Shown here piece after piece: positions 1 through 58,302 of a DNA stretch of 58,302 bases. Position numbers and translations under genes: made by a program. How positions within the stretch are numbered: the stretch's first letter is position 1; every line of letters begins with the position of its first letter. Source of the stretch: an uncultured Roseburia sp. (GTDB lineage: Bacteria > Bacillota > Clostridia > Lachnospirales > Lachnospiraceae). Where the stretch lies: NCBI GenBank assembly GCA_947649645.1, contig CANSSP010000020.1, positions 1 to 58,302 of the forward strand, given 5' to 3'. The notes below the pieces were generated by a model. It had not been told where the DNA came from, did not search any database, and saw nothing but the letters and a program-made list of their open reading frames with translations.

Positions 1-75
1 CAAGAACAGCAGATGAACGTTGTACGGATTATTTCAGCTAAATTATATATACATGTGAAAAAGAAAGAAGAATGA
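1..75 (+). CDS. possible C-terminal tail of an upstream gene (partial)
   Basis: A reading frame enters from the window edge and ends at TGA 73-75, giving about 24 residues ending in a basic stretch (VKKKEE). It is too short to assign to a family. It may simply be an open stretch of non-coding sequence. No start or ribosome binding site is visible inside the window. Confidence 0.3.
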   Translation, partial: QEQQMNVVRIISAKLYIHVKKKEE

Positions 76-395
76 GGGGGGATTCCGTAGTAGTCGGCAT
101 TGGTGGTAATGTGTATAACTGGCTGTCTTAATGAAAGTATAAATTTCAAAATTTAAATTTTTAACTCATCACTTGACAATGCTGCATAGATATCCCCGGT
201 TTTTACAAATCCGCCATGGAAATTGACCGTTCCATGATGTATAATAGGAGCACAATAACAGTGATGTCTGATCTCTGATGCAAAATAAATCAAAAAATCA
301 GATAAAGGCGAGATTTGTGCCGCGCGCTGCGAAGCCTGCCACAGCTTACCACAAACTCGTTCACACACAACAGGCAGCACAGAAATGAGGAAAAG
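76..395. other. gene-poor leader upstream of the GH3 gene
   Basis: About 320 bases without a convincing gene. It is AT-rich around 135-165 and holds a dyad at 215-236 and a TATAAT at 240-245 (listed separately). A minus-strand open frame runs through it, but it mostly mirrors the GH3 gene and has no supporting start signal. Confidence 0.5.
215..245 (+). promoter_or_regulatory. candidate promoter and operator dyad for the GH3 gene
   Basis: TATAAT at 240-245 lies 17 bases after a weak -35-like TGGAAA (217-222). An inverted repeat CATGGAA-N8-TTCCATG (215-221 and 230-236) covers the -35 position, as expected of a repressor or activator site. A further TTGACA at 173-178 has no matching -10. The regulator is unknown; the AraC protein encoded at 3186-4181 is one candidate. 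Confidence 0.35.
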
Positions 396-3173
396 ATGGG
401 AAAATATTTTCTTGACACGGACAAATATGCCGCGCTTGCAAGAACCGCGGCGGCAGAAGGCTGTGTTCTTCTGAAAAACAAAGATCACGCGCTTCCTCTC
501 CGAAAGGGAGACCGCGTGGCGGTTTTCGGCAGGATTGCCCATACGTATTACAAGAGCGGCCTGGGATCCGGCGGCCTTGTCAACACCAGGTATGTGACCG
601 GCATCCTGGATGCACTGCGTTCCGAAAAAGACATTGTCCTCAACGAAAAGGTACTGCAGATCTATGAAGAATGGATTGGCAGACATCCGTACGACGAGGG
701 CGCCGGCTGGGGACAGGTTCCCTGGGCACAGGAAGAAATGCCATTCTCGGAAGCGCTTGCCGACGCGGCGGACGGCGCAGATATCGCCCTTATCGTCATC
801 GGACGCACGGCCGGAGAAGATCAGGATAACCAGGCAAAAGAGGGAAGCTATCTTCTGACTGCCACAGAACACGAGCTGATCAAGGCTGTCAGCCAACGTT
901 TCACGCGCACGGCCGTCCTCCTTAATGTCGGCAATATTATTGACATGAAGTGGGTGGACGAGTCAGAACCGGCTTCTGTCCTCTATGTATGGCAGGGAGG
1001 GCAGGAAGGCGGAAACGGCATCGTCGATGTCCTTACGGGCAGAGTAAACCCCTGTGGAAAACTGCCCGACACAATCGCATGCGACATCACGGATTATCCG
1101 TCAACAGCAAATTTCGGGGACGCCGTGCGAAATTTTTACAAAGAAGACATTTATGTGGGTTACCGCTATTTTGAGACATTCGCAAAAGAAAAAGTGCTCT
1201 ATCCCTTCGGCTTCGGCCTGTCCTACACGACCTTCTCGATCCTGGGTTCTCTGAAAGAAACCGCAGAGGACAGCGTCACTTTGGATATCTCAGTGACAAA
1301 CACTGGGAGCATCCCGGGAAAAGAAGTGGTACAGGTCTATGTAAAAGCGCCCCAGGGGCTTCTGGGTAAACCGGAACGCGTCCTGGCCGGATTTGAAAAA
1401 ACAAAAACGCTGTCACCCGGAGAGACACAGACAATCACACTCACCATTCCGGAATATGCCTTTGCCTCCTATGACGACGGAGGGAAAACCGGACACAAGA
1501 ACTGTTACGTGCTCGAAGAGGGCACCTACGAATTTTTTGCAGGGACAGACGTCCGCAGCGCATCCTGTGTCGGAAAGACCTTTAAGACCTTTACCGTTGT
1601 ACAGGAACTGACAGAAGCGCTGGCGCCGGTGATCCCGTTTGAGCGCATCCGTCCATGCATGGACGGCGACCGCTTTTCACCGGTATCCGAGCCAGTTCCA
1701 CTGCGCACGGTTTCGCCGCAGGAAAGACTTCTGACAAAACTTCCCTCTGAAATCGCGTTTACCGGTGATCTCGGATACCGTCTCCGCGACGTCTACGAGA
1801 AAAAAATAGCAATGGAATCGTTTGTCGGACAATTAAACGACACGGAACTGATGTGCCTTTTCCGCGGAGAAGGAATGTGCAGTCCAAAGGTCACGCCGGG
1901 AACCGCTTCCGCATTTGGCGGCCTGACAGCGTCGTTAAGGGCATATGGCATCCCCGCCGCATGCTGTTCGGACGGTCCCTCCGGTATCCGCATGGATTGC
2001 GGCACAAAGGCATTTTCCATGCCGAACGGAACGCTGCTCGGATCCACCTTTAACCTGGAACTGGTGCAGAATCTCTATGAATGTACCGGTCTGGAACTGC
2101 GGAAAAACCGTATCGACACGCTTCTAGGTCCAGGCTTAAACCTCCACAGAAATCCGCTGAACGGGCGCAATTTCGAGTATATCTCGGAAGACCCTCTTCT
2201 GACCGGAAAAATGGGCGCCGCCCAGCTTCGCGGCATGAACCGGTCTGGTTCAACCGGAACCATAAAACATTTCAGCACAAACAACCAGGAAACACATCGC
2301 AGAAACGTCGACGCCGCCGTCTCAGAACGTGCTTTAAGAGAACTCTACCTGAAATGCTTCGAAATCGCGGTAAAAGAAGGGGACTGCCGCTCCGTAATGA
2401 CGACATACGGACCCTTAAACGGCATCTGGACTGCCGGAAATTATGACCTGAATACGACAATTCTGCGCGGAGAGTGGGGATTTTCGGGCATTGTCATGAC
2501 CGACTGGTGGGCCGCCGGAAACACAGAAGGAGAACAGGGCGACGTGAAAAACCGTTCCGTGATGATCGCGGCACAAAACGATCTGTTTATGGTCTGTGCG
2601 GACGCCTCTGACCCCGGCCAGGATAACGTCGCAGAAGCACTCTCAGCCGGAACTGTCAGCCGGGCGATGCTGCAGCGAAACGCAGTCAATATCCTTGGCT
2701 TTATCTTAAAAAGTCCCGCCATGCTCTATGAAATGGAAAAGATCGACGAAGAAGAGTTAAACGACCGGAAAGCCCTCGGAGACGATGATTTTTCACCGGA
2801 AGATCTGGTCTATTATACGGCGGATGAGACCACAGACACCGTGACCATTTCCGGCAAAGACTGGGATACCACAAAAGGCAGCAGCATTGTGTTCGGCATC
2901 TGCATGCCCAGAATGGGACTTTATGATATTTCTTTTCAGATGAAATCAGAGCTTGGGGAACTGGCACAGCTCCCGGTATCTGTCTTTTACGACAATGTGC
3001 TGAAAATGACCGTCACCGTCCGCGGCTCAGAGGGCGCAGAAATAACAGAGACAAGAGATCTCGGCGGCATTTTCGGCAGCAGCCATTATATCAGACTTTA
3101 TTTTGGAGCAAACGGCCTGTCCGTGGACAAAATAACGATATCGCTGCGCGAAGAACTGGAAAGGCCATTTTAA
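396..3173 (+). CDS. GH3 beta-glucosidase with permuted domain order
   Basis: Glycoside hydrolase family 3 enzyme, 925 residues, predicted to release glucose or xylose units from oligosaccharides in the cytoplasm (no signal peptide). The usual domain order is inverted. Residues about 8-250 are the GH3 (alpha/beta) sandwich domain (GCVLLKN, then GRTAGEDQD), 290-400 are an Fn3-like domain (GKEVVQVYVK), and the TIM-barrel domain follows at about 490-780. The barrel contains the substrate motif CCSDGPSGIR, the KHF region, and VMTDWW with nucleophile Asp703. A further beta-rich module of about 120 residues ends the protein. The start at 396 was chosen because GAGG sits 5 bases upstream; an earlier in-frame ATG at 315 lacks such a site. 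The next gene, the AraC regulator, is convergent and only 12 bases away. The family call is firm; the exact substrate is not. Confidence 0.93.
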   Translation: MGKYFLDTDKYAALARTAAAEGCVLLKNKDHALPLRKGDRVAVFGRIAHTYYKSGLGSGGLVNTRYVTGILDALRSEKDIVLNEKVLQIYEEWIGRHPYDEGAGWGQVPWAQEEMPFSEALADAADGADIALIVIGRTAGEDQDNQAKEGSYLLTATEHELIKAVSQRFTRTAVLLNVGNIIDMKWVDESEPASVLYVWQGGQEGGNGIVDVLTGRVNPCGKLPDTIACDITDYPSTANFGDAVRNFYKEDIYVGYRYFETFAKEKVLYPFGFGLSYTTFSILGSLKETAEDSVTLDISVTNTGSIPGKEVVQVYVKAPQGLLGKPERVLAGFEKTKTLSPGETQTITLTIPEYAFASYDDGGKTGHKNCYVLEEGTYEFFAGTDVRSASCVGKTFKTFTVVQELTEALAPVIPFERIRPCMDGDRFSPVSEPVPLRTVSPQERLLTKLPSEIAFTGDLGYRLRDVYEKKIAMESFVGQLNDTELMCLFRGEGMCSPKVTPGTASAFGGLTASLRAYGIPAACCSDGPSGIRMDCGTKAFSMPNGTLLGSTFNLELVQNLYECTGLELRKNRIDTLLGPGLNLHRNPLNGRNFEYISEDPLLTGKMGAAQLRGMNRSGSTGTIKHFSTNNQETHRRNVDAAVSERALRELYLKCFEIAVKEGDCRSVMTTYGPLNGIWTAGNYDLNTTILRGEWGFSGIVMTDWWAAGNTEGEQGDVKNRSVMIAAQNDLFMVCADASDPGQDNVAEALSAGTVSRAMLQRNAVNILGFILKSPAMLYEMEKIDEEELNDRKALGDDDFSPEDLVYYTADETTDTVTISGKDWDTTKGSSIVFGICMPRMGLYDISFQMKSELGELAQLPVSVFYDNVLKMTVTVRGSEGAEITETRDLGGIFGSSHYIRLYFGANGLSVDKITISLREELERPF

Positions 3174-3185
3174 AAATACATACTT

Positions 3186-4181
3186 TCACTTCTGGCACAT
3201 CAGATTTTTATACTGAGTCGGAGAGAGGCGGTATTCGCGCCTGAAAGCGCGATAAAATGCGGCATAATCACAGAAACCGACCTGCTCTCCGATCTGGTTT
3301 AACGGAATCCCTCTCTCAATCAGAAGCCTGGCGGCAATGAGACGGCGCTGCGTGACAAACTGATAGAAACTGATGTCCATACGACTTCGAAACAGCTTGC
3401 TGAGCTTGCTCTGACTGATATAAAAATGATGCGCCGTGTCTTCCAGTGTGATTTTATCACCCATATGTTTTTCAATAAACCGGACGACGTCATCCACCAG
3501 ATCTTCTTTTTCTGATATTGTCTGTATCTCTCCCGACACTGCCTGTGAGAGCAGTCCCATCAGCGCAAGCGCGTTTCCACACAGAACGCTTTCACATGCC
3601 CTGCTCTCGCGGACAGATTCCGCATAAATACGTGTAAAATATTCAGAAAGAGACTCCCACTGCCCCTTGCCGGTATGCACGATGTGGCCTCTGGGTGAAT
3701 TGATTTTTCCCGACTCCGGCGATCCGTTTATGGACAGATCGGGCCAGAGGTTTTTACAGGAATCGGCAAAATCCGTGCTGATCCAGATCACAATGCGCTC
3801 ATAATATTCATTTTTCATCTTTTCCGTAAAAAGCGGGCGATGACTGAGCCCCGGCGGAATCACAATAATATCGCCTTCTTCAATCTGATAACGCTCCGCT
3901 CCCAGAAGGTATTCCGGATTTCCGGAACAACAATACAACAGCTCATAAAAAGAGTGGCTGTGAAGCTGCAGCGTATCACTCTGCAGGCTGATGTCCCGCT
4001 GGGCGTCCACAAACCGGGATCTCATTTTAAGCTCCTGGTAAAAGTTGAGCACACCCCGCGCCTTATAATGCTCCAGCAGAAACTGCCTGATCTCATTCTG
4101 TTTCTCCCTGGAGAGAGAGAAAAAGCTCTGTTCATACTTCTGATAATCCTTTGCATCGATATCAATACCGTTCCTTTTCAT
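3186..4181 (-). CDS. AraC-family transcriptional regulator with cupin sensor domain
   Basis: 331-residue regulator. Residues about 60-130 form a cupin-like effector domain (LHSHSFYELLYCCSGNPEYLLG, then EGDIIVIPPG). The last 100 residues carry two AraC helix-turn-helix units (TLEDTAHHFYISQSKLSKLF and NQIGEQVGFCDYAAFYRAFRR). It lies between the GH3 gene and the divergent symporter-esterase pair, so it probably switches these sugar genes in response to a glycan breakdown product. ATG at 4181 is chosen because GGAGGTG precedes it. The GTG two codons earlier lies inside that ribosome binding site and is an unlikely start. The inducer is unknown. Confidence 0.9.
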   Translation of the reverse strand: MKRNGIDIDAKDYQKYEQSFFSLSREKQNEIRQFLLEHYKARGVLNFYQELKMRSRFVDAQRDISLQSDTLQLHSHSFYELLYCCSGNPEYLLGAERYQIEEGDIIVIPPGLSHRPLFTEKMKNEYYERIVIWISTDFADSCKNLWPDLSINGSPESGKINSPRGHIVHTGKGQWESLSEYFTRIYAESVRESRACESVLCGNALALMGLLSQAVSGEIQTISEKEDLVDDVVRFIEKHMGDKITLEDTAHHFYISQSKLSKLFRSRMDISFYQFVTQRRLIAARLLIERGIPLNQIGEQVGFCDYAAFYRAFRREYRLSPTQYKNLMCQK

Positions 4182-4238
4182 CGTCACCTCCCGGAAAACT
4201 TATACGCCCTCATATACCAGAATCACAATATAAAATAC

Positions 4239-4255
4239 TGAAATCTACATTTTCA
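4239..4255. promoter_or_regulatory. candidate operator dyad between araC-type and symporter genes
   Basis: TGAAA-N7-TTTCA inverted repeat in the AT-rich divergent region (4188-4344). Its position suits a site for the adjacent AraC protein. The half-sites are short, so it could occur by chance. Confidence 0.25.
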
Positions 4256-4344
4256 ATGCGATTTAAATTTATTATACTTAAAATAACACAAGAAATTTTT
4301 TTAGACAATGCACTTTTTGTGAAATTTGTCAGAAGGGGGTAACA

Positions 4345-5709
4345 ATGGAAACAACGAAAAAAAAATTTGGGGTGAAAGACCAGATCTGCTATCTGTTCGG
4401 CGACGTGGGAGGAAGCTTTGTCAATCTGTATGTCGACGCCTACTTCCTGGTATTCTGTACCTATGTGCTCGGGATCAGCACCTATTTTATGGGGACTCTG
4501 TTTCTGATTTCCAGAATATGGGATGCCATCAACGACCCGCTGATCGGTTCCATACCAGACCGCCATATGCTTGGAAAAAGCGGGGACCGGTTTAAACCGT
4601 ACATAAAACTGTTTATGCTGCCGCTGGCCTTAAGCGGCGTCCTCTGCTTTACAAACGTTTCTGGTTTTCCCGATTTCTGGAAACATGCATGGGTCTGTTT
4701 TGCGTACATTGCCTATGGCATGTGCTATACCGGGGCTTCAATGCCATACGGTTCGCTGGCAACCGTCATCACCTCTGATCCGGTGGAAAATGCAAAACTG
4801 TCGCGCGCACGCTCTTTTGGCGGAGCCATCGTCGGTATCCTGCTCTCACTCGTACCGCAGTTTATCTATGACAAAGACACCAACCCGGTTCCGATGGCAT
4901 TTTTCGCCATTGCAATTTGTTTCGGACTGGGCAGTATACTTGCGTACACGATTCTGCTCGCCGGAAGCACAGAACGCATTCACTATGAAGTAAAAAAAGA
5001 CGAGTACCGATACAGCGAAGTACTGGTAAACTGTCTGCACAACCGGCCTCTGATCGGCTGTATGGTAGCGGCGGTCGGATTTCTGTTTTACAACACCGGA
5101 TTCGGGCAGATTGCGTCCTATATGTTTAAAGAATATTATCACGACACGAGCATCATCACATTTGCATCTCTGATTACAATGCCGCTGATGCTGCTGATCT
5201 TCCCGTTTATTCCAAAACTGGTACAAAAATTCGGTAAAGTAGGTTCTGTCCTCTATCCCTGCCTGCTGGGCTGCGTAATCAGTGGAATTTTGTTTTTCAT
5301 ACCGATTCAGAATCCATGGATTTATCTGGTAATCAATGCCATCGCTGTAATCGGACCGATGTGTTATGCGCTGAACTGCTGGGCGATCGTCTCCGACTGT
5401 ATCGAATACCACGAATACAGGTTCGGACAGCGGGCCAACGGCTCTATCTATTCGATTTATACATTTTCGCGCAAAATCGGAAGTGCCCTGGCATCAGCTT
5501 TTGCAAGCTATTCCCTGGGCTTTATCGGCTATGTGTCCGGCGTCAACGAACAGACGGCCGAGGTTGCAGAACGCATCCGCTATCTGGTGACGGCGGTTCC
5601 GCTGATTGCCTGCATACTGATCTGTGTCGGTCTTGGTCTGATTTTTAATCTGAAAAAAGAAGAAAGCGTAAGGATTCACGAGGAACTGGAAACGAGACAT
5701 ACAAAATAA
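4345..5709 (+). CDS. GPH-family sugar:cation symporter (MFS)
   Basis: 454-residue inner-membrane transporter of the glycoside-pentoside-hexuronide family (MelB/XynB-like), with about 12 hydrophobic segments. Family hallmarks visible are the N-terminal ISRIWDAINDPLIGSIPDR stretch (the GPH Asp-rich loop between helices 2 and 3) and conserved helices such as FASLITMPLMLLIFPFIPKLVQKFGKV. It probably imports a glycoside or short oligosaccharide with Na+ or H+. The start is set by AGAAGGGGGTAAC immediately upstream. It is followed 12 bases later by the esterase gene and is divergent from the AraC regulator, so transporter and esterase form one inducible unit. The substrate cannot be read from sequence. 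Confidence 0.9.
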   Translation: METTKKKFGVKDQICYLFGDVGGSFVNLYVDAYFLVFCTYVLGISTYFMGTLFLISRIWDAINDPLIGSIPDRHMLGKSGDRFKPYIKLFMLPLALSGVLCFTNVSGFPDFWKHAWVCFAYIAYGMCYTGASMPYGSLATVITSDPVENAKLSRARSFGGAIVGILLSLVPQFIYDKDTNPVPMAFFAIAICFGLGSILAYTILLAGSTERIHYEVKKDEYRYSEVLVNCLHNRPLIGCMVAAVGFLFYNTGFGQIASYMFKEYYHDTSIITFASLITMPLMLLIFPFIPKLVQKFGKVGSVLYPCLLGCVISGILFFIPIQNPWIYLVINAIAVIGPMCYALNCWAIVSDCIEYHEYRFGQRANGSIYSIYTFSRKIGSALASAFASYSLGFIGYVSGVNEQTAEVAERIRYLVTAVPLIACILICVGLGLIFNLKKEESVRIHEELETRHTK

Positions 5710-5721
5710 GGAGGACATCAG

Positions 5722-7098
5722 ATGGAAATGCAGATCGAAACACCCTGCGGCAGAATACAGGGAAGTTCCTGCCAGTATCCAGAAGTCATTTCATTCCGTG
5801 GGATCCGGTACGCGACAGCCGGGCGATGGGAATATCCGCAGATGACAGAACACTGGGAAGGCGTATATGACGCCACCGGATACAAAGCCTGCAGCTACCA
5901 GCCAAGGGCATTTTACAATGAAGCGGATGTGCCGGAAAAAGCATTTTATTACAATGAATTTCGCAAAGGCGAACACTATACTTATGACGAGGACTGCCTG
6001 TTTTTAAATATCTGGACCCCGGCGGAAGCCGTGCCCGAAAGCCGTCTCCCGGTTCTGTTTTACATCCATGGCGGAGGTTTTACCGGCGGCTGCGGCCATG
6101 AAAAACATTTTGACGGACCGGTCTGGCCGACGCAGGGAGTCATTGCCGTGACGATCAATTACCGCCTTGGCCCGATGGGATTTCTGTGCCTTCCGGAATT
6201 AAAAAAAGAAGCCGGACACAGTGGAAATTACGGATTATACGACCAGATTGCCGCACTGCAGTGGGTCAGTAAAAATATCGCCGCATTTGGTGGAAATCCG
6301 GACAATATAACAATCATGGGGCAGAGCGCCGGGGCGATGAGCGTGCAGTCGCTCTGTGTCAGCCCGCTGACCGGGCATCTGTTTTCGAAAGCCGTCATGA
6401 GCAGCGGCGGCGGCGTCAGCAAACTGCTTGACCTGTCCTCACCGGCCGAAAAACAGGAGCTTTTCTGGCAGAAAGTGATGGAGCGCTCCGGCTGTATGAC
6501 GCTTTCAGACTTTCGCCGGCTGGAGCCGGAAAGCCTGTTTCGGGCATGGCAGGACGAAAAGGCCGGGCAGCCTAAGATGGCGCAGATGACAGGTCCCTGC
6601 CTGGACGGCGTTCTTCTCCCACAAAGCGCCTTTGCGGCCGCCGGAAACGGAGAACAGAAAAATATTCCGTATCTGATGGGCTCCACCAGCCACGATATCA
6701 TGCCGCCGTTTATTTTCAAGATGGCAAAAGACTGGTGCAGGCTGCAGGCGCAGCAGGGAAAGCAGAAAAGCTATGCATGGTTTTTTGACCGGATGCTTCC
6801 AGGGGATAAAAACGGCGCATGGCACAGCAGCGATCTCTGGTACTGGTTCGGAACATTAAAAAACTGCTGGCGGCCGATGGAACAAAAAGATTACGAACTG
6901 AGCCGTCAGATGAGCCTCTACCTGACAAATTTTGCAAAAACCGGAAACCCGAACGGCGACGGACTGACGGAATGGCTCCCCGCGGCAAAGGGACAGAATA
7001 AAGTGCTGCGTCTGGGAGAAAAAGAAACGCATATGGGCAGCGTAAACATGGCAAAACTCAATTATACGATGCTGACCAATAAAGCAGTGGGAGAATAA
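5722..7098 (+). CDS. type-B carboxylesterase (para-nitrobenzyl-esterase-like)
   Basis: 458-residue alpha/beta-hydrolase of the carboxylesterase type-B family. The oxyanion loop HGGGF is at 116-120, the nucleophile elbow GQSAGA has Ser202, and GAWHSSDLW holds the likely catalytic His368. There is no signal peptide, so it probably acts in the cytoplasm on esters imported by the preceding symporter, for example acetyl or aromatic esters of plant oligosaccharides. AAGGAGGA lies 9 bases before the ATG, and the gene follows the symporter by 12 bases. At 458 residues it is shorter than many family members (about 490-540) but keeps the catalytic landmarks. The natural ester is unknown. Confidence 0.88.
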   Translation: MEMQIETPCGRIQGSSCQYPEVISFRGIRYATAGRWEYPQMTEHWEGVYDATGYKACSYQPRAFYNEADVPEKAFYYNEFRKGEHYTYDEDCLFLNIWTPAEAVPESRLPVLFYIHGGGFTGGCGHEKHFDGPVWPTQGVIAVTINYRLGPMGFLCLPELKKEAGHSGNYGLYDQIAALQWVSKNIAAFGGNPDNITIMGQSAGAMSVQSLCVSPLTGHLFSKAVMSSGGGVSKLLDLSSPAEKQELFWQKVMERSGCMTLSDFRRLEPESLFRAWQDEKAGQPKMAQMTGPCLDGVLLPQSAFAAAGNGEQKNIPYLMGSTSHDIMPPFIFKMAKDWCRLQAQQGKQKSYAWFFDRMLPGDKNGAWHSSDLWYWFGTLKNCWRPMEQKDYELSRQMSLYLTNFAKTGNPNGDGLTEWLPAAKGQNKVLRLGEKETHMGSVNMAKLNYTMLTNKAVGE

Positions 7099-7239
7099 CC
7101 TCTTTTTAAACACAGATACTGTACAAATCACCCCGGCTGCGGCGTAACTCCCCTATAAAGTCCGGGCACAAAAATCTTCCGGCCGGATAAATTTTTCTTC
7201 AGACACCGGACCGGCATATACGCAAAAAGGCATTCATAC

Positions 7240-7280
7240 GCCGGAACCCCTTGAAAACAGCGGGGTTCCGGCTATTTTTC
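7240..7280 (+). terminator. intrinsic terminator after the esterase gene
   Basis: An 11-base-pair perfect stem (7240-7250 with 7262-7272, GCCGGAACCCC and its complement) with an 11-base loop is followed by TATTTTTC. It separates the sugar operon from the injection-system operon. Confidence 0.85.
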
Positions 7281-7298
7281 CGCCCTTTTTCCATTTTT

Positions 7299-7335
7299 AT
7301 CTGTTAAGAATCTGTTAAGTACCTTCTGGTAGAAT
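7299..7335 (+). promoter_or_regulatory. injection-system operon promoter with OmpR/PhoP-like direct repeats
   Basis: Two copies of ATCTGTTAAG (7299-7308 and 7310-7319) repeat with an 11-base period. Read on the other strand they give TTAACA-N5-TTAACA, the arrangement known for Bacillus PhoP boxes. A -10-like TAGAAT (7330-7335) follows 11 bases later, and no good -35 is present. The repeats therefore sit where an activator would replace the -35. The promoter assignment is inferred from position. Confidence 0.45.
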
Positions 7336-7354
7336 TTTGTCGAATACAAAAAAA

Positions 7355-7397
7355 GAGGGGGGAATCCGGTTTCAGATACAGATGAAACCGGCAGCAT
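7355..7397 (+). promoter_or_regulatory. distant Shine-Dalgarno joined to the sheath start by a hairpin
   Basis: The only purine-rich ribosome site, GAGGGGGG (7355-7362), lies 35 bases before the sheath ATG. Between them is a perfect 9-base-pair hairpin (CCGGTTTCA 7366-7374, loop 7375-7382, TGAAACCGG 7383-7391). If the hairpin folds, the effective spacing shrinks to about 9 bases. Confidence 0.55.
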
Positions 7398-9134
7398 ATG
7401 GCAGAATATTTATCACCAGGCGTTTATGTAGAAGAATTTGAATCCGGCGGAAAACCGATGGAAGGCGTGGGCACCAGCACAGCCGGATTTATCGGCCTTG
7501 CAGAGCGCGGAGCCGTCGAGGGCGTCCCGCAGCTCGTCACAAACTTTGCGGATTTCAGACGAAAATATGGCGGATATCTCTCCGAAAATGAATTTGGAGA
7601 ATATCGCTTCCTGTCCTACGCCGTGGAACACTTTTTTATCAACGGCGGCTCCCGGGCTTTTATCGCACGTGTGGCGCCCGGCGATGCAAAATGCGCTGTG
7701 GGCAAAATTCCCACAGAAAATCCGACGCTCACGATCACCGCAAAAAATCCCGGTGTCTGGGGCAACCATATCAATATTGTCATCACACCGTCGGGCAAAG
7801 CAAAGACACAGATCCTTGATCTCTTAGAGACGGCGGACGGAAGACGGTATCACGTAAAAAACGCGGCCGGTTTTCATGCGGGAGATATCGTAATGTACTC
7901 CGACAAAACCACAATCAGTTATAACAAAGTCGTAAAATGCCAGGACAACATCATTGAATTTGCCACGGAGTATGACGAGGACGTCGTCGACAAAGGGCTT
8001 CTGCCCACAAAAGTCATCACAACCTGCGAATTTAATATGGAAATAAGAGTTGACGACCAGACAGAACTCTACGAAAATGTTTCTTTCAATATTGAAGCCG
8101 CCTCCTACATCGAAAAAAAGCTTGCAAAATCAGAGATGATTGCGGTGTCATACAAAGCAGACGACACAGAAGAAATCCTGCCGCCTTTTCTGACTCTGGC
8201 CGGTCAGGACACACGAAAAGCCGTCCTGGCCGTAACTTTAAGCGGCGGAACCAACGGAAACGTGGCGACGCTTTCCGCGGCCGAATTTATCGGGACAGAC
8301 AACGGAGCCGGAAAAAGAAGCGGAATACAGGCATTTTTAGACAATGACAACGTATCGATCATGGCGGTTCCAGGCGTCACCGACCCAAACGTACAGCTGA
8401 TGCTGGTGGCGCACTGCGAAAATGCGGCGAGTCGTTTTGCCGTGCTGGACGTCCCAAAGGATGCAAAAAAAGTCGACGACGTGACGGCGCACAGAGAAAT
8501 TTTTGATTCCAGCTATGCCGCGCTCTACCACCCATGGCTCACCGTTTTTGACCCGCTCGACAAGCGCAATATCGCAGTCCCGCCGTCCGGCTCCATCCTT
8601 GGAATCTACGCAAGAAGCGATAACACAAGAGGCGTTCACAAGGCCCCGGCCAATGAAGTCGTGCGCGCCTGCGTCGGCCTGGACTGTCCGTTTAACAAGG
8701 GAGAACAGGACATCTTAAACCCAAAAGGCGTAAATCTGATCCGTTCCTTCCCCGGAATGGGCATCCGCGTCTGGGGCGCCCGGACAGCCACCAGCAATCC
8801 GGGCTGGAAATATATAAACGTCCGCAGGCTGTTTATTTTTATCGAGGAGTCCATCAAAGCAAATACAAACTGGGCCGTATTCGAGCCGAACGACGAAGTG
8901 CTCTGGGTGCGTGTCAAACGGACCATTGAAGTGTTTCTGACGGGAATGTGGCGCGACGGCTCCCTTGCGGGCACCTCGCCGGCCGAAGCATTTTTCGTCA
9001 ATATCGGACATGATACGATGAGTCAGGACGATATCGATAACGGACGCCTGATCTGTGTAATCGGCGTCGCGCCGGTAAAACCGGCCGAATTTGTCATTTT
9101 CCGGATTTCGCAGAAAACGAGCGATTTGAACTGA
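7398..9134 (+). CDS. contractile sheath protein
   Basis: 578-residue tail sheath protein of the Pvc2/Afp2 and phage-sheath family. It forms the spring-like tube around the inner tube and contracts to drive it through a target membrane. The N-terminus MAEYLSPGVYVEEFESG is the typical sheath start, and the following GTSTAGFIGLAERG is a strongly conserved family block. The C-terminal NVRRLFIFIEESIKANTNWAVFEPN and the final WRDGSLAG region match the conserved sheath core that binds the tube. It is the first gene of the operon, and only one sheath gene is present, where Photorhabdus systems have three. Translation may depend on the hairpin described just upstream. Confidence 0.97.
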   Translation: MAEYLSPGVYVEEFESGGKPMEGVGTSTAGFIGLAERGAVEGVPQLVTNFADFRRKYGGYLSENEFGEYRFLSYAVEHFFINGGSRAFIARVAPGDAKCAVGKIPTENPTLTITAKNPGVWGNHINIVITPSGKAKTQILDLLETADGRRYHVKNAAGFHAGDIVMYSDKTTISYNKVVKCQDNIIEFATEYDEDVVDKGLLPTKVITTCEFNMEIRVDDQTELYENVSFNIEAASYIEKKLAKSEMIAVSYKADDTEEILPPFLTLAGQDTRKAVLAVTLSGGTNGNVATLSAAEFIGTDNGAGKRSGIQAFLDNDNVSIMAVPGVTDPNVQLMLVAHCENAASRFAVLDVPKDAKKVDDVTAHREIFDSSYAALYHPWLTVFDPLDKRNIAVPPSGSILGIYARSDNTRGVHKAPANEVVRACVGLDCPFNKGEQDILNPKGVNLIRSFPGMGIRVWGARTATSNPGWKYINVRRLFIFIEESIKANTNWAVFEPNDEVLWVRVKRTIEVFLTGMWRDGSLAGTSPAEAFFVNIGHDTMSQDDIDNGRLICVIGVAPVKPAEFVIFRISQKTSDLN

Positions 9135-9158
9135 CAGACGAAAAAGGAGTGAAAAACA

Positions 9159-9584
9159 ATGGCGACATATCCATATGGAAAATTCAGATACAAAGTTGAA
9201 ATCGACGGAATTACGGCGGGAGGTTTTTCGGAAGTTACCGGATTCGACGCATCGATCGACGTCATGGAATACCGGGAAGGCGATATGGTCCAGACACCGA
9301 TGAAAATCCCCGGACTCAAAAAATACGGAAATATTACGCTCAAAAAAGGACTTGCAGATTCCATGGCGCTCTATGAATGGCTGGACGCCGGAGTCACCGG
9401 GGAAGTCGAGCGCAAAACCATCACGATCACCCTGCTGGACGCAACGGAGAGCGCCGTCGCGTCCTGGCGCGTCATCAACGCGTGGCCTGTCAAATACACG
9501 GGACCGGATTTTAACGCAACCTCATCGGAAGTGGCAGTGGAGACGCTTGAAGTCGCCCATGAAGGAATGACGAGAGAATCCTAA
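9159..9584 (+). CDS. inner tube protein (gp19/Hcp-like)
   Basis: 141-residue tube protein of the T4 gp19-like family, whose hexamers stack to make the rigid inner tube. The start MATYPYGKFRYKVEIDGITAGGFSEVTGFD and the central YREGDMVQTPMKIPGLKKYGNITLKKG are diagnostic of Pvc1/Afp1-type tubes. It follows the sheath gene by 24 bases with AAAAAGGAG upstream. Its small size and strong fit to the family suggest it is the main tube subunit, while the second tube-like gene at 10161 is more likely the tube initiator. Confidence 0.96.
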   Translation: MATYPYGKFRYKVEIDGITAGGFSEVTGFDASIDVMEYREGDMVQTPMKIPGLKKYGNITLKKGLADSMALYEWLDAGVTGEVERKTITITLLDATESAVASWRVINAWPVKYTGPDFNATSSEVAVETLEVAHEGMTRES

Positions 9585-9601
9585 CAGAAAGGAACGAAAA
9601 A

Positions 9602-9973
9602 ATGGCATTTCAGACAGAATACAACTTCATGCTGCCGCGGGGGTATCTTGACAAAGACGGCATTCTGCACAGGGAAGGGACGATGCGCCTGGCAAACGCA
9701 GGGGATGAGATATTGCCTTTAAAAGACCCCAGAGTCCAGCAGAATCCCGGATACCTCACCATTATCCTGCTTGCGCGCGTAATCACCAGCCTGGGATCGC
9801 TTCAGGGCGTGGACACAAGAATCATTGAGCGTCTCTACACGATGGACCTGGCCTATCTGCAGGATCTTTACCAGCGGATCAACACAATGGAAAGCCCGCA
9901 CTATAAAACCGTCTGTCCACACTGCGGACAGGAGATCGCCGCTCCCATAAATTTTATGGAAGCCGGTCTATAG
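9602..9973 (+). CDS. tail-assembly chaperone-like protein, 0-frame product
   Basis: 123-residue protein found after the tube gene in many injection-system loci. It resembles a phage tail-assembly chaperone by position and character (MAFQTEYNFMLPRGYLDKDG, then LARVITSLGSL). A single CPHCG knuckle near residues 104-108 suggests partial metal binding. The zero-frame product stops at TAG 9971-9973, but a slippery A AAT TTT lies five codons before the stop and the -1 frame continues into the conserved DUF6760-like domain. Two products are therefore likely: this short one and a 187-residue fusion, as in the lambda G and GT proteins. AAAGGAACG lies upstream of the ATG. The chaperone role is inferred. 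Confidence 0.8.
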   Translation: MAFQTEYNFMLPRGYLDKDGILHREGTMRLANAGDEILPLKDPRVQQNPGYLTIILLARVITSLGSLQGVDTRIIERLYTMDLAYLQDLYQRINTMESPHYKTVCPHCGQEIAAPINFMEAGL

Positions 9974-9986
9974 AAATATACCCGGC
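9930..9986 (+). promoter_or_regulatory. programmed -1 ribosomal frameshift cassette
   Basis: Four elements fall in order. An internal Shine-Dalgarno-like AGGAG (9930-9934) is followed after 14 bases by the slippery heptamer A AAT TTT (9949-9955, in phase with the zero frame). A 6-base spacer (9956-9961) and a GC-clamped stem-loop (9962-9986; GCCGG pairs with CCGGC and further pairs lie above) follow. The zero-frame stop falls inside the hairpin. This matches the dnaX and lambda G/GT type of signal. Confidence 0.75.
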
Positions 9987-10164
9987 AGATAAAATTTATG
10001 AAGAAGCGGCATTTATCGCATATTATATGCACTGGGCGCACGACGAAATCATGGCCATGAGCCATATGGACCGCCTTCGCTGGTGCAGGGAGATCTCAAA
10101 AATCAACAGTCAGCTCAACCATGAGCCCGAGAATGTCTTTGAACCAAAGGGGGTAAATCTATGA
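9955..10164 (+). CDS. DUF6760-like domain read by -1 frameshift (fusion extension)
   Basis: The open frame from the slip site to TGA 10162-10164 encodes IYPADKIYEEAAFIAYYMHW and then a second conserved-looking half (MDRLRWCREISKIN). This pattern is the small DUF6760-type protein found in injection-system loci. In this frame there is no ATG, GTG or TTG between the in-frame stop at 9904-9906 and an ATG at 10027, which is already inside the conserved domain. Separate initiation would therefore lose half the domain. Reading by -1 slippage at 9949-9955 gives a 187-residue fusion, joining 9602-9955 to 9955-10164. Its TGA overlaps the next gene's start as ATGA, implying translational coupling. It is inferred to act like the T part of phage chaperones, joining chaperone and tube components. 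Confidence 0.75.
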   Translation, partial: YGSRSIEIYPADKIYEEAAFIAYYMHWAHDEIMAMSHMDRLRWCREISKINSQLNHEPENVFEPKGVNL

Positions 10165-10610
10165 CAGATATCCTGCGCGGGCACTATGCCTCAGACTTCC
10201 GCTTTCACGTGCTCACAGGGATCAGCCCCTTTGCCGGGATACCCGGATCAGATATCTGTTTTTCCAGAATCTCAGGAATCGGATCCACGGCAGAATCAGA
10301 AGAAATCGCGGAGGGCGGAAGAAACAGCGGCCCGCACCTCCTGTCCGTCCCCGCAAAAAGGCATACGCCGCTCGTATTGGAGAGAGGCGTTCTTCCCGTC
10401 AGCCACTGGATGTACCGGTTAAAGCCGGGCATGAGACTGGGAACGTGGCTGCAGATCATTGTAATGGACGAGAGCGGCCTTCCGACGTCCAGACAATTCT
10501 GGATTGAAGACGGCATCGTCACAAAATGGGAGCTATCCGATTTAAACGCACTGGGCAATTCCATTCTGATCGAACGGATGGAAATCCTCCACGACGGAAT
10601 CAACTACTGA
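10161..10610 (+). CDS. second tube-like protein, probable tube initiator
   Basis: 149-residue T4 gp19-like protein of the Pvc5/Afp5 type. The beta-rich core has the family's pattern (FRFHVLTG, FSRISGIGSTAESEEIAEGG, and WMYRLKPGMRLGTWLQIIVMDE). In better-known systems such a protein forms the first tube ring and connects tube to hub. It starts at the ATG overlapping the stop of the frameshift product (ATGA), with AAAGGGGGT 8 bases upstream. It is more divergent than the main tube gene at 9159, consistent with a specialised ring rather than a repeated subunit. Confidence 0.88.
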   Translation: MTDILRGHYASDFRFHVLTGISPFAGIPGSDICFSRISGIGSTAESEEIAEGGRNSGPHLLSVPAKRHTPLVLERGVLPVSHWMYRLKPGMRLGTWLQIIVMDESGLPTSRQFWIEDGIVTKWELSDLNALGNSILIERMEILHDGINY

Positions 10611-10653
10611 CCGGCAGAAACAATTTTACGAAAAAGGCGGTGTTTCCTGCAGT

Positions 10654-11469
10654 ATGGTGATCGACCTCTCCTTTGCGGAGCGCATCATTAACAAATACAA
10701 AAAATTTGGCAGATATCATCTGGACACGCCGTCTCTTGTTCTTTTCGATGCGGTCCGACAGCCCTTTTTTTACCGGATGGCTGAAAAAAATAGTCTGTTC
10801 CGGCTGTATTTTCCTCTGCCGGGACAAAAAAACATACAAAAACCGTTTCCGGAAACGCCACATCCGATTCTGTCCGGACCGGCCATCTTAAAACAGCTCC
10901 GACAGGAAATCTCACAGATTTCCGTAAAAAACATCCAGAACGAGGCAGAAAAGATAGTGAGTACCCGTGTGACACGAGAGACGGAGCAGGCGGTGCGCCG
11001 GAGCCTGAAACGGGAAACGGCATTACTTGGACAGAGCATTACAGACGAAATGAAAAGACATCTCTCCCATCCTCTGCCGCGCGGCATCTGGCAGACCGGA
11101 GAAAAAAAGTTTGATCTTTATTACAATATCGCTTCCATTTTTGAAAACCGGGAAAGGCAGCCGGATATCGCGCGAAAAACCGAGCAGAAGCTCATCCGGA
11201 TTCTGGCGGACGATTTTTACGGGAGATTGCCGGAACAATCCCCTATTTTAAGAAAACAGACAAGACAGGAAGAAGAGCTCATAAAGACCCGGCAGCTTGT
11301 AACCTCTCTCACGGAACGCCTTACCCTGCAGGAAAATGTGCTGAGCGAACTGAAGCATAATCGTCTGACATTAAATCTTTCGCCAGAAGTAATCACCCGG
11401 ATTACAAAGGAGGTTGTAAAAAAAATGGAGTGGGAACTTCACTTGGAAAAGATCAGACGCGGATTTTAG
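10654..11469 (+). CDS. injection-system-associated protein of unknown function
   Basis: 271-residue protein that I do not recognise. It is highly charged and basic, with a helical middle (QLRQEISQISVKNIQNEAEK; TRETEQAVRRSLKRE) and a coiled-coil-like C-terminal part (RQEEELIKTRQLVTSLTERL). There is no signal peptide or membrane segment. It lies between the tube initiator and the LysM adaptor, in the middle of the structural genes. A role in the tube-baseplate junction or as a short length-setting rod is possible but unproven. The start is uncertain: the nearest purine-rich site AAAGGCGG is 13 bases upstream, and a GTG follows directly. Confidence 0.7.
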   Translation: MVIDLSFAERIINKYKKFGRYHLDTPSLVLFDAVRQPFFYRMAEKNSLFRLYFPLPGQKNIQKPFPETPHPILSGPAILKQLRQEISQISVKNIQNEAEKIVSTRVTRETEQAVRRSLKRETALLGQSITDEMKRHLSHPLPRGIWQTGEKKFDLYYNIASIFENRERQPDIARKTEQKLIRILADDFYGRLPEQSPILRKQTRQEEELIKTRQLVTSLTERLTLQENVLSELKHNRLTLNLSPEVITRITKEVVKKMEWELHLEKIRRGF

Positions 11470-11502
11470 GCAGCCGGGAAAAATACGGAAGTGAGGAAAA
11501 AC

Positions 11503-12174
11503 ATGACAGAAAAAGCGGTGATCAGAGTGCTGGACGGAGAAAACAACGACACAGAAATCGAAGTGATGATAAACCCCGAATCCTATCACCTCTCCTGCGG
11601 CACCTCCTACAGTGAAAAAAAAATTCCGGGATTAAGCGTCCCGGTAAGCCAGTATATTTCCGGAGAAAGCATGACAATGGACATGACACTTATCTTCGAC
11701 ACATACCAGCCCCCGACGCCGCTTAATGCAGAAGGCGGGACAAATGTTGCGGATAAGACAAAACCGGTCCGTGATCTGACATTCCCCGACGGAACGCTGC
11801 ACCGGCCTCCCACGGTCGCTTTTTGCTGGGGTACTCTGCAGTTTAAAGGCATCGTCACAAACGTCAAGGAAACTTATACCATGTTTCTCTCAGACGGAAC
11901 CCCCGTGCGTGCCAGGGCAGAACTATCTTTTCGTTCCGTATCCGACCCCGACGCAGCAAAAAGACAGACACCTTTTGAGTCGCCGGACCGCACAAAAATA
12001 CGGATCATCCGCGAACACGAACAACTCTGGAATTATGCATATCTGGAATACGGCGACGCCGCAAAATGGCGGGAAATCGCACGGGCAAACGGTATTATGA
12101 ACCCGCTTGACCTGAAACCGGGAATGCAGATCCGGCTTCCCGCATTACAGGAGACAGGCAAAGATGGAAACTGA
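11503..12174 (+). CDS. LysM adaptor protein (Pvc7/gp53-like)
   Basis: 223-residue baseplate protein with a C-terminal LysM module (ARANGIMNPLDLKPGMQIRLP at the end). In related systems this protein glues the hub to the wedges. The N-terminal part (IEVMINPESYHLSCGTSYSEKK and MTLIFDTYQPPT) is the conserved CIS adaptor domain. The ATG at 11503 is preferred because GTGAGG precedes it by 6 bases; the upstream GTG at 11491 lies in that ribosome site. It overlaps the following hub gene by 11 bases. Confidence 0.9.
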   Translation: MTEKAVIRVLDGENNDTEIEVMINPESYHLSCGTSYSEKKIPGLSVPVSQYISGESMTMDMTLIFDTYQPPTPLNAEGGTNVADKTKPVRDLTFPDGTLHRPPTVAFCWGTLQFKGIVTNVKETYTMFLSDGTPVRARAELSFRSVSDPDAAKRQTPFESPDRTKIRIIREHEQLWNYAYLEYGDAAKWREIARANGIMNPLDLKPGMQIRLPALQETGKDGN

Positions 12175-13240
12175 TCTGATGACGGCGGTCTTCTCCGATG
12201 ACGAGCTTCGAAAAAAATACAAAAACTACAGCGTTCCCGCAGCAAAAATATGGGTCGGAAAACCAGCGGAGGATCTCACCGCAGCCTGCCACGCACAGAT
12301 TGAAAACATCCGGATATCCATGAACTTAAAAGATGCCGCAAGCGTCAGCTTTACCGTCGCCAATATTTACGACCTTAAAAGCCACAGCTTTCACAGCGGC
12401 GTCCGCGAGGCGCTTTGTCTTGGAAACATACTAAAAGCTGCAATCGGATACGAGTCGGAACTGGAAACACTTTTCTGCGGTTTTATCTACGAAACAGCCA
12501 TACAGTTTGGAGAAATACCGACAATGCATGTCACGGCCGTGGATGTCCGGCGTCTGATGTATGATAATTACAGAAAAAACTATGAGTGGCAGGCGCCGAC
12601 ACACTCGAAACTTTTTGAACAGATCCTCTCACACTATGAAAAACTCGGCCTGACACTTACAGTGGACGACACGACAGCCGAACTGACGTCACCGCTGCTG
12701 CAGAATGGAAATGACCTGAAAATGGTGACGCAGCTCTGCAGGGCGGCAAACCGCAGATTTATCGTCTGCGGCGGCAGAGCCTATTTCACGGAAAAAAGCG
12801 AGGACAGCCCCGTAACGACACTGCGCTTCGGACAGAACCTGCTCTCCTTTTCCCAGCAATATGGCTATACGGACACAGAAATCACTGTTCGCGGAACTTT
12901 AAAACAGGGCGCGCAGCAGACGATTGAAACCCGGACTTACAGGTCCTCAGAAAAAAGCGTTCTTTCCGACAAAACAGCCAGAATCGTTACCCTGCCGGAT
13001 ATCAGCTCCACAGAAGAACTTTCCGCGCGCGCCGAGCGGGAAAAAGAAGCCCTGAAAGAAGAAAAACAGTCCGCGCGCGGGTCGTGCGTGGGGATACCCG
13101 TGCTGGTCCCGGGGCGCTATCTTAAAATTGAAGGACTGGAAGAAACCATCAACGGAGATTATTACATTACATCCGCGGAACATTCTTTCGGGAGCGACGG
13201 GTATACGACCGACTTTACACTTGGAGGAAAGCGTGAATAA
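12164..13240 (+). CDS. baseplate hub protein (gpD/gp27-like)
   Basis: 358-residue hub protein of the phage late control D/VgrG N-terminal family. Beta-rich segments (KIWVGKPAEDL, ASVSFTVANIYD, GYESELETLFCGFIYE) and the domain around SKLFEQILSHYEKLGLTL fit the hub fold. Hub and spike are separate genes here, whereas in VgrG-type systems they are one polypeptide. This resembles the T4 gp27 plus gp5 arrangement. The gene overlaps the LysM gene and precedes the spike by 12 bases. A second ATG at 12179 lacks a ribosome site. Confidence 0.87.
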   Translation: METDLMTAVFSDDELRKKYKNYSVPAAKIWVGKPAEDLTAACHAQIENIRISMNLKDAASVSFTVANIYDLKSHSFHSGVREALCLGNILKAAIGYESELETLFCGFIYETAIQFGEIPTMHVTAVDVRRLMYDNYRKNYEWQAPTHSKLFEQILSHYEKLGLTLTVDDTTAELTSPLLQNGNDLKMVTQLCRAANRRFIVCGGRAYFTEKSEDSPVTTLRFGQNLLSFSQQYGYTDTEITVRGTLKQGAQQTIETRTYRSSEKSVLSDKTARIVTLPDISSTEELSARAEREKEALKEEKQSARGSCVGIPVLVPGRYLKIEGLEETINGDYYITSAEHSFGSDGYTTDFTLGGKRE

Positions 13241-13252
13241 TAAGGAGGAAAA

Positions 13253-14080
13253 ATGAGCTTTTATGACGAGCTGCTTGATTTAGAGGAAAAAGAGCATGAC
13301 GATGCGGCCTCCATCCAGGGAATTGTCCTGGGCGAAGTCACCGAAAACTGGGACAACGACCACCCGGGCATGGTAAAAGTCCGTCTGCTCCTCGGCGAAG
13401 AGGGAAAAAACAGCCTTGGCTGGGTTCCGGTCGCCTCCGCTTACGCAGGCAACGGGTTCGGAGCCTATTTTCTGCCTGAAATCGGCTCGCAGGTCATTGT
13501 CGCATTTCATCTGGGACGCCTTGAAAGCCCCTACGTTATCGGCTGCCTCTGGAATCAGACGAACGTTCTTCCCGAAAATACCGCAGTCGAAAACAACACT
13601 TTGAAAACGATTCTCACCAGGGGGGGCAACCGGATTACGGTCTCGGACGAGAATGAGAAAGAAAAAATCACGATTATGACCAGGAATGAACTTTCCTTTA
13701 CGCTTGACGATGAGAACCAGAAATTATCTTTACAGGATAAAGAAGGGGAAAACGCACTTGAGATCAACGCAAAAGAAGGCGTAATCACATTCACCGCCAA
13801 AAACAAAGCCATATTCAGAATCAATGAAAAAGAACTGCTTCTTCTTGACGGCGGAAGTTTAAGGGCAGACATAAATACAGACAATATCAGTCTGCAGGCG
13901 GGACAAAAACTGGAACTGAAAGGGCAGAATACAACACTTGACGGAAGCAATACCGACATCAAAGGCCAGAATATCAAAGTAGAAGCACAGGCTTCCCTTG
14001 GACTGAAAGGAACGGCTTCTCTGAAGGCAGAGAGCAGCGGCATGACGGAGCTGAAAGGTTCCATGGTAAAACTGAACTGA
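13253..14080 (+). CDS. spike protein with OB-fold and beta-helix (gp5/VgrG C-terminal-like)
   Basis: 275-residue spike. Residues about 20-105 form the gp5 OB-fold (GIVLGEVTENWDNDHPGMVKVRL, then GSQVIVAFHLGRLESPYVIG). The remainder is a repetitive beta-prism or helix typical of the needle shaft (KITIMTRNELSF, LSLQDKEG, LELKGQNTTLDGSNTDIKGQ). It is the central needle below the hub, and the PAAR-like protein encoded at 26813 would cap its tip. AAGGAGGAAAA lies directly upstream of the start. There is no enzymatic (lysozyme-like) extension. Confidence 0.93.
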   Translation: MSFYDELLDLEEKEHDDAASIQGIVLGEVTENWDNDHPGMVKVRLLLGEEGKNSLGWVPVASAYAGNGFGAYFLPEIGSQVIVAFHLGRLESPYVIGCLWNQTNVLPENTAVENNTLKTILTRGGNRITVSDENEKEKITIMTRNELSFTLDDENQKLSLQDKEGENALEINAKEGVITFTAKNKAIFRINEKELLLLDGGSLRADINTDNISLQAGQKLELKGQNTTLDGSNTDIKGQNIKVEAQASLGLKGTASLKAESSGMTELKGSMVKLN

Positions 14081-14118
14081 CATACAGCGCGGCTGGCCAC
14101 CATTTAACGGAGGAAAGA

Positions 14119-14547
14119 ATGAGCAAAACGACAGATATTCCGGATTTCCTTGGCTGCGGGTGGAAATTTCCCCCGAAAGTCAATCCCCTGACGGGAAAAA
14201 TAGAAACTTCTTCCGGAGAAGAAGATATCGCAGAGGCAATAAGGCTGATTCTCTTTACCGGAAAAGGGGAGCGCGCCATGCGGCCGGAATTTGGATGTGG
14301 AATCCGCAGATATGTCTTTTCCGATATGCGTATGACAGACCTGAAAAGTATGGAGCAGGAAATTACGGAAGCCCTGATACGCTGGGAACCCCGGATAAAA
14401 AAGCCTGAAGTATCCATCGGCAGGGAGCAGATGGCAGATGGCATACTGACCATTGAAATCCGATACATCGTCCGCACGACAAACAGCCCCTATAACATGG
14501 TATTTCCCTTTTATGTAAACGAAGGCAACGGCGTCGGGCCGCTATAA
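14119..14547 (+). CDS. baseplate wedge protein gp25-like
   Basis: 142-residue gp25/GPW-family protein. The family signature appears as EDIAEAIRLILFTGKGERAM followed by RPEFGCGIRRYVF, which includes the conserved GER-x-x-RPxFG. This small protein starts sheath assembly at the baseplate in T4, type VI and extracellular systems. The ribosome site CGGAGGAAAG is 5 bases from the ATG. About 70 bases separate it from the large wedge gene. Confidence 0.95.
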   Translation: MSKTTDIPDFLGCGWKFPPKVNPLTGKIETSSGEEDIAEAIRLILFTGKGERAMRPEFGCGIRRYVFSDMRMTDLKSMEQEITEALIRWEPRIKKPEVSIGREQMADGILTIEIRYIVRTTNSPYNMVFPFYVNEGNGVGPL

Positions 14548-14616
14548 AAAGTCCGGCTCACCGTAAAAAAAGCGCCGACACAAAATGTCACAGACAAAGG
14601 AGGCACGGCTGCAGCG

Positions 14617-17600
14617 ATGAAAATACAAAAATATGACGGCCGGACAAGGGAAGATATCCTGCAACAGATCGCACAAAAGGCGGAATGTTATGTGCCGGAA
14701 TGGAAATTTGATCCCACTCATCCCGATGCCGGGACTGCACTGGCGCTGATTTTTACAGACTTATTTTCAGAAACAGTAAAACGATACGACCGGATCCCGG
14801 AAAAACTGCGCCGAGAATTTTTTGCCAGACAGAATATAAAAATGCTGCCTGCCCTCCCCGCGGAAGGATATGCCGTCTTTTCCCTTTCCAGCCATGAATT
14901 TGGCGGAACTATGGTGCCAGAAGGGACCGTTCTCACCGGCCCGCACGGCGGAAAGGAAGAAAATACAGTTTACGAGACGACAGAGACATTTTTCGTCACA
15001 CCGGCAAAACTGTCACACCTGATCTACATTGACGGACGACAGGACTATATCGAAAAAAAAGACCCGGACCATCCGTTTTTTCCGTTCTCACCGGAAACAA
15101 AAACAGACCGGGAGCATGTCCTTTACCTATGCCAGAATGACGTTCTGCATATAAGCGGAACAGCCCGGATACGGCTGACCCTGAAGACAGGGGGGACAGG
15201 TCCTCACAGGGAGAAAAATGACTGGATGAATGACAGCGGGGCATTTCGCATTTCTTATGGAACAAAAGACGGTTTTATCGAATTTCAAAACCACGGATTC
15301 GTACAGGAAACACTTCTTTTATCCCTGGCCTTTGGCCAGCCGGAACCGGAAAAAACAACACTTTTCGGAAAAAACGGATACTGGATCTGCTGCCGCTGTC
15401 TTCATCCATGGAACCGAGAACCCCTTTTTGTACAGGACATCAGACTTTCCTCCGAGAGAAACGATATCAGACCGGACGTGATCACAAACAACACAGGCGA
15501 ACAGCCGGACACCGGCTTTCTTCCATTTGGGGAATATCCCGCGCTCTTTGGCGAATGCTATTTCGCCTCGGAGGAAGCCCTTGGAAAACCGGGCGCCCAG
15601 ATCCGGCTGACCTTCCTTCTCGACTATGAAAAGGTACCGCTCGACAACAGTATTCCGGTAGAACGAAAATGGAAAATACTGATGAAACGCGCTGACTTTA
15701 CACCCGACCCCCAATACGATATTACCATCGAACAGGTCGTGTGGGAATATTACAATGGAAACGGCTGGAGCAGACTGCCCGTAAAAGAGCAAAATCAGTA
15801 TCTGTTTAACGGAAGCTGCGTCAAGGCCGGTGAAGAAGTAAATCTTACTTTTTTCTGCCCGGCCGATGCTGCTCTGCTCACCTGGCAGAGCGCCCCGACC
15901 CGGTATATACGAACGAGAATCCTGCGTATGAACAATCTGTTTCGCCCGAAGGGAACTTATATCACACCGGTTTTACACAATGTACGCTTTCATTACTCAT
16001 ATCCTTCAGAGGAAAGACAGCCTGATTTCGCCATGGCGTGCAATCATGGTGAACACTCCCCGGCTCCGGCATACCTTTTTCAAAAGCCGCTTTCCAAAAC
16101 GGCGCGCGGCGCGTGGAACGTTTTTTCGGGACGTCCCGAAAAAGAAAATACACTTTACCTCGGATTCGACCGTCCGCTCTCACAAGGCCCGGTCAGCCTG
16201 TTTTGCGCCGTTGCCCCAGGACTTTCCGGCACGCGCGCCAGACGGCCGGTTCTGACGTTTGCCTATCGCCGCAGGGATCGTTTTGAACCCCTTTCCGTCA
16301 TTGACCAGACGGACGGGTTACAAAAAAGCGGCTGCCTGACGTTTCCCGGAAAAGAAGATTTTGCGCCGTATCCCATCTGTGGAGAAACGGCATACTGGAT
16401 CCGTATGACCTTAAAATCAGACCTGCCCGAAACAGACACGCACTTTTCTCCAAAGATACAGGGGCTTTATCTGAATACCGGAAAGATACTTGCGGCAGAA
16501 CACCGGCCTCCGGAATTTTTTGAAATCAGAGCGGGTGAAAAAAATAAGGTCTGCCGTCTTTTAAGGGAAAATATCTATGACCTTACCGTCCGGGTCAATG
16601 AGGCCGCCACGCTCTCCCCCTCTGAAAGAGAAATGCTGCGGACAGAAGGACGACTGACAGAAGTCGCAGATACAGACGGAGAAGTCACAGAACGATGGGT
16701 CGAATGGGAAGAAACAACGGATTTCTCCCGATCGGGCGCGGCAGACCGCCATTACGTCCTTGACAAAAACCGGGGCATCGTTACTTTTCCGGACGGAATC
16801 CACGGATTTATACCGCCGTCCGGCATAAATGCAACTATCCGCATCGAATACCGTTGTCTGAGCAGCCTGGGCGGAAATCTGCCCGCCCGGACGGCACTCA
16901 CACCAGGCAGTTCATCCGGCTATATCAGCCGTGTCACCGCCCCTTTTCCGCTCTGCGGAGGATGCAGGCGCGAGACGGCAGACGCTGCCATGCACCGCTG
17001 CAGCGAAACCTTACGCCATATGGGAAGAGCCGTCACCGCAGCCGACTATGAATTACTGGCCCGTGAGGCATCCCGCTCCATACAATCCGTAAAATGCCTT
17101 TCCGGATATACACCGGACGGTAACTATGAACCGGGATACATTACTCTGATCGTACTCCCAAAAGACCTGCATACCGACAGCATCTGTTTTGAACGGCTGC
17201 GGGAAAAGATCATGGATTACCTCTCCTGTCGGATGGACGGTAACATCGACGCCGCAAAACGTCTTTTTATCGCTGCTCCACAGTTCCTTAAGATCGATTG
17301 TTTTGCCAGAGTTATAAGCAGGGGCGACGACCTCATGAAAACACAAAAAGATGCGGCTCAATGCCTGGAACGTTTTTTGCATCCGGTCACGGGAAACTAT
17401 CACGGAAAAGGCTGGGAGATCGGCCTGCTTCCGAACGAAGCCCAGATCCGAAATGCCTTAAAACGAGTCGCCGGTATCCGTTATATCAGAGAGCTGCGTG
17501 TCTCCGTATCATTTGACGCCCCGTCAGGACGCGTCGAAATCGACCCCTTCAGCCGGGATCGGAAAAATATCTCACGGGAATATATGGCTGAAGCCGCCGT

Positions 17601-17661
17601 TGCACTGAGCGGAAAACACACAATCACGGCGTCTTCCGTATATGCGGACTCCCGATTGTAA
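14617..17661 (+). CDS. large baseplate J-like wedge protein (gp6/Pvc11-like)
   Basis: 1014-residue baseplate protein of the J-like putative baseplate assembly family. The conserved start YDGRTREDILQQIAQKAECY leads to WKFDPTHPDAGTALALIFTDLFSETVKRYDRIPEK. The C-terminal third holds the baseplate-J core (RVTAPFPLCGGCRRETADAA, AVTAADYELLAREASRSIQSVKC, YITLIVLPK). It should form the wedge ring around the hub with the next gene product. AAAGGAGG lies 12 bases before the ATG, a slightly long spacing. Confidence 0.9.
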   Translation: MKIQKYDGRTREDILQQIAQKAECYVPEWKFDPTHPDAGTALALIFTDLFSETVKRYDRIPEKLRREFFARQNIKMLPALPAEGYAVFSLSSHEFGGTMVPEGTVLTGPHGGKEENTVYETTETFFVTPAKLSHLIYIDGRQDYIEKKDPDHPFFPFSPETKTDREHVLYLCQNDVLHISGTARIRLTLKTGGTGPHREKNDWMNDSGAFRISYGTKDGFIEFQNHGFVQETLLLSLAFGQPEPEKTTLFGKNGYWICCRCLHPWNREPLFVQDIRLSSERNDIRPDVITNNTGEQPDTGFLPFGEYPALFGECYFASEEALGKPGAQIRLTFLLDYEKVPLDNSIPVERKWKILMKRADFTPDPQYDITIEQVVWEYYNGNGWSRLPVKEQNQYLFNGSCVKAGEEVNLTFFCPADAALLTWQSAPTRYIRTRILRMNNLFRPKGTYITPVLHNVRFHYSYPSEERQPDFAMACNHGEHSPAPAYLFQKPLSKTARGAWNVFSGRPEKENTLYLGFDRPLSQGPVSLFCAVAPGLSGTRARRPVLTFAYRRRDRFEPLSVIDQTDGLQKSGCLTFPGKEDFAPYPICGETAYWIRMTLKSDLPETDTHFSPKIQGLYLNTGKILAAEHRPPEFFEIRAGEKNKVCRLLRENIYDLTVRVNEAATLSPSEREMLRTEGRLTEVADTDGEVTERWVEWEETTDFSRSGAADRHYVLDKNRGIVTFPDGIHGFIPPSGINATIRIEYRCLSSLGGNLPARTALTPGSSSGYISRVTAPFPLCGGCRRETADAAMHRCSETLRHMGRAVTAADYELLAREASRSIQSVKCLSGYTPDGNYEPGYITLIVLPKDLHTDSICFERLREKIMDYLSCRMDGNIDAAKRLFIAAPQFLKIDCFARVISRGDDLMKTQKDAAQCLERFLHPVTGNYHGKGWEIGLLPNEAQIRNALKRVAGIRYIRELRVSVSFDAPSGRVEIDPFSRDRKNISREYMAEAAVALSGKHTITASSVYADSRL

Positions 17662-17691
17662 TTACTCTGCTTTCACAGTATGGAGGAAGAT

Positions 17692-19806
17692 ATGATCCCA
17701 CAAGTCGGACTGGATGATGAAACTTTTTCCGGAATCATTGAAAAAGCATTAAGAGAGATACCCGGTCTGTATCCGGAATGGACAGACTATAACGCTCATG
17801 ATCCGGGTATCACGCTTCTGGAACTGATCGCCTGGCAAAAAGAAATGCAGCAATTTCATCTTGATCAGATCGGAGAAGCACATCTGCGCGGTTATCTGAA
17901 TCTGATGGGAATCACACCGCGCGGGATATGTCCGGCGGAGGCTGTCCTGTCACTGGACGACCTCTCAGAACTCACCTTCTTCCCGAAAGGGAGCCGTTTT
18001 TTCGCAGATGATATCTGCTTTGAGACAACGGACGTCAGATGGATCGATACGACAAAAGTGATCCGGCTCGCCAGTCTGAAAACAAACCACGGCCCGGGTC
18101 AGAATATGCGCGAAGAGACTGCTGTAACAAAAAAGAAACTCCGCTTTCCGGCTTTCGGCATGCATCCGTCCCCCGAAGATACCCTGGAAATCATACTCTC
18201 CGGACCGCTTACTCCGTGTGTCAGACACAGTCTGTACCTGCATTTTTTTTCCGATACCGTCACAAAACGAAATCCGATCACCGACGATTCCTTTATCCCT
18301 CTGGCAGAATACACACTGTCCTATCTTACCGCAGAGGGAAAGAAAACGGCAGTGATCTGCAAAGATACGACACATGAAATGCTTCAGAACGGATTCCTTA
18401 CTTTTTTTACCGAAAAAGCAATGACACCGGGAGAAGACGGACTTTACCGGCTTTCTCTGACGCTGACCCGATGCGATTACGACATGCCGCCTGTCATCGA
18501 GGAAATCAGCCTGCAGTGTCTTAAAGTAAAACAAACCTGCACACTGGCAGAAAATCACACCGTCACACTGACGACAGAAGAATATTTTGTTATAAGAACC
18601 CGGCTGGCTTACGAGGGAGACGCACTCTTATTCCGGGAGCACGAAGGCAGATTTTACCCTTACAACGGACCCGTCTGCAAGAAAAAAGGCCGCGAGGGCG
18701 TTATGTTTTGTTTTCCGGGAATCCTGAAAGAAAAAAAAGACAGTATACTCTCCTGCCGCCTCATCCTGTACGACCAGACCTGCAGAGACCGGATGGTCCC
18801 GGGAGAGGGAACCGGAATGCCCTGGGAAGAATACCCGTCAGAAATTCCGTATCTTATGCGGCGGGGCCTGCGCATCATGGTGGAAGACGCCCATCATCCG
18901 GAACCATATTTCCAGTTCTTTGAGGAAACGGCCGACTTTACCGCCCACGGCCCTGAAGATCTGGTATTTCATCTGGATGAAAAAACGGGAATATTTCTTT
19001 TTGGGGACTGTGATCACGGCACAGCGCCGGAAGGGAAGATTCTGATCACGGCGGCCCTGACCAGCCGTGGCGCAAAAGGAAATGTAAAGGCAGGGAGTAT
19101 CTGCCGGACGGAGACATTGCCCTGTCTGTCCGGAAAACAACTGACCGTGACAAACCACAGAGAGGCCGTGGGCGGAGAAGACATGGAAGAAACAGAGGAA
19201 TGCATAAATCGTTTTCTGCAGGAAGAGCCGGACCGGGCCGTCACCTATCGCGATTACGAAACACTCCTGAGGCAGACACCGGGCCTTCTGATTGAGAACG
19301 TTAAAGTCATTCCCGTGACGGAATGCAGTATGCCAGGCGATAAAACAGTGACGGGAAACGTGACAATCGTTGTAAAACCGCGCTCCATAGAAAGAGAACC
19401 AAAACTGAGCGGACCATTTCGTCAGAACCTCCTGCGCACGCTGAATCCACGGCGCATGATCGGCACAAAAATCGTGATTCTCTCTCCGGAATACGTCGGC
19501 GTGACAATATTTGCCGAAATCAAAACGACAGCCGGACCCACAGCGGCGAGAAAGCAGATTCATCAGACATTAACCGACTACTTTCTCCGCATCCAGGCCC
19601 TGTCGGTCACACGTATTTCCCACAGCGACATTTACGGGACTATTGACGTTCTGGACTGCGTCAGTGAAATCCGTTCGTTTGGCATGGACGCGCACGGAAA
19701 AGAAAAAGGACGCAGCAAAACCGGTGATATTCTTCTGCCGGTCAACGGACTGCCTTATTTAAAAGAATGCCACCTTATCGTCTCCTTTGTCACAGATTCG
19801 ACCTGA
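17692..19806 (+). CDS. second baseplate J-like wedge protein (Pvc12-like)
   Basis: 704-residue paralogue-type baseplate protein. The N-terminal block GLYPEWTDYNAHDPGITLLELIAWQKEMQQFHLDQ parallels the preceding protein, and the C-terminal baseplate-J core is again present (CINRFLQEEPDRAVTYRDYETLLRQTPG, VTIVVKPRS). ATG at 17692 is preferred because GGAGGAA lies just upstream; the earlier ATG at 17680 has no ribosome site. Two J-like genes in tandem are usual in extracellular CIS loci, where they form a wedge heterodimer. Which protein takes which position is inferred only from gene order. Confidence 0.87.
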   Translation: MIPQVGLDDETFSGIIEKALREIPGLYPEWTDYNAHDPGITLLELIAWQKEMQQFHLDQIGEAHLRGYLNLMGITPRGICPAEAVLSLDDLSELTFFPKGSRFFADDICFETTDVRWIDTTKVIRLASLKTNHGPGQNMREETAVTKKKLRFPAFGMHPSPEDTLEIILSGPLTPCVRHSLYLHFFSDTVTKRNPITDDSFIPLAEYTLSYLTAEGKKTAVICKDTTHEMLQNGFLTFFTEKAMTPGEDGLYRLSLTLTRCDYDMPPVIEEISLQCLKVKQTCTLAENHTVTLTTEEYFVIRTRLAYEGDALLFREHEGRFYPYNGPVCKKKGREGVMFCFPGILKEKKDSILSCRLILYDQTCRDRMVPGEGTGMPWEEYPSEIPYLMRRGLRIMVEDAHHPEPYFQFFEETADFTAHGPEDLVFHLDEKTGIFLFGDCDHGTAPEGKILITAALTSRGAKGNVKAGSICRTETLPCLSGKQLTVTNHREAVGGEDMEETEECINRFLQEEPDRAVTYRDYETLLRQTPGLLIENVKVIPVTECSMPGDKTVTGNVTIVVKPRSIEREPKLSGPFRQNLLRTLNPRRMIGTKIVILSPEYVGVTIFAEIKTTAGPTAARKQIHQTLTDYFLRIQALSVTRISHSDIYGTIDVLDCVSEIRSFGMDAHGKEKGRSKTGDILLPVNGLPYLKECHLIVSFVTDST

Positions 19807-19838
19807 TTTCATTTTGCACGAAAGGGTATTTTCCAGAT

Positions 19839-21023
19839 ATGGTTCGAACATCCGCTTTTCGAAAAAAATATTTTGTCCTGAATAAAGAAAGCGACTTCAG
19901 ACGAGGATATGCCGACAATATAGCCATCACCTGCGACGGTATCTCTCTGCACGATTCTTCCCGGACAGGCGTCTATTATACGAGAATATTTGACAGCCGG
20001 CAGCGCGGGATGATCTGGCACCGGCTGTGCCTTACGGGAGAGATGCCGGGGGAATCCTCCTGCACCGTGACCGTCTATGCATCGGAAAGTCTCTCTCTCA
20101 CCGAAGAAAGGACCGTGGAAGATCTTCTTTCTGATAAAGCTCTGACACAGAGAGAAAAAGACGAAAGCCTGGCTTATTTTTGTAAAGCCACATACAATAT
20201 CCCGGAAGATGTCCTGCTGTTTCTGGCAGAAGGCAGATTTCTCTGGCTTAAAATCGAGCTGAATACACAGGCTGGACAGATCCCATACATCAGACGCATA
20301 CAGATTTATTTTCCAAAACAGACATGGCTTTCCTATCTGCCGGAAGTTTATTCCATTGACAGAGAGAGCGCCTCCTTCCTGGAACGATATCTTGCCATTT
20401 TCCAGACTCTGTCCGACGATATGTCAGAACAGATCGAAGGAACCCCGGGACTGCTGAACCCGGGCGCAAAACCACACGACATGCTCTTTGAGCTGGCAGA
20501 CTGGCTTTCCATCGAAAACATGGAATTGTGGAATGAAAAGCAGCTTCTGTACCTCATAAAACATGCTCACAGATTCCGTGCAGGCCGCGGAACCGCATCC
20601 TGCTTAAAGGAGCTGACCCGGCTTTATACAGGAACACAGGCATTTATCACAGAATATCATCAGATTCAGCCGTTTTTTGACGGCGGAAAACAGGAAAAGC
20701 TTTTAAAACGTCTCTATGCCAGACATGAGTGGGAGTTCGCCCTGCTGACAGGCCAGGAGGAAACCGGCGGCAAAAACCCTCTTCCGGCGCTTCGGCAGAT
20801 TGTCGACACGGCAAAACCGGCGCACATGAAATGCCGTATCATCCTCTTAAAACCCTGCATTCTTTTAGACCAGCACTCCTATCTCGGAATCAACAGCGTA
20901 TTGGGACAGTATCGTCCACTGAAACTGGACGGCCGCAGTGAGATTCCCTTTTCTGTAATCGGATCGAAAAATATGAGAAAGGCGGACGATACATATGAAA
21001 AATCTGAACTATTTTCCATATGA
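19839..21023 (+). CDS. phage tail protein I-like baseplate protein
   Basis: 394-residue protein with the tail-protein-I/tail_TIGR02242 signature: LPEVYSIDRESASFLERYLAIFQTLSD, then LFELADWLSIENM and HRFRAGRGTASCLKELTRLYTG. Such proteins close the baseplate periphery and can attach fibres. The N-terminal 130 residues are a beta-rich domain not usually part of that core. The start at 19839 follows AAAGGG by 12 bases. The gene's 3' end overlaps the next start by 29 bases, so the two are coupled. No fibre gene follows. Confidence 0.82.
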   Translation: MVRTSAFRKKYFVLNKESDFRRGYADNIAITCDGISLHDSSRTGVYYTRIFDSRQRGMIWHRLCLTGEMPGESSCTVTVYASESLSLTEERTVEDLLSDKALTQREKDESLAYFCKATYNIPEDVLLFLAEGRFLWLKIELNTQAGQIPYIRRIQIYFPKQTWLSYLPEVYSIDRESASFLERYLAIFQTLSDDMSEQIEGTPGLLNPGAKPHDMLFELADWLSIENMELWNEKQLLYLIKHAHRFRAGRGTASCLKELTRLYTGTQAFITEYHQIQPFFDGGKQEKLLKRLYARHEWEFALLTGQEETGGKNPLPALRQIVDTAKPAHMKCRIILLKPCILLDQHSYLGINSVLGQYRPLKLDGRSEIPFSVIGSKNMRKADDTYEKSELFSI

Positions 21024-22782
21024 GAGAAACAGATATTATTACGGAAAACTTTTAAGTGTCGATGATTTCGAATCCGAACAAAAATATATGAATGATAAAC
21101 GCCGTCTGATTAACCGTTTTATGCACGGTTTTGGCGTCGTATGCGGCCTTGGCGTCGTACCCGTCGGAGACGATACAATTTCACTGGAAGCCGGATTTGC
21201 CCTGGACTTTTCGGGAAGAGAAATCTTTGTGGAAAAACCGGTGCTGCAAAAGCTTTCCGGTATCGACGGGTTCTCTGCGTGTACCTCAGACGGCTGCATA
21301 TACCTCTGTATCGAATACGCCGAATACGAAAAAGATCCTGTTTATCATGTGACCAATCCGGAACCGGACGACGAATCCGTCTGTCACAACAAAACGGCGG
21401 AAGGATACCATATTTTTCTGACCGGGCAGGAACCCGTACAGAACACCGGAGCCCTCTCCTATTATGAGGACGTCACCCTTATATACCGCGGAAACAACGT
21501 CCGCATCAGTCAGATTTTTCCGAACTACGTAAAAAGCGGGAGCGATTTCGATTTTCTGCTTGTCGTCGAAAATATGGGCCAGAAACTGCCGATCTCCTTT
21601 GGCTATGAACTCTGTCTCGAACACGTAAGCAAAAACCGGAAAAAATGGGTCAGAATATTTTTTGACGAAGAACAGCATGAAAAAGCGTCCCGCTACGAGA
21701 TCCCCATCACCCTGCGGGCTTTTGACGTAAAAAATACAACCGGAAGCGTCTCTTTAAAAGAAAGGAGCTTCTGGCTGAAAGCAGGGGAACATGTGCTGGA
21801 GGACGGCGCGCATGAAAATGCCAGTTCCATCCTCTATCCCACGCAGGCAGTCAACACGGTAAAAATCATCACAGACAGGATACAAAAAGCCGCCAGCCAG
21901 GCCTATTTTACAGAGGCAATGCAGGAAATCCTGAATGGAAATCACCGCCAGAACATATATCTGGCCAGAATCAGCCTTATCCGGGCCGCAGACGCCGTCA
22001 TAATCGACAACGTGACGCCCATGCCGTTTGGACAATATATCTGCAGCGATATCCTCTCCTCCATCCGTGAAAAAGCCGCAGAAGACGAACGAAAAGAACT
22101 GAAAAACCGTCTGGACCGCTTTCCCGAAGAACCTCTTCCGGAATCGGCAGCACAGGAGACACCGCCTGAGGAGGCGGCACACCCGGAAACTGCGGAGGGT
22201 GTGATAAACATAGAACTTGGAATCGGAGGCCTCACAGGGCAGATATTTTTTTCACAACCGACAGCGCACGGTCTGGGCCCCGGCGATGCTTTTCTCCTGT
22301 GCCGGGTGGCGTGCGGAGAAAATGGGCGCTACCTCTGCGGCGGCGCGGACGGTATTTTTGAAGAAGAAGGGATGGTACACGGCGATCTTGCCGTCCGCAC
22401 AGACCGGACCGAAGGTACATTCGTGGTTGGTTTAAAGCTGACAAAACCGACCACGGCAGAACGCGTCAGCATTCACTGGATGGCGTTTCAAAACGAACGG
22501 GACGTGCCGGAAACCGGGCGGCGCGAATTATTTATCCGGCCGGATATGGTTTACCTTTCCCTGCGGGAAGACTACTCCTTTGAAGCACAGTTTACCGGCG
22601 TAAAAGACAGACGGATCCTCTGGTCGGTCCGCGAACCGGGTGGGGGAACCATTGATGAAAACGGTCTGTATTCGGCCCCGGATGCTCCGGGAATCTATGA
22701 AATTACCGCAAGAAGCGCTGTATGGCAGGATATCACTGCGTCTGCCTTTGTAGTTGTGCGGGATACACAGGTGACCGGATGA
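20995..22782 (+). CDS. YGKLL-type CIS protein with C-terminal Ig-like domain
   Basis: 595-residue protein of unknown biochemical role from a family common in CIS loci. The N-terminus shows its conserved blocks (YFPYERNRYYYGKLLSVDDF, NRFMHGFGVVCGLGV, SLEAGFALDFSGREI). A Pro/Glu-rich linker at about residues 375-400 (PEEPLPESAAQETPPEE) leads to a beta-rich module, and the end is a Big2-like Ig domain (ILWSVREPGGGTIDENGLYSA). The exposed Ig domain suggests a surface of the particle, perhaps baseplate decoration or target contact in place of a fibre. It overlaps both neighbours, the next gene starting at ATGA 22779-22782. Confidence 0.75.
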   Translation: MKNLNYFPYERNRYYYGKLLSVDDFESEQKYMNDKRRLINRFMHGFGVVCGLGVVPVGDDTISLEAGFALDFSGREIFVEKPVLQKLSGIDGFSACTSDGCIYLCIEYAEYEKDPVYHVTNPEPDDESVCHNKTAEGYHIFLTGQEPVQNTGALSYYEDVTLIYRGNNVRISQIFPNYVKSGSDFDFLLVVENMGQKLPISFGYELCLEHVSKNRKKWVRIFFDEEQHEKASRYEIPITLRAFDVKNTTGSVSLKERSFWLKAGEHVLEDGAHENASSILYPTQAVNTVKIITDRIQKAASQAYFTEAMQEILNGNHRQNIYLARISLIRAADAVIIDNVTPMPFGQYICSDILSSIREKAAEDERKELKNRLDRFPEEPLPESAAQETPPEEAAHPETAEGVINIELGIGGLTGQIFFSQPTAHGLGPGDAFLLCRVACGENGRYLCGGADGIFEEEGMVHGDLAVRTDRTEGTFVVGLKLTKPTTAERVSIHWMAFQNERDVPETGRRELFIRPDMVYLSLREDYSFEAQFTGVKDRRILWSVREPGGGTIDENGLYSAPDAPGIYEITARSAVWQDITASAFVVVRDTQVTG

Positions 22783-23789
22783 CATTTCAGACCATAGATC
22801 AGGAATACCGCGCCATCTTAAAACTACACGGCAGTCCCGATATCCAGGCATATCTGTGTACCTGCCGGGACATCGGAGGGGAAAATCCAGTTCTTATTAC
22901 AGGTGTGACAGACCGGGCACTTTCAGAACGATTTCTTCCCCTTTTTATGAATCTGACCGGGCAGAGCCGGGTGGGAAATTTCAGAGACACTTTCGTCAGA
23001 AACAAAATGGTCTGGGCCGTGTCTGACTATTTTACCGGAACACCTTTTTTCGAAAAAATAAAGGAAGATTTACCCGCAGAAGAAAAAATTGGCCTTGCGG
23101 ACGCTCTGGCAGAACAGATTTTTGCACAAAATCTTCCGGCCTATCTGCAGTATGAAGCGCTGCACCCCGAAAATATTGTCGTAAACGCCTCCCGCGGCGT
23201 CTCCGTCAATTTTCTGTTGTTTACACCGGAACGCCTGGGAGAGTCTCTGTTTCCAGACGTACAGAAAAGGTTTTCCGACTGTCTTTTCGCTTTGTTCCGG
23301 GATGAACTGAAAAATGAGGCGTCCACAGAAATTAAAAACTTTGTCGACAGACTTCTGACTTCATCCTTTTCCGGTAATGCAGAACTTCTCCGCGCATTCC
23401 GCCGGATGAGCGACACATTACAGACGGCACTCCGTGAAGGAAAGCTCTCCCGGAAAGGATTTCTGCCACGGCTTTTTTGCCGCATGGCAAAATATACGGC
23501 TGCCCTCCCTTCCATTCTGTACTGGATACTTGTGGGCGCACTGTCGGGCCTTCTGGTTTTTGTCTGTGTTGTGCCCGAAACCGCACCTGCACAGCGACAT
23601 CTGATACAGAACATCGGAATACTCCGGATTACGCACCTCCCACCTGTGGAAAGCACCGGAACAAAGAAAGAAAAACCCGAAACGGAATCACTTCCAACGG
23701 AAGAAACCGAATTTACAGAAACGGAAACGTTGCGGACACCAGCGCAGGAAACGCCGTCCACAGAAACATCACAGCCGGAAATGGGATAA
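22779..23789 (+). CDS. single-pass membrane protein with kinase-like N-terminal domain
   Basis: 336-residue protein with one transmembrane helix (about 243-265, SILYWILVGALSGLLVFVCVV), preceded by basic residues so the N-terminus should be cytoplasmic. Residues 70-150 resemble a protein-kinase C-lobe: a hinge-like MVWAVSDYFTGTPFFEKI, then LHPENIVVN where kinases have the HRDxxxxN loop, then VNFLLF in place of DFG. The catalytic Asp residues are absent, so it would be a pseudokinase, reminiscent of EssB in type VII secretion. The segment after the helix ends in a Thr/Glu-rich tail. It starts by ATGA overlap with the previous gene. The kinase-fold call is my inference and needs profile or structure support. 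Confidence 0.6.
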   Translation: MTFQTIDQEYRAILKLHGSPDIQAYLCTCRDIGGENPVLITGVTDRALSERFLPLFMNLTGQSRVGNFRDTFVRNKMVWAVSDYFTGTPFFEKIKEDLPAEEKIGLADALAEQIFAQNLPAYLQYEALHPENIVVNASRGVSVNFLLFTPERLGESLFPDVQKRFSDCLFALFRDELKNEASTEIKNFVDRLLTSSFSGNAELLRAFRRMSDTLQTALREGKLSRKGFLPRLFCRMAKYTAALPSILYWILVGALSGLLVFVCVVPETAPAQRHLIQNIGILRITHLPPVESTGTKKEKPETESLPTEETEFTETETLRTPAQETPSTETSQPEMG

Positions 23790-23814
23790 AAAAGAAAGCA
23801 GGTATTTTTAAATT

Positions 23815-25449
23815 ATGTCTTTTCAGATATCCAGAATTACAACAGGCGCACGTTACCTCACCCGTAAACTGACCCGCGCTGCCTTTCTGCCCATAAAAAG
23901 AAGAATACATACCATTATCCGATCTCTGTCTTTCACCGAATCTGTCAATGCGGCGGCGCAGGATATCCGCAAAAAAACAGAGGAAATACTCACGGCGCAG
24001 CCCGATGTGAACAGAGATTATATCCCCGCAGGCCGTTTTCTGATATCCAGAAAATTTCTGAGCCTTTTTCTTCTCCTGCTGCTTGTGTGCGCCATCTTTC
24101 TGGTCCGCTGGGGCGTGCCGTCTGCACAGGCAAAATTTTTCACGAAAACAATGGAGGTCAATTCCCCTGCGATGCACCTTTACACCGGAAAGGTAAAACT
24201 GCTTTCACCCGGAACCCCCTGTGTCATTTTCGAAGGAAGGCTGGATAAAGGAAGAGTGAACGGCTGGGGTACGCTCTACGATTACCACGGAAAACTCCTC
24301 TACCAGGGCAATTTCGAGATGGAAATGTATTCGGGAAACGGACAGACCTATTATCCCGACGGTTCCGTACAGTACAGGGGAACCTTTGATCAAAATAAAT
24401 ATCAGGGAAACGGATGTCTCTATTATGAAAATGGACGTCTTCGATATGAGGGGTCTTTTGCCGCAGGCCTTTTCGACGGCGCCGGAATATCTTATACGGA
24501 AGACGGAAAAACGGAATATAAAGGCGATTTTGCCGCGGGCGTATATTCCGGAGAGGGAACGCTTTATCAAAACGGTTCTCCCGCCTATGAGGGCGGATTT
24601 CTCAATGGCAGATATTCCGGAGAAGGAACGCTTTATCATCCCGACGGATCGATTGCCTGCCAGGGCGAATTTAAAGGAGGTGTGCTGGTACAGGGAACCG
24701 GAACGATCAAAAAGGAAGATGGCATTCTTTATGAAGGCGGCCTGACAGAAGGCATTTCAGACGGCTATGGAAGGAAATACCGCAGCGACGGCAGCATTCT
24801 TTATGAAGGAGAATTTGCGAACGGTCTCTACGAGGGAACCGGAACCCTGTACGGAAAGAAAGGGCTGCTCTACGAAGGCGGATTTCTGGCAGGACAATAT
24901 TCGGGGGAAGGAAAACTGTATGAAGATATCAGCGGAATCCTGATCTATGAAGGTGAGTTTAAAGAAAATCGGTATGAGGGAACCGGAACGCTATATATGG
25001 GAGAAAACGTCTCTTATAAAGGGATGTTTGCAGGCGGATTAAAAAATGGTGAAGGAAACGCTTACGAAGACGGCGTTCTGATCTATGAAGGAACTTTTTC
25101 CGGGGATCTATATGACGGAAGCGGCCGATTGTATGACCCACAGACGGGAAACCTGATTTATAACGGCTCTTTTTTCCAGGGGAAAAAATCAGGCGAAGGC
25201 ACACTTTACAACCCACAGACCAGCCTTCCGGTCTACTCCGGCGGATTCCGGCTGGACCTATACGACGGAGAGGGAAAACTATATGGCACAGGCGGAGAGC
25301 TTTTATACGAAGGCGCCTTTTTGCTCGGCGTAAAAAACGGAAAAGGCATTACTTACGATGGACCGACCGGCGCCGTACTGGAAGAAGGCATTTACAGAAA
25401 CGGTGTTCTTGTACAGAAAGAATCCCCGCCGGAAATTATGGAGGAATAA
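23815..25449 (+). CDS. membrane-anchored MORN-repeat protein
   Basis: 544-residue protein. Residues 1-80 are basic and cytoplasmic-like, residues 81-98 are a transmembrane helix (FLSLFLLLLLVCAIFLVRW), and residues about 140-535 hold roughly 16 MORN repeats of the form YEGxFxxGxYxGxGxLY, each about 20-24 residues. By the positive-inside rule the repeats would lie outside the cytoplasmic membrane. MORN sheets are protein or lipid contact surfaces. Between the kinase-like membrane gene and the terminator gene, this protein may anchor the injection particle or form a sleeve at the membrane. The ribosome site is weak (GCAGGT), so translation may partly depend on the preceding gene. Confidence 0.85.
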   Translation: MSFQISRITTGARYLTRKLTRAAFLPIKRRIHTIIRSLSFTESVNAAAQDIRKKTEEILTAQPDVNRDYIPAGRFLISRKFLSLFLLLLLVCAIFLVRWGVPSAQAKFFTKTMEVNSPAMHLYTGKVKLLSPGTPCVIFEGRLDKGRVNGWGTLYDYHGKLLYQGNFEMEMYSGNGQTYYPDGSVQYRGTFDQNKYQGNGCLYYENGRLRYEGSFAAGLFDGAGISYTEDGKTEYKGDFAAGVYSGEGTLYQNGSPAYEGGFLNGRYSGEGTLYHPDGSIACQGEFKGGVLVQGTGTIKKEDGILYEGGLTEGISDGYGRKYRSDGSILYEGEFANGLYEGTGTLYGKKGLLYEGGFLAGQYSGEGKLYEDISGILIYEGEFKENRYEGTGTLYMGENVSYKGMFAGGLKNGEGNAYEDGVLIYEGTFSGDLYDGSGRLYDPQTGNLIYNGSFFQGKKSGEGTLYNPQTSLPVYSGGFRLDLYDGEGKLYGTGGELLYEGAFLLGVKNGKGITYDGPTGAVLEEGIYRNGVLVQKESPPEIMEE

Positions 25450-25450
25450 A

Positions 25451-26026
25451 ATGGCATATACGGCAATTGCAGATACAGGCATCCTGTTAACCGATTTATT
25501 AAAAAAACATCTGGTTCCCGATGTGGTAAAAACACCGGATCAGATCGGACTTTTAGGCCCGTCCGACAAAAGCGACTGCAGTGTCCGCGTCTGGCTCTAC
25601 GATATCAGAGAATGCGGACAGCTGCGAAGCCATACGATGATCTCAACAGACTGCGGGCGGCAGAAATTTCCGCCCGTCTATGTAGATCTCTTTTATATGA
25701 TTACCGCCCGCTCAGACAGCGATATCACCTGCCGCGCCAGGGAAGAACAGTATCTGCTCGGAAAAATCCTCCAGGTCCTTAATGACTATGCAGTCATCCG
25801 TCTTCCGGAGGAAGACGATCCGAAAGAACAGAAAAACGTCTGCTCTGTTTCGCTGCTGAATTTATCCGTTGAAGAAAAAATGCAAATTTTCAGCATGCCG
25901 GATACCGGATACCGGACATCGCTTTTTTATGAAGTCGGCCCGGTTCCCATTGCATCCGCAAAAGACCGCCAGGTGAAACGTGCCGTCGATCTGCAGTTTT
26001 CACTGGAAGAAATGGAGAAAAAATGA
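25451..26026 (+). CDS. tail terminator, Pvc16-like (DUF4255)
   Basis: 191-residue protein of the DUF4255/Pvc16-Afp16 family, which caps the distal end of the tube and sheath. Recognised blocks are AIADTGILLTDLLKKHLVPDV, VRVWLYDIREC, and LFYMITARSDSDITCRAREEQYLLG. GGAGGAATAAA immediately precedes the ATG, and the upstream MORN gene's TAA lies in the ribosome site. It overlaps the next gene by ATGA. The presence of this cap supports a free, finite-length particle. Confidence 0.92.
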   Translation: MAYTAIADTGILLTDLLKKHLVPDVVKTPDQIGLLGPSDKSDCSVRVWLYDIRECGQLRSHTMISTDCGRQKFPPVYVDLFYMITARSDSDITCRAREEQYLLGKILQVLNDYAVIRLPEEDDPKEQKNVCSVSLLNLSVEEKMQIFSMPDTGYRTSLFYEVGPVPIASAKDRQVKRAVDLQFSLEEMEKK

Positions 26027-26808
26027 AAGATCAATGGTCATTTAAAGTTTCCCTCGTCCTCCTTCCCGTAGACGACTTTACAGGAAACATTATTAAGAGC
26101 CCGGATATTCATATTTCTGTTCCACAGGCCGGACGTGCCATCGTAAAACCCGACGGGTTCTGGATATTTCCGCAATTGCGGGAACCGACGGTCAGTGTGA
26201 CGCTGTACGGAAATCATTATCAGCGTCAGGCTGTCACGATTGATGTTTTCCCGCTTAGCCGGAAACATCCGGCAGAGATCATCCGCATCCTGCCTTCCAG
26301 AGCATGCCCGTTTCCCCCCGCCACTGTTTACATGGAGGGAAACATACCGGAAGGAGCCACACTTTTTGCCGCGGCAGGAAGCGCAAAGAACGCACTCAGA
26401 CTTTCCCTTGACGGTCAGACAGGCGATCAATCGGTCGCCATATTCCGGGAAAACAAAAAAAATCTGGACGGAAAAACATATCTGCTGATAACTTCAAAAA
26501 CCGAAAACGGGACATACGAAACGGACTGGGTTACATTTACTTCCACGACAGATTCTGAAAACGGTATCTTTCAGATAAAAACCCCTTTAAACCACGCACA
26601 TCCAAAAAAGACATCCGTTCTATACCCTGCAGTCACATATCCGGCAGACACGATGGGCACCGCCTATTTTATCGCACTTGCGGCCGACGGAACAAAAAAA
26701 CCAATTCCCCTGTATTGTCGTCTCCTTACCGGCAGACAAAGCAAAGAATCTGTATTTTCTGTCAGCACAGGGGAAACGTTACAACAAAATTTTATGGAGG
26801 ATCAGTAA
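26023..26808 (+). CDS. CIS-associated beta-rich protein of unknown function
   Basis: 261-residue protein, not recognised. The N-terminal 90 residues look like a small beta-sandwich similar to carboxypeptidase-regulatory or carrier folds (DIHISVPQAGRAIVKPDGFWIF, VTLYGNHYQRQAVTIDV). The rest is also beta-rich with no signal peptide or membrane span. It starts at ATGA overlapping the terminator gene, so the products are likely made in step. Proteins of this kind often follow the Pvc16-like gene in CIS loci; whether it decorates the cap is unknown. Confidence 0.65.
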   Translation: MKDQWSFKVSLVLLPVDDFTGNIIKSPDIHISVPQAGRAIVKPDGFWIFPQLREPTVSVTLYGNHYQRQAVTIDVFPLSRKHPAEIIRILPSRACPFPPATVYMEGNIPEGATLFAAAGSAKNALRLSLDGQTGDQSVAIFRENKKNLDGKTYLLITSKTENGTYETDWVTFTSTTDSENGIFQIKTPLNHAHPKKTSVLYPAVTYPADTMGTAYFIALAADGTKKPIPLYCRLLTGRQSKESVFSVSTGETLQQNFMEDQ

Positions 26809-26812
26809 AAAT

Positions 26813-27202
26813 ATGGCTTTCTGTGTGTGTGCCGGGGCCACGTGCGCCTGCAGCTTCGGAATGACGCCTTCTGTACTCATCGTCACGCTGGAAAACAGAG
26901 TACTCTCAGGCGGCCCCCCGATGGCAACGATTATGGATTTTATACCCATGAAAAATATCATGCCTTTTGGCATGTGTTCATCCCTTGCAAACCCACAGGT
27001 CGCAGCGGCGACTGCGGCGGCGTTCGGCGTTTTAACGCCGATGCCCTGCATGCCGGTCATTCCGGCTCCCTGGACTCCCGGATCCCCGACTGTCCAAGTG
27101 GCAGGCAGACCGGCCCTGAATCAGAACAGCAGGGTGACATGCGTCTGGGCCGGCGTTATTCAGATCACAAATCCCGGAAACACCGGCATTTTTGTATCGT
27201 GA
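26813..27202 (+). CDS. PAAR-like tip protein (DUF4280)
   Basis: 129-residue PAAR-like protein. It has the Cys- and Pro-rich pattern of DUF4280 tips (FCVCAGATCACSFGMTPSVL, MPCMPVIPAPWTPGSP, NQNSRVTCVWAGVIQI), with paired cysteines that could bind metal. It should sharpen the spike encoded at 13253. The ATG at 26813 follows TATGGAGGATCAG, which is the ribosome site. Tip proteins are often fused to effectors; this one has no extra domain. Confidence 0.85.
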   Translation: MAFCVCAGATCACSFGMTPSVLIVTLENRVLSGGPPMATIMDFIPMKNIMPFGMCSSLANPQVAAATAAAFGVLTPMPCMPVIPAPWTPGSPTVQVAGRPALNQNSRVTCVWAGVIQITNPGNTGIFVS

Positions 27203-27229
27203 CCTGTGTTTCTTTTTAGGAGGACAACG

Positions 27230-28885
27230 ATGAAAATAGGACTGCGGGCAAAATTTGGCTTCCTCTTTCTGGCATTTGGAATCACTCTGCTGATTGCAAT
27301 CTGGCTGACCGTTTATTCATTCGCCACGATCGTTTTTATCAATCACTACACCAGTTCCATAGATGAGATCATCGATCTGGCCGCTTACAGCCTTGGCATG
27401 ACGCTCCAGCCGGAAGATCTGCACCGGTATGCGAAAACAGGGGTTGCGGATGAACACTATAATGCCGTTCTTGAACAGATGAAAAATATCCGGGAACGCT
27501 CCGGACTGGCCTATCTCTATATCATTTATCCCACGGCAGACGATATGGCCGTATGGGTATTTGACGCATCCGAGGACGGAAATATCCTTGGAACTCCCGT
27601 TCACAATTACAATGCCGACGCATCCCGGACCGTGCGCGAGGTATATCACACCGGAAAAAAGAATGAAAAATTTGATATCACAGAAACTGAGGAAGGGGAT
27701 GTCGTCTCCATTTACTATCCGATCAAAGACGAATCGGAACAGACCATCGCCGTGCTCGGCGGCGACCTGCCGCTCAGGGAAATCACAGACATCCTGGTAG
27801 AAAGCATGATTCCGGTCAGCCGACAGATCATACTTGTGACAACACTCGGAATGCTCTCCCTTCTGTTATATGTACAGTTCGGTCTGATCCGTTCCATCCG
27901 TCGGCTCAGACAGGGTGTGGAAAAAATGGCGGACGGCGAACTTGGCGTACAGGTCATTTTAAAACGCAGAGATGAGATCGGAGAGATCTCACAGGTATTC
28001 AACCGGATGTCTTCGCGTATCCAGGGGCACATTAAGGAAATGGATGAATTAAACAAAGCCTATCGGAGATTTCTGCCACCGGAAACGTTTGAAATTCTGC
28101 AGAAGGACAGTGTCATTGATATCCGCCTGGGCGACGAAGCACAGACCCCGCTCACCGTTCTTTCAATGGAACCTTCCTGTTTTCGTGAAAAAACGAGCGA
28201 CATGTCCGCAGAAGAAGTATTCCGGTATATCAACGGCATATTACAGTATATGGTTCCTTCCGTCCTGACACATGGCGGGACTATCGAACGGTTTGAAAGA
28301 GCCGGTGTACGTTCCTTTTACCGGAAAAGTGCGGCATATGCGCTTCGCTCCGCCATATCGGCCGGAACGGCCATAACCGAAGCGGGAGAACATTTCTGCG
28401 CAGGAATTGCACAGGGACAGGTCATGGTAGGAATCGCGGGGCACGAGGAGAGAATGAATATCATAAGCCTCTCTGATCAGAAAAAATTGTCGGAATTTCT
28501 AATGGAAATCGCGCCACAATACCACGCCTGCATCCTGATCAGCGAAGGTGCGGCGTCAGAAATCCCCGCCTTTAAGGATTCATACCACTGCCGCTTTCTT
28601 GGTTATCTCAGACTCACTGCATCAGGCAAGCTGCAGGGATTTTACGACGTCTTTGACAGTGACAGCCCAAAAGACCGCAGGTACAAACAGATGACCAGAC
28701 AAACCTTTGAAGAGGGCGTACGGTTTTTCTGCGAGGGACGCTACACCAGAGCCCGGCAGGCTTTTATTGCAGTGTTAAGGCAGTACCGGGAAGACGGCGC
28801 GGCAAAAGCTTATCTTTATCGGTGCAGCGACAGACTGCAGGAAAAAGAAAACATGGACAACGTATGGATAGAAGAACTGAAATAA
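27230..28885 (+). CDS. membrane sensor with HAMP and inactive cyclase-like domain
   Basis: 551-residue inner-membrane signalling protein. It has TM1 (about 12-38), an extracytoplasmic sensor domain (about 39-195, with a Cache-like YLYIIYPTADDMAVWVFDASEDG), TM2 (199-220) and HAMP (about 221-272). A class III nucleotidyl-cyclase homology domain follows (FLPPETFEILQKDS, then SVIDIRLGD), about 281-475, and a helical TPR-like tail ends the protein. The metal-binding aspartates of true cyclases are lost: the FSDIRGFT motif reads LSMEPSCFRE and the GDAIMALF motif reads RAGVRSFY. It is probably a signal relay rather than an enzyme. AGGAGGACAACG precedes the ATG. Within the operon it may sense the trigger for loading or firing. 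Confidence 0.82.
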   Translation: MKIGLRAKFGFLFLAFGITLLIAIWLTVYSFATIVFINHYTSSIDEIIDLAAYSLGMTLQPEDLHRYAKTGVADEHYNAVLEQMKNIRERSGLAYLYIIYPTADDMAVWVFDASEDGNILGTPVHNYNADASRTVREVYHTGKKNEKFDITETEEGDVVSIYYPIKDESEQTIAVLGGDLPLREITDILVESMIPVSRQIILVTTLGMLSLLLYVQFGLIRSIRRLRQGVEKMADGELGVQVILKRRDEIGEISQVFNRMSSRIQGHIKEMDELNKAYRRFLPPETFEILQKDSVIDIRLGDEAQTPLTVLSMEPSCFREKTSDMSAEEVFRYINGILQYMVPSVLTHGGTIERFERAGVRSFYRKSAAYALRSAISAGTAITEAGEHFCAGIAQGQVMVGIAGHEERMNIISLSDQKKLSEFLMEIAPQYHACILISEGAASEIPAFKDSYHCRFLGYLRLTASGKLQGFYDVFDSDSPKDRRYKQMTRQTFEEGVRFFCEGRYTRARQAFIAVLRQYREDGAAKAYLYRCSDRLQEKENMDNVWIEELK

Positions 28886-28897
28886 AGGAAGGTCTGT

Positions 28898-30904
28898 ATG
28901 GAATTTCTGGAGACAACGATCTACAAGGTCATCCGCCGCACTTACTTTTATCTAAAAGAGACAGGAAGGGAAAACAGTTTTGATCGTTTCCCCTACCTGA
29001 ATATCCTCACACAACGTCTGACACAGGATGCTGCAGAAACATGGCCGGAAGGCGGTGTGATATCGTCGGCACGCTATCACAGACTGCTTGAAAAGCTCAC
29101 CCTGGAAAGTGAAGCGCCTGCTGTCCTTCGCACGGCTCTTGATCTGAGTCTGGCTGCACTGCACGTCCCGGAATTTGTCGGCTATTTAAACTATTATACC
29201 GGAAACGCCGTGACAATCCAGCTCGCCTGCGATCTTGAAGGCATCACATATCCCGCCTATGCGGCCATGGCCCGCTGCCTGCAAAAGCTTCAGTACGTCT
29301 GCCGGGTAGACTGGTCAAAAAATCCTCTCTCCCACGCCGCAATCGAAGCGGACAACCGCCTTCTTGCCTATCTGACAGGATCGGACGATCTCACCCCGCC
29401 GCTCTGTCGGAAAGCAGAATGGTTTTTGCGGGAACAAAAACTGCACCCGTTGTTTACATGGTGTGAACTGAAAGAAAAATGCGTGCGTCTGCTGACACAA
29501 AAAAAAGACAAAAGCCCGATCCTGCAGATTGCCGGGACCGGCGGGAGACGGTTTCTGGCAAAACACACGGCCCGATCGCTCAACAGGAATCTGCTGCTGA
29601 CCGACGCCGGACATTTCCGTGACTGTTTTGGAGACAATGACGGATCATTTCCGATGGAACTGATCCGTGAAGCGTTTCTTCACGACGGCGCAGTCTGTAT
29701 TTACGGCATCGAATCTGACCTGTTTGATAAACTACAGATCAAAACGGAAGATTTCTACAGAACAGTAGTCCTCCCATTCCGTGAAACCAGAATCCCGCTT
29801 ATTTTATGCACGCAGCGAGATCTCCTTTTTCCGGAGCGAATCCCGTGCGCAGTACTGCCGGAAACCACGCAGCCGGAGCGGGAAGCCGTCTTTCGCGGCT
29901 TTGCCGGGCTCTTCGGTTTCCCGGCCGACTGTACCGATCTTGCCGCCCGCTTCCGGCTTTCTCCCAGCCAGATTGCAGAAGCGTCCTTAACCTGGCAGTC
30001 CGGTCATTCTTCTCTCACGAAAGTATGGGATAAAAAAGCTTTCTCCCGTATCTGCTGTGAAATCCTCTGCAGAGAGCAGCCCGGAAATTCCGGCACGCTC
30101 CTATACCCCTCCGTCTGCCCTTCGGATTTAAAAGTGCCGCAGAATATACAAAACCTGCTGCAGCAAATCTGCTGCAGCGTGACGAAAAGCGGACAGATTT
30201 TTGAAGAATGGGGATTAAAACGCCTTTACCCATACGGAAGGGGCACAAGCGTTCTTCTGACCGGCCCGCCGGGAACGGGAAAAACGATGACAGCCCACGT
30301 GATCGCAAAAGAGCTTGATCTGCCGCTCTACCAGGTAAATCTGGCGAACGTTGCCGATAAATATATCGGTGAGACAGAAAAGCACCTGGAGCAGATTTTT
30401 TCTTTTGCAGAAAAAGCGAATGTGGTATTGTTTTTCGATGAAGCGGATTCCCTTTTCGGAAAGCGGGCGGAGGTGACAGAGGGAAAAGACCGCTATGCAA
30501 ACATGGAAGTCTCTTATATCCTGCAGCGCATGGAACAATCCGACGGCATCGTGATCCTTGCCACAAATTTTTATCACAACATCGACAAGGCTTTTCTGCG
30601 GAGATTAAAATATGTCCTGAAATATCAGATGCCGGACGAAGCTCTCCGGCGCAGTATCTGGGAAAGCTGTCTCCCGCCCACCATACCACATGAAAAACTG
30701 GACATCCCATACCTCGCAAGACAATTTGAATTTACCGGCGGAATGATCAAAAATGTGGTATGGAATGCCTGCGTAAAAGCCGTCTGTGCAAAAACCGGAC
30801 TTTCCATGGAACACCTTCTTACCGCCATCTCCGAAGAATACGAAAAAATGGAACAGACGGTGGGAAAAAATGTCTGGGGTGAATACGGTTATCTGATGCC
30901 TTAA
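28898..30904 (+). CDS. AAA+ ATPase of the injection system (Pvc15-like)
   Basis: 668-residue AAA+ protein. The C-terminal module is complete: Walker A GPPGTGKT at 456-463, Walker B VVLFFDEAD at 509-517, sensor-1 ATNFYHN near 555 and arginine-finger region FLRRLKY. Upstream, residues about 205-330 look like a degenerate first AAA module (IAGTGGRRFLAKHTARSL where a P-loop would be). In related loci this ATPase helps load cargo or assemble particles. AAAGGAAGG lies 8 bases before the ATG and 12 bases after the sensor gene. It is the last gene of the operon and is followed by a strong terminator. Confidence 0.93.
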   Translation: MEFLETTIYKVIRRTYFYLKETGRENSFDRFPYLNILTQRLTQDAAETWPEGGVISSARYHRLLEKLTLESEAPAVLRTALDLSLAALHVPEFVGYLNYYTGNAVTIQLACDLEGITYPAYAAMARCLQKLQYVCRVDWSKNPLSHAAIEADNRLLAYLTGSDDLTPPLCRKAEWFLREQKLHPLFTWCELKEKCVRLLTQKKDKSPILQIAGTGGRRFLAKHTARSLNRNLLLTDAGHFRDCFGDNDGSFPMELIREAFLHDGAVCIYGIESDLFDKLQIKTEDFYRTVVLPFRETRIPLILCTQRDLLFPERIPCAVLPETTQPEREAVFRGFAGLFGFPADCTDLAARFRLSPSQIAEASLTWQSGHSSLTKVWDKKAFSRICCEILCREQPGNSGTLLYPSVCPSDLKVPQNIQNLLQQICCSVTKSGQIFEEWGLKRLYPYGRGTSVLLTGPPGTGKTMTAHVIAKELDLPLYQVNLANVADKYIGETEKHLEQIFSFAEKANVVLFFDEADSLFGKRAEVTEGKDRYANMEVSYILQRMEQSDGIVILATNFYHNIDKAFLRRLKYVLKYQMPDEALRRSIWESCLPPTIPHEKLDIPYLARQFEFTGGMIKNVVWNACVKAVCAKTGLSMEHLLTAISEEYEKMEQTVGKNVWGEYGYLMP

Positions 30905-30991
30905 ACCGTTTCTGATCATACCGAAAGCAGAAACACCCGTATAAACGATTCGTTCCCTGCGGCCTCTCCGGCTAAGTAACGCCTGACATCC

Positions 30992-31024
30992 GCCTATCCT
31001 GTGCCAGAAGGATAGGCATTTTTT
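30992..31024 (+). terminator. terminator of the injection-system operon
   Basis: A 9-base-pair perfect stem (GCCTATCCT 30992-31000 with AGGATAGGC 31009-31017) with an 8-base loop is followed by ATTTTTT. It ends the 23-kb operon. Confidence 0.9.
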
Positions 31025-31044
31025 ATTCACTTGAAAAGATCAGA

Positions 31045-31620
31045 CTATTTTGCATGTGCCACTGTATGATTCGAATATGTATCCCATGTTGGCTCATAAT
31101 CTTCCGTTGCCTGATTTCCCCACATATCCCAGCCCTTTCGAATCCCTCTTGCAAAAAGTTCGATTCTGGGTTCCTGACTACATGCTTCAATAATAGGAAT
31201 GATTTCATCCGGCTTGCGACTGTGCTCCCTTTTCATGGCTCTGATTAAATTTACCTGAGAACGTGCCGGCTGCAGCGTTCTGTTAGGAGAACTTTTTTTC
31301 TTAATGCCAAACAAAATGAGTTCCGTAACATTTCTAAAATAAAATCCAACACCTCTGCCATCAGGACCTCCGTCCTTTCTCACTTTTTCCCATACAATAT
31401 TCCCCTTGTATTCAAAACCCCATGCATCCATTACTCCTAATCCTTCCGGAAGCAACGCATTTGGAACCCATAAATACAAATGTGCTTTTTCTCCTGTAAT
31501 ATCTTCAATTGGTAACGCTTTAATATCTTCAATTTTCATCGTCTCATATCGGGTCAGACGCTTATGTTCCGGGGCAACCTTTCCTATCCCTATATCTTGA
31601 ATTATGCCGCCACATCTATT
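31045..31620 (-). pseudogene. truncated MT-A70-family adenine methyltransferase
   Basis: The reading frame matches the C-terminal two thirds of an MT-A70-type N6-adenine DNA methyltransferase (KVAPEHKRLTRYETMKIEDI, AHLYLWVPNALLPEGLGVMDAW, VRKDGGPDGRGVGFYFRNV, REHSRKPDEIIPIIEACS). The N-terminal part carrying the catalytic DPPW motif is missing. The frame stays open upstream only to the stop at 31621-31623, where it meets the 3' end of the RsiV-like gene. No start with a ribosome site exists; the internal ATG at 31539 would yield 164 residues without the active site. It is a remnant, probably of a phage or mobile element. Confidence 0.8.
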
Positions 31621-32485
31621 TTATTCCAGAAACCACTTCCGCCGGGATGGAAAATACAGGACTCCCGATCGCCCCCGGTCCGACTTCATACTCGTCGAAC
31701 GCAATAAACAGATTTCCATCTGCATCGTGATAAAAATTCTGGTCTTCCTTAATGGCCTCAAACACCGTCATCCACTCTTCCTCATCCAGAAAATAAGTTG
31801 CTTCTCCGCGCTCCATCTGTTCCCTCATCTGCTTTTTGATCTCCTCGCTGATCGGTGTGACATAATCCGCACCCTCCGCGAATAAATCTTTTAACTGCGC
31901 GACAGTTCCGTTTTTCTTATCGATATTGTAGTACCGGTAAAACTGATACCCGCCTGCCTGTACCTCAAGCCCCGTCACTTTAAGCACAAACCAGTCCGCC
32001 GTATCGGTGACCGTCTCATAAAAAACATCCAGCTCTTTGTATCCTTCCTGCACCATATCCTTTTCAAACCGGGCAATCAGTTCTTTTGTGTATTCCTCGA
32101 CACTTTTATTTACCTGAGCAGCTGCTTCACTGTTTACAGCGCTTTCGGTATCTTCCACCGTGATTTTCGGCACTTCTACATCCGCTGTATTGTGACCGTC
32201 GTCATAATTGTATTCTCTGACGGTAATCACCTTAAACAGACCGCCGATCACCGGAAGATTTCCCATGGCATAGGCAATCTCCCGATTTGTATTTGGCAGA
32301 ATCGCGAGCACGAGGACGGCCGCAGCACCGATTCCAAAATTACGAATCCGTTTCTTTTTTGCTTCTTTCCGCTTCTCCATCTCTGCCCTCCTTATTGCAC
32401 TCTGCATCCGTTCCTTTCCATATACCGGTATCTTTCTATTGCGATATTCCTGTTTCAACGCTTCCCATTCCTGATTGCGGTTCAT
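31616..32485 (-). CDS. RsiV-like anti-sigma factor (DUF3298)
   Basis: 289-residue single-pass membrane protein. The cytoplasmic N-terminus (about 1-50, basic) should bind the ECF sigma factor encoded just upstream. A transmembrane helix follows (NFGIGAAAVLVLAILP), and the extracytoplasmic domain ends in a DUF3298-like region (DLFAEGADYVTPISEEIKKQM, FIAFDEYEVGPGAIGSPVFSIP). In Bacillus and Enterococcus, RsiV is a lysozyme receptor that is cleaved to release SigV; the same role here is inferred. The ATG at 32485 follows AAAAAAGGAGGG. It lies 34 bases after the sigma gene. Confidence 0.87.
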   Translation of the reverse strand: MNRNQEWEALKQEYRNRKIPVYGKERMQSAIRRAEMEKRKEAKKKRIRNFGIGAAAVLVLAILPNTNREIAYAMGNLPVIGGLFKVITVREYNYDDGHNTADVEVPKITVEDTESAVNSEAAAQVNKSVEEYTKELIARFEKDMVQEGYKELDVFYETVTDTADWFVLKVTGLEVQAGGYQFYRYYNIDKKNGTVAQLKDLFAEGADYVTPISEEIKKQMREQMERGEATYFLDEEEWMTVFEAIKEDQNFYHDADGNLFIAFDEYEVGPGAIGSPVFSIPAEVVSGIK

Positions 32486-32519
32486 ACAAACCCTCCTTTT
32501 TTCTTTTTCCCGATTTCTG

Positions 32520-32993
32520 TCATACTTCTTCCAGTGAGAGACGAAGTTTTGCAAGCGCGCGGTAGAGCCTGCTTTTTACAGTGCTTAAATTTTCTCCGAT
32601 TGCCTGTGCGACCTGATCGAGGCTCATATCCTCAAAATAGTGCAGAACCACAATCATCCTGTCCCGCTCCGAAAGCCGTTCCATGGCATTTTTAAGATCG
32701 AGATCCTCATAGGTTTCCTCCCGCCCGCTTCTCTCATCCAGATAACCCGGCTCATTCTTTTTGTTTCTGCGCAGAAGCTCAAGTGCCTCATTCATCATAA
32801 TCCGGCAGATCCAGGTATCTGCATACTCCGGTTTTTTCAGTTTATCCGCGTTGAGAATCGCTTTGTACGCTCCCTCCTGCACAACGTCCAGCGCGTCCGC
32901 TTCATTGTACACATAACCATACGCAATCCGGTAGTATTTCTCATAATTCTTCAAAAGCATTTCATTTACGATATACTCCTTGTTTTTTCTCAC
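32520..32993 (-). CDS. ECF sigma factor, SigV-like
   Basis: 157-residue extracytoplasmic-function sigma factor. Region 2 (YRIAYGYVYNEADALDVVQEGAYKAIL, with the DVVQE core) and region 4 (LSERDRMIVVLHYFEDMSLDQVAQAIGENLSTVKSRLYRALAKLR) are both present. It starts at GTG with AAGGAGCG 9 bases upstream; no ATG start fits. It is co-transcribed with the RsiV-like anti-sigma gene. It probably controls envelope stress genes, possibly lysozyme resistance. A -35-like TGAAAC is present upstream, but I could not pair it with a convincing ECF -10. Confidence 0.92.
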   Translation of the reverse strand: MRKNKEYIVNEMLLKNYEKYYRIAYGYVYNEADALDVVQEGAYKAILNADKLKKPEYADTWICRIMMNEALELLRRNKKNEPGYLDERSGREETYEDLDLKNAMERLSERDRMIVVLHYFEDMSLDQVAQAIGENLSTVKSRLYRALAKLRLSLEEV

Positions 32994-33070
32994 ATTCTTT
33001 CGCTCCTTCCCTTACAGCTGCACCTATTAGATGGCTCCATACGAAAAAAAGTTTCAATGTTTTTAAAGTA

Positions 33071-33099
33071 TTGTTATTTTATCTCAGACACATTATAAT
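33071..33099 (+). promoter_or_regulatory. promoter of the flavin reductase gene
   Basis: TTGTTA (33071-33076), a 17-base spacer and a perfect TATAAT (33094-33099) lie about 30 bases before the gene's ribosome site. This is a clear housekeeping-type promoter. Confidence 0.75.
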
Positions 33100-33132
33100 A
33101 GGGTAAAATAGTTTTATTGCAGGAGGTTTTTT

Positions 33133-33639
33133 ATGCATACGTTTCAGCCACTCTCCATTGACTATCTTGAATTTAATCCGTTCACCAAAATTGGAAAAGA
33201 ATGGGCACTCATCACCTCTGGCACAAAAAATGCCGCCAACTGCATGACGATAAGCTGGGGAGGCGTCGGCGTGCTCTGGGGTAAAAATGTAGTCTTTTTA
33301 TTTGTCCGGGATTCCAGATACACAAAAGAATTTATCGATCAGAATGATTTCTTCTCACTTACCTTCCTGGACGAATCCCACCGCGAAGCATTAAATTACT
33401 GCGGTTCCCATTCCGGGCGTGAAGAAGACAAAATCACAAAAGCCGGGCTCTCTCTGGGATTCCGCCATGGTATCCCATATATTGACGAGGGAAATCTTGT
33501 TCTGATCTGCCAGAAAATGTCCGCCACCAGAATCACGGAAGATTCTTTCCTGGCTCCGGACATCAAAGAAAAATGGTACAAAGACAGCGATATGCATACC
33601 ATGTATGTTGCAGAAATCATTGATATTGCAGCCCGATAA
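33133..33639 (+). CDS. flavin reductase-like FMN-binding protein
   Basis: 168-residue protein of the flavin-reductase-like domain family, which binds FMN and reduces flavins or acts as a small flavoprotein. The typical pattern is seen early: EWALITSGTKNAANCMTISWGGVGVLWGKNVVFLFVRDSRYT, followed by FFSLTFLDE and LNYCGSHSGREEDKITKAGL. AGGAGG lies 6 bases before the ATG. It is probably cytoplasmic and involved in redox balance; the partner enzyme is unknown. It is followed by a 50-residue membrane protein gene. Confidence 0.87.
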   Translation: MHTFQPLSIDYLEFNPFTKIGKEWALITSGTKNAANCMTISWGGVGVLWGKNVVFLFVRDSRYTKEFIDQNDFFSLTFLDESHREALNYCGSHSGREEDKITKAGLSLGFRHGIPYIDEGNLVLICQKMSATRITEDSFLAPDIKEKWYKDSDMHTMYVAEIIDIAAR

Positions 33640-33694
33640 CTTTTCCGGAAACGATACGCTGTTTTTCCCGCAGCAGAAAGGAGATATTCTCAAA

Positions 33695-33847
33695 ATGAAT
33701 GAAAAAATTTATAAAGCTATGGGCCGCATCGGAGCTTCTGACCTGGCCATCGGCATCTGTATCCTGACTGCCGCCATCCCGGTCGGAGTCCTTCTGATTG
33801 TAAACGGCGCAAGGCTTCTGCATCACAAATCCAAAATTCTGTTTTAA
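33695..33847 (+). CDS. small membrane protein of 50 residues
   Basis: A short gene, 50 residues, with one hydrophobic segment (ASDLAIGICILTAAIPVGVLLIVNGARLL) and a basic C-terminus (HHKSKIL). AAAGGAG lies 12 bases before the ATG. It follows the flavin reductase by 55 bases and ends just before a large hairpin terminator, so it is probably in the same transcript. The function is unknown. The compact ATG, ribosome site and membrane profile support a real gene. Confidence 0.65.
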   Translation: MNEKIYKAMGRIGASDLAIGICILTAAIPVGVLLIVNGARLLHHKSKILF

Positions 33848-33849
33848 AC

Positions 33850-33915
33850 AAACCGCCATACAGTCTTTTTCATACCAGGATATGAAAAAGACTGTATGGC
33901 GGTTTATTTTTTACG
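33850..33915. terminator. 25-base-pair bidirectional terminator hairpin
   Basis: A perfect 25-base-pair inverted repeat (33850-33874 with 33881-33905) with a 6-base loop sits between convergent genes. TATTTTTT follows on the plus strand, and the opposite strand has a TTTAAAAC end. It is unusually long for a plain terminator. Confidence 0.8.
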
Positions 33916-33971
33916 GCTGACTTTTCAATCGAACATTCTTTCAGCACCACAGAAAATACGAATTTCCGATT

Positions 33972-35966
33972 TTACTGATTCTCCCTGCGGAACTGAATCG
34001 GCGTCGTGCAATATGCCTCTTTAAAAAGGCGGTTAAAGTGCTCCACGCTTTCATATCCAACGTATGCGGCGATCGACTCCACCGTCTGATTCGTCTCCTT
34101 GAGCATCTTGCGCGCCTTCTTCATCCGCGCATTTTTTACTGCTTCCTGGAATGTCACACCCGACTTTTCCTTAATGTACTTTGAAAGATACGGCCTGGAA
34201 AGATGAAACTGATCCGCCAGAAGATCCAGCGTCACGTCCGCATAGTGATCCTGAATAAAACTTAAAATCTCTACAATCCGTTCTTCTCTTCCCTCTCTGA
34301 TATCTTCACTCCGGACAAATTTATTCGCCGCAGAGACCAGCGCGGCGACCGAACTGGCAATAATATCTGCATCAATACCGACGCCCCAGAAATCTTTCCC
34401 CTGGCACGTAATCTTTACAAACGCCGCCGCTTTGGACGAAGACCCTTTCGAAATCGCATGTTCTTCGTAAGACGACAGCTCATAGCTGATACCAAAATAC
34501 ATCTTAATCGCATTGCTCACCGCGTCAAGACGCCCGTTTCCAGCGGCCTCAATTTTGCGCTTTTCCCCGTTGTGTTCGATCGTGACGGCGGCGGTAATCC
34601 CGTTTTTCTGTTCAAAATGGCATTCCGGCACATCGAAAACTGTTTTCAGATTGACATAATTTTCCTCAAAAATCCGGTAAATCGCCTGTGGGGATAATTC
34701 CTGATGGCGATGGTCCGACACACCTTTTATAAGATATCCTACTTCCTCTTTCATCAGATCCGGCAGCGCAATTCCAAAATTCTGTTTTAAGATAAACGCA
34801 ACGCCGCCTTTTCCGGACTGGCTGTTGATGCGGATTACATCCGACTCATACTGCCTGCCTACATCCTCGGGATCGATCGGCAGATATGGAACATCCCAGC
34901 GACCGCCGCTCTTTCCTTCCTCCCTCCAGGCCATACCCTTGGAAATCGCATCCTGATGCGAACCGGAAAACGCAGTAAAAACCAGGTCTCCTGCATAAGG
35001 CGTGCGTTCATACACCCGCATCCCCGTAAATCGTTCGTATTTTTCACGAATCGGAGTGATATGACTGAAATCAAGCTGCGGATCCACACCATGACAGACC
35101 ATGTTCATTGCAAGCGTCACAATATCGACGTTTCCGGTCCGTTCCCCGTTTCCGAACAGCGTCCCCTCGACGCGGTCCGCCCCGGCAAGTATCCCAAACT
35201 CGGCGTCGCTGATACCACAGCCCCTGTCGTTGTGCGGATGCACGCTTAAGATCACATTGTCCCTGTATTTTAAATGTTTGTGAATATACTCGATCTGGCA
35301 GGCAAAGACATGCGGCATTGCAATCTGCACCGTCGTCGGTATATTGATAATTGCCTTGTGTTCCCCATCCGGCTGCCACACATCCAGGACGGCATTACAC
35401 ACTTCAACAGCATAATCCACCTCGGTTCCCGGAAAACTTTCCGGACTATATTCAAATGTAAAATTGCCGTCCGTCTCCTCGGCAAGCTGTTTTAAGAGCA
35501 ATGCCCCGTCTACGGCAAGCTGCTTTACTTCCTTGCGGCTCTTCTTAAAAACCTGCTCTCTCTGTGCTACGGAAGTAGAATTGTAAAGATGAATAACCGC
35601 GTGCGGCGCACCTTTTACCGCCTCAAACGTCTTCCGGATAATGTGTTCCCGGGCCTGTGTGAGCACCTGAACCGTCACGTCTTCCGGTATCATATCACGC
35701 TCGATCAGCGCACGCATAAAATTATATTCCGTCTCCGATGCCGCCGGAAAACCGACTTCAATCTCCTTAAATCCGATTTCCACCAGCATCTGGAAAAATT
35801 CCAGCTTTTCTTCCAGACTCATCGGCTCGATCAGCGCCTGATTTCCGTCCCTTAAGTCCACGCTGCACCAGATGGGCGGATTCTCGACAGCGTCCTTTTT
35901 TACCCAGTCATATGTCACTTCCGGCGGCATAAAATATGCTTTTCCGTATTTTTCTGCGATATTCAT
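33972..35966 (-). CDS. leuA: 2-isopropylmalate synthase fused to an AraC-type DNA-binding domain
   Basis: 664 residues. Residues about 1-560 are a full-length LeuA of the alpha-isopropylmalate synthase type: the HMGL-like barrel ([20 protein letters not shown] with catalytic RDGNQ, and metal ligands in SVHPHNDRG), the linker, and the leucine-sensing C-terminal domain ([20 protein letters not shown]). It makes 2-isopropylmalate from acetyl-CoA and 2-oxoisovalerate, the first step of leucine synthesis. Residues about 557-664 are a two-HTH AraC-type domain ([52 protein letters not shown]). The two parts share one uninterrupted frame. GAGGATAAGAG precedes the ATG. It may bind DNA in response to leucine. 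I saw no T-box or attenuator in the 120 bases upstream. Confidence 0.92.
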
Positions 35967-36087
35967 TCTCTTATCCTCTTTCTACAGTCATTATTTTTGT
36001 AATGATATTTTTGATCTTTTTTATTCTATCACCGACCCCGGACGCCTGCAAGGTGCAATTTTATCAAACTTATTGATTTATTTTAAT

Positions 36088-36723
36088 CTACACTCCGTTT
36101 TTCGCACACAGATCACACAGACAACACTTCTCACAGTGCGGCTTCGTCCGCGCCGTACAGACTTCCCGTCCATGATCTACCAGACGGTGGCAGAAATCAT
36201 TACTCTCTTCGGGCGGTATGATTTTCCACAATTCCATCTCGACCTTTTTTGGCTCCTTAATCCCATCCACCAGACCCATCCGGTTGACCAGCCTGATACA
36301 ATGCGTATCTGTGACGACCGCCGGTTTCCCAAACACATCGCCCATCACCAGATTTGCGCTTTTCCTGCCTACGCCGGGCAGCTTTAAAAGTGCGTCAAAG
36401 TCTTCCGGCACCTTTCCCTGATACTTATCACGCAGAATCTTCATACACGCACTGATATCTCTTGCCTTACTGTGTCCGAGGCCACACGGCTTTACAATCT
36501 CCTCAATCTCCTCTGCTTCCGCCTCCGCCAGCGCGTTTACGTCCGGAAATTTTTGATACAGTTCCTGTACAACAACATTGACTCTCGCATCCGTACACTG
36601 TGCAGCCAGGCGGACACTCACCAGAAGCTTCCACGCGTCGTCATAATCCAGTGTGCATCCGGTGTCCGGATATTCCTCTTTCAGCTTTTCAATGATTTTT
36701 TTCGCCAGTTCCGACTTTTTCAT
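36088..36723 (-). CDS. nth: endonuclease III
   Basis: 211-residue base-excision repair enzyme that removes oxidised pyrimidines and cuts abasic sites. The HhH motif LLKLPGVGRKSANLVMGDVFG carries the catalytic Lys, and the Asp lies in VVTDTHCIRLVNRMG. The C-terminal iron-sulphur cluster cysteines are present (CTARTKPHCEKCCLCDLC), with seven instead of the classic six residues between the first pair. The start at 36723 (MKKSELAKK) is preferred for its GGGGAAG; an ATG four codons earlier is possible. It lies directly downstream of mfd, consistent with a DNA-repair cluster. Confidence 0.93.
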   Translation of the reverse strand: MKKSELAKKIIEKLKEEYPDTGCTLDYDDAWKLLVSVRLAAQCTDARVNVVVQELYQKFPDVNALAEAEAEEIEEIVKPCGLGHSKARDISACMKILRDKYQGKVPEDFDALLKLPGVGRKSANLVMGDVFGKPAVVTDTHCIRLVNRMGLVDGIKEPKKVEMELWKIIPPEESNDFCHRLVDHGREVCTARTKPHCEKCCLCDLCAKNGV

Positions 36724-36797
36724 GTTCTTCCCCATTTCTGCGCCGCTTTTTGCGCATCTTATGTTTTTATCATTTTGTACTTCAGACGTAAAACGGA

Positions 36798-39700
36798 TCA
36801 CTCTCTGGCCGTCTCCGGCTGTTCCAGCAAAAGCCCCTGCATCGACCGCAGAAAAGGCTCGAGCATATCCGTCATCTCAGCCAGGCGCTGTGAGGGAAGT
36901 GATTTTGCTGACATCTTCCCTGTCTTCAACTGATACGTAAAATAAGGCGCTTTCGCATCCGCCGTAAATTTCAGCCTTGGTCCATAAGACGTGATAAACG
37001 GCTGAATCTTCGACGCGTCAAGTTTTGCTTTCTCATAGAGGGTAAACCGCAATACATCTCCCTTCTGGGCAATCTCTGTAAAATACACAAGGTGAGCCAT
37101 CGATTTTATTTTGGCGATATAAAGCAGATTTTCCACGGATTTTGGCGGATCTCCAAATCGGTCAATCAGTTCTTCCATCATCTCTTCCGTCTCATCCTCT
37201 GTCCCGATTCCGGCAATCCGCTTATAAATATCCAGCTTCTGAAATTCATTCGGAATATACCCCATCGGAATATATGCGTCAATTTCAATATCAATCGAAG
37301 TGTCAAAACTTTCCTCAGAAATTATGCCCTTCGCCTCCTTGACAGCTTCATTCAGCATTTTGCAATAGAGATCATAGCCGACCGCCTCCATGTGCCCATG
37401 CTGTTGCGCGCCCAGCAGATTTCCGGCGCCCCGAATCTCTAAGTCACGCATCGCAATCTTAAAACCACTCCCGAGCTCCGTATACTCTTTAATCGCCGCC
37501 AGCCGTTTCTCTGCGATCTCTTTGAGCATTTTATCCCTTCTGTACATCAGAAACGCATAGGCAGTCCGGTTTGAACGACCCACACGCCCTCTGAGCTGAT
37601 ACAGCTGAGAAAGTCCCATGTTGTCCGCATCATGAATCACCATGGTATTGACGTTGGAAATATCCAGCCCCGTCTCAATAATCGTCGTGGAGACGAGCAC
37701 GTCAATCTCCCCATTGATAAAACGGTACATAATATTTTCCAGTTCTGTCTCGCGCATCTGCCCGTGGGCATAAGCCACAACGGCCTCCGGAACCAGCTCC
37801 GCAACCCTTGCTGCGACATCTGCGATCTCGCGGACACGGTTATATACATAATATGCCTGTCCGCCGCGTGCAAGTTCTCTTGAAACAGCCTCTCTCACCA
37901 GCTCCTCATTATACTCCATGACATAAGTCTGAATCGGAAGCCGGTCCATCGGCGGCTCCTCCAGAACACTCATATCCCGTATGCCGATAAGGCTCATGTG
38001 GAGCGTCCTTGGAATCGGCGTTGCAGTAAGTGTAAGCACATCGATGCTGGTCTTTAACTGCTTGATTTTTTCCTTGTGTGTGACGCCAAAACGTTGTTCT
38101 TCATCGATCACCAGAAGTCCCAGATCTTTATATGCCACATCTTTTGATAAAAGCCTGTGGGTTCCGATCACGATATCCACCTGACCTTTTTTCAGATTTT
38201 CAATCGTTTTTTTCTGTTCCGCGGCGCTGCGAAAACGGCATAACAGGCCGATGTTGACCGGAAAATCTTTCATCCGCTGCACAAAATTGTTATAATGCTG
38301 CTGCGCCAGTATCGTCGTCGGAGCCAGAAATGCCACCTGTTTTCCATCCTGCACTGCCTTAAATGCCGCCCGTATGGCAATCTCTGTCTTTCCGTAGCCG
38401 ACGTCCCCGCAGACCAGACGATCCATTATCTTCGTACTCTCCATATCGGCCTTTGTCGCAGCAATCGCCGCTTCCTGATCTTCCGTCTCCTCAAACGGAA
38501 ACATTTCTTCAAATTCGCGCTGCCAGACCGTATCCGGGCCGTAGGCAAATCCTCTCTCCTTCTGTCGGACTGCATAGAGACTCACAAGATCCTGTGCGAT
38601 CTCCTTTACGGCGCCGCGTACTTTTGTCTTTGTTCTGCCCCAGTCCTGTCCGCCCAGTTTATTGAGCTTTGGTTTTCTGTCCCCGGCTCCGGCAAATTTC
38701 TGAATCAGTTCAAGCTGCGTGGCAAGAATATACAGATTGCCGCCGCCGGCGTACTCAATCTTAATATAATCTTTTACCGTCTTATCCACTTCGATCTTTT
38801 CAATTCCCCGATAAATGCCAAGACCGTGATTTTCATGGACGACATAGTCCCCGACGTTTAAATCCGTAAAACTGGCAATCTTCTCTCCCTCATAGACCTG
38901 CCGTCGTTTCTTTTTCTTTTTTTCCCTGCCAAAAATATCACTCTCGGAAATCACCACAAATTTAAGAAGAGGATATTCATATCCCTTCTTTACTTTTCCA
39001 TAACCCGTCAGGATCTCACCCGGCTTGACTTCATGATTAAAATCCTCCGTATAAAACGTATTCAGTCCCTCGGCCATCAGATCTTCTGCCAGACGTTTTG
39101 CCCTCGTACGGGAGCTGGAGAGCAGGATAACCCGGTATCCGTTCTTTTTGTAGCGAAGCAGATCTTTCACCAGAAGCTCAAAACTATTGTTATACGGATT
39201 TACGGTCTTTGATTCGATGTTCACCCGCTCTCTGATCTCAAGCTGACTGTTCCTTATATCCAGCGCGGCCAGCGAAATACATTTCCTGCCCTCTGTTTTC
39301 GCGAGGACTTCCCGGCAGGAAAACAGTTCCCGCATCTGTCCCGGCAGGATAAACCCCTTTTCCAGCCGCTGTTTCATACTCTCGGAAAACTCTGTCTCGG
39401 TCGACACGCCGCGCTCGATACTGCGCGCTGCTTCATCCAGAAAAAGAAGCGTCCTGTCCCGGTCAAAATAATCCAGAAGTGAAACACGCTGTTCACAGAA
39501 ATAAGAAAGGTATGCATCCAGCCCCGCGCTCAGTCCCAGCTCCCCTGCTTCTTCCGCAATCTGCTGCGCTGCCGACTTCACACGGTATGCTTCTTCCGTC
39601 TTCTGCTGTCGCCGCAGTTTTTCCGATACCTCTTCCGCTTCCTTTAAAATACGCGCAATGCCGCTCTGCCGTTCCTCGTCCGTCAGTACAAGCTCACAGG

Positions 39701-40367
39701 CGGGATAAATATGAACTTCGTCGCGATTCTCAATCGACCGCTGGCTCTCCGCGTCAAACGAACGGATGGAGTCGACTTCGTCCCCCCACAGCTCAATCCG
39801 GAACGGATTGTCCTCCGTCAGCGGAAAAATATCAACAATGCCGCCGCGCACAGAAAACTCTCCGCGCGTTTCGGCCTGGTAATTCTTTTCGTATCCAAGC
39901 GCCGCCAGATGCTTCGCCAGGCGATCCAGATTTACTACGTCGCCCACTGCGATTTTTGTGACTGCCTGAATAAACTTTTCCGGCTCCGGCATCGGATTCA
40001 TAAGACCGTCAAACGTGGTTATTATGGTGCACTCTTTTTCCTCCGCCATCATTTTCAAAGCATTGATTCTCTCCGCGGTGAGAACATTGCCCCGGATATC
40101 CGACTGATAAAACAGAATATCTTTCGCGGGATAGTATGCGGTCCTGGAATCAAAAAAAAGGCACTCTTCATACAGCTCCCTCGCCCTCTGTTCCTGAAAC
40201 GTGACGATCATTCTGCTCCCCCGGCCTCTGCCGATACCATAAATCAGATGTGGTTTCGCCGCGTCAATACAGCCGGATACCTGGATCGTCCCTTTTAATC
40301 CGGGCAGAATATCCCCGATATGCTCAAATTCGATCAGCCCCAGCAGGGGCTTTGTGAAAGTGTCCAC
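36798..40367 (-). CDS. mfd: transcription-repair coupling factor Mfd
   Basis: 1189 residues, full length. UvrB-homology N-terminal domains include RGGIVDIFPLTEDNPFRIELWGDEVDSIR. The RNA polymerase-interacting domain is seen as VGDYVVHENHGLGIYRGIEKI. The translocase motor follows, with Walker A GDVGYGKTEIA, DEEQRFG and LRGRVGRS motifs, and the TRG relay. It removes RNA polymerase stalled at DNA damage and recruits UvrA. GTG is the start, with GGAGAGG 8 bases upstream. The pth gene ends 16 bases before it, the usual pth-mfd pair of Firmicutes. Confidence 0.97.
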   Translation of the reverse strand: MDTFTKPLLGLIEFEHIGDILPGLKGTIQVSGCIDAAKPHLIYGIGRGRGSRMIVTFQEQRARELYEECLFFDSRTAYYPAKDILFYQSDIRGNVLTAERINALKMMAEEKECTIITTFDGLMNPMPEPEKFIQAVTKIAVGDVVNLDRLAKHLAALGYEKNYQAETRGEFSVRGGIVDIFPLTEDNPFRIELWGDEVDSIRSFDAESQRSIENRDEVHIYPACELVLTDEERQSGIARILKEAEEVSEKLRRQQKTEEAYRVKSAAQQIAEEAGELGLSAGLDAYLSYFCEQRVSLLDYFDRDRTLLFLDEAARSIERGVSTETEFSESMKQRLEKGFILPGQMRELFSCREVLAKTEGRKCISLAALDIRNSQLEIRERVNIESKTVNPYNNSFELLVKDLLRYKKNGYRVILLSSSRTRAKRLAEDLMAEGLNTFYTEDFNHEVKPGEILTGYGKVKKGYEYPLLKFVVISESDIFGREKKKKKRRQVYEGEKIASFTDLNVGDYVVHENHGLGIYRGIEKIEVDKTVKDYIKIEYAGGGNLYILATQLELIQKFAGAGDRKPKLNKLGGQDWGRTKTKVRGAVKEIAQDLVSLYAVRQKERGFAYGPDTVWQREFEEMFPFEETEDQEAAIAATKADMESTKIMDRLVCGDVGYGKTEIAIRAAFKAVQDGKQVAFLAPTTILAQQHYNNFVQRMKDFPVNIGLLCRFRSAAEQKKTIENLKKGQVDIVIGTHRLLSKDVAYKDLGLLVIDEEQRFGVTHKEKIKQLKTSIDVLTLTATPIPRTLHMSLIGIRDMSVLEEPPMDRLPIQTYVMEYNEELVREAVSRELARGGQAYYVYNRVREIADVAARVAELVPEAVVAYAHGQMRETELENIMYRFINGEIDVLVSTTIIETGLDISNVNTMVIHDADNMGLSQLYQLRGRVGRSNRTAYAFLMYRRDKMLKEIAEKRLAAIKEYTELGSGFKIAMRDLEIRGAGNLLGAQQHGHMEAVGYDLYCKMLNEAVKEAKGIISEESFDTSIDIEIDAYIPMGYIPNEFQKLDIYKRIAGIGTEDETEEMMEELIDRFGDPPKSVENLLYIAKIKSMAHLVYFTEIAQKGDVLRFTLYEKAKLDASKIQPFITSYGPRLKFTADAKAPYFTYQLKTGKMSAKSLPSQRLAEMTDMLEPFLRSMQGLLLEQPETARE

Positions 40368-40383
40368 AAAATCTACCTCTCCA

Positions 40384-40944
40384 TCAATTATATTCGTTCA
40401 TCGCCCTGTCGATCTCACCGCGCAGAATCTGCACGGCGGCATCCCTTGCCCGGCTGATCGCCTCCTCAACAGATTCCCGGTCCGTTTTGTCAAACCGGCT
40501 GAGCACATAATCTGCCAGATCCCAGTTTTTTGGTTTTTCACCGACACCGACCTTAATCCTCTGGAAATTCTGGGTTCCTGTCAGCGCAATGATATTTTTT
40601 ATCCCATTATGCCCCCCGGCGCTTCCTTTTTTCCGGATACGTATTTTACCCGGAGCGAGGCTGATATCGTCAAAGACGACAAGCAGCCCTTCCTCCGGGT
40701 CTGTTTTATAGTAATTTAAAAGTTCTGCGATACTTTCGCCGCTCAGATTCATAAAAGTCTGAGGCTTTGCGAGCACCACCTTTGTCCCCTCTATGATGCC
40801 CTTTCCACAAAGACATTTATGCTTTTTTTCTCCGATTTCTATATTATATTTCTCCGCGATGGCATCGATGACATCAAATCCCACATTGTGACGTGTCTTT
40901 TCGTATTTTTTTCCCGGATTTCCGAGCCCTGCAATCAGAAACAT
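40384..40944 (-). CDS. pth: peptidyl-tRNA hydrolase
   Basis: 186-residue cytoplasmic enzyme that frees peptides from prematurely released peptidyl-tRNA. Family blocks seen are LIAGLGNPGKKYEKTRHNVGFDVID (catalytic His in RHNVGF), KPQTFMNLSG, VVFDDISLAPGKIRIRKKGSAGGHNGIKNII and RIKVGVGEKP. The start at 40944 follows GGGAGGGGAAT; the frame stays open further upstream but without family similarity. It is operonic with mfd downstream. Confidence 0.96.
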   Translation of the reverse strand: MFLIAGLGNPGKKYEKTRHNVGFDVIDAIAEKYNIEIGEKKHKCLCGKGIIEGTKVVLAKPQTFMNLSGESIAELLNYYKTDPEEGLLVVFDDISLAPGKIRIRKKGSAGGHNGIKNIIALTGTQNFQRIKVGVGEKPKNWDLADYVLSRFDKTDRESVEEAISRARDAAVQILRGEIDRAMNEYN

Positions 40945-41011
40945 ATTCCCCTCCCGAATAAACGATTTATGATCTATTTTACAGAAGTTTTCGGATTTTA
41001 CAAGGGGCTGA

Positions 41012-41269
41012 TTACCACTTATGATAAGGACAGTTCTGCGCGGCGGCCACAATCCGCAGCTCAATATAACAGCCGCATGCCATACAGACTGCGTCCGCAC
41101 GCTTTTCACAGGAACTGCAGATTTTCACTCTCTCTTCACGGACACTGTCTTCCGCACGCTCTTTCTTAGGGATTAATGCTATAAGCCGGTCCAGATATTC
41201 CGCGATGTCTTTCGGTATTTCCTGCTGCAGAAGACACCGCCTGCAGATCCGCCGCTCCATCTTCAGCAT
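41012..41269 (-). CDS. small cysteine-rich protein (DUF6171-like)
   Basis: 85-residue protein with two cysteine clusters: CRRC near the N-terminus and [22 protein letters not shown] in the middle, ending [10 protein letters not shown]. The pattern suggests zinc binding. Similar small proteins occur next to other genes in Lachnospiraceae, but no function is established. The ATG overlaps the stop of the GH51 gene (ATGCTGA), so translation is coupled to it; an ATG three codons later is an alternative. Confidence 0.7.
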
Positions 41270-42777
41270 GGCGCCAGGCGCAGCATAACCACACTGCAGG
41301 GCGGCAATGTCACTCTTATTTTATTTTCTTCCTCACAATATTCATTCCAATCCCGTTCCTCCACACAACCCGGCTCTGAAAAAGTATTGTGTTCCCGCAT
41401 TTCTCCGGTGAGAATACGTGCTTCATCCACCCTGAAATGTTTTTCGTCTTCCGCAAAACTGATTTCAACCTGCCGGCTCTCCGTTGCAGAAAGATGATTC
41501 AGCGTCACCGTAAGGACACCGTCTGCTCCTTTCGATACAGACTCCGTCACTTCCGGAACCTCCCACTCACCCACACCGGTCTTTCTCACTCCCGTCAGCG
41601 CGCTGTCAAGGAGAAGCGCCCCCTGGTGATGGCGATACATGTGAAAAACATAATAGGTGGGCGTCTTGATCATCGACGGCCCCTCCGTCAGAAGCACGGC
41701 CTGCAGTACATTCACGATCTGCGCAATATTGGCCATTTTTACCCTGTCACAATGTTTGTTAAAAATATTGAGCGTGACGCCGGCCGCCAGGGCATCCCTT
41801 AAGGTATTCTGCTGGTAGAGAAATCCTGGATTGGTTCCAGGCTCCACATCATACCAGCAGCCCCATTCATCCACAATCATACCGACTTTTTTCTCCGGAT
41901 CGTATTTATCCATAATCGCTCCGTGACGCGTGATCAGTTCATCCATGTACAGTGCTTTCTCAAGCGTCCGGTACCATGTCTCTTCATCAAAATCCAGCGC
42001 GCTCCCTTTTTTGTCACTGTTATCCGGAAATACATAATAATGCAGCGACAGACCGTCCAGCATCGGTTTCGCACCCGGCTGCATTCCCTCATATACCGTC
42101 TCAAGGACGACCTTCGTCCATGTATAGTCGTCGGCATTCGGCCCGCCGCAGATCTTACTGACCGGCTCCTGCGTACCATAATTGCGGACATACGTCTGAT
42201 ATCTGCGATAAAGATCTCCATAGTAAGAAGGACGCATATTTCCCCCACAGCCCCAGTTTTCATTGCCTACGCCAAAATAATCCACCTTCCACGGTTCTTT
42301 CCTCCCGTTTCCCGCGCGCAGCTCTGCCATCGGAGAAACGCCGTCAAACGTCATGTATTCCATCCACTCCGACATTTCCTGTACCGTTCCGCTCCCCACA
42401 TTGCCGTTTACATAAGTCTTACACCCGAGCTGGCGACACAGTTCAAAATATTCATGCGTGCCGAAACTGTTGTCCTCCACCACGCCGCCCCAATGCGTAT
42501 TGACCATTTTCTTTCTCTTCTCTTTCGGCCCGATGCCGTCCCTCCAGTGGTATTCATCGGCAAAACAGCCGCCCGGCCAGCGCAGCACAGGCACCTTTAT
42601 TTCTTTCAACGCCTCCACCACGTCCGTCCGCATTCCGTTCTCATTCGGAATCGGAGAATCTTCGCCTACATAGATTCCCTCGTAAATGCATCTTCCCAGA
42701 TGTTCCGAAAAATGCCCGTAAATTTCCGGTGCAATCCTGCCTTTTTCTTTTCCAGTGTCAATCCATAATTTTATCAT
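41263..42777 (-). CDS. GH51 alpha-L-arabinofuranosidase
   Basis: 504-residue glycoside hydrolase family 51 enzyme that removes arabinofuranosyl side chains from arabinoxylan or arabinan fragments inside the cell. The start [22 protein letters not shown] and [20 protein letters not shown] are family hallmarks. The acid/base Glu lies in [11 protein letters not shown] and the nucleophile Glu in [27 protein letters not shown] precedes the ATG. It sits away from the GH3/symporter/esterase module but could act in the same hemicellulose pathway. Confidence 0.94.
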
Positions 42778-42952
42778 CTTTTCCTCCTATCGGCTGCAAA
42801 CAAAAATACCATGCCCGAAACAACAGATTCCGGACTGCAATAGTGATTTACAGCTCCAACACAGATCACAGATAGTTTCTTTGAGATTTTTAACAGAAAA
42901 AGCATGTACCCGCAAAATCCGGATACATGCCCCTGCCGTCTCTTTCCGCCGC

Positions 42953-43855
42953 CTACTGCAGTGACAATGTCACAACAAGTCTGCCCTCAGACGCCGATGC
43001 CTGAATCACCAGCGGCTGTGCATATATATTTGTAAATTTCAGATCCAGGTAATTGCCCGCGATCGTCGCATCAAGTCCCTTCGGCAGATAATCGACCGGA
43101 AGAGAATGCGGGTGCCGCTCTGTCGCCGGCAGGCCGACCGTCACCATCGCCGCATAAAGCGTCGACGACACCTGGCAGACGCCTCCTCCGATTCCGGTGC
43201 CCTTCTTTCCGCTGACAAAAATCGGCGCCGTCACATAACCGTTCGCAGATGTGCGCGGAAGTATCGTCTGGCTGAACGAAAAACCTGCACCCGGCTGTAC
43301 CACAACGCCATTGATCCGCTGCGCCGCCAGTTCCACATTAATCGCACGCGGCACACTCGCAATATAGTAAGTGGTATAACTGCCGAGAATCTGTCCCGAA
43401 ACAGGCTGTCCCGTCTGCGCGTCCTGTGCCGCAGAAGGTGCTGTCGTATCTGCCGGCGCAGGGACAAGAGCCATTCCGTCTGCACCCGCGCTGCGTCCCT
43501 CGGCCTTTCCATAATTGATATAGTGACGGCAGTACGCTGCCATATCGCTTCCGAATGCCGTCTGGAGATCCGCATTCTTCTGACGATATGCCTGCGGATT
43601 AAACTCCGCGCTCGCACTTCTTCCCTCTCTGACTCCAAAGCTCACAAAATGATTGAACAATGCCTCGGTATTCCTTCCGATCGCTGCCGCGACATCCGGA
43701 TACGCATTGTAATAATAGTCGGCATCAAATACCGCCCGGTACGCACTCCGATCCTGCTGCGGCGCCGCTGTAACCTGCGCCGGACTGCTTACCGTAACCG
43801 CTGCAGCACAGAGCAGCCCGCAGCACGTTGTCAAAAACCATTGCCGTTTCTTCAT
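42953..43855 (-). CDS. secreted VanW-domain protein
   Basis: 300-residue exported protein. A signal peptide (WFLTTCCGLLCAAAVTVSSPAQVTAA) is followed by two similar modules, each with a FDADYYYNAYPDVAAA-like start and a GREGRSA or GKAEGRSAG end, then a linker and a VanW domain (NVELAAQRINGVVVQPGAGFSFS, GIGGGVCQVSSTLYAAMV). VanW proteins are accessory to glycopeptide-resistance clusters, but their role is unknown and most genomic copies are not resistance genes. GGAGGGAATCACT precedes the ATG at 43855. It lies next to a sensor kinase and regulator pair transcribed the same way. Confidence 0.87.
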   Translation of the reverse strand: MKKRQWFLTTCCGLLCAAAVTVSSPAQVTAAPQQDRSAYRAVFDADYYYNAYPDVAAAIGRNTEALFNHFVSFGVREGRSASAEFNPQAYRQKNADLQTAFGSDMAAYCRHYINYGKAEGRSAGADGMALVPAPADTTAPSAAQDAQTGQPVSGQILGSYTTYYIASVPRAINVELAAQRINGVVVQPGAGFSFSQTILPRTSANGYVTAPIFVSGKKGTGIGGGVCQVSSTLYAAMVTVGLPATERHPHSLPVDYLPKGLDATIAGNYLDLKFTNIYAQPLVIQASASEGRLVVTLSLQ

Positions 43856-43960
43856 AGTGATTCCCTCCACAAAACAACTACATACTCCATGGTATGTTAA
43901 ACTTCATTCATCTTATATTTTAGCACAACGAAGTCCAGAAAAGCAATGATTTCTCTAAAA

Positions 43961-46363
43961 CTACTGTACCGGAATCCTAAACTTCAGTATCACTTTGAAC
44001 AAATCACCGTCCACATATAGTTCCAGGCTGCCGCACATCAGTTCCATCAGACTCTGTGCGATGGAAAGTCCCAGTCCGCTGCCCTCCGTATTCCGCGAGC
44101 TGTCTCCCCGGACAAACCGCTCCATCAGTTCATCGCCGCTGATATTGAGTGCATACCGCGACGTATTGCGAAATGTAATCGTCACCGCCTCTTCTTTTTC
44201 CTCCAGATTGATATAAACGCGCGTCGATGGCTGCGCATATTTACAGATGTTATTCATCAGATTGTCAATCACCCGCCAGAAATGTCTGCTGTCAGCCATA
44301 ATGTAGACCGGATCTTCTGGCTTATTTACCAATAATTCCAGACCATTCTCTTTCGTCTTTTCCTCAAACTCTCCGATGATCTGTACCATCGATACCCCGG
44401 CCTCCAGCTTTTCCAGGTGAACCTCAAGATTTCCCGTTGACGCTTTGGAGGCCTCCATCAGATCCTCAATCAGCTTCTTAAGGCGCCCCGACTGTCGTTT
44501 CAGAACCTCAATATATTCCTCTGCCGACGTATTGTTTAATTCTTCCTTCCCGAGCAGATCTACATAGTTAATTATGGAAGTCAGCGGCGTTTTAATGTCA
44601 TGCGAAACATTTGTGATCAGTTCTGTCTTAAAACGTTCACTTTTCATACGCTCATCCACCGCGCGTACCATTCCCCGGCTGATGCTGTTTAAATTTTCTC
44701 CGTGATTTCGAAATTCCCAGAACATATGCCCCGTATCAACACGGTATGACAGGTCGCCTTTCGCCAGCATTTCTGCCCCTTCTTTTAGCTTCTGCATCTG
44801 GAGAAGGACCAGAAAAATCGGAAAAATCAAAATTACTTTTTCTGTGATCAGAAATACTACGCGTCGGCCTGTAGCGAAACGCAGAAAATACAGTTCCAAT
44901 ATCGTTATACCGGAGTATATCATTCCTGCTTTCCAGACCAGACTTATGTTTTCTGCAAGCAATGCGGACAGTCTTCCCACCCAGCGAAACATACGCCATA
45001 CGATTGTATTTTTCAAAAGTGTTCCCGTCTTAATCCTGACGGAAAGCGAAAGCATAAAAAACAGGGCAGTCCAGCACATACACAAAATACCAATCACTGC
45101 GATGCTTCCCGTCACGATGAGATTGAGGGCAACATTAATACGACGCACTGACAGAACCACCAGACCGCCCAGAACAAATTCTATAAGGGCAATCATTCCC
45201 ACATAAATTTCCAGCGGAATGGTATCCGGCCAGCACTTTACGATCTCTTTAGTCCCTTTCCGGTGTCCGGCCGCAGAAACCAGAAACACAAACAATCCAA
45301 GCGTGGCCACAAAAGAAAGAAGAATGATAAAGATAATGCCATAACGCAGTCCGTAAGCCTTCCCGATCAGTCGGTCCGCCTGCATAAAAAAATCAGTATT
45401 ACCATCCATCACAACTTCTTCGGGCAGAATCGATACAACCCAGTATGTCTCTTTTTCGTAATCCATTGAACGGACAATCCGAAGCGTCTCTCCGGCCCGC
45501 TCATATCCGGTCTCTTCCACAAAATCCCGGTCCCCCGTGCCAATGTCAACAATGTCCTCCATTCCATAATAATCTCTTCCGTCAAGACAGAAATAATTCC
45601 ATGTTTCTCTGGATACGTCTGTTTCGTCAAACAGATTAAAAGTGATATACCTTCTGCTTAAAATATCAGGAACCTCTGCACTCTCTCCTTCCTGCCCGCT
45701 TTCTTCAATATATTGCAGCATATTGTGATATTGCCTTCTTTTACCGTCATATTCAAATTCATAAAGGATCCCTTCATCACTGTTCGCATCGATCCTGACA
45801 GTCATATGACGTACCGGATAAATAACATCCGGATCATCGGATACTTCATAATAAAAGATACCTTTTTCGCTGTCATAACATACCGCAGAGATTTCTTTTT
45901 TCTCCTCATAAACTTCATCCACATCATAAACAGAGTACCCTCCGAAAAGTGAATCAGAATAATCAAACTCTGTGCCCGGACCGACCAGATAAGAAACTTT
46001 ATATAAATCTTCCTCTTCCACCTTTTCCGTAAAATTGCGCTCTATATACGTACTGTCCTTGTTAAAATCCTTACCTTCTATCGTTTCCGCTTTGATAATT
46101 CCATAACGAAAATTTTTAATGTCCTCGGAAAACATTTTATTCCCGCCATTGTCCGACTGTTGATTGGAAAGCGCCATTACCGAATACTTTTCCGCTATGG
46201 ACTCAAACATCTTCCTGCGGCGCTCCTGCTCCGAAACTCTGTAAACTCCCACATCGGCCATAATAAATGCAGTTGCTGCACCCGCCATAAAAAGCAGCCC
46301 GCTCACGCTGATCGCCGCCCACGCCGCAATTTTCACTCCCGTAGACCCCTTGATATTTTTCAT
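43961..46363 (-). CDS. large membrane sensor histidine kinase
   Basis: 800-residue histidine kinase. An N-terminal membrane anchor (ISVSGLLFMAGAATAFIMADVGVY) leads to a large extracytoplasmic domain (about 40-330). Several transmembrane helices (about 340-510) follow, then a HAMP-like linker, HisKA (ELITNVSHDIKTPLTSIINYVDLL, phospho-His in SHDIKTPL) and HATPase (HFWRVIDNLMNNICKYA, GSGLGLSIAQSLM). It should phosphorylate the response regulator encoded just upstream. TGAGGAGGGGC precedes the ATG. The signal is unknown; the architecture resembles VanS/PhoR-type kinases but with an unusually large sensor. Confidence 0.93.
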   Translation of the reverse strand: MKNIKGSTGVKIAAWAAISVSGLLFMAGAATAFIMADVGVYRVSEQERRRKMFESIAEKYSVMALSNQQSDNGGNKMFSEDIKNFRYGIIKAETIEGKDFNKDSTYIERNFTEKVEEEDLYKVSYLVGPGTEFDYSDSLFGGYSVYDVDEVYEEKKEISAVCYDSEKGIFYYEVSDDPDVIYPVRHMTVRIDANSDEGILYEFEYDGKRRQYHNMLQYIEESGQEGESAEVPDILSRRYITFNLFDETDVSRETWNYFCLDGRDYYGMEDIVDIGTGDRDFVEETGYERAGETLRIVRSMDYEKETYWVVSILPEEVVMDGNTDFFMQADRLIGKAYGLRYGIIFIILLSFVATLGLFVFLVSAAGHRKGTKEIVKCWPDTIPLEIYVGMIALIEFVLGGLVVLSVRRINVALNLIVTGSIAVIGILCMCWTALFFMLSLSVRIKTGTLLKNTIVWRMFRWVGRLSALLAENISLVWKAGMIYSGITILELYFLRFATGRRVVFLITEKVILIFPIFLVLLQMQKLKEGAEMLAKGDLSYRVDTGHMFWEFRNHGENLNSISRGMVRAVDERMKSERFKTELITNVSHDIKTPLTSIINYVDLLGKEELNNTSAEEYIEVLKRQSGRLKKLIEDLMEASKASTGNLEVHLEKLEAGVSMVQIIGEFEEKTKENGLELLVNKPEDPVYIMADSRHFWRVIDNLMNNICKYAQPSTRVYINLEEKEEAVTITFRNTSRYALNISGDELMERFVRGDSSRNTEGSGLGLSIAQSLMELMCGSLELYVDGDLFKVILKFRIPVQ

Positions 46364-46388
46364 ATGCCCCTCCTCATTTTTCCATACC

Positions 46389-47075
46389 TCACTCTTCTAT
46401 TTTGTATCCGCGCCCCCACACAACCTTGAGATAACGCGGTTCTGCAGGGTTGTATTCCACTTTTTCCCTCAGATGCCGGATATGTACGGCAACCGTATTT
46501 TCTGTTCCGTAGGGATTGTCCCGCCACACTTCCTGATAAATCTCATTTGGAGAAAAAACCTTTCCCGGATACTGCATCAAAAGTTTTAAAATATTATATT
46601 CCGTGGGTGTAAGCGCCACTTTTTCCCCGTCCAGCGTCACCTCTTTTGTCCGATCGTCCAGTTCGATTCCGCCGATACCGAGCACATCCTTCTTCACGCT
46701 TCCGCCTCCGAGCTGCATATACCTTCTGAGCTGTGACTTTACACGCGCCTGCAGCTCCACAGGATTAAAGGGCTTTGTCACATAATCGTCTGCTCCGACT
46801 GTAAGGCCCAGTACCTTGTCCGTGTCCTCGCTTTTTGCTGTCAGAAGTATCACCGGAACATTGCTGGTCTCCCGTATTTTTACCATGGCAGAGATCCCGT
46901 TCATCTCTGGCATCATAATATCCATTAAAACCAGATGAATCTCTTCCCTTTTTAAAATTTCAACAGCTTCTTTTCCGTTGTACGCTTCAAATACCCGATA
47001 TCCGTCGGCCATCAGATAGATTTTCAGCGCGGAGACAATATCTTTTTCATCGTCACATACCAGTATGTTATACAT
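46389..47075 (-). CDS. OmpR-family response regulator
   Basis: 228-residue regulator. The receiver domain is at 1-115 with phospho-Asp in VLMDIMMPEMNG, conserved Thr in LLTAKSEDTDKVLGL and Lys in DDYVTKPFNP. A winged-helix DNA-binding domain follows (VALTPTEYNILKLLMQYPGKVFSPNEIYQEVW, VHIRHLREKVEYNPAEPRYLKVVWGRGYKIE). It closely resembles VanR-type regulators. The ATG at 47075 follows ACGAGGAAGAT. It is the first gene of the regulator-kinase pair. Direct-repeat operators of this class resemble those found upstream of the injection system, but no link is shown. Confidence 0.95.
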   Translation of the reverse strand: MYNILVCDDEKDIVSALKIYLMADGYRVFEAYNGKEAVEILKREEIHLVLMDIMMPEMNGISAMVKIRETSNVPVILLTAKSEDTDKVLGLTVGADDYVTKPFNPVELQARVKSQLRRYMQLGGGSVKKDVLGIGGIELDDRTKEVTLDGEKVALTPTEYNILKLLMQYPGKVFSPNEIYQEVWRDNPYGTENTVAVHIRHLREKVEYNPAEPRYLKVVWGRGYKIEE

Positions 47076-47142
47076 ATCTTCCTCGTTTCTGCGCGTCTGC
47101 ACGTCCTGTGTCCCGCCGCACATGAATGATAATCATGATGTT

Positions 47143-47171
47143 ATTGTAACGAAATGAATATGAACTTTAAA
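47143..47171 (-). promoter_or_regulatory. candidate promoter of the regulator-kinase operon
   Basis: On the minus strand TTTAAA (47166-47171), a 17-base spacer and TACAAT (47143-47148) lie about 70 bases before the response-regulator start. The -35 is weak, so activation is possible. Confidence 0.4.
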
Positions 47172-47218
47172 GGAGTCAAATGTTTAAGATTTGATGAAGA
47201 TAAGATTTAAAGCACACG

Positions 47219-47256
47219 AAAAAAGGACGGTTCTGCCTGTCTTTCGCATCCGTCCT
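47219..47256 (-). terminator. terminator after the DEAD-box helicase gene
   Basis: On the minus strand AGGACGG and CCGTCCT (47250-47256 and 47224-47230) form a 7-base-pair stem with a 19-base loop, followed by a run of six T (47224-47219). It lies about 45 bases after the helicase stop. Confidence 0.65.
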
Positions 47257-47299
47257 CGTTTCTGTTTTTCTGCTTTCTGATTTCACACCGCCTGGCACT

Positions 47300-48898
47300 T
47301 TATTTCTGGTTTGCCGGCTCCATATTTACGGAATGTCCCTTGATCTTCGCATTCTTCATCGCGTCAAGGACTTCTCTGCCATACTCACGCGGCACTTCCA
47401 CAAATGTATACTTGTCATACATATCGATCGCTCCGACCAGTTTTCCCGGCATTCCCGACTCTCCGGCCACGGCGCCTAAAATATCTCCCGGTTTGATCCG
47501 ATCCTTTTTGCCGATGTTGATAAAAAGACGCACCATGCCTTCCTCAGCCCCGGTATTGTCAAAATCCATATCCATAACTGTATTTTTATCATTATCCAGA
47601 TTAACCTGTCCCAGCGCCTGCTTTAAAAATGCCGCTGCGATATCCATCGCGGTATAATCTGAATCGTTGACCTGGTTTTCAATGATATTGATCATATCAT
47701 TGATATTTTCCTCGTCTATAATCCTTGCGATCTCATCCATGACCTTTTCCGCCTTGATCTGGGCTACATCGTCGCTGGAGGGAATCGGCATCGCCACTAT
47801 TTTTGTCTTGCAGTAACGCATAATGTCTTTCAGCTTATAGACTTCTTTTCCCTTTACAAACGTAAAAGCGCGTCCGGTCCTTCCCGCGCGTCCGGTCCTT
47901 CCGATGCGGTGTACATAATACTCATCGTCCTGTGGAATATCAAAATTGAAAACCGCTTCCACATCATCCACATCGATTCCACGGGCAGCGACATCTGTAG
48001 CTATCAGAACTTCCGTTTTTCCTGTCCTGAAACCTTTCATGACACGGTCTCTCTGCGACTGCTTCATATCCCCGTGAAGACCCTCGGTAAAATATCCGCG
48101 CCCCTGCAATTCCTCCGTCAGCTCGTCTACCATGCGCTTTGTATTACAGAAAACCAGAGAAAGTTTCGGGTTGTAATAGTCCAGAAGCCTCGTGAGCACC
48201 TCCACCTTATCCTTTCTCTTCACATCATAGTAGTACTGTTCAATGCTCGGCACAGTCAGCTCTTTTTTCACAACCCGGATACTCACCGCATCGTGCTGGT
48301 ATTTTTTCGTGATCTCCAGAATCGGCTTTGGCATCGTCGCGGAAAAAAGAACCGTCTGTCTTCCTTCTTCCGGAATATATTCCAGAATCGTCTCGATATC
48401 CTCACGGAATCCCATATTCAGCATCTCATCCGCCTCATCGAGCACAACCATATTTACGTCGTCGCAGCGGATTGTTTTTCTCCTCAGATGATCCATAACA
48501 CGTCCGGGCGTGCCGATAATAATCTGCGCCCCGCTCTTTAACGCCCTGATCTGCCGCGAAATCTCCTGTCCTCCATAAACCGGGAGGACTTTGATACCGT
48601 GCATATATCTCGCAAGCTTTCGTATTTCGTCCGCCACCTGAATTGCAAGCTCTCTTGTCGGGGATAAAATAATAACCTGTGTTTTTTTATTGTCTACATC
48701 CACTTTCTGCAGCGCAGGAATACCAAAAGACGCCGTCTTTCCCGTTCCCGTCTGTGCCTGTCCGATCACGTCCACACCCGACATCACAATGGGAATCGCC
48801 TGACTCTGTATCGGGGTCGCCTCCTCAAATCCCATCTCCTCTACTGCCCGAAGTATCTGCGGATATAATTCAAGTTCATCAAATCTTACTGTTTCCAT
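47300..48898 (-). CDS. DEAD-box RNA helicase with DbpA-like RNA-binding domain
   Basis: 532-residue ATP-dependent RNA helicase (CshA/DeaD group). Motifs in order are Q-motif (GFEEATPIQSQAIP), AQTGTGKT, PTRELA, DEAD, SAT, HGDMKQSQRDRVM and HRIGRTGRAGR. The C-terminal 75 residues form a DbpA-type RNA-binding domain (VRLFINIGKKDRIKPGDILGAV, KYTFVEVPREYGREVL). It likely helps ribosome assembly or RNA decay, often with cold induction. ATG at 48898 follows GAAAGGAAATGT. A strong promoter at 49068-49096 implies a leader of about 160 bases. Confidence 0.95.
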   Translation of the reverse strand: METVRFDELELYPQILRAVEEMGFEEATPIQSQAIPIVMSGVDVIGQAQTGTGKTASFGIPALQKVDVDNKKTQVIILSPTRELAIQVADEIRKLARYMHGIKVLPVYGGQEISRQIRALKSGAQIIIGTPGRVMDHLRRKTIRCDDVNMVVLDEADEMLNMGFREDIETILEYIPEEGRQTVLFSATMPKPILEITKKYQHDAVSIRVVKKELTVPSIEQYYYDVKRKDKVEVLTRLLDYYNPKLSLVFCNTKRMVDELTEELQGRGYFTEGLHGDMKQSQRDRVMKGFRTGKTEVLIATDVAARGIDVDDVEAVFNFDIPQDDEYYVHRIGRTGRAGRTGRAFTFVKGKEVYKLKDIMRYCKTKIVAMPIPSSDDVAQIKAEKVMDEIARIIDEENINDMINIIENQVNDSDYTAMDIAAAFLKQALGQVNLDNDKNTVMDMDFDNTGAEEGMVRLFINIGKKDRIKPGDILGAVAGESGMPGKLVGAIDMYDKYTFVEVPREYGREVLDAMKNAKIKGHSVNMEPANQK

Positions 48899-49308
48899 AC
48901 ATTTCCTTTCTACTATTTTGTGCATAAATAAAGAGGGCGCGCTGCATGATTTTCCAGATTGAAATCGCGTCTTGCAGCATTCCCTCAAATTCCCTGTTTA
49001 CTCAAAATACACGATGGATGATCTCTCTACCGCAGTCCGTTCTGACGCGGTTTTCATAACGTTCTGAATCATAGCATATACAATGCGTTTTGTCAAGAAT
49101 TGAAGTGCATGTGTTACGGCTCTATGTAACCCCAAGACCTGACGAAAATCCAGGCTAAGGGCTTATTCCTATTCTAAAGCAATCGACAAAAACGTATTTC
49201 ACCCATACCGTAACTCTTTCCATCCTGCACATACTTTCGTAAAAATGTGAAGTCTCGATTGCGGATTTTCTTGATTACAGTATAGTTTATGCGCCGGCTC
49301 CTTTTTTG
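48899..49308. other. helicase leader and intergenic region
   Basis: About 410 bases without a gene. The part from 48899 to about 49061 would be the helicase 5' leader, with a GCTGC/GCAGC pairing possible between about 48940 and 48982. The rest (49100-49308) follows the SpoIIQ-like gene's end. I see no tRNA, open frame or clear terminator there. Confidence 0.5.
49068..49096 (-). promoter_or_regulatory. promoter of the DEAD-box helicase gene
   Basis: Minus-strand TTGACA (49091-49096), a 17-base spacer and TATGAT (49068-49073). This is a near-consensus housekeeping promoter with a leader of about 160 bases. Confidence 0.8.
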
Positions 49309-50142
49309 TTACTCAAAAAAATCAACCGGATCGATCGGCACTCCGTCTTTTAACAATTCGAAATAGAGATTGCTCCCCTCCACATCATAATACTTGGTCG
49401 GCTCACTGATATATCCGATAATATGCCCTGCCTCTACGTAATCTCCTTCGTTAAAAGTCAGTTCTTTCAACTGTCCGTAAACTGCCTGATAACCGTCGCC
49501 TAAGTCAACTGTCACGGTACATCCCGTCTCTGCATTCTGTTCTTCGATTTTCGTCACCTGCCCTTTTGCCACGGAGTAGACCTTGCTGTTGACTTCCCCG
49601 GCAATAATCACGGCCGGATTTGTTGTGTAATGGTCAAGTGTCGGAAAATAAATCGAAGAATCCATGCTGAAATTTAAGATAATATCACCCTCCATCGGCC
49701 ATAGCATCCCTTCCTCCGGAGAGAAATGAAGTGCTTCTGGCTGTGCGGCCGTCTCTTCCGCGGCCACATCCTCTCTGGATTCTTCCGGCAGACCGGCCGT
49801 TTCCGATGCCTCCGTCCCTTCCGCAGAATCTGTTTCTGTCTCTTCCATTTTCTCCGTCATTTCCAGCATGTCCGTCGTCTTTTCCGCCTCTTCCGTATCA
49901 CGCTTTTTCTTCGGCTGAATCACGGCAGAAGCCTGTGCCGCATTTTCTGTCTCCTCCACTGCGGCCACATCCGGATTATTCTCGTTCATTTCCTCGGCAA
50001 GTTCTGCCTCCATCTGCTGCCGCTCCTCTTCCCTGCCGCTGCTGTAAAGAACCGTCGTGCCGACCGCCGCAATGACGACGAGCGCACCCGCGATTAAGTA
50101 CTGTCTGCGCCGGATCTGCTCAAAAAAACCTCTCTTCCTCAT
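49309..50142 (-). CDS. SpoIIQ-like degenerate M23 peptidase
   Basis: 277-residue membrane protein. It has an N-terminal helix (YLIAGALVVIAAVGTTVLY), a long acidic linker (about 40-140, Glu/Thr/Ala-rich), and an M23/LytM-like domain (MLWPMEGDIILNFSMDS, VYSVAKGQVTKIEEQ, GSNLYFELLKDGVPIDPVDFF). The zinc ligands of active LytM enzymes are replaced: the HxxxD region reads NPAVIIA and HxH reads NLYFE. It should be structural, like Bacillus SpoIIQ, which forms the channel between mother cell and forespore. It lies just after spoIID. The start at 50142 is supported by GGTGAT; an ATG four codons earlier is possible. Confidence 0.85.
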   Translation of the reverse strand: MRKRGFFEQIRRRQYLIAGALVVIAAVGTTVLYSSGREEERQQMEAELAEEMNENNPDVAAVEETENAAQASAVIQPKKKRDTEEAEKTTDMLEMTEKMEETETDSAEGTEASETAGLPEESREDVAAEETAAQPEALHFSPEEGMLWPMEGDIILNFSMDSSIYFPTLDHYTTNPAVIIAGEVNSKVYSVAKGQVTKIEEQNAETGCTVTVDLGDGYQAVYGQLKELTFNEGDYVEAGHIIGYISEPTKYYDVEGSNLYFELLKDGVPIDPVDFFE

Positions 50143-50234
50143 ATCAATCACCATCCATTGTTTATTTTTAAAAATAGTGTTACCTTATTTGGATGGTTTA
50201 TTCAGACATGAAAAATATATATTTGCAAAGCACG

Positions 50235-51266
50235 TCAGTTTTCACTTACATTCGAAAGCTCTGCTCCCGGATAAAAATAGGTGAGGATCTCTTTATAGCT
50301 TTTCCCTTCAGCCGCCATAAGTTCTGCCGTATACTGACTGAGACCAAATCCATGCCCCAGCCCTTTTGTCACAATGCGTACCTGGCCCCCGTCTTCCGTC
50401 ACCGCAAAACACGCAGAACTGAGTTTACATCGGACGCGAAACTCTTCGCCGGAATATGTCCCGCTTCCCACCGCAATTTCCTTCACATAACCCGCACTGT
50501 CTCTGCTTACTATTTTAATTTGCCCCATCGTCTCCGGAGGCGACTCCGGAAACAAAGTTCTGCAGTTTTCCAGAAACTTTTCCCTCTCCCAATACTGCAC
50601 TGTCAGATACCCGTCCGCCGCAGTATCCTCAGGGCACGGACATTCCACGAGGTACGGCATATCCGTATTCTCGTACAGCTCTGACATCGTTCTCGTTTTT
50701 CCGGCACTGACGGCATGGTACGCAGCGTAAATATATTGTCCCTGATACGTCAGCACTTCCCCTTCCGTCTGTTCTGCACATTCTTTCAGGCTCTGATAGA
50801 TTCTCTCATAATTCTCCCCCCACAACTCACGCATCTCATCCCCGCTCAGTGAATCCGGTTCTGCCGTGTGAGTCCGCATTGCATCATAGAGACTTGTCCT
50901 GGCAATCACACACTGCGCCAGAATCGCCTGCGTGCTGCTGCCCGCCTTGATTTGTTTCGCTACAATGCCCGTGACCTTTTCTTCCGGCTTTTTTTCCACA
51001 TTGTCCACGGTTTTCTCCGCAGACTCACTCTCTCCCGGAACTCCCGCTTCGGTTTCACCTGCCCCGATGCTCTCCGATACCATTTCAACATATTCTGTCG
51101 CAGCCGCCGACAAATCAGAAGGAAGTACCTGCTCCAGCGGCAGTCTCTTCATCAGATGCTCCAGACGCATTTCCTGACACACAATTGTAACAATCAACGG
51201 CAGAAGAACGATGATACTAAGCAGTGATAAAACCAGATTTATTTTCTTTTCCAGCCTGTTTTTCAC
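50235..51266 (-). CDS. spoIID: stage II sporulation protein D
   Basis: 343-residue membrane protein of the SpoIID lytic transglycosylase family, needed for engulfment. It has a transmembrane helix (INLVLSLLSIIVLLPLIVTIV), a variable acidic insert, and the SpoIID core (AILAQCVIARTSLYDAM; YHAVSAGKTRTMSELYENTDMPYL; GLGHGFGLSQYTAELMAAEGKSYKEILTYFYPG). The position of the catalytic Glu (E in EALKAQ of Bacillus) is Gln113 here (TQAILAQ). GTG is the start, with AAGGAGATTT upstream; an in-frame ATG 13 codons earlier has no such site. It is followed by the SpoIIQ-like gene, the usual sporulation pair. Confidence 0.92.
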   Translation of the reverse strand: MKNRLEKKINLVLSLLSIIVLLPLIVTIVCQEMRLEHLMKRLPLEQVLPSDLSAAATEYVEMVSESIGAGETEAGVPGESESAEKTVDNVEKKPEEKVTGIVAKQIKAGSSTQAILAQCVIARTSLYDAMRTHTAEPDSLSGDEMRELWGENYERIYQSLKECAEQTEGEVLTYQGQYIYAAYHAVSAGKTRTMSELYENTDMPYLVECPCPEDTAADGYLTVQYWEREKFLENCRTLFPESPPETMGQIKIVSRDSAGYVKEIAVGSGTYSGEEFRVRCKLSSACFAVTEDGGQVRIVTKGLGHGFGLSQYTAELMAAEGKSYKEILTYFYPGAELSNVSEN

Positions 51267-51337
51267 ATTAAAATCTCCTTGTCCATATATTACTATATGA
51301 TACAAGGAGATTTCTCATTCTCATTTTCAGATTTGTC

Positions 51338-52000
51338 TTAATAAAAATACATGATGGCCATTACCATATTAAAAATCAGATAAAAAATAAATATTATATA
51401 TGCCAGAAGCAGCAAAGAATATACTACCGTATAGATAATGGGAAACGTCTTTTTGCGTCCCAGTATGTAAGCACGCCAGATATAGTATCCCGGCATCAAA
51501 AAGATCGCAAAAAGAATCAATCCCGCAATCTTATAATGCTGTTGATGAACCTTTACAATATCCAATATGACAAAAACAATATATGCAATCGACAACCCAT
51601 ATCCAAGAAGCACAGGCATCAAGCTTCCCGATCCACTGAAAACATCTGCATGATGACCTCCGAAAATATACTGATAACGGACGCGCGATACAGTTTCATA
51701 TGTCAGAAAAAATCCCATTATAATATGAAGAGGCATAAGAACCAGAAGTATATTACAGAAAACATCTGTCACCGGCCCGTGCAATGGCTGATGCTGTGGC
51801 ACATAAGGACTGGATCCATAATACGGATTCTGCCATCCATATGGATTCTGTCCGTTTCCGTACTGCTGCCCGTATGGATTTTGTCCGTTTCCGTACTGCT
51901 GCCCGTATGGATTCTCATTTTTCTTCGCCTTTTCCTCATAAATTCCCGATTCTTCCCCATAAGTTCCCGGCTGTTCCTGTCCGCTTTTTCTCTCTTCCAT
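51338..52000 (-). CDS. membrane protein with Tyr/Gln/Pro-rich repeats
   Basis: 220-residue protein. The N-terminal 75 residues are hydrophilic with NPYGQQYGNGQ tandem repeats and a YVPQHQPLHGP end. Four hydrophobic segments follow (FCNILLVLMPLHIIMGFFL, SLMPVLLGYGLSIAYIVFVILDI, IAGLILFAIFLMPGYYIW, IIYTVVYSLLLLAYIIFIFYLI). I do not recognise the family. Similar repeat-plus-membrane proteins are common in Clostridia. GAGGAAAGTCAG precedes the ATG. It lies between spoIID and rsmA with no clear functional link. Confidence 0.75.
   Translation of the reverse strand: MEERKSGQEQPGTYGEESGIYEEKAKKNENPYGQQYGNGQNPYGQQYGNGQNPYGWQNPYYGSSPYVPQHQPLHGPVTDVFCNILLVLMPLHIIMGFFLTYETVSRVRYQYIFGGHHADVFSGSGSLMPVLLGYGLSIAYIVFVILDIVKVHQQHYKIAGLILFAIFLMPGYYIWRAYILGRKKTFPIIYTVVYSLLLLAYIIFIFYLIFNMVMAIMYFY
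51841..51913 (-). repeat. 33-base tandem coding repeat
   Basis: Two near-identical 33-base units (51841-51873 and 51874-51906) plus a partial third (51907-51913) encode the NPYGQQYGNGQ repeats. One base differs between the full copies. Such arrays can change copy number by slippage. Confidence 0.85.
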
Positions 52001-52058
52001 CTGACTTTCCTCTTTTCCCTGCCTTCCGGCGCCTCATTCAATCAATAGCTGCCATAAA

Positions 52059-52949
52059 TCAATATGTCCTGCTGCCCTCTCCTCTCTTTCTCCTGCAGAT
52101 GATATTGGATAACTGTGCAAACTGTTCCAAAGTTAACGCCTCTCCGCGAACAGTCAGCGAAACACCTGATTCTGCAATACAGGACTGTATCGTTTCTTTC
52201 GGAAGAGAAATACCAGGTGCATGACTCAGCCCGTTTGCCAGTGTTTTCCGCCTCTGGTTAAAAGATGCGCGGATGATCTCAAACATGAGACGTTCATCTT
52301 CAACTATAACCGACATTTCCTTTCTGCATGTCAGCCGTATTACAGCACTCCCCACTTTCGGGCGGGGGATAAAACAATTTGGCGGTACATTCGCCACAAT
52401 TTCCGGAATGGAATAATACTGTACAGCAAGCGAAAGCGCACCGTAATCTTTTGTCCCGGGTCCGGACTGCATCCGGTCTGCAACCTCTTTCTGCACCATT
52501 ACAGTGATACAGTCAATCGGTACACGGCTCTCAAATAATCCCATTATAATCGGCGTCGTGATATAATAGGGCAGGTTTGCCACCACCTTGATCGGTTTTC
52601 CTTCATTGTGCTCCCGAATCATCCGCGCAATATCCACATTCAGAATATCTTCATTCAGAACCGTCACATTCCGATACTGCGCCAGCGTCTCCTCAAGAAT
52701 CGGGATCAGCTTCCGGTCAATCTCAACCGCAACGACACTGCGCGCAGCTTCACAGAGATACTGTGTCATCGTTCCGATTCCGGGCCCGATCTCCAGCACA
52801 AAATCTTCCTTTGTCACTCCGGAAGCTTTTATAATCCTCTCCAGAACACGCGTGTCAATCAGAAAATTCTGCCCGAACTTTTTCTGAAAATTAAATTGAT
52901 ACTTCTGCAGTATCGCGATTGTGTTCTGCGGAACTCCAAGTAATTCCAT
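52059..52949 (-). CDS. rsmA: 16S rRNA adenine dimethyltransferase
   Basis: 296-residue KsgA/RsmA enzyme that dimethylates two adenines near the 3' end of 16S rRNA (A1518 and A1519 in E. coli numbering). The family motifs are FQKKFGQNFLIDTRVLERII, VLEIGPGIGTMTQYLCE (SAM-binding GxGxGT), VVAVEIDRKLIPIL, NLPYYITTPIIMGL (NLPY catalytic motif) and FNQRRKTLANGL. The ATG at 52949 follows GAAGGGAAGATAT. The frame stays open upstream but without family similarity. It follows a small unknown gene by 13 bases. Confidence 0.96.
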   Translation of the reverse strand: MELLGVPQNTIAILQKYQFNFQKKFGQNFLIDTRVLERIIKASGVTKEDFVLEIGPGIGTMTQYLCEAARSVVAVEIDRKLIPILEETLAQYRNVTVLNEDILNVDIARMIREHNEGKPIKVVANLPYYITTPIIMGLFESRVPIDCITVMVQKEVADRMQSGPGTKDYGALSLAVQYYSIPEIVANVPPNCFIPRPKVGSAVIRLTCRKEMSVIVEDERLMFEIIRASFNQRRKTLANGLSHAPGISLPKETIQSCIAESGVSLTVRGEALTLEQFAQLSNIICRRKRGEGSRTY

Positions 52950-52962
52950 ATATCTTCCCTTC

Positions 52963-53379
52963 TCATACCTGCCGACCGGCAATCCGGTCATCAAACAGTC
53001 TGTCCAGAAACGTTTCGTACAGACCTTTAAAAACCGCATGAAAAATCTGCGCCCTTTCTGCCCCTTCTCCCGTCATTTCTGCAGCCTCATAGAGTGCAAA
53101 GGCAGCCTCATAGAGCGCAGGATTTTTATCATAAAACACTTCCGTCAGACCATCCTCAAACACAAACTGTGCTTCCTGTGACAGATTTTCCTTAAAATCA
53201 GCCTTCGAAATACAACCTCTCTCTTCATAATCGGACAAAAAAATATGCCCTGACACAGAATTGATATATTCTTCATAAATACTTCTGACATCTTCATAGG
53301 TCACCAGAGTATAGTTTTCATTCCAATACTGTTCAAACGTCTCCCTGTCGGGAAACTTCTCAAAAATATCTGTTTCCAT
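52963..53379 (-). CDS. acidic protein of unknown function upstream of rsmA
   Basis: 138-residue acidic, helical protein (DIFEKFPDRETFEQYWNENY, then YEDVRSIYEEYINSVSGHIF, ALYEAAFALYEAAEMTGEGAE). No signal peptide, membrane helix or known motif is seen. GGGGGAGATGT lies just before the ATG at 53379; the open frame extends upstream without a ribosome site. It is 13 bases from rsmA and probably in its operon. Confidence 0.7.
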   Translation of the reverse strand: METDIFEKFPDRETFEQYWNENYTLVTYEDVRSIYEEYINSVSGHIFLSDYEERGCISKADFKENLSQEAQFVFEDGLTEVFYDKNPALYEAAFALYEAAEMTGEGAERAQIFHAVFKGLYETFLDRLFDDRIAGRQV

Positions 53380-53497
53380 ACATCTCCCCCTGTCAAAACA
53401 CCACTTTACAGGCTCATTCATCCCATATATTTTCATTTTATTATATCTAAAAACAAAAAAGAATGCAATTGACAAATCCCGAATAAATATATTTTGA

Positions 53498-53527
53498 TTT
53501 ACATATGATATTCTAATTCGTTATAAT
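53498..53527 (+). promoter_or_regulatory. promoter of the DUF885 lipoprotein gene
   Basis: TTTACA (53498-53503), an 18-base spacer and a perfect TATAAT (53522-53527) lie about 50 bases before the gene start. Confidence 0.65.
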
Positions 53528-53578
53528 GAAAAGGAAATCTGTTGTTCTTTTCATTTTATGAAATGAGGTATACCAATT

Positions 53579-55360
53579 TTGAAGAAACACATATTAAAAA
53601 AAGTAACACCTCTGCTGCTCTCTTTTTCCCTTCTGGCCGGATGTGCTTTTCCGTTCTCAGATGCTGTCCGAAAGGCAGAGACAGACACAAAAACAGGTGA
53701 AGATGTCTCCGCAGAATTTGATACCTTTTTAAACGACCTCTTCTGTTCCGAGATTTCTTCAAATTCGATCAATCTCCATTTTACGCTGTCTGACCCCGAA
53801 GCATTCGGGATCACAGACGTTCCTGTCACACTTGGGGATATCTCTGAAAAATCGATCATGGAATCCCATGCAGATCTGGAAAATACGTGTTCTGTTCTCA
53901 GCAAATTTGATGAATCCGCTCTGACAAAAAACCAGAGGCTTACTTATGAAATATTAAATGATTATCTGAAAACAGAATTGTCTGTAGCCGATCTGACGTA
54001 TTATGATGAAATTCTGCGCCCTTCTACCGGGATACAGGCGCAGCTTCCGGTTTTATACGAAGAATACCGGTTCTACGATAAAAAAGATATTGATGATTAC
54101 CTGAAACTGATCGCTCTGACTGAAGATTATTTTTCACAGATCATTGATTTTGAACAAAAAAAGGCGGACGCCGGACTATTTATGTCTGATTACGCCTGCA
54201 ATAATGTGATTTCACAATGTGAGACATTTACAGCTAATCCCGAATCCCATTATCTCATAGAAACCTTCAACAACAAGATCGAAGCACTCCCCGGTCTCTC
54301 CGACGAAGAGCGAGAAACATATCGTACAAAAAATGAAGCACTTGTAAAAGAAAATATTCTGCCCGCCTATGAAAAACTTGCAGACGGCTTGAAAAAACTG
54401 CTTGGAAAGGGATCAAACGAAAAGGGACTCTGTTATTTTGAAGACGGAAAAGAATTTTATGAATATCTCGTATACCACAATACAGGGTGTTCGTCCGACA
54501 TCCCGGATATTCAGAAGATGGTAGAACAAAAGAGGCTTGCCGATCTTAATGATGCCGCCGTCCTGGTTGCAGAAGACCCCGATATCTGGGATAAAAGCAA
54601 CCTTGTATCGCTCGATACGGCCGATCCCACCTCTACTTTACATACGCTGCAGGAAGCGATGTTAAAACATTTTCCCAAAGCGCCCGACACCCAGTTTACC
54701 GTCAGCTACATTGATGAATGCATGGAAGATTATATGGCTCCGGCCTTCTATATCACAGCCCCCATCGACAATTATGACAATAATTCCATCTTTATCAATG
54801 CCTCTACGGACACCACGACAATGCGTTACTTTACAACGCTTGCACATGAAGGTTTTCCCGGTCATCTGTACCAGACAGTCATGTCCTACGAAGCCGGACT
54901 CCCCCCCGTGCGATCAATTTTAAATTATCCTGGTTACGTTGAAGGCTGGGCAACGTATGTGGAAATGATTTCCTATCAGTATGCGGGGCTGGATGAGAAC
55001 GTCGGATTGCTTCTGGCACTCAATCAGTCGGCTCTTTTAAGCCTTTACGCATCGACAGACCTCGGCATCCACTATGACGGGTGGTCTTTTGAAGACATGA
55101 TCAGTTTCTGGTCTGAATACGGAATTTCGGACAAAGAAGTTTTAAGGGAAGTGTATGAGCTGATTGTGGAAGAACCCGCACATTACCTCAAATATTACAT
55201 CGGTTATCTGAATTTTCTGGATATAAAAGAAGACGCAAAAGAAACTTATGGAAGCAATTACAGCGATGTGGCGTTTCACAAAGCGATTCTTGCCATCGGG
55301 CCTGCCCCGTTTGACATCGTTGAAAAATATCTGGATGTATATTATACAGCACAGGACTGA
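53579..55360 (+). CDS. DUF885-family lipoprotein, probable metallopeptidase
   Basis: 593-residue lipoprotein. The signal peptide ends in a lipobox (LLSFSLLAGC, Cys about residue 22), so it should be tethered outside the cytoplasmic membrane. The DUF885 core is clear: zinc motif HEGFPGHLYQT (HExxxxH form), preceded by NASTDTTTMRYFTTLA and followed by YPGYVEGWATYVEMISYQYA. It is likely a zinc-dependent peptidase. The start is TTG: GAGGT lies 10 bases upstream, and the signal peptide begins exactly there, while the next in-frame ATG is far downstream. Confidence 0.9.
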   Translation: MKKHILKKVTPLLLSFSLLAGCAFPFSDAVRKAETDTKTGEDVSAEFDTFLNDLFCSEISSNSINLHFTLSDPEAFGITDVPVTLGDISEKSIMESHADLENTCSVLSKFDESALTKNQRLTYEILNDYLKTELSVADLTYYDEILRPSTGIQAQLPVLYEEYRFYDKKDIDDYLKLIALTEDYFSQIIDFEQKKADAGLFMSDYACNNVISQCETFTANPESHYLIETFNNKIEALPGLSDEERETYRTKNEALVKENILPAYEKLADGLKKLLGKGSNEKGLCYFEDGKEFYEYLVYHNTGCSSDIPDIQKMVEQKRLADLNDAAVLVAEDPDIWDKSNLVSLDTADPTSTLHTLQEAMLKHFPKAPDTQFTVSYIDECMEDYMAPAFYITAPIDNYDNNSIFINASTDTTTMRYFTTLAHEGFPGHLYQTVMSYEAGLPPVRSILNYPGYVEGWATYVEMISYQYAGLDENVGLLLALNQSALLSLYASTDLGIHYDGWSFEDMISFWSEYGISDKEVLREVYELIVEEPAHYLKYYIGYLNFLDIKEDAKETYGSNYSDVAFHKAILAIGPAPFDIVEKYLDVYYTAQD

Positions 55361-55371
55361 ACCTTTTCCCA

Positions 55372-55401
55372 CCGGCCCGGCTTCTTTTTTAACCGGGCCG
55401 G
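55372..55401. terminator. stem-loop between convergent genes
   Basis: CCGGCCCGG (55372-55380) and CCGGGCCGG (55393-55401) form a 9-base-pair stem between the DUF885 and TerD genes. Neither side has a clean T-run; the T-run is in the loop, so its terminator function is less sure. Confidence 0.5.
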
Positions 55402-55424
55402 CAAAAACTTTTCTGATATGAAAA

Positions 55425-56030
55425 CTACTTTCTCCCTGCAACCCACCGCAGTCCCCAGTTGAATGCCTGGTCCATCTGCTGATGTCCCTGGAAAAACTGA
55501 ATCACCTTTTCCACACTGAACGTTTCGTTGTTCTGATTTTCAAACAATGCGAGCGCACACATCTTGTCATATGAATTATAACTGTCCATTTTTACAATCA
55601 GATCTTCCGCCCCCGGATATTTGACCGTTACCGTCGCATCCGCCTGCTGCCAGTTCGCAACTCCTTCATAGATAAAGGTATAGACAAGAACTCTTTTAAT
55701 CTCTGCAATCTGATTTCCGTTGATTCTTAAATTCTCGCCTGCCACAGCAGCCCCTGTCCTGTCGTCACCGTCCAGCGCGATAAACGGCGGATTGGAAAGC
55801 GTCCCAAACGAATTTCCAAGTGCCTGAACGCAACCCTTCATTCCCGATTTTAATTCGAAAAGGCATCCCAGATCCAGATCAATGCCGGAGCCCGCTCCTA
55901 AAAGCCCGGAAAGAAATCCCTTTTTCAGAGGCTTTGCATTCCAGTTCAGATTTACAAGAATCTCGCCGAGTCCGGTTGAAGAACTCTTTTTCAGATTTAC
56001 TTTTTGTCCTTTTTGCAGATTAATTGCCAT
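55425..56030 (-). CDS. TerD-family protein
   Basis: 201-residue TerD-domain protein. The start INLQKGQKVNLKKSSSTGLGEILVNLNWNA and the motif PPFIALDGDDRTGAAVAGENL are characteristic; the Asp-rich loop could bind calcium. A Gly-rich hydrophobic stretch (KKGFLSGLLGAGSGIDLDLGC) is also typical. TerD proteins belong to tellurite or stress clusters, but none of the partners (TerC, TerZ) are here. AAAAGGAGAACACA precedes the ATG. The protein stands alone between convergent DUF885 and rsmI. Confidence 0.9.
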   Translation of the reverse strand: MAINLQKGQKVNLKKSSSTGLGEILVNLNWNAKPLKKGFLSGLLGAGSGIDLDLGCLFELKSGMKGCVQALGNSFGTLSNPPFIALDGDDRTGAAVAGENLRINGNQIAEIKRVLVYTFIYEGVANWQQADATVTVKYPGAEDLIVKMDSYNSYDKMCALALFENQNNETFSVEKVIQFFQGHQQMDQAFNWGLRWVAGRK

Positions 56031-56117
56031 TGTGTTCTCCTTTTGTGCATCTGAAACAAAAACAACTGATACCGTCTCTTAAATACTAACAGATTACCGG
56101 TATTTTTACAAGTATTC

Positions 56118-56966
56118 TCACGTATCCAATTGCAGAAGCGCCTGATATACGTCTCTTTTACACATCCCCCTGTCATCCGCCACAAGCTTCATCGCTTTCT
56201 TTCGATCAATTCCCTTATCCTCATAGAACTTTACATGTTCTGCGATTGACAGTCTCTCCCATGTCTTTTGTTCTTCTCTTTTCAATTCCTCAAATTCTTT
56301 TCCGTGAACAATCAGAACATATTCCCCGCGCGGCTCTTTTTCCTGATACAGATCAATACATTCCGACAAGGTCATATTAACTCTTTCCTCATACCGCTTG
56401 GTAAGTTCCCTGCACACTGCAATTTTCCGGTCTCCAAGAACATCATAAAGTTCGGCAAGCGTTTTTTTCAGATGATGGGGGGACTCATAGAGAACAATCG
56501 TCCTTGTTTCCTGTCTGAGCTGATTTAAAATATCCGCCCGCTCTTTTTTCGCGCGCGGAAGAAAGGCTTCAAACGCAAATCTCCTTGTCGGAAGTCCCGA
56601 CATTGTAAGCGCCGTGACGCAGGCTGAAGGTCCCGGCAGAGAAGTAACCTCAATCCCCTCCTCACAGCAGATGCGCACCAGCTCTTCACCGGGATCCGAA
56701 ATCCCAGGCGTACCCGCATCGGTAATCAAAGCAACCTCTTTTCCTTCTCTCATCTTCCCGACAAGATCGTATGCCTTTTCGATCTTATTGTATTCATGAT
56801 AACTTGTCATCGGCGTTCTGATAGCAAAGTGATTTAAGAGTTTTATTGAATTTCTGGTATCTTCCGCCGCAATCAGATCAACTTCTTTTAGCGTGCGCAG
56901 GACCCTGTATGTAATATCCTCAAGATTTCCGATCGGAGTGGCGCACAAATACAATTTTCCTGGCAT
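56118..56966 (-). CDS. rsmI: 16S rRNA 2'-O-ribose methyltransferase
   Basis: 282-residue RsmI (YraL) that methylates ribose of C1402 in 16S rRNA. The hallmarks are LYLCATPIGNLEDITYRVLRTLKEVDLIAAEDTRNS, ALITDAGTPGISDPGEELVR, SLPGPSACVTALTMSGLPTRRFAFEAFLPR and ESPHHLKKTL. AGGAAAGGAGCAGATT precedes the ATG. Another rRNA methylase, rsmA, lies nearby but with different neighbours. Confidence 0.96.
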   Translation of the reverse strand: MPGKLYLCATPIGNLEDITYRVLRTLKEVDLIAAEDTRNSIKLLNHFAIRTPMTSYHEYNKIEKAYDLVGKMREGKEVALITDAGTPGISDPGEELVRICCEEGIEVTSLPGPSACVTALTMSGLPTRRFAFEAFLPRAKKERADILNQLRQETRTIVLYESPHHLKKTLAELYDVLGDRKIAVCRELTKRYEERVNMTLSECIDLYQEKEPRGEYVLIVHGKEFEELKREEQKTWERLSIAEHVKFYEDKGIDRKKAMKLVADDRGMCKRDVYQALLQLDT

Positions 56967-57093
56967 AATCTGCTCCTTTCCTGTTGCCCTGTACTCTATG
57001 CTAACACTTTTTATATACTGTTTTCAACTGTATTTCCAAAAAAGCCAACTTGCCGCACATCCTGCCAGACACAATCATAATTACATCACTGTC

Positions 57094-58101
57094 CTATTTT
57101 ACAATCACGGTCATCCGCGCCTTTACCCCGTCTTCTTTTGCGTAGATATACGCTTTTCCTGCCTCTTTTGCGTGGATTTTTCCGTTTTCATCTACTGTCG
57201 CGATATTGGTATTAGAAGAAGAATAGACCGGCTTATTGCCGGAAGATACGGTAACTTTCGTCTGGTAAGTATCTTTGGGCGACAATTCAATACTTTCGTT
57301 TTCAAAAGCAATCACCGGTTTTTTCACGGTAACTTCACACGTTCTGCTGATGCCGTCCACCGTAACCGATATTGTCGCCGTCCCGTTTTTGACCGCTGTC
57401 ACCAGCCCGCTCTCATCTACCGTCGCAACGCTCTTTTTATTTGATTTCCACACAGGCCTGCTTTTTGACGTAGTTTGCACAGAAAGTTTTATTTTCCCCT
57501 TCCGGTAAAGCGAGACGGATTTCCGGCTCAGCCTGACAGAAGGCTGTTTTACGGTGACATTACAATTTACCGTTGTCTTATCCGCAGTTACAGCGATCGT
57601 CGTTTTTCCTGGTTTTCTGGCAGTTATCAGCCCATCTTCATCCACCGTCGCAATACTCTTTTTACTCGATTTATAAGTGACGGGATGCCCGTTGGACGTA
57701 ACCGCCGTCAGAGAAAAACTGCTGCCGTTCTCCATCGATACACTTTTCCTGTTTAATGTTATCGTGGTCTTTTGTACTTTGATTCTGCAGCTTGCCTCAC
57801 CATTTTTAATCTTTGCAGTGATCACTGCCGATCCTGCTTTTCTGGCCATAATCTTTCCATAAGTGTTTACGGACGCCACAGATGAATCACTTGAAGAAAA
57901 ACTGGCTTTTTTTCCTGTGGATGTCAAAGCAATCAGATAGTACTCGTCTCCGATTTTCATTGTTCTGGAATATGTATTGAAAATGACATATTCATAACCG
58001 GATGCTGCATAAACCGGTGTATGATAATAGAAAACAAAAAGCATGGAAAATATGCAGAAGGCAGTCAGAACTGCCGTTAAGAATTTACTTTTATGTGACA
58101 T
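57094..58101 (-). CDS. secreted protein with four Big2 Ig-like repeats
   Basis: 335-residue exported protein. The signal peptide (FLTAVLTAFCIFSMLFVFYYHTPVYA) is followed by four Ig-like Big2 repeats. Their shared core is SVATVDE-G-ITAxKxG-xTISV: first at residues about 35-115, then 116-195, 196-270 and 271-335. There is no LPxTG anchor, so it is released or held by charge. It probably acts as a surface or biofilm adhesin. The ATG at 58101 follows TGGGGGGATTTC, and a promoter lies 50-80 bases upstream. Confidence 0.88.
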   Translation of the reverse strand: MSHKSKFLTAVLTAFCIFSMLFVFYYHTPVYAASGYEYVIFNTYSRTMKIGDEYYLIALTSTGKKASFSSSDSSVASVNTYGKIMARKAGSAVITAKIKNGEASCRIKVQKTTITLNRKSVSMENGSSFSLTAVTSNGHPVTYKSSKKSIATVDEDGLITARKPGKTTIAVTADKTTVNCNVTVKQPSVRLSRKSVSLYRKGKIKLSVQTTSKSRPVWKSNKKSVATVDESGLVTAVKNGTATISVTVDGISRTCEVTVKKPVIAFENESIELSPKDTYQTKVTVSSGNKPVYSSSNTNIATVDENGKIHAKEAGKAYIYAKEDGVKARMTVIVK

Positions 58102-58152
58102 GAAATCCCCCCATTCAGACGGCAGGATTGTCACGACAAGTCAACTGTAATT

Positions 58153-58181
58153 ACTATATCACATCAACTATGATTTGTAAA
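58153..58181 (-). promoter_or_regulatory. promoter of the Big2 protein gene
   Basis: Minus-strand TTTACA (58176-58181), 17-base spacer and TATAGT (58153-58158), about 50 bases before the ATG. A nearby TTGACA and TATAAT pair (58201-58220) has only 8 bases between and is not used. Confidence 0.7.
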
Positions 58182-58248
58182 GCATTTATTTGAAATTGAA
58201 ATTATATTGCATTTTGTCAATAGTTATGCAACAACTTTTTGAAAAAAT

Positions 58249-58302
58249 TTAGGCCAGTTTCTTGATTTCCTCTTCAAAGAGTTGGGCGGAAGTCTTAAAC
58301 CC
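58249..58302 (-). mobile_element. C-terminal tail of a probable IS30-type transposase (partial)
   Basis: On the minus strand the frame from the window edge to TAA 58249-58251 reads GFKTSAQLFEEEIKKLA. This resembles the end of IS30-family transposases (..KTPxExFEEEL..). The element would lie to the right of the window. Only 17 residues are visible, so the family call is tentative. Confidence 0.45.

Follow-up and report, generated by a model that had tools for sequence, protein, structure and literature searches.

A predicted programmed -1 frameshift in the tail assembly chaperone gene of a non-phage contractile injection system

The injection-system operon and its overlapping frames

The window, meaning the whole stretch of 58,302 nucleotides that was analysed, originates from an uncultured Roseburia sp. 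(contig CANSSP010000020.1). Following matching of its ORFs with Pfam/TIGRFAM-type profiles, the chaperone ORF 9602-9973 was found to be housed in a contractile-injection-system operon with the following features.

7398..9134, + strand: tail sheath protein (PF04984, 3.6e-19; PF17482, 5.2e-19)
9159..9584, + strand: tail tube protein, adjoining the chaperone ORF on its 5' side (PF06841, 1.3e-44; TIGR02241, 1.7e-41)
9602..9973, + strand: zero-frame ORF, 123-aa tail-assembly-chaperone-like protein with a C-terminal CxxC (CPHC) pair
9930..9934, + strand: AGGAG, possible but weak Shine-Dalgarno-like stimulator, 14 nt upstream of the heptamer
9949..9955, + strand: slippery heptamer A AAT TTT, predicted -1 shift site; AAT and TTT are zero-frame codons
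9955..10164, + strand: -1 continuation past the shift, 69 DUF6760 codons and a stop (PF20546, 5.5e-17)
9962..9986, + strand: stem-loop GCCGG(15 nt)CCGGC, 6 nt after the heptamer; arms 9962-9966 and 9982-9986
9971..9973, + strand: zero-frame stop TAG, 15 nt after the heptamer
10161..10610, + strand: second gp19-like tube protein (PF06841, 6.5e-15), its ATG overlapping the DUF6760 stop (ATGA)
11491-12174: CIS_tube
12164-13240: YQBQ-like protein
13253-14080: spike
14119-14547: gp25
Same operon: two baseplate genes and Tail_P2_I
25358-26023: Pvc16-type cap
28898-30901: AAA+ ATPase

The gene set from sheath to AAA+ ATPase lies in one operon and is that of an extracellular-type contractile injection system. 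A Pfam scan of the larger ORFs of 7398-30904 found neither capsid nor portal nor terminase genes. A phage origin of the locus was considered and rejected: the chaperone had no match in 50,697 phage records (E up to 0.01), the Nostoc DUF6760 was also unmatched in these records (E up to 1) and IMG/VR yielded a single 14-residue match. Downstream of the chaperone and DUF6760, the second gp19-like gene is followed by a 271-aa ORF without credible Pfam match. The chaperone gene comes after the tube gene, and the window yielded no identifiable tape-measure gene. A MORN-repeat protein (23815-25449) and a HAMP/Cache-domain protein (27206-28885) flank the Pvc16-type cap, among the injection-system genes.

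The first-frame protein is kin to known tail assembly chaperones. It falls in the Mu gp41 family (phrog_508, 2e-5), and in a second Foldseek examination its predicted fold resembled the HK97 chaperone. A first Foldseek examination against the PDB gave a best E of 0.73, a sequence search of solved structures returned nothing credible, and DUF6760 compared with viral models by Foldseek reached a best E of 1.0.

The -1 frame is open over 9907-10164, and ATG, GTG and TTG are absent ahead of the DUF6760 domain, which is the only match to this family in the whole genome. Joining 9602-9955 to 9955-10164 results in a predicted fusion of 187 aa, with NF before and YGSR after the junction; TVCPHCGQEIAAPINFYGSR would be the tryptic peptide expected from it. 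The earlier note, made from the letters of the window, had described a 123-residue chaperone-like gene ending at 9973, a DUF6760-like -1 continuation without ATG, GTG or TTG, a fusion of 187 residues, A AAT TTT in phase at 9949-9955, and AGGAG 14 nt upstream with a 6-nt spacer and a stem at 9962-9986. All of these were recovered as described. Following synonymous resampling of the window junction, some slippery motif was present in 8% of draws, so one locus by itself is weak evidence, and the strength of the case for the predicted shift is its conservation across relatives.

Conservation of the frame relation and the shift site

Genome contigs were scanned with the chaperone and the best 80 of 133 relatives were taken. 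To these were added 18 loci from 34 plasmid records matched by DUF6760, three from 41 plasmid records matched by the Nostoc chaperone, 12 from the phylum (398 genomes scanned, 13 matching, among them the window's own), one new locus from two classes (matches in 2/10 and 3/29 genomes), 14 from the window's family (150 genomes scanned, 15 matching, again counting its own) and one viral contig, resulting in 130 loci including the window. Serratia was not represented among the plasmid matches listed (30 of 34 by DUF6760 and 41/41 by the Nostoc chaperone). Both parts were present in 125 loci; no recognised DUF6760 was found beside the chaperone in L061, L087, L131, L132 and L133.

DUF6760 lies in the -1 frame in 121/125 loci (kinship ignored), in frame 0 in L071, L073 and L093, and in +1 in L108. 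In L093 and L108 the chaperone itself contains a frame break; at the true junction both still combine G GGG GAA with the -1 relation. The window and most relatives have a pair of overlapping ORFs of which the second lies in -1 and apparently lacks a start of its own. An in-phase slippery site was scored in 120/121 of the -1 loci, against 18.3 expected from synonymous resampling with each locus's own codon usage; the sole unscored locus, L011, has an ambiguous base (N) ahead of AAT TTT. Near the end of the first ORF, the putative slippery sequence takes the form A AAT TTT in 86 of the 121 loci (A-type), G GGG GAR/GGA in 29 (G-type), T TTT TTA/G in five and G GGA AAC in Haloferax L085. The alignment of this junction across related loci, suggested in the earlier note as a check, bore out both the frame and the presence of a slippery site. 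The downstream -1 frame codes for protein: 1761 synonymous and 337 nonsynonymous single-change codons were counted between A-type pairs 80-99% identical (pairs overlap).

Codon choice at the site was analysed in two sets of loci. Among 87 loci chosen without regard to the motif and carrying Asn-Phe within the last 15 codons, 87/87 spell the pair AAT TTT and 86/87 do so after an A-ending codon (kinship ignored); the exception, L080, carries G GGG GAG downstream. Among 71 distinct A-type loci, a set selected by the motif itself, AAT and TTT alone, out of 57 columns with a conserved residue, showed no synonymous variation (median 1.5 bits). In the same loci the preceding Val, Ile or Leu codon always ends in A, compared with 89/538 Val and 124/574 Ile codons elsewhere in the gene. 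Protein coding does not explain the fixed last base of AAT and the preceding A, because both are free in both predicted proteins. The heptamer was also present in 14/14 further family loci, found via the DUF6760 profile without use of the motif. Its end lies 15 nt from the stop in 66/86 A-type loci.

Most junctions in Cyanobacteriota, Actinomycetota, Pseudomonadota and other Bacillota read NNG GGG GAR (or GGA). The G-type site ends 0 or 3 nt ahead of the chaperone stop in 28/29 loci, and in L069, L076 and L080 the -1 frame opens only at this site, which pins the predicted shift to it. Re-pairing in the A site at G GGG GAR requires a G:U pair. In the PRFect paper (PMC10885494), 'fivetwo' sites account for about a thousand annotated phage frameshifts, all GGGGGAA, and re-pairing at GGGGGAA is described as made possible by G:U pairing. 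When the site type was mapped on a quick protein tree (122 rows, many unresolved branches), counting 'own ATG' and 'none' among the states, parsimony required seven changes against a minimum of four.

Stimulatory elements were examined as well. The window stem folds well, at -10.2 kcal/mol (z -2.46), 4/200 shuffles being equally good. Its arms are fully paired in 63/72 A-type loci of the first set, and the Pro codon in the 3' arm, beyond the overlap, is CCG in 68/71. GCCGG is missing at the stem position in 8/14 of the later-added family loci, so the stem is limited to a subclade, in which it is a likely stimulator. A universal stem was rejected, since the A-type stem is confined to this subclade and G-type loci often carry another one. 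The latter, GGCTACC/GGTAGCC, forms 7/7 pairs in 13/29 loci (own count) with compensatory changes, and does not pair in Streptomyces in that register. When arms were swapped between G-type loci (2000 draws, kinship ignored), no draw attained the real pairing, 13 attained the real double changes and all 2000 attained the real count of pair types. For the AGGAG-like element, 20 of the 86 A-type loci have the 5-mer (15.2 expected) and 54 the 4-mer (42.7 expected); these counts are barely above synonymous expectation, and a conserved upstream Shine-Dalgarno stimulator was rejected. The earlier note had spoken of the full set of known stimulators. The elements are indeed present, and the wording was overstated in that AGGAG is not clearly conserved and the stem is limited to a subclade.

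The stop of DUF6760 and the ATG that starts the second tube-like gene interlock as ATGA at 10161-10164 of the window, with AAGGGGG upstream; because of this overlap, frameshifted ribosomes would finish on the start of the next gene. An ATGA, GTGA or TTGA overlap between the DUF6760 stop and the next gene was found in 16/85 A-type and 13/29 G-type loci.

Start codons and competing explanations

DUF6760 could be made separately by translational coupling, with ribosomes restarting in -1 at or near the chaperone stop, sometimes from a non-standard codon and aided by a G-rich or purine ribosome-binding site. A -1 frame is what an ATGA or GTGA overlap produces, and ATG, GTG or TTG stands exactly across the chaperone stop in 11/86 A-type and 8/29 G-type loci (19/115) and in Haloferax L085 (ATGA), where annotation pipelines call it. 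The G-type loci concerned are mostly Streptomycetaceae and also Rhizobium. Since a start codon spans the stop, re-initiation is permitted at these loci, and GGGGGA sits at Shine-Dalgarno distance from such a start. Against coupling, 57/86 A-type and 21/29 G-type loci (78/115 together) have no ATG, GTG or TTG at or past the shift site, and 36/86 and 15/29, respectively, have none anywhere between the opening of the -1 ORF and the domain; a conserved internal start for DUF6760 was rejected. ATA spans the stop in 53/86 A-type and 13/29 G-type loci, the window included, which would serve coupling if so poor a start were used. ATA is a very poor start codon, however, and only NTA can overlap a TAA or TAG stop at this position, so ATA needs no special reason and is read as an Ile of the predicted fusion. 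Coupling also leaves the synonymous fixation of A AAT TTT unexplained, the heptamer being no ribosome-binding site, and is regarded as unlikely to account for the locus.

Two near-identical Oscillospiraceae loci, L071 and L073, use an independent ATG. They have no slippery site, and DUF6760 begins at its own ATG 12 nt past the chaperone stop, preceded by the Shine-Dalgarno-like AGGTGAT. These loci appear to be a natural swap of frameshifting for plain initiation, or the reverse; the mechanism is therefore not universal and the fusion not always needed. According to the earlier note, an intact start for the short gene in related loci, or a heptamer that is not conserved, would speak against frameshifting. 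Heptamer and frame proved conserved and a conserved start was not found, with L071 and L073 as loci where an intact start does occur.

The remark in the earlier note that the short gene is probably misannotated or missed in related genomes was borne out in 10 annotated plasmid records, DUF6760 being missing in one and having odd starts in four. The annotated starts are ATA in Nostoc, ATT in Pseudanabaena, CTG in one Streptomyces, GTG in four Streptomyces, an internal TTG in Rhodococcus and ATG in Haloferax; the gene was missed in Brasilonema.

The junction might otherwise be a compact gene border only, the heptamer being kept for dual coding of Asn-Phe and Lys-Phe and the -1 ORF being read from an unrecognised start or left untranslated. 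Dual coding does constrain the overlap, as the last base of TTT is the first base of the -1 Tyr codon. Yet AAT is invariant in 87 loci and the preceding A varies in one, though both are free in both proteins. Moreover, in 30/86 A-type loci no more than 12 nt of open -1 frame precede the heptamer, so that little of this frame is readable from upstream, and the downstream frame is under clear protein-level selection. A mere gene border is thus very improbable. As to a sequencing error or decaying gene behind the broken frame, L093, L108 and L061 do show frame damage or decay; the -1 relation in 121/125 loci, from many projects and phyla, rules out error or pseudogene as the general cause and reduces its probability to nearly nil.

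The chaperone gene is therefore, with high probability, predicted to yield a 123-residue form and a 187-residue fusion by -1 slippage at A AAT TTT 9949-9955. A programmed -1 frameshift of the G/GT type in a non-phage injection system is the best reading of the compared sequences and is largely supported. The earlier note had put forward a programmed -1 frameshift in this chaperone, an interpretation strengthened by the conserved heptamer and frame and the lack of a conserved start.

In such a frameshift, some ribosomes would slip back one base at A AAT TTT and then read through the DUF6760 frame. The tRNA-Asn and tRNA-Phe would slip in tandem onto AAA TTT, and the stem 9962-9986 may assist slippage in the window's subclade. 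If the labour is divided as between lambda gpG and gpGT, the tape-measure protein would be coated by many short chaperones and the tube subunit brought in by a few fusions via DUF6760, so that the shift rate would fix the ratio of the two forms. If lambda holds as a model, neither product would remain in the finished particle.

The -1 frameshifted chaperone is probably ancestral to the DUF6760 lineage of injection systems (Bacillota, Actinomycetota, Cyanobacteriota, Pseudomonadota), with the sites GGGGGAR, TTTTTTR and AAATTTT exchanged several times and the -1 relation fixed. If so, few frameshifts in bacterial genes would be more widespread, phages and insertion elements aside, and DUF6760 would correspond in injection systems to P2 E'. 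For DUF6760, as yet without an assigned function, a specific role would follow as the arm that frameshifting adds to a tail assembly chaperone, and many contractile injection systems would gain a likely overlooked assembly factor. Gene maps could mislead here: if the chaperone gene were recoded when the operon is cloned or refactored, the fusion would disappear unnoticed. Compared across phyla, the loci would also form a natural series of one recoding event whose shift site has changed or which a plain start codon has replaced.

Known frameshifts and atypical relatives

Phage lambda, whose slippery sequence is G GGA AAG, offers a comparable plan. According to PMC5009743, gpG/gpGT are a short chaperone and a rarer -1 fusion from one start, the shift lies near the end of the first ORF in the tail operon, the products are made at 30:1 and neither stays in the virion. 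Lambda is a phage, whereas the window has A AAT TTT in a non-phage injection system. P2 E/E+E' also uses a -1 frameshift (NC_001895), and its slippery T TTT TTG is found at the junctions of some relatives. The P2 E' extension (PF06528) and DUF6760 align gap-free over 30 columns with hhalign probabilities of 82.5 and 84.1 and E of about 1e-5, a remote similarity; single scans of six DUF6760 members against PF06528 gave one match, at 0.088. In contrast, P2 E itself belongs to PF10109, which is not among the matches of the window protein. Mu gp41 has phrog_508 in common with the zero-frame protein; the Mu shift is -2, however (PMC5009743), and the Mu extension was compared by eye only. The SEA-PHAGES 'fivetwo' GGGGGAA, mostly in tail assembly chaperones (PMC10885494), is the sequence of most G-type relatives; it belongs to actinobacteriophages, whereas the window's own lineage uses A AAT TTT.

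No report of a frameshift in an injection-system chaperone was encountered in the literature covered, made up of article listings and passages of PMC3711429 (its 19,430 clusters excepted), PMC5009743, PMC8718954, PMC13222765, PMC8528098, PMC8213781, PMC11126660 and PMC10885494, most subscription papers falling outside this scope. Within this scope no paper on DUF6760 turned up, nor one on programmed frameshifting combined with contractile injection.

In-frame fusions were brought up by a search using a Nostoc fusion as query. At least 10 DUF6760-bearing proteins stood among 120 matches listed in one search and at least four among 120 listed in another, P0012 being common to both, which makes at least 13 proteins. 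At least five of the matches listed are clean in-frame fusion ORFs (P0225, P0230, P0249, P0256 and P0314, the last with a shortened N-terminus). All five join where the shift is predicted, e.g. ...DGLGGVIGYPLDRL...; because each rests on one contig, an error in a G-run (homopolymer) could mimic such fusions. P0237 is damaged at its C-terminus, P0228, P0270 and P0281 are damaged in the chaperone part, and P0003, P0004, P0012 and P0016 have odd or deleted linkers. T4 chaperones are reportedly the subject of Vladimirov et al. 2022 (Virology).

In one near relative, Lachnoclostridium sp. An131 (L061:4001-4369), an orphan chaperone carries A AGC TTT and no recognisable DUF6760, heptamer and DUF6760 both being lost, a joint loss that speaks for the frameshift. 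No tail gene was seen near it by eye, and it is likely a remnant of a lost system. In two Deinococcus plasmids, an ATGA- or GTGA-overlapping ORF of about 60 aa without match to the DUF6760 profile follows the chaperone (L131:1881-2060, L132:1962-2147), perhaps a different partner in the place of DUF6760. A Treponema succinifaciens plasmid (L133:1504-1878) carries, close to a gene for baseplate V, a remote relative of the chaperone that has no DUF6760 beside it. The proteins P0002, P0226, P0227, P0229, P0231, P0232 and P0242 are 249-260 aa long, and the two that were read, P0002 and P0227, contain two chaperone domains in tandem. Paired chaperone stretches adjoining each other were also observed in the cyanobacterial plasmid loci L092 and L093.
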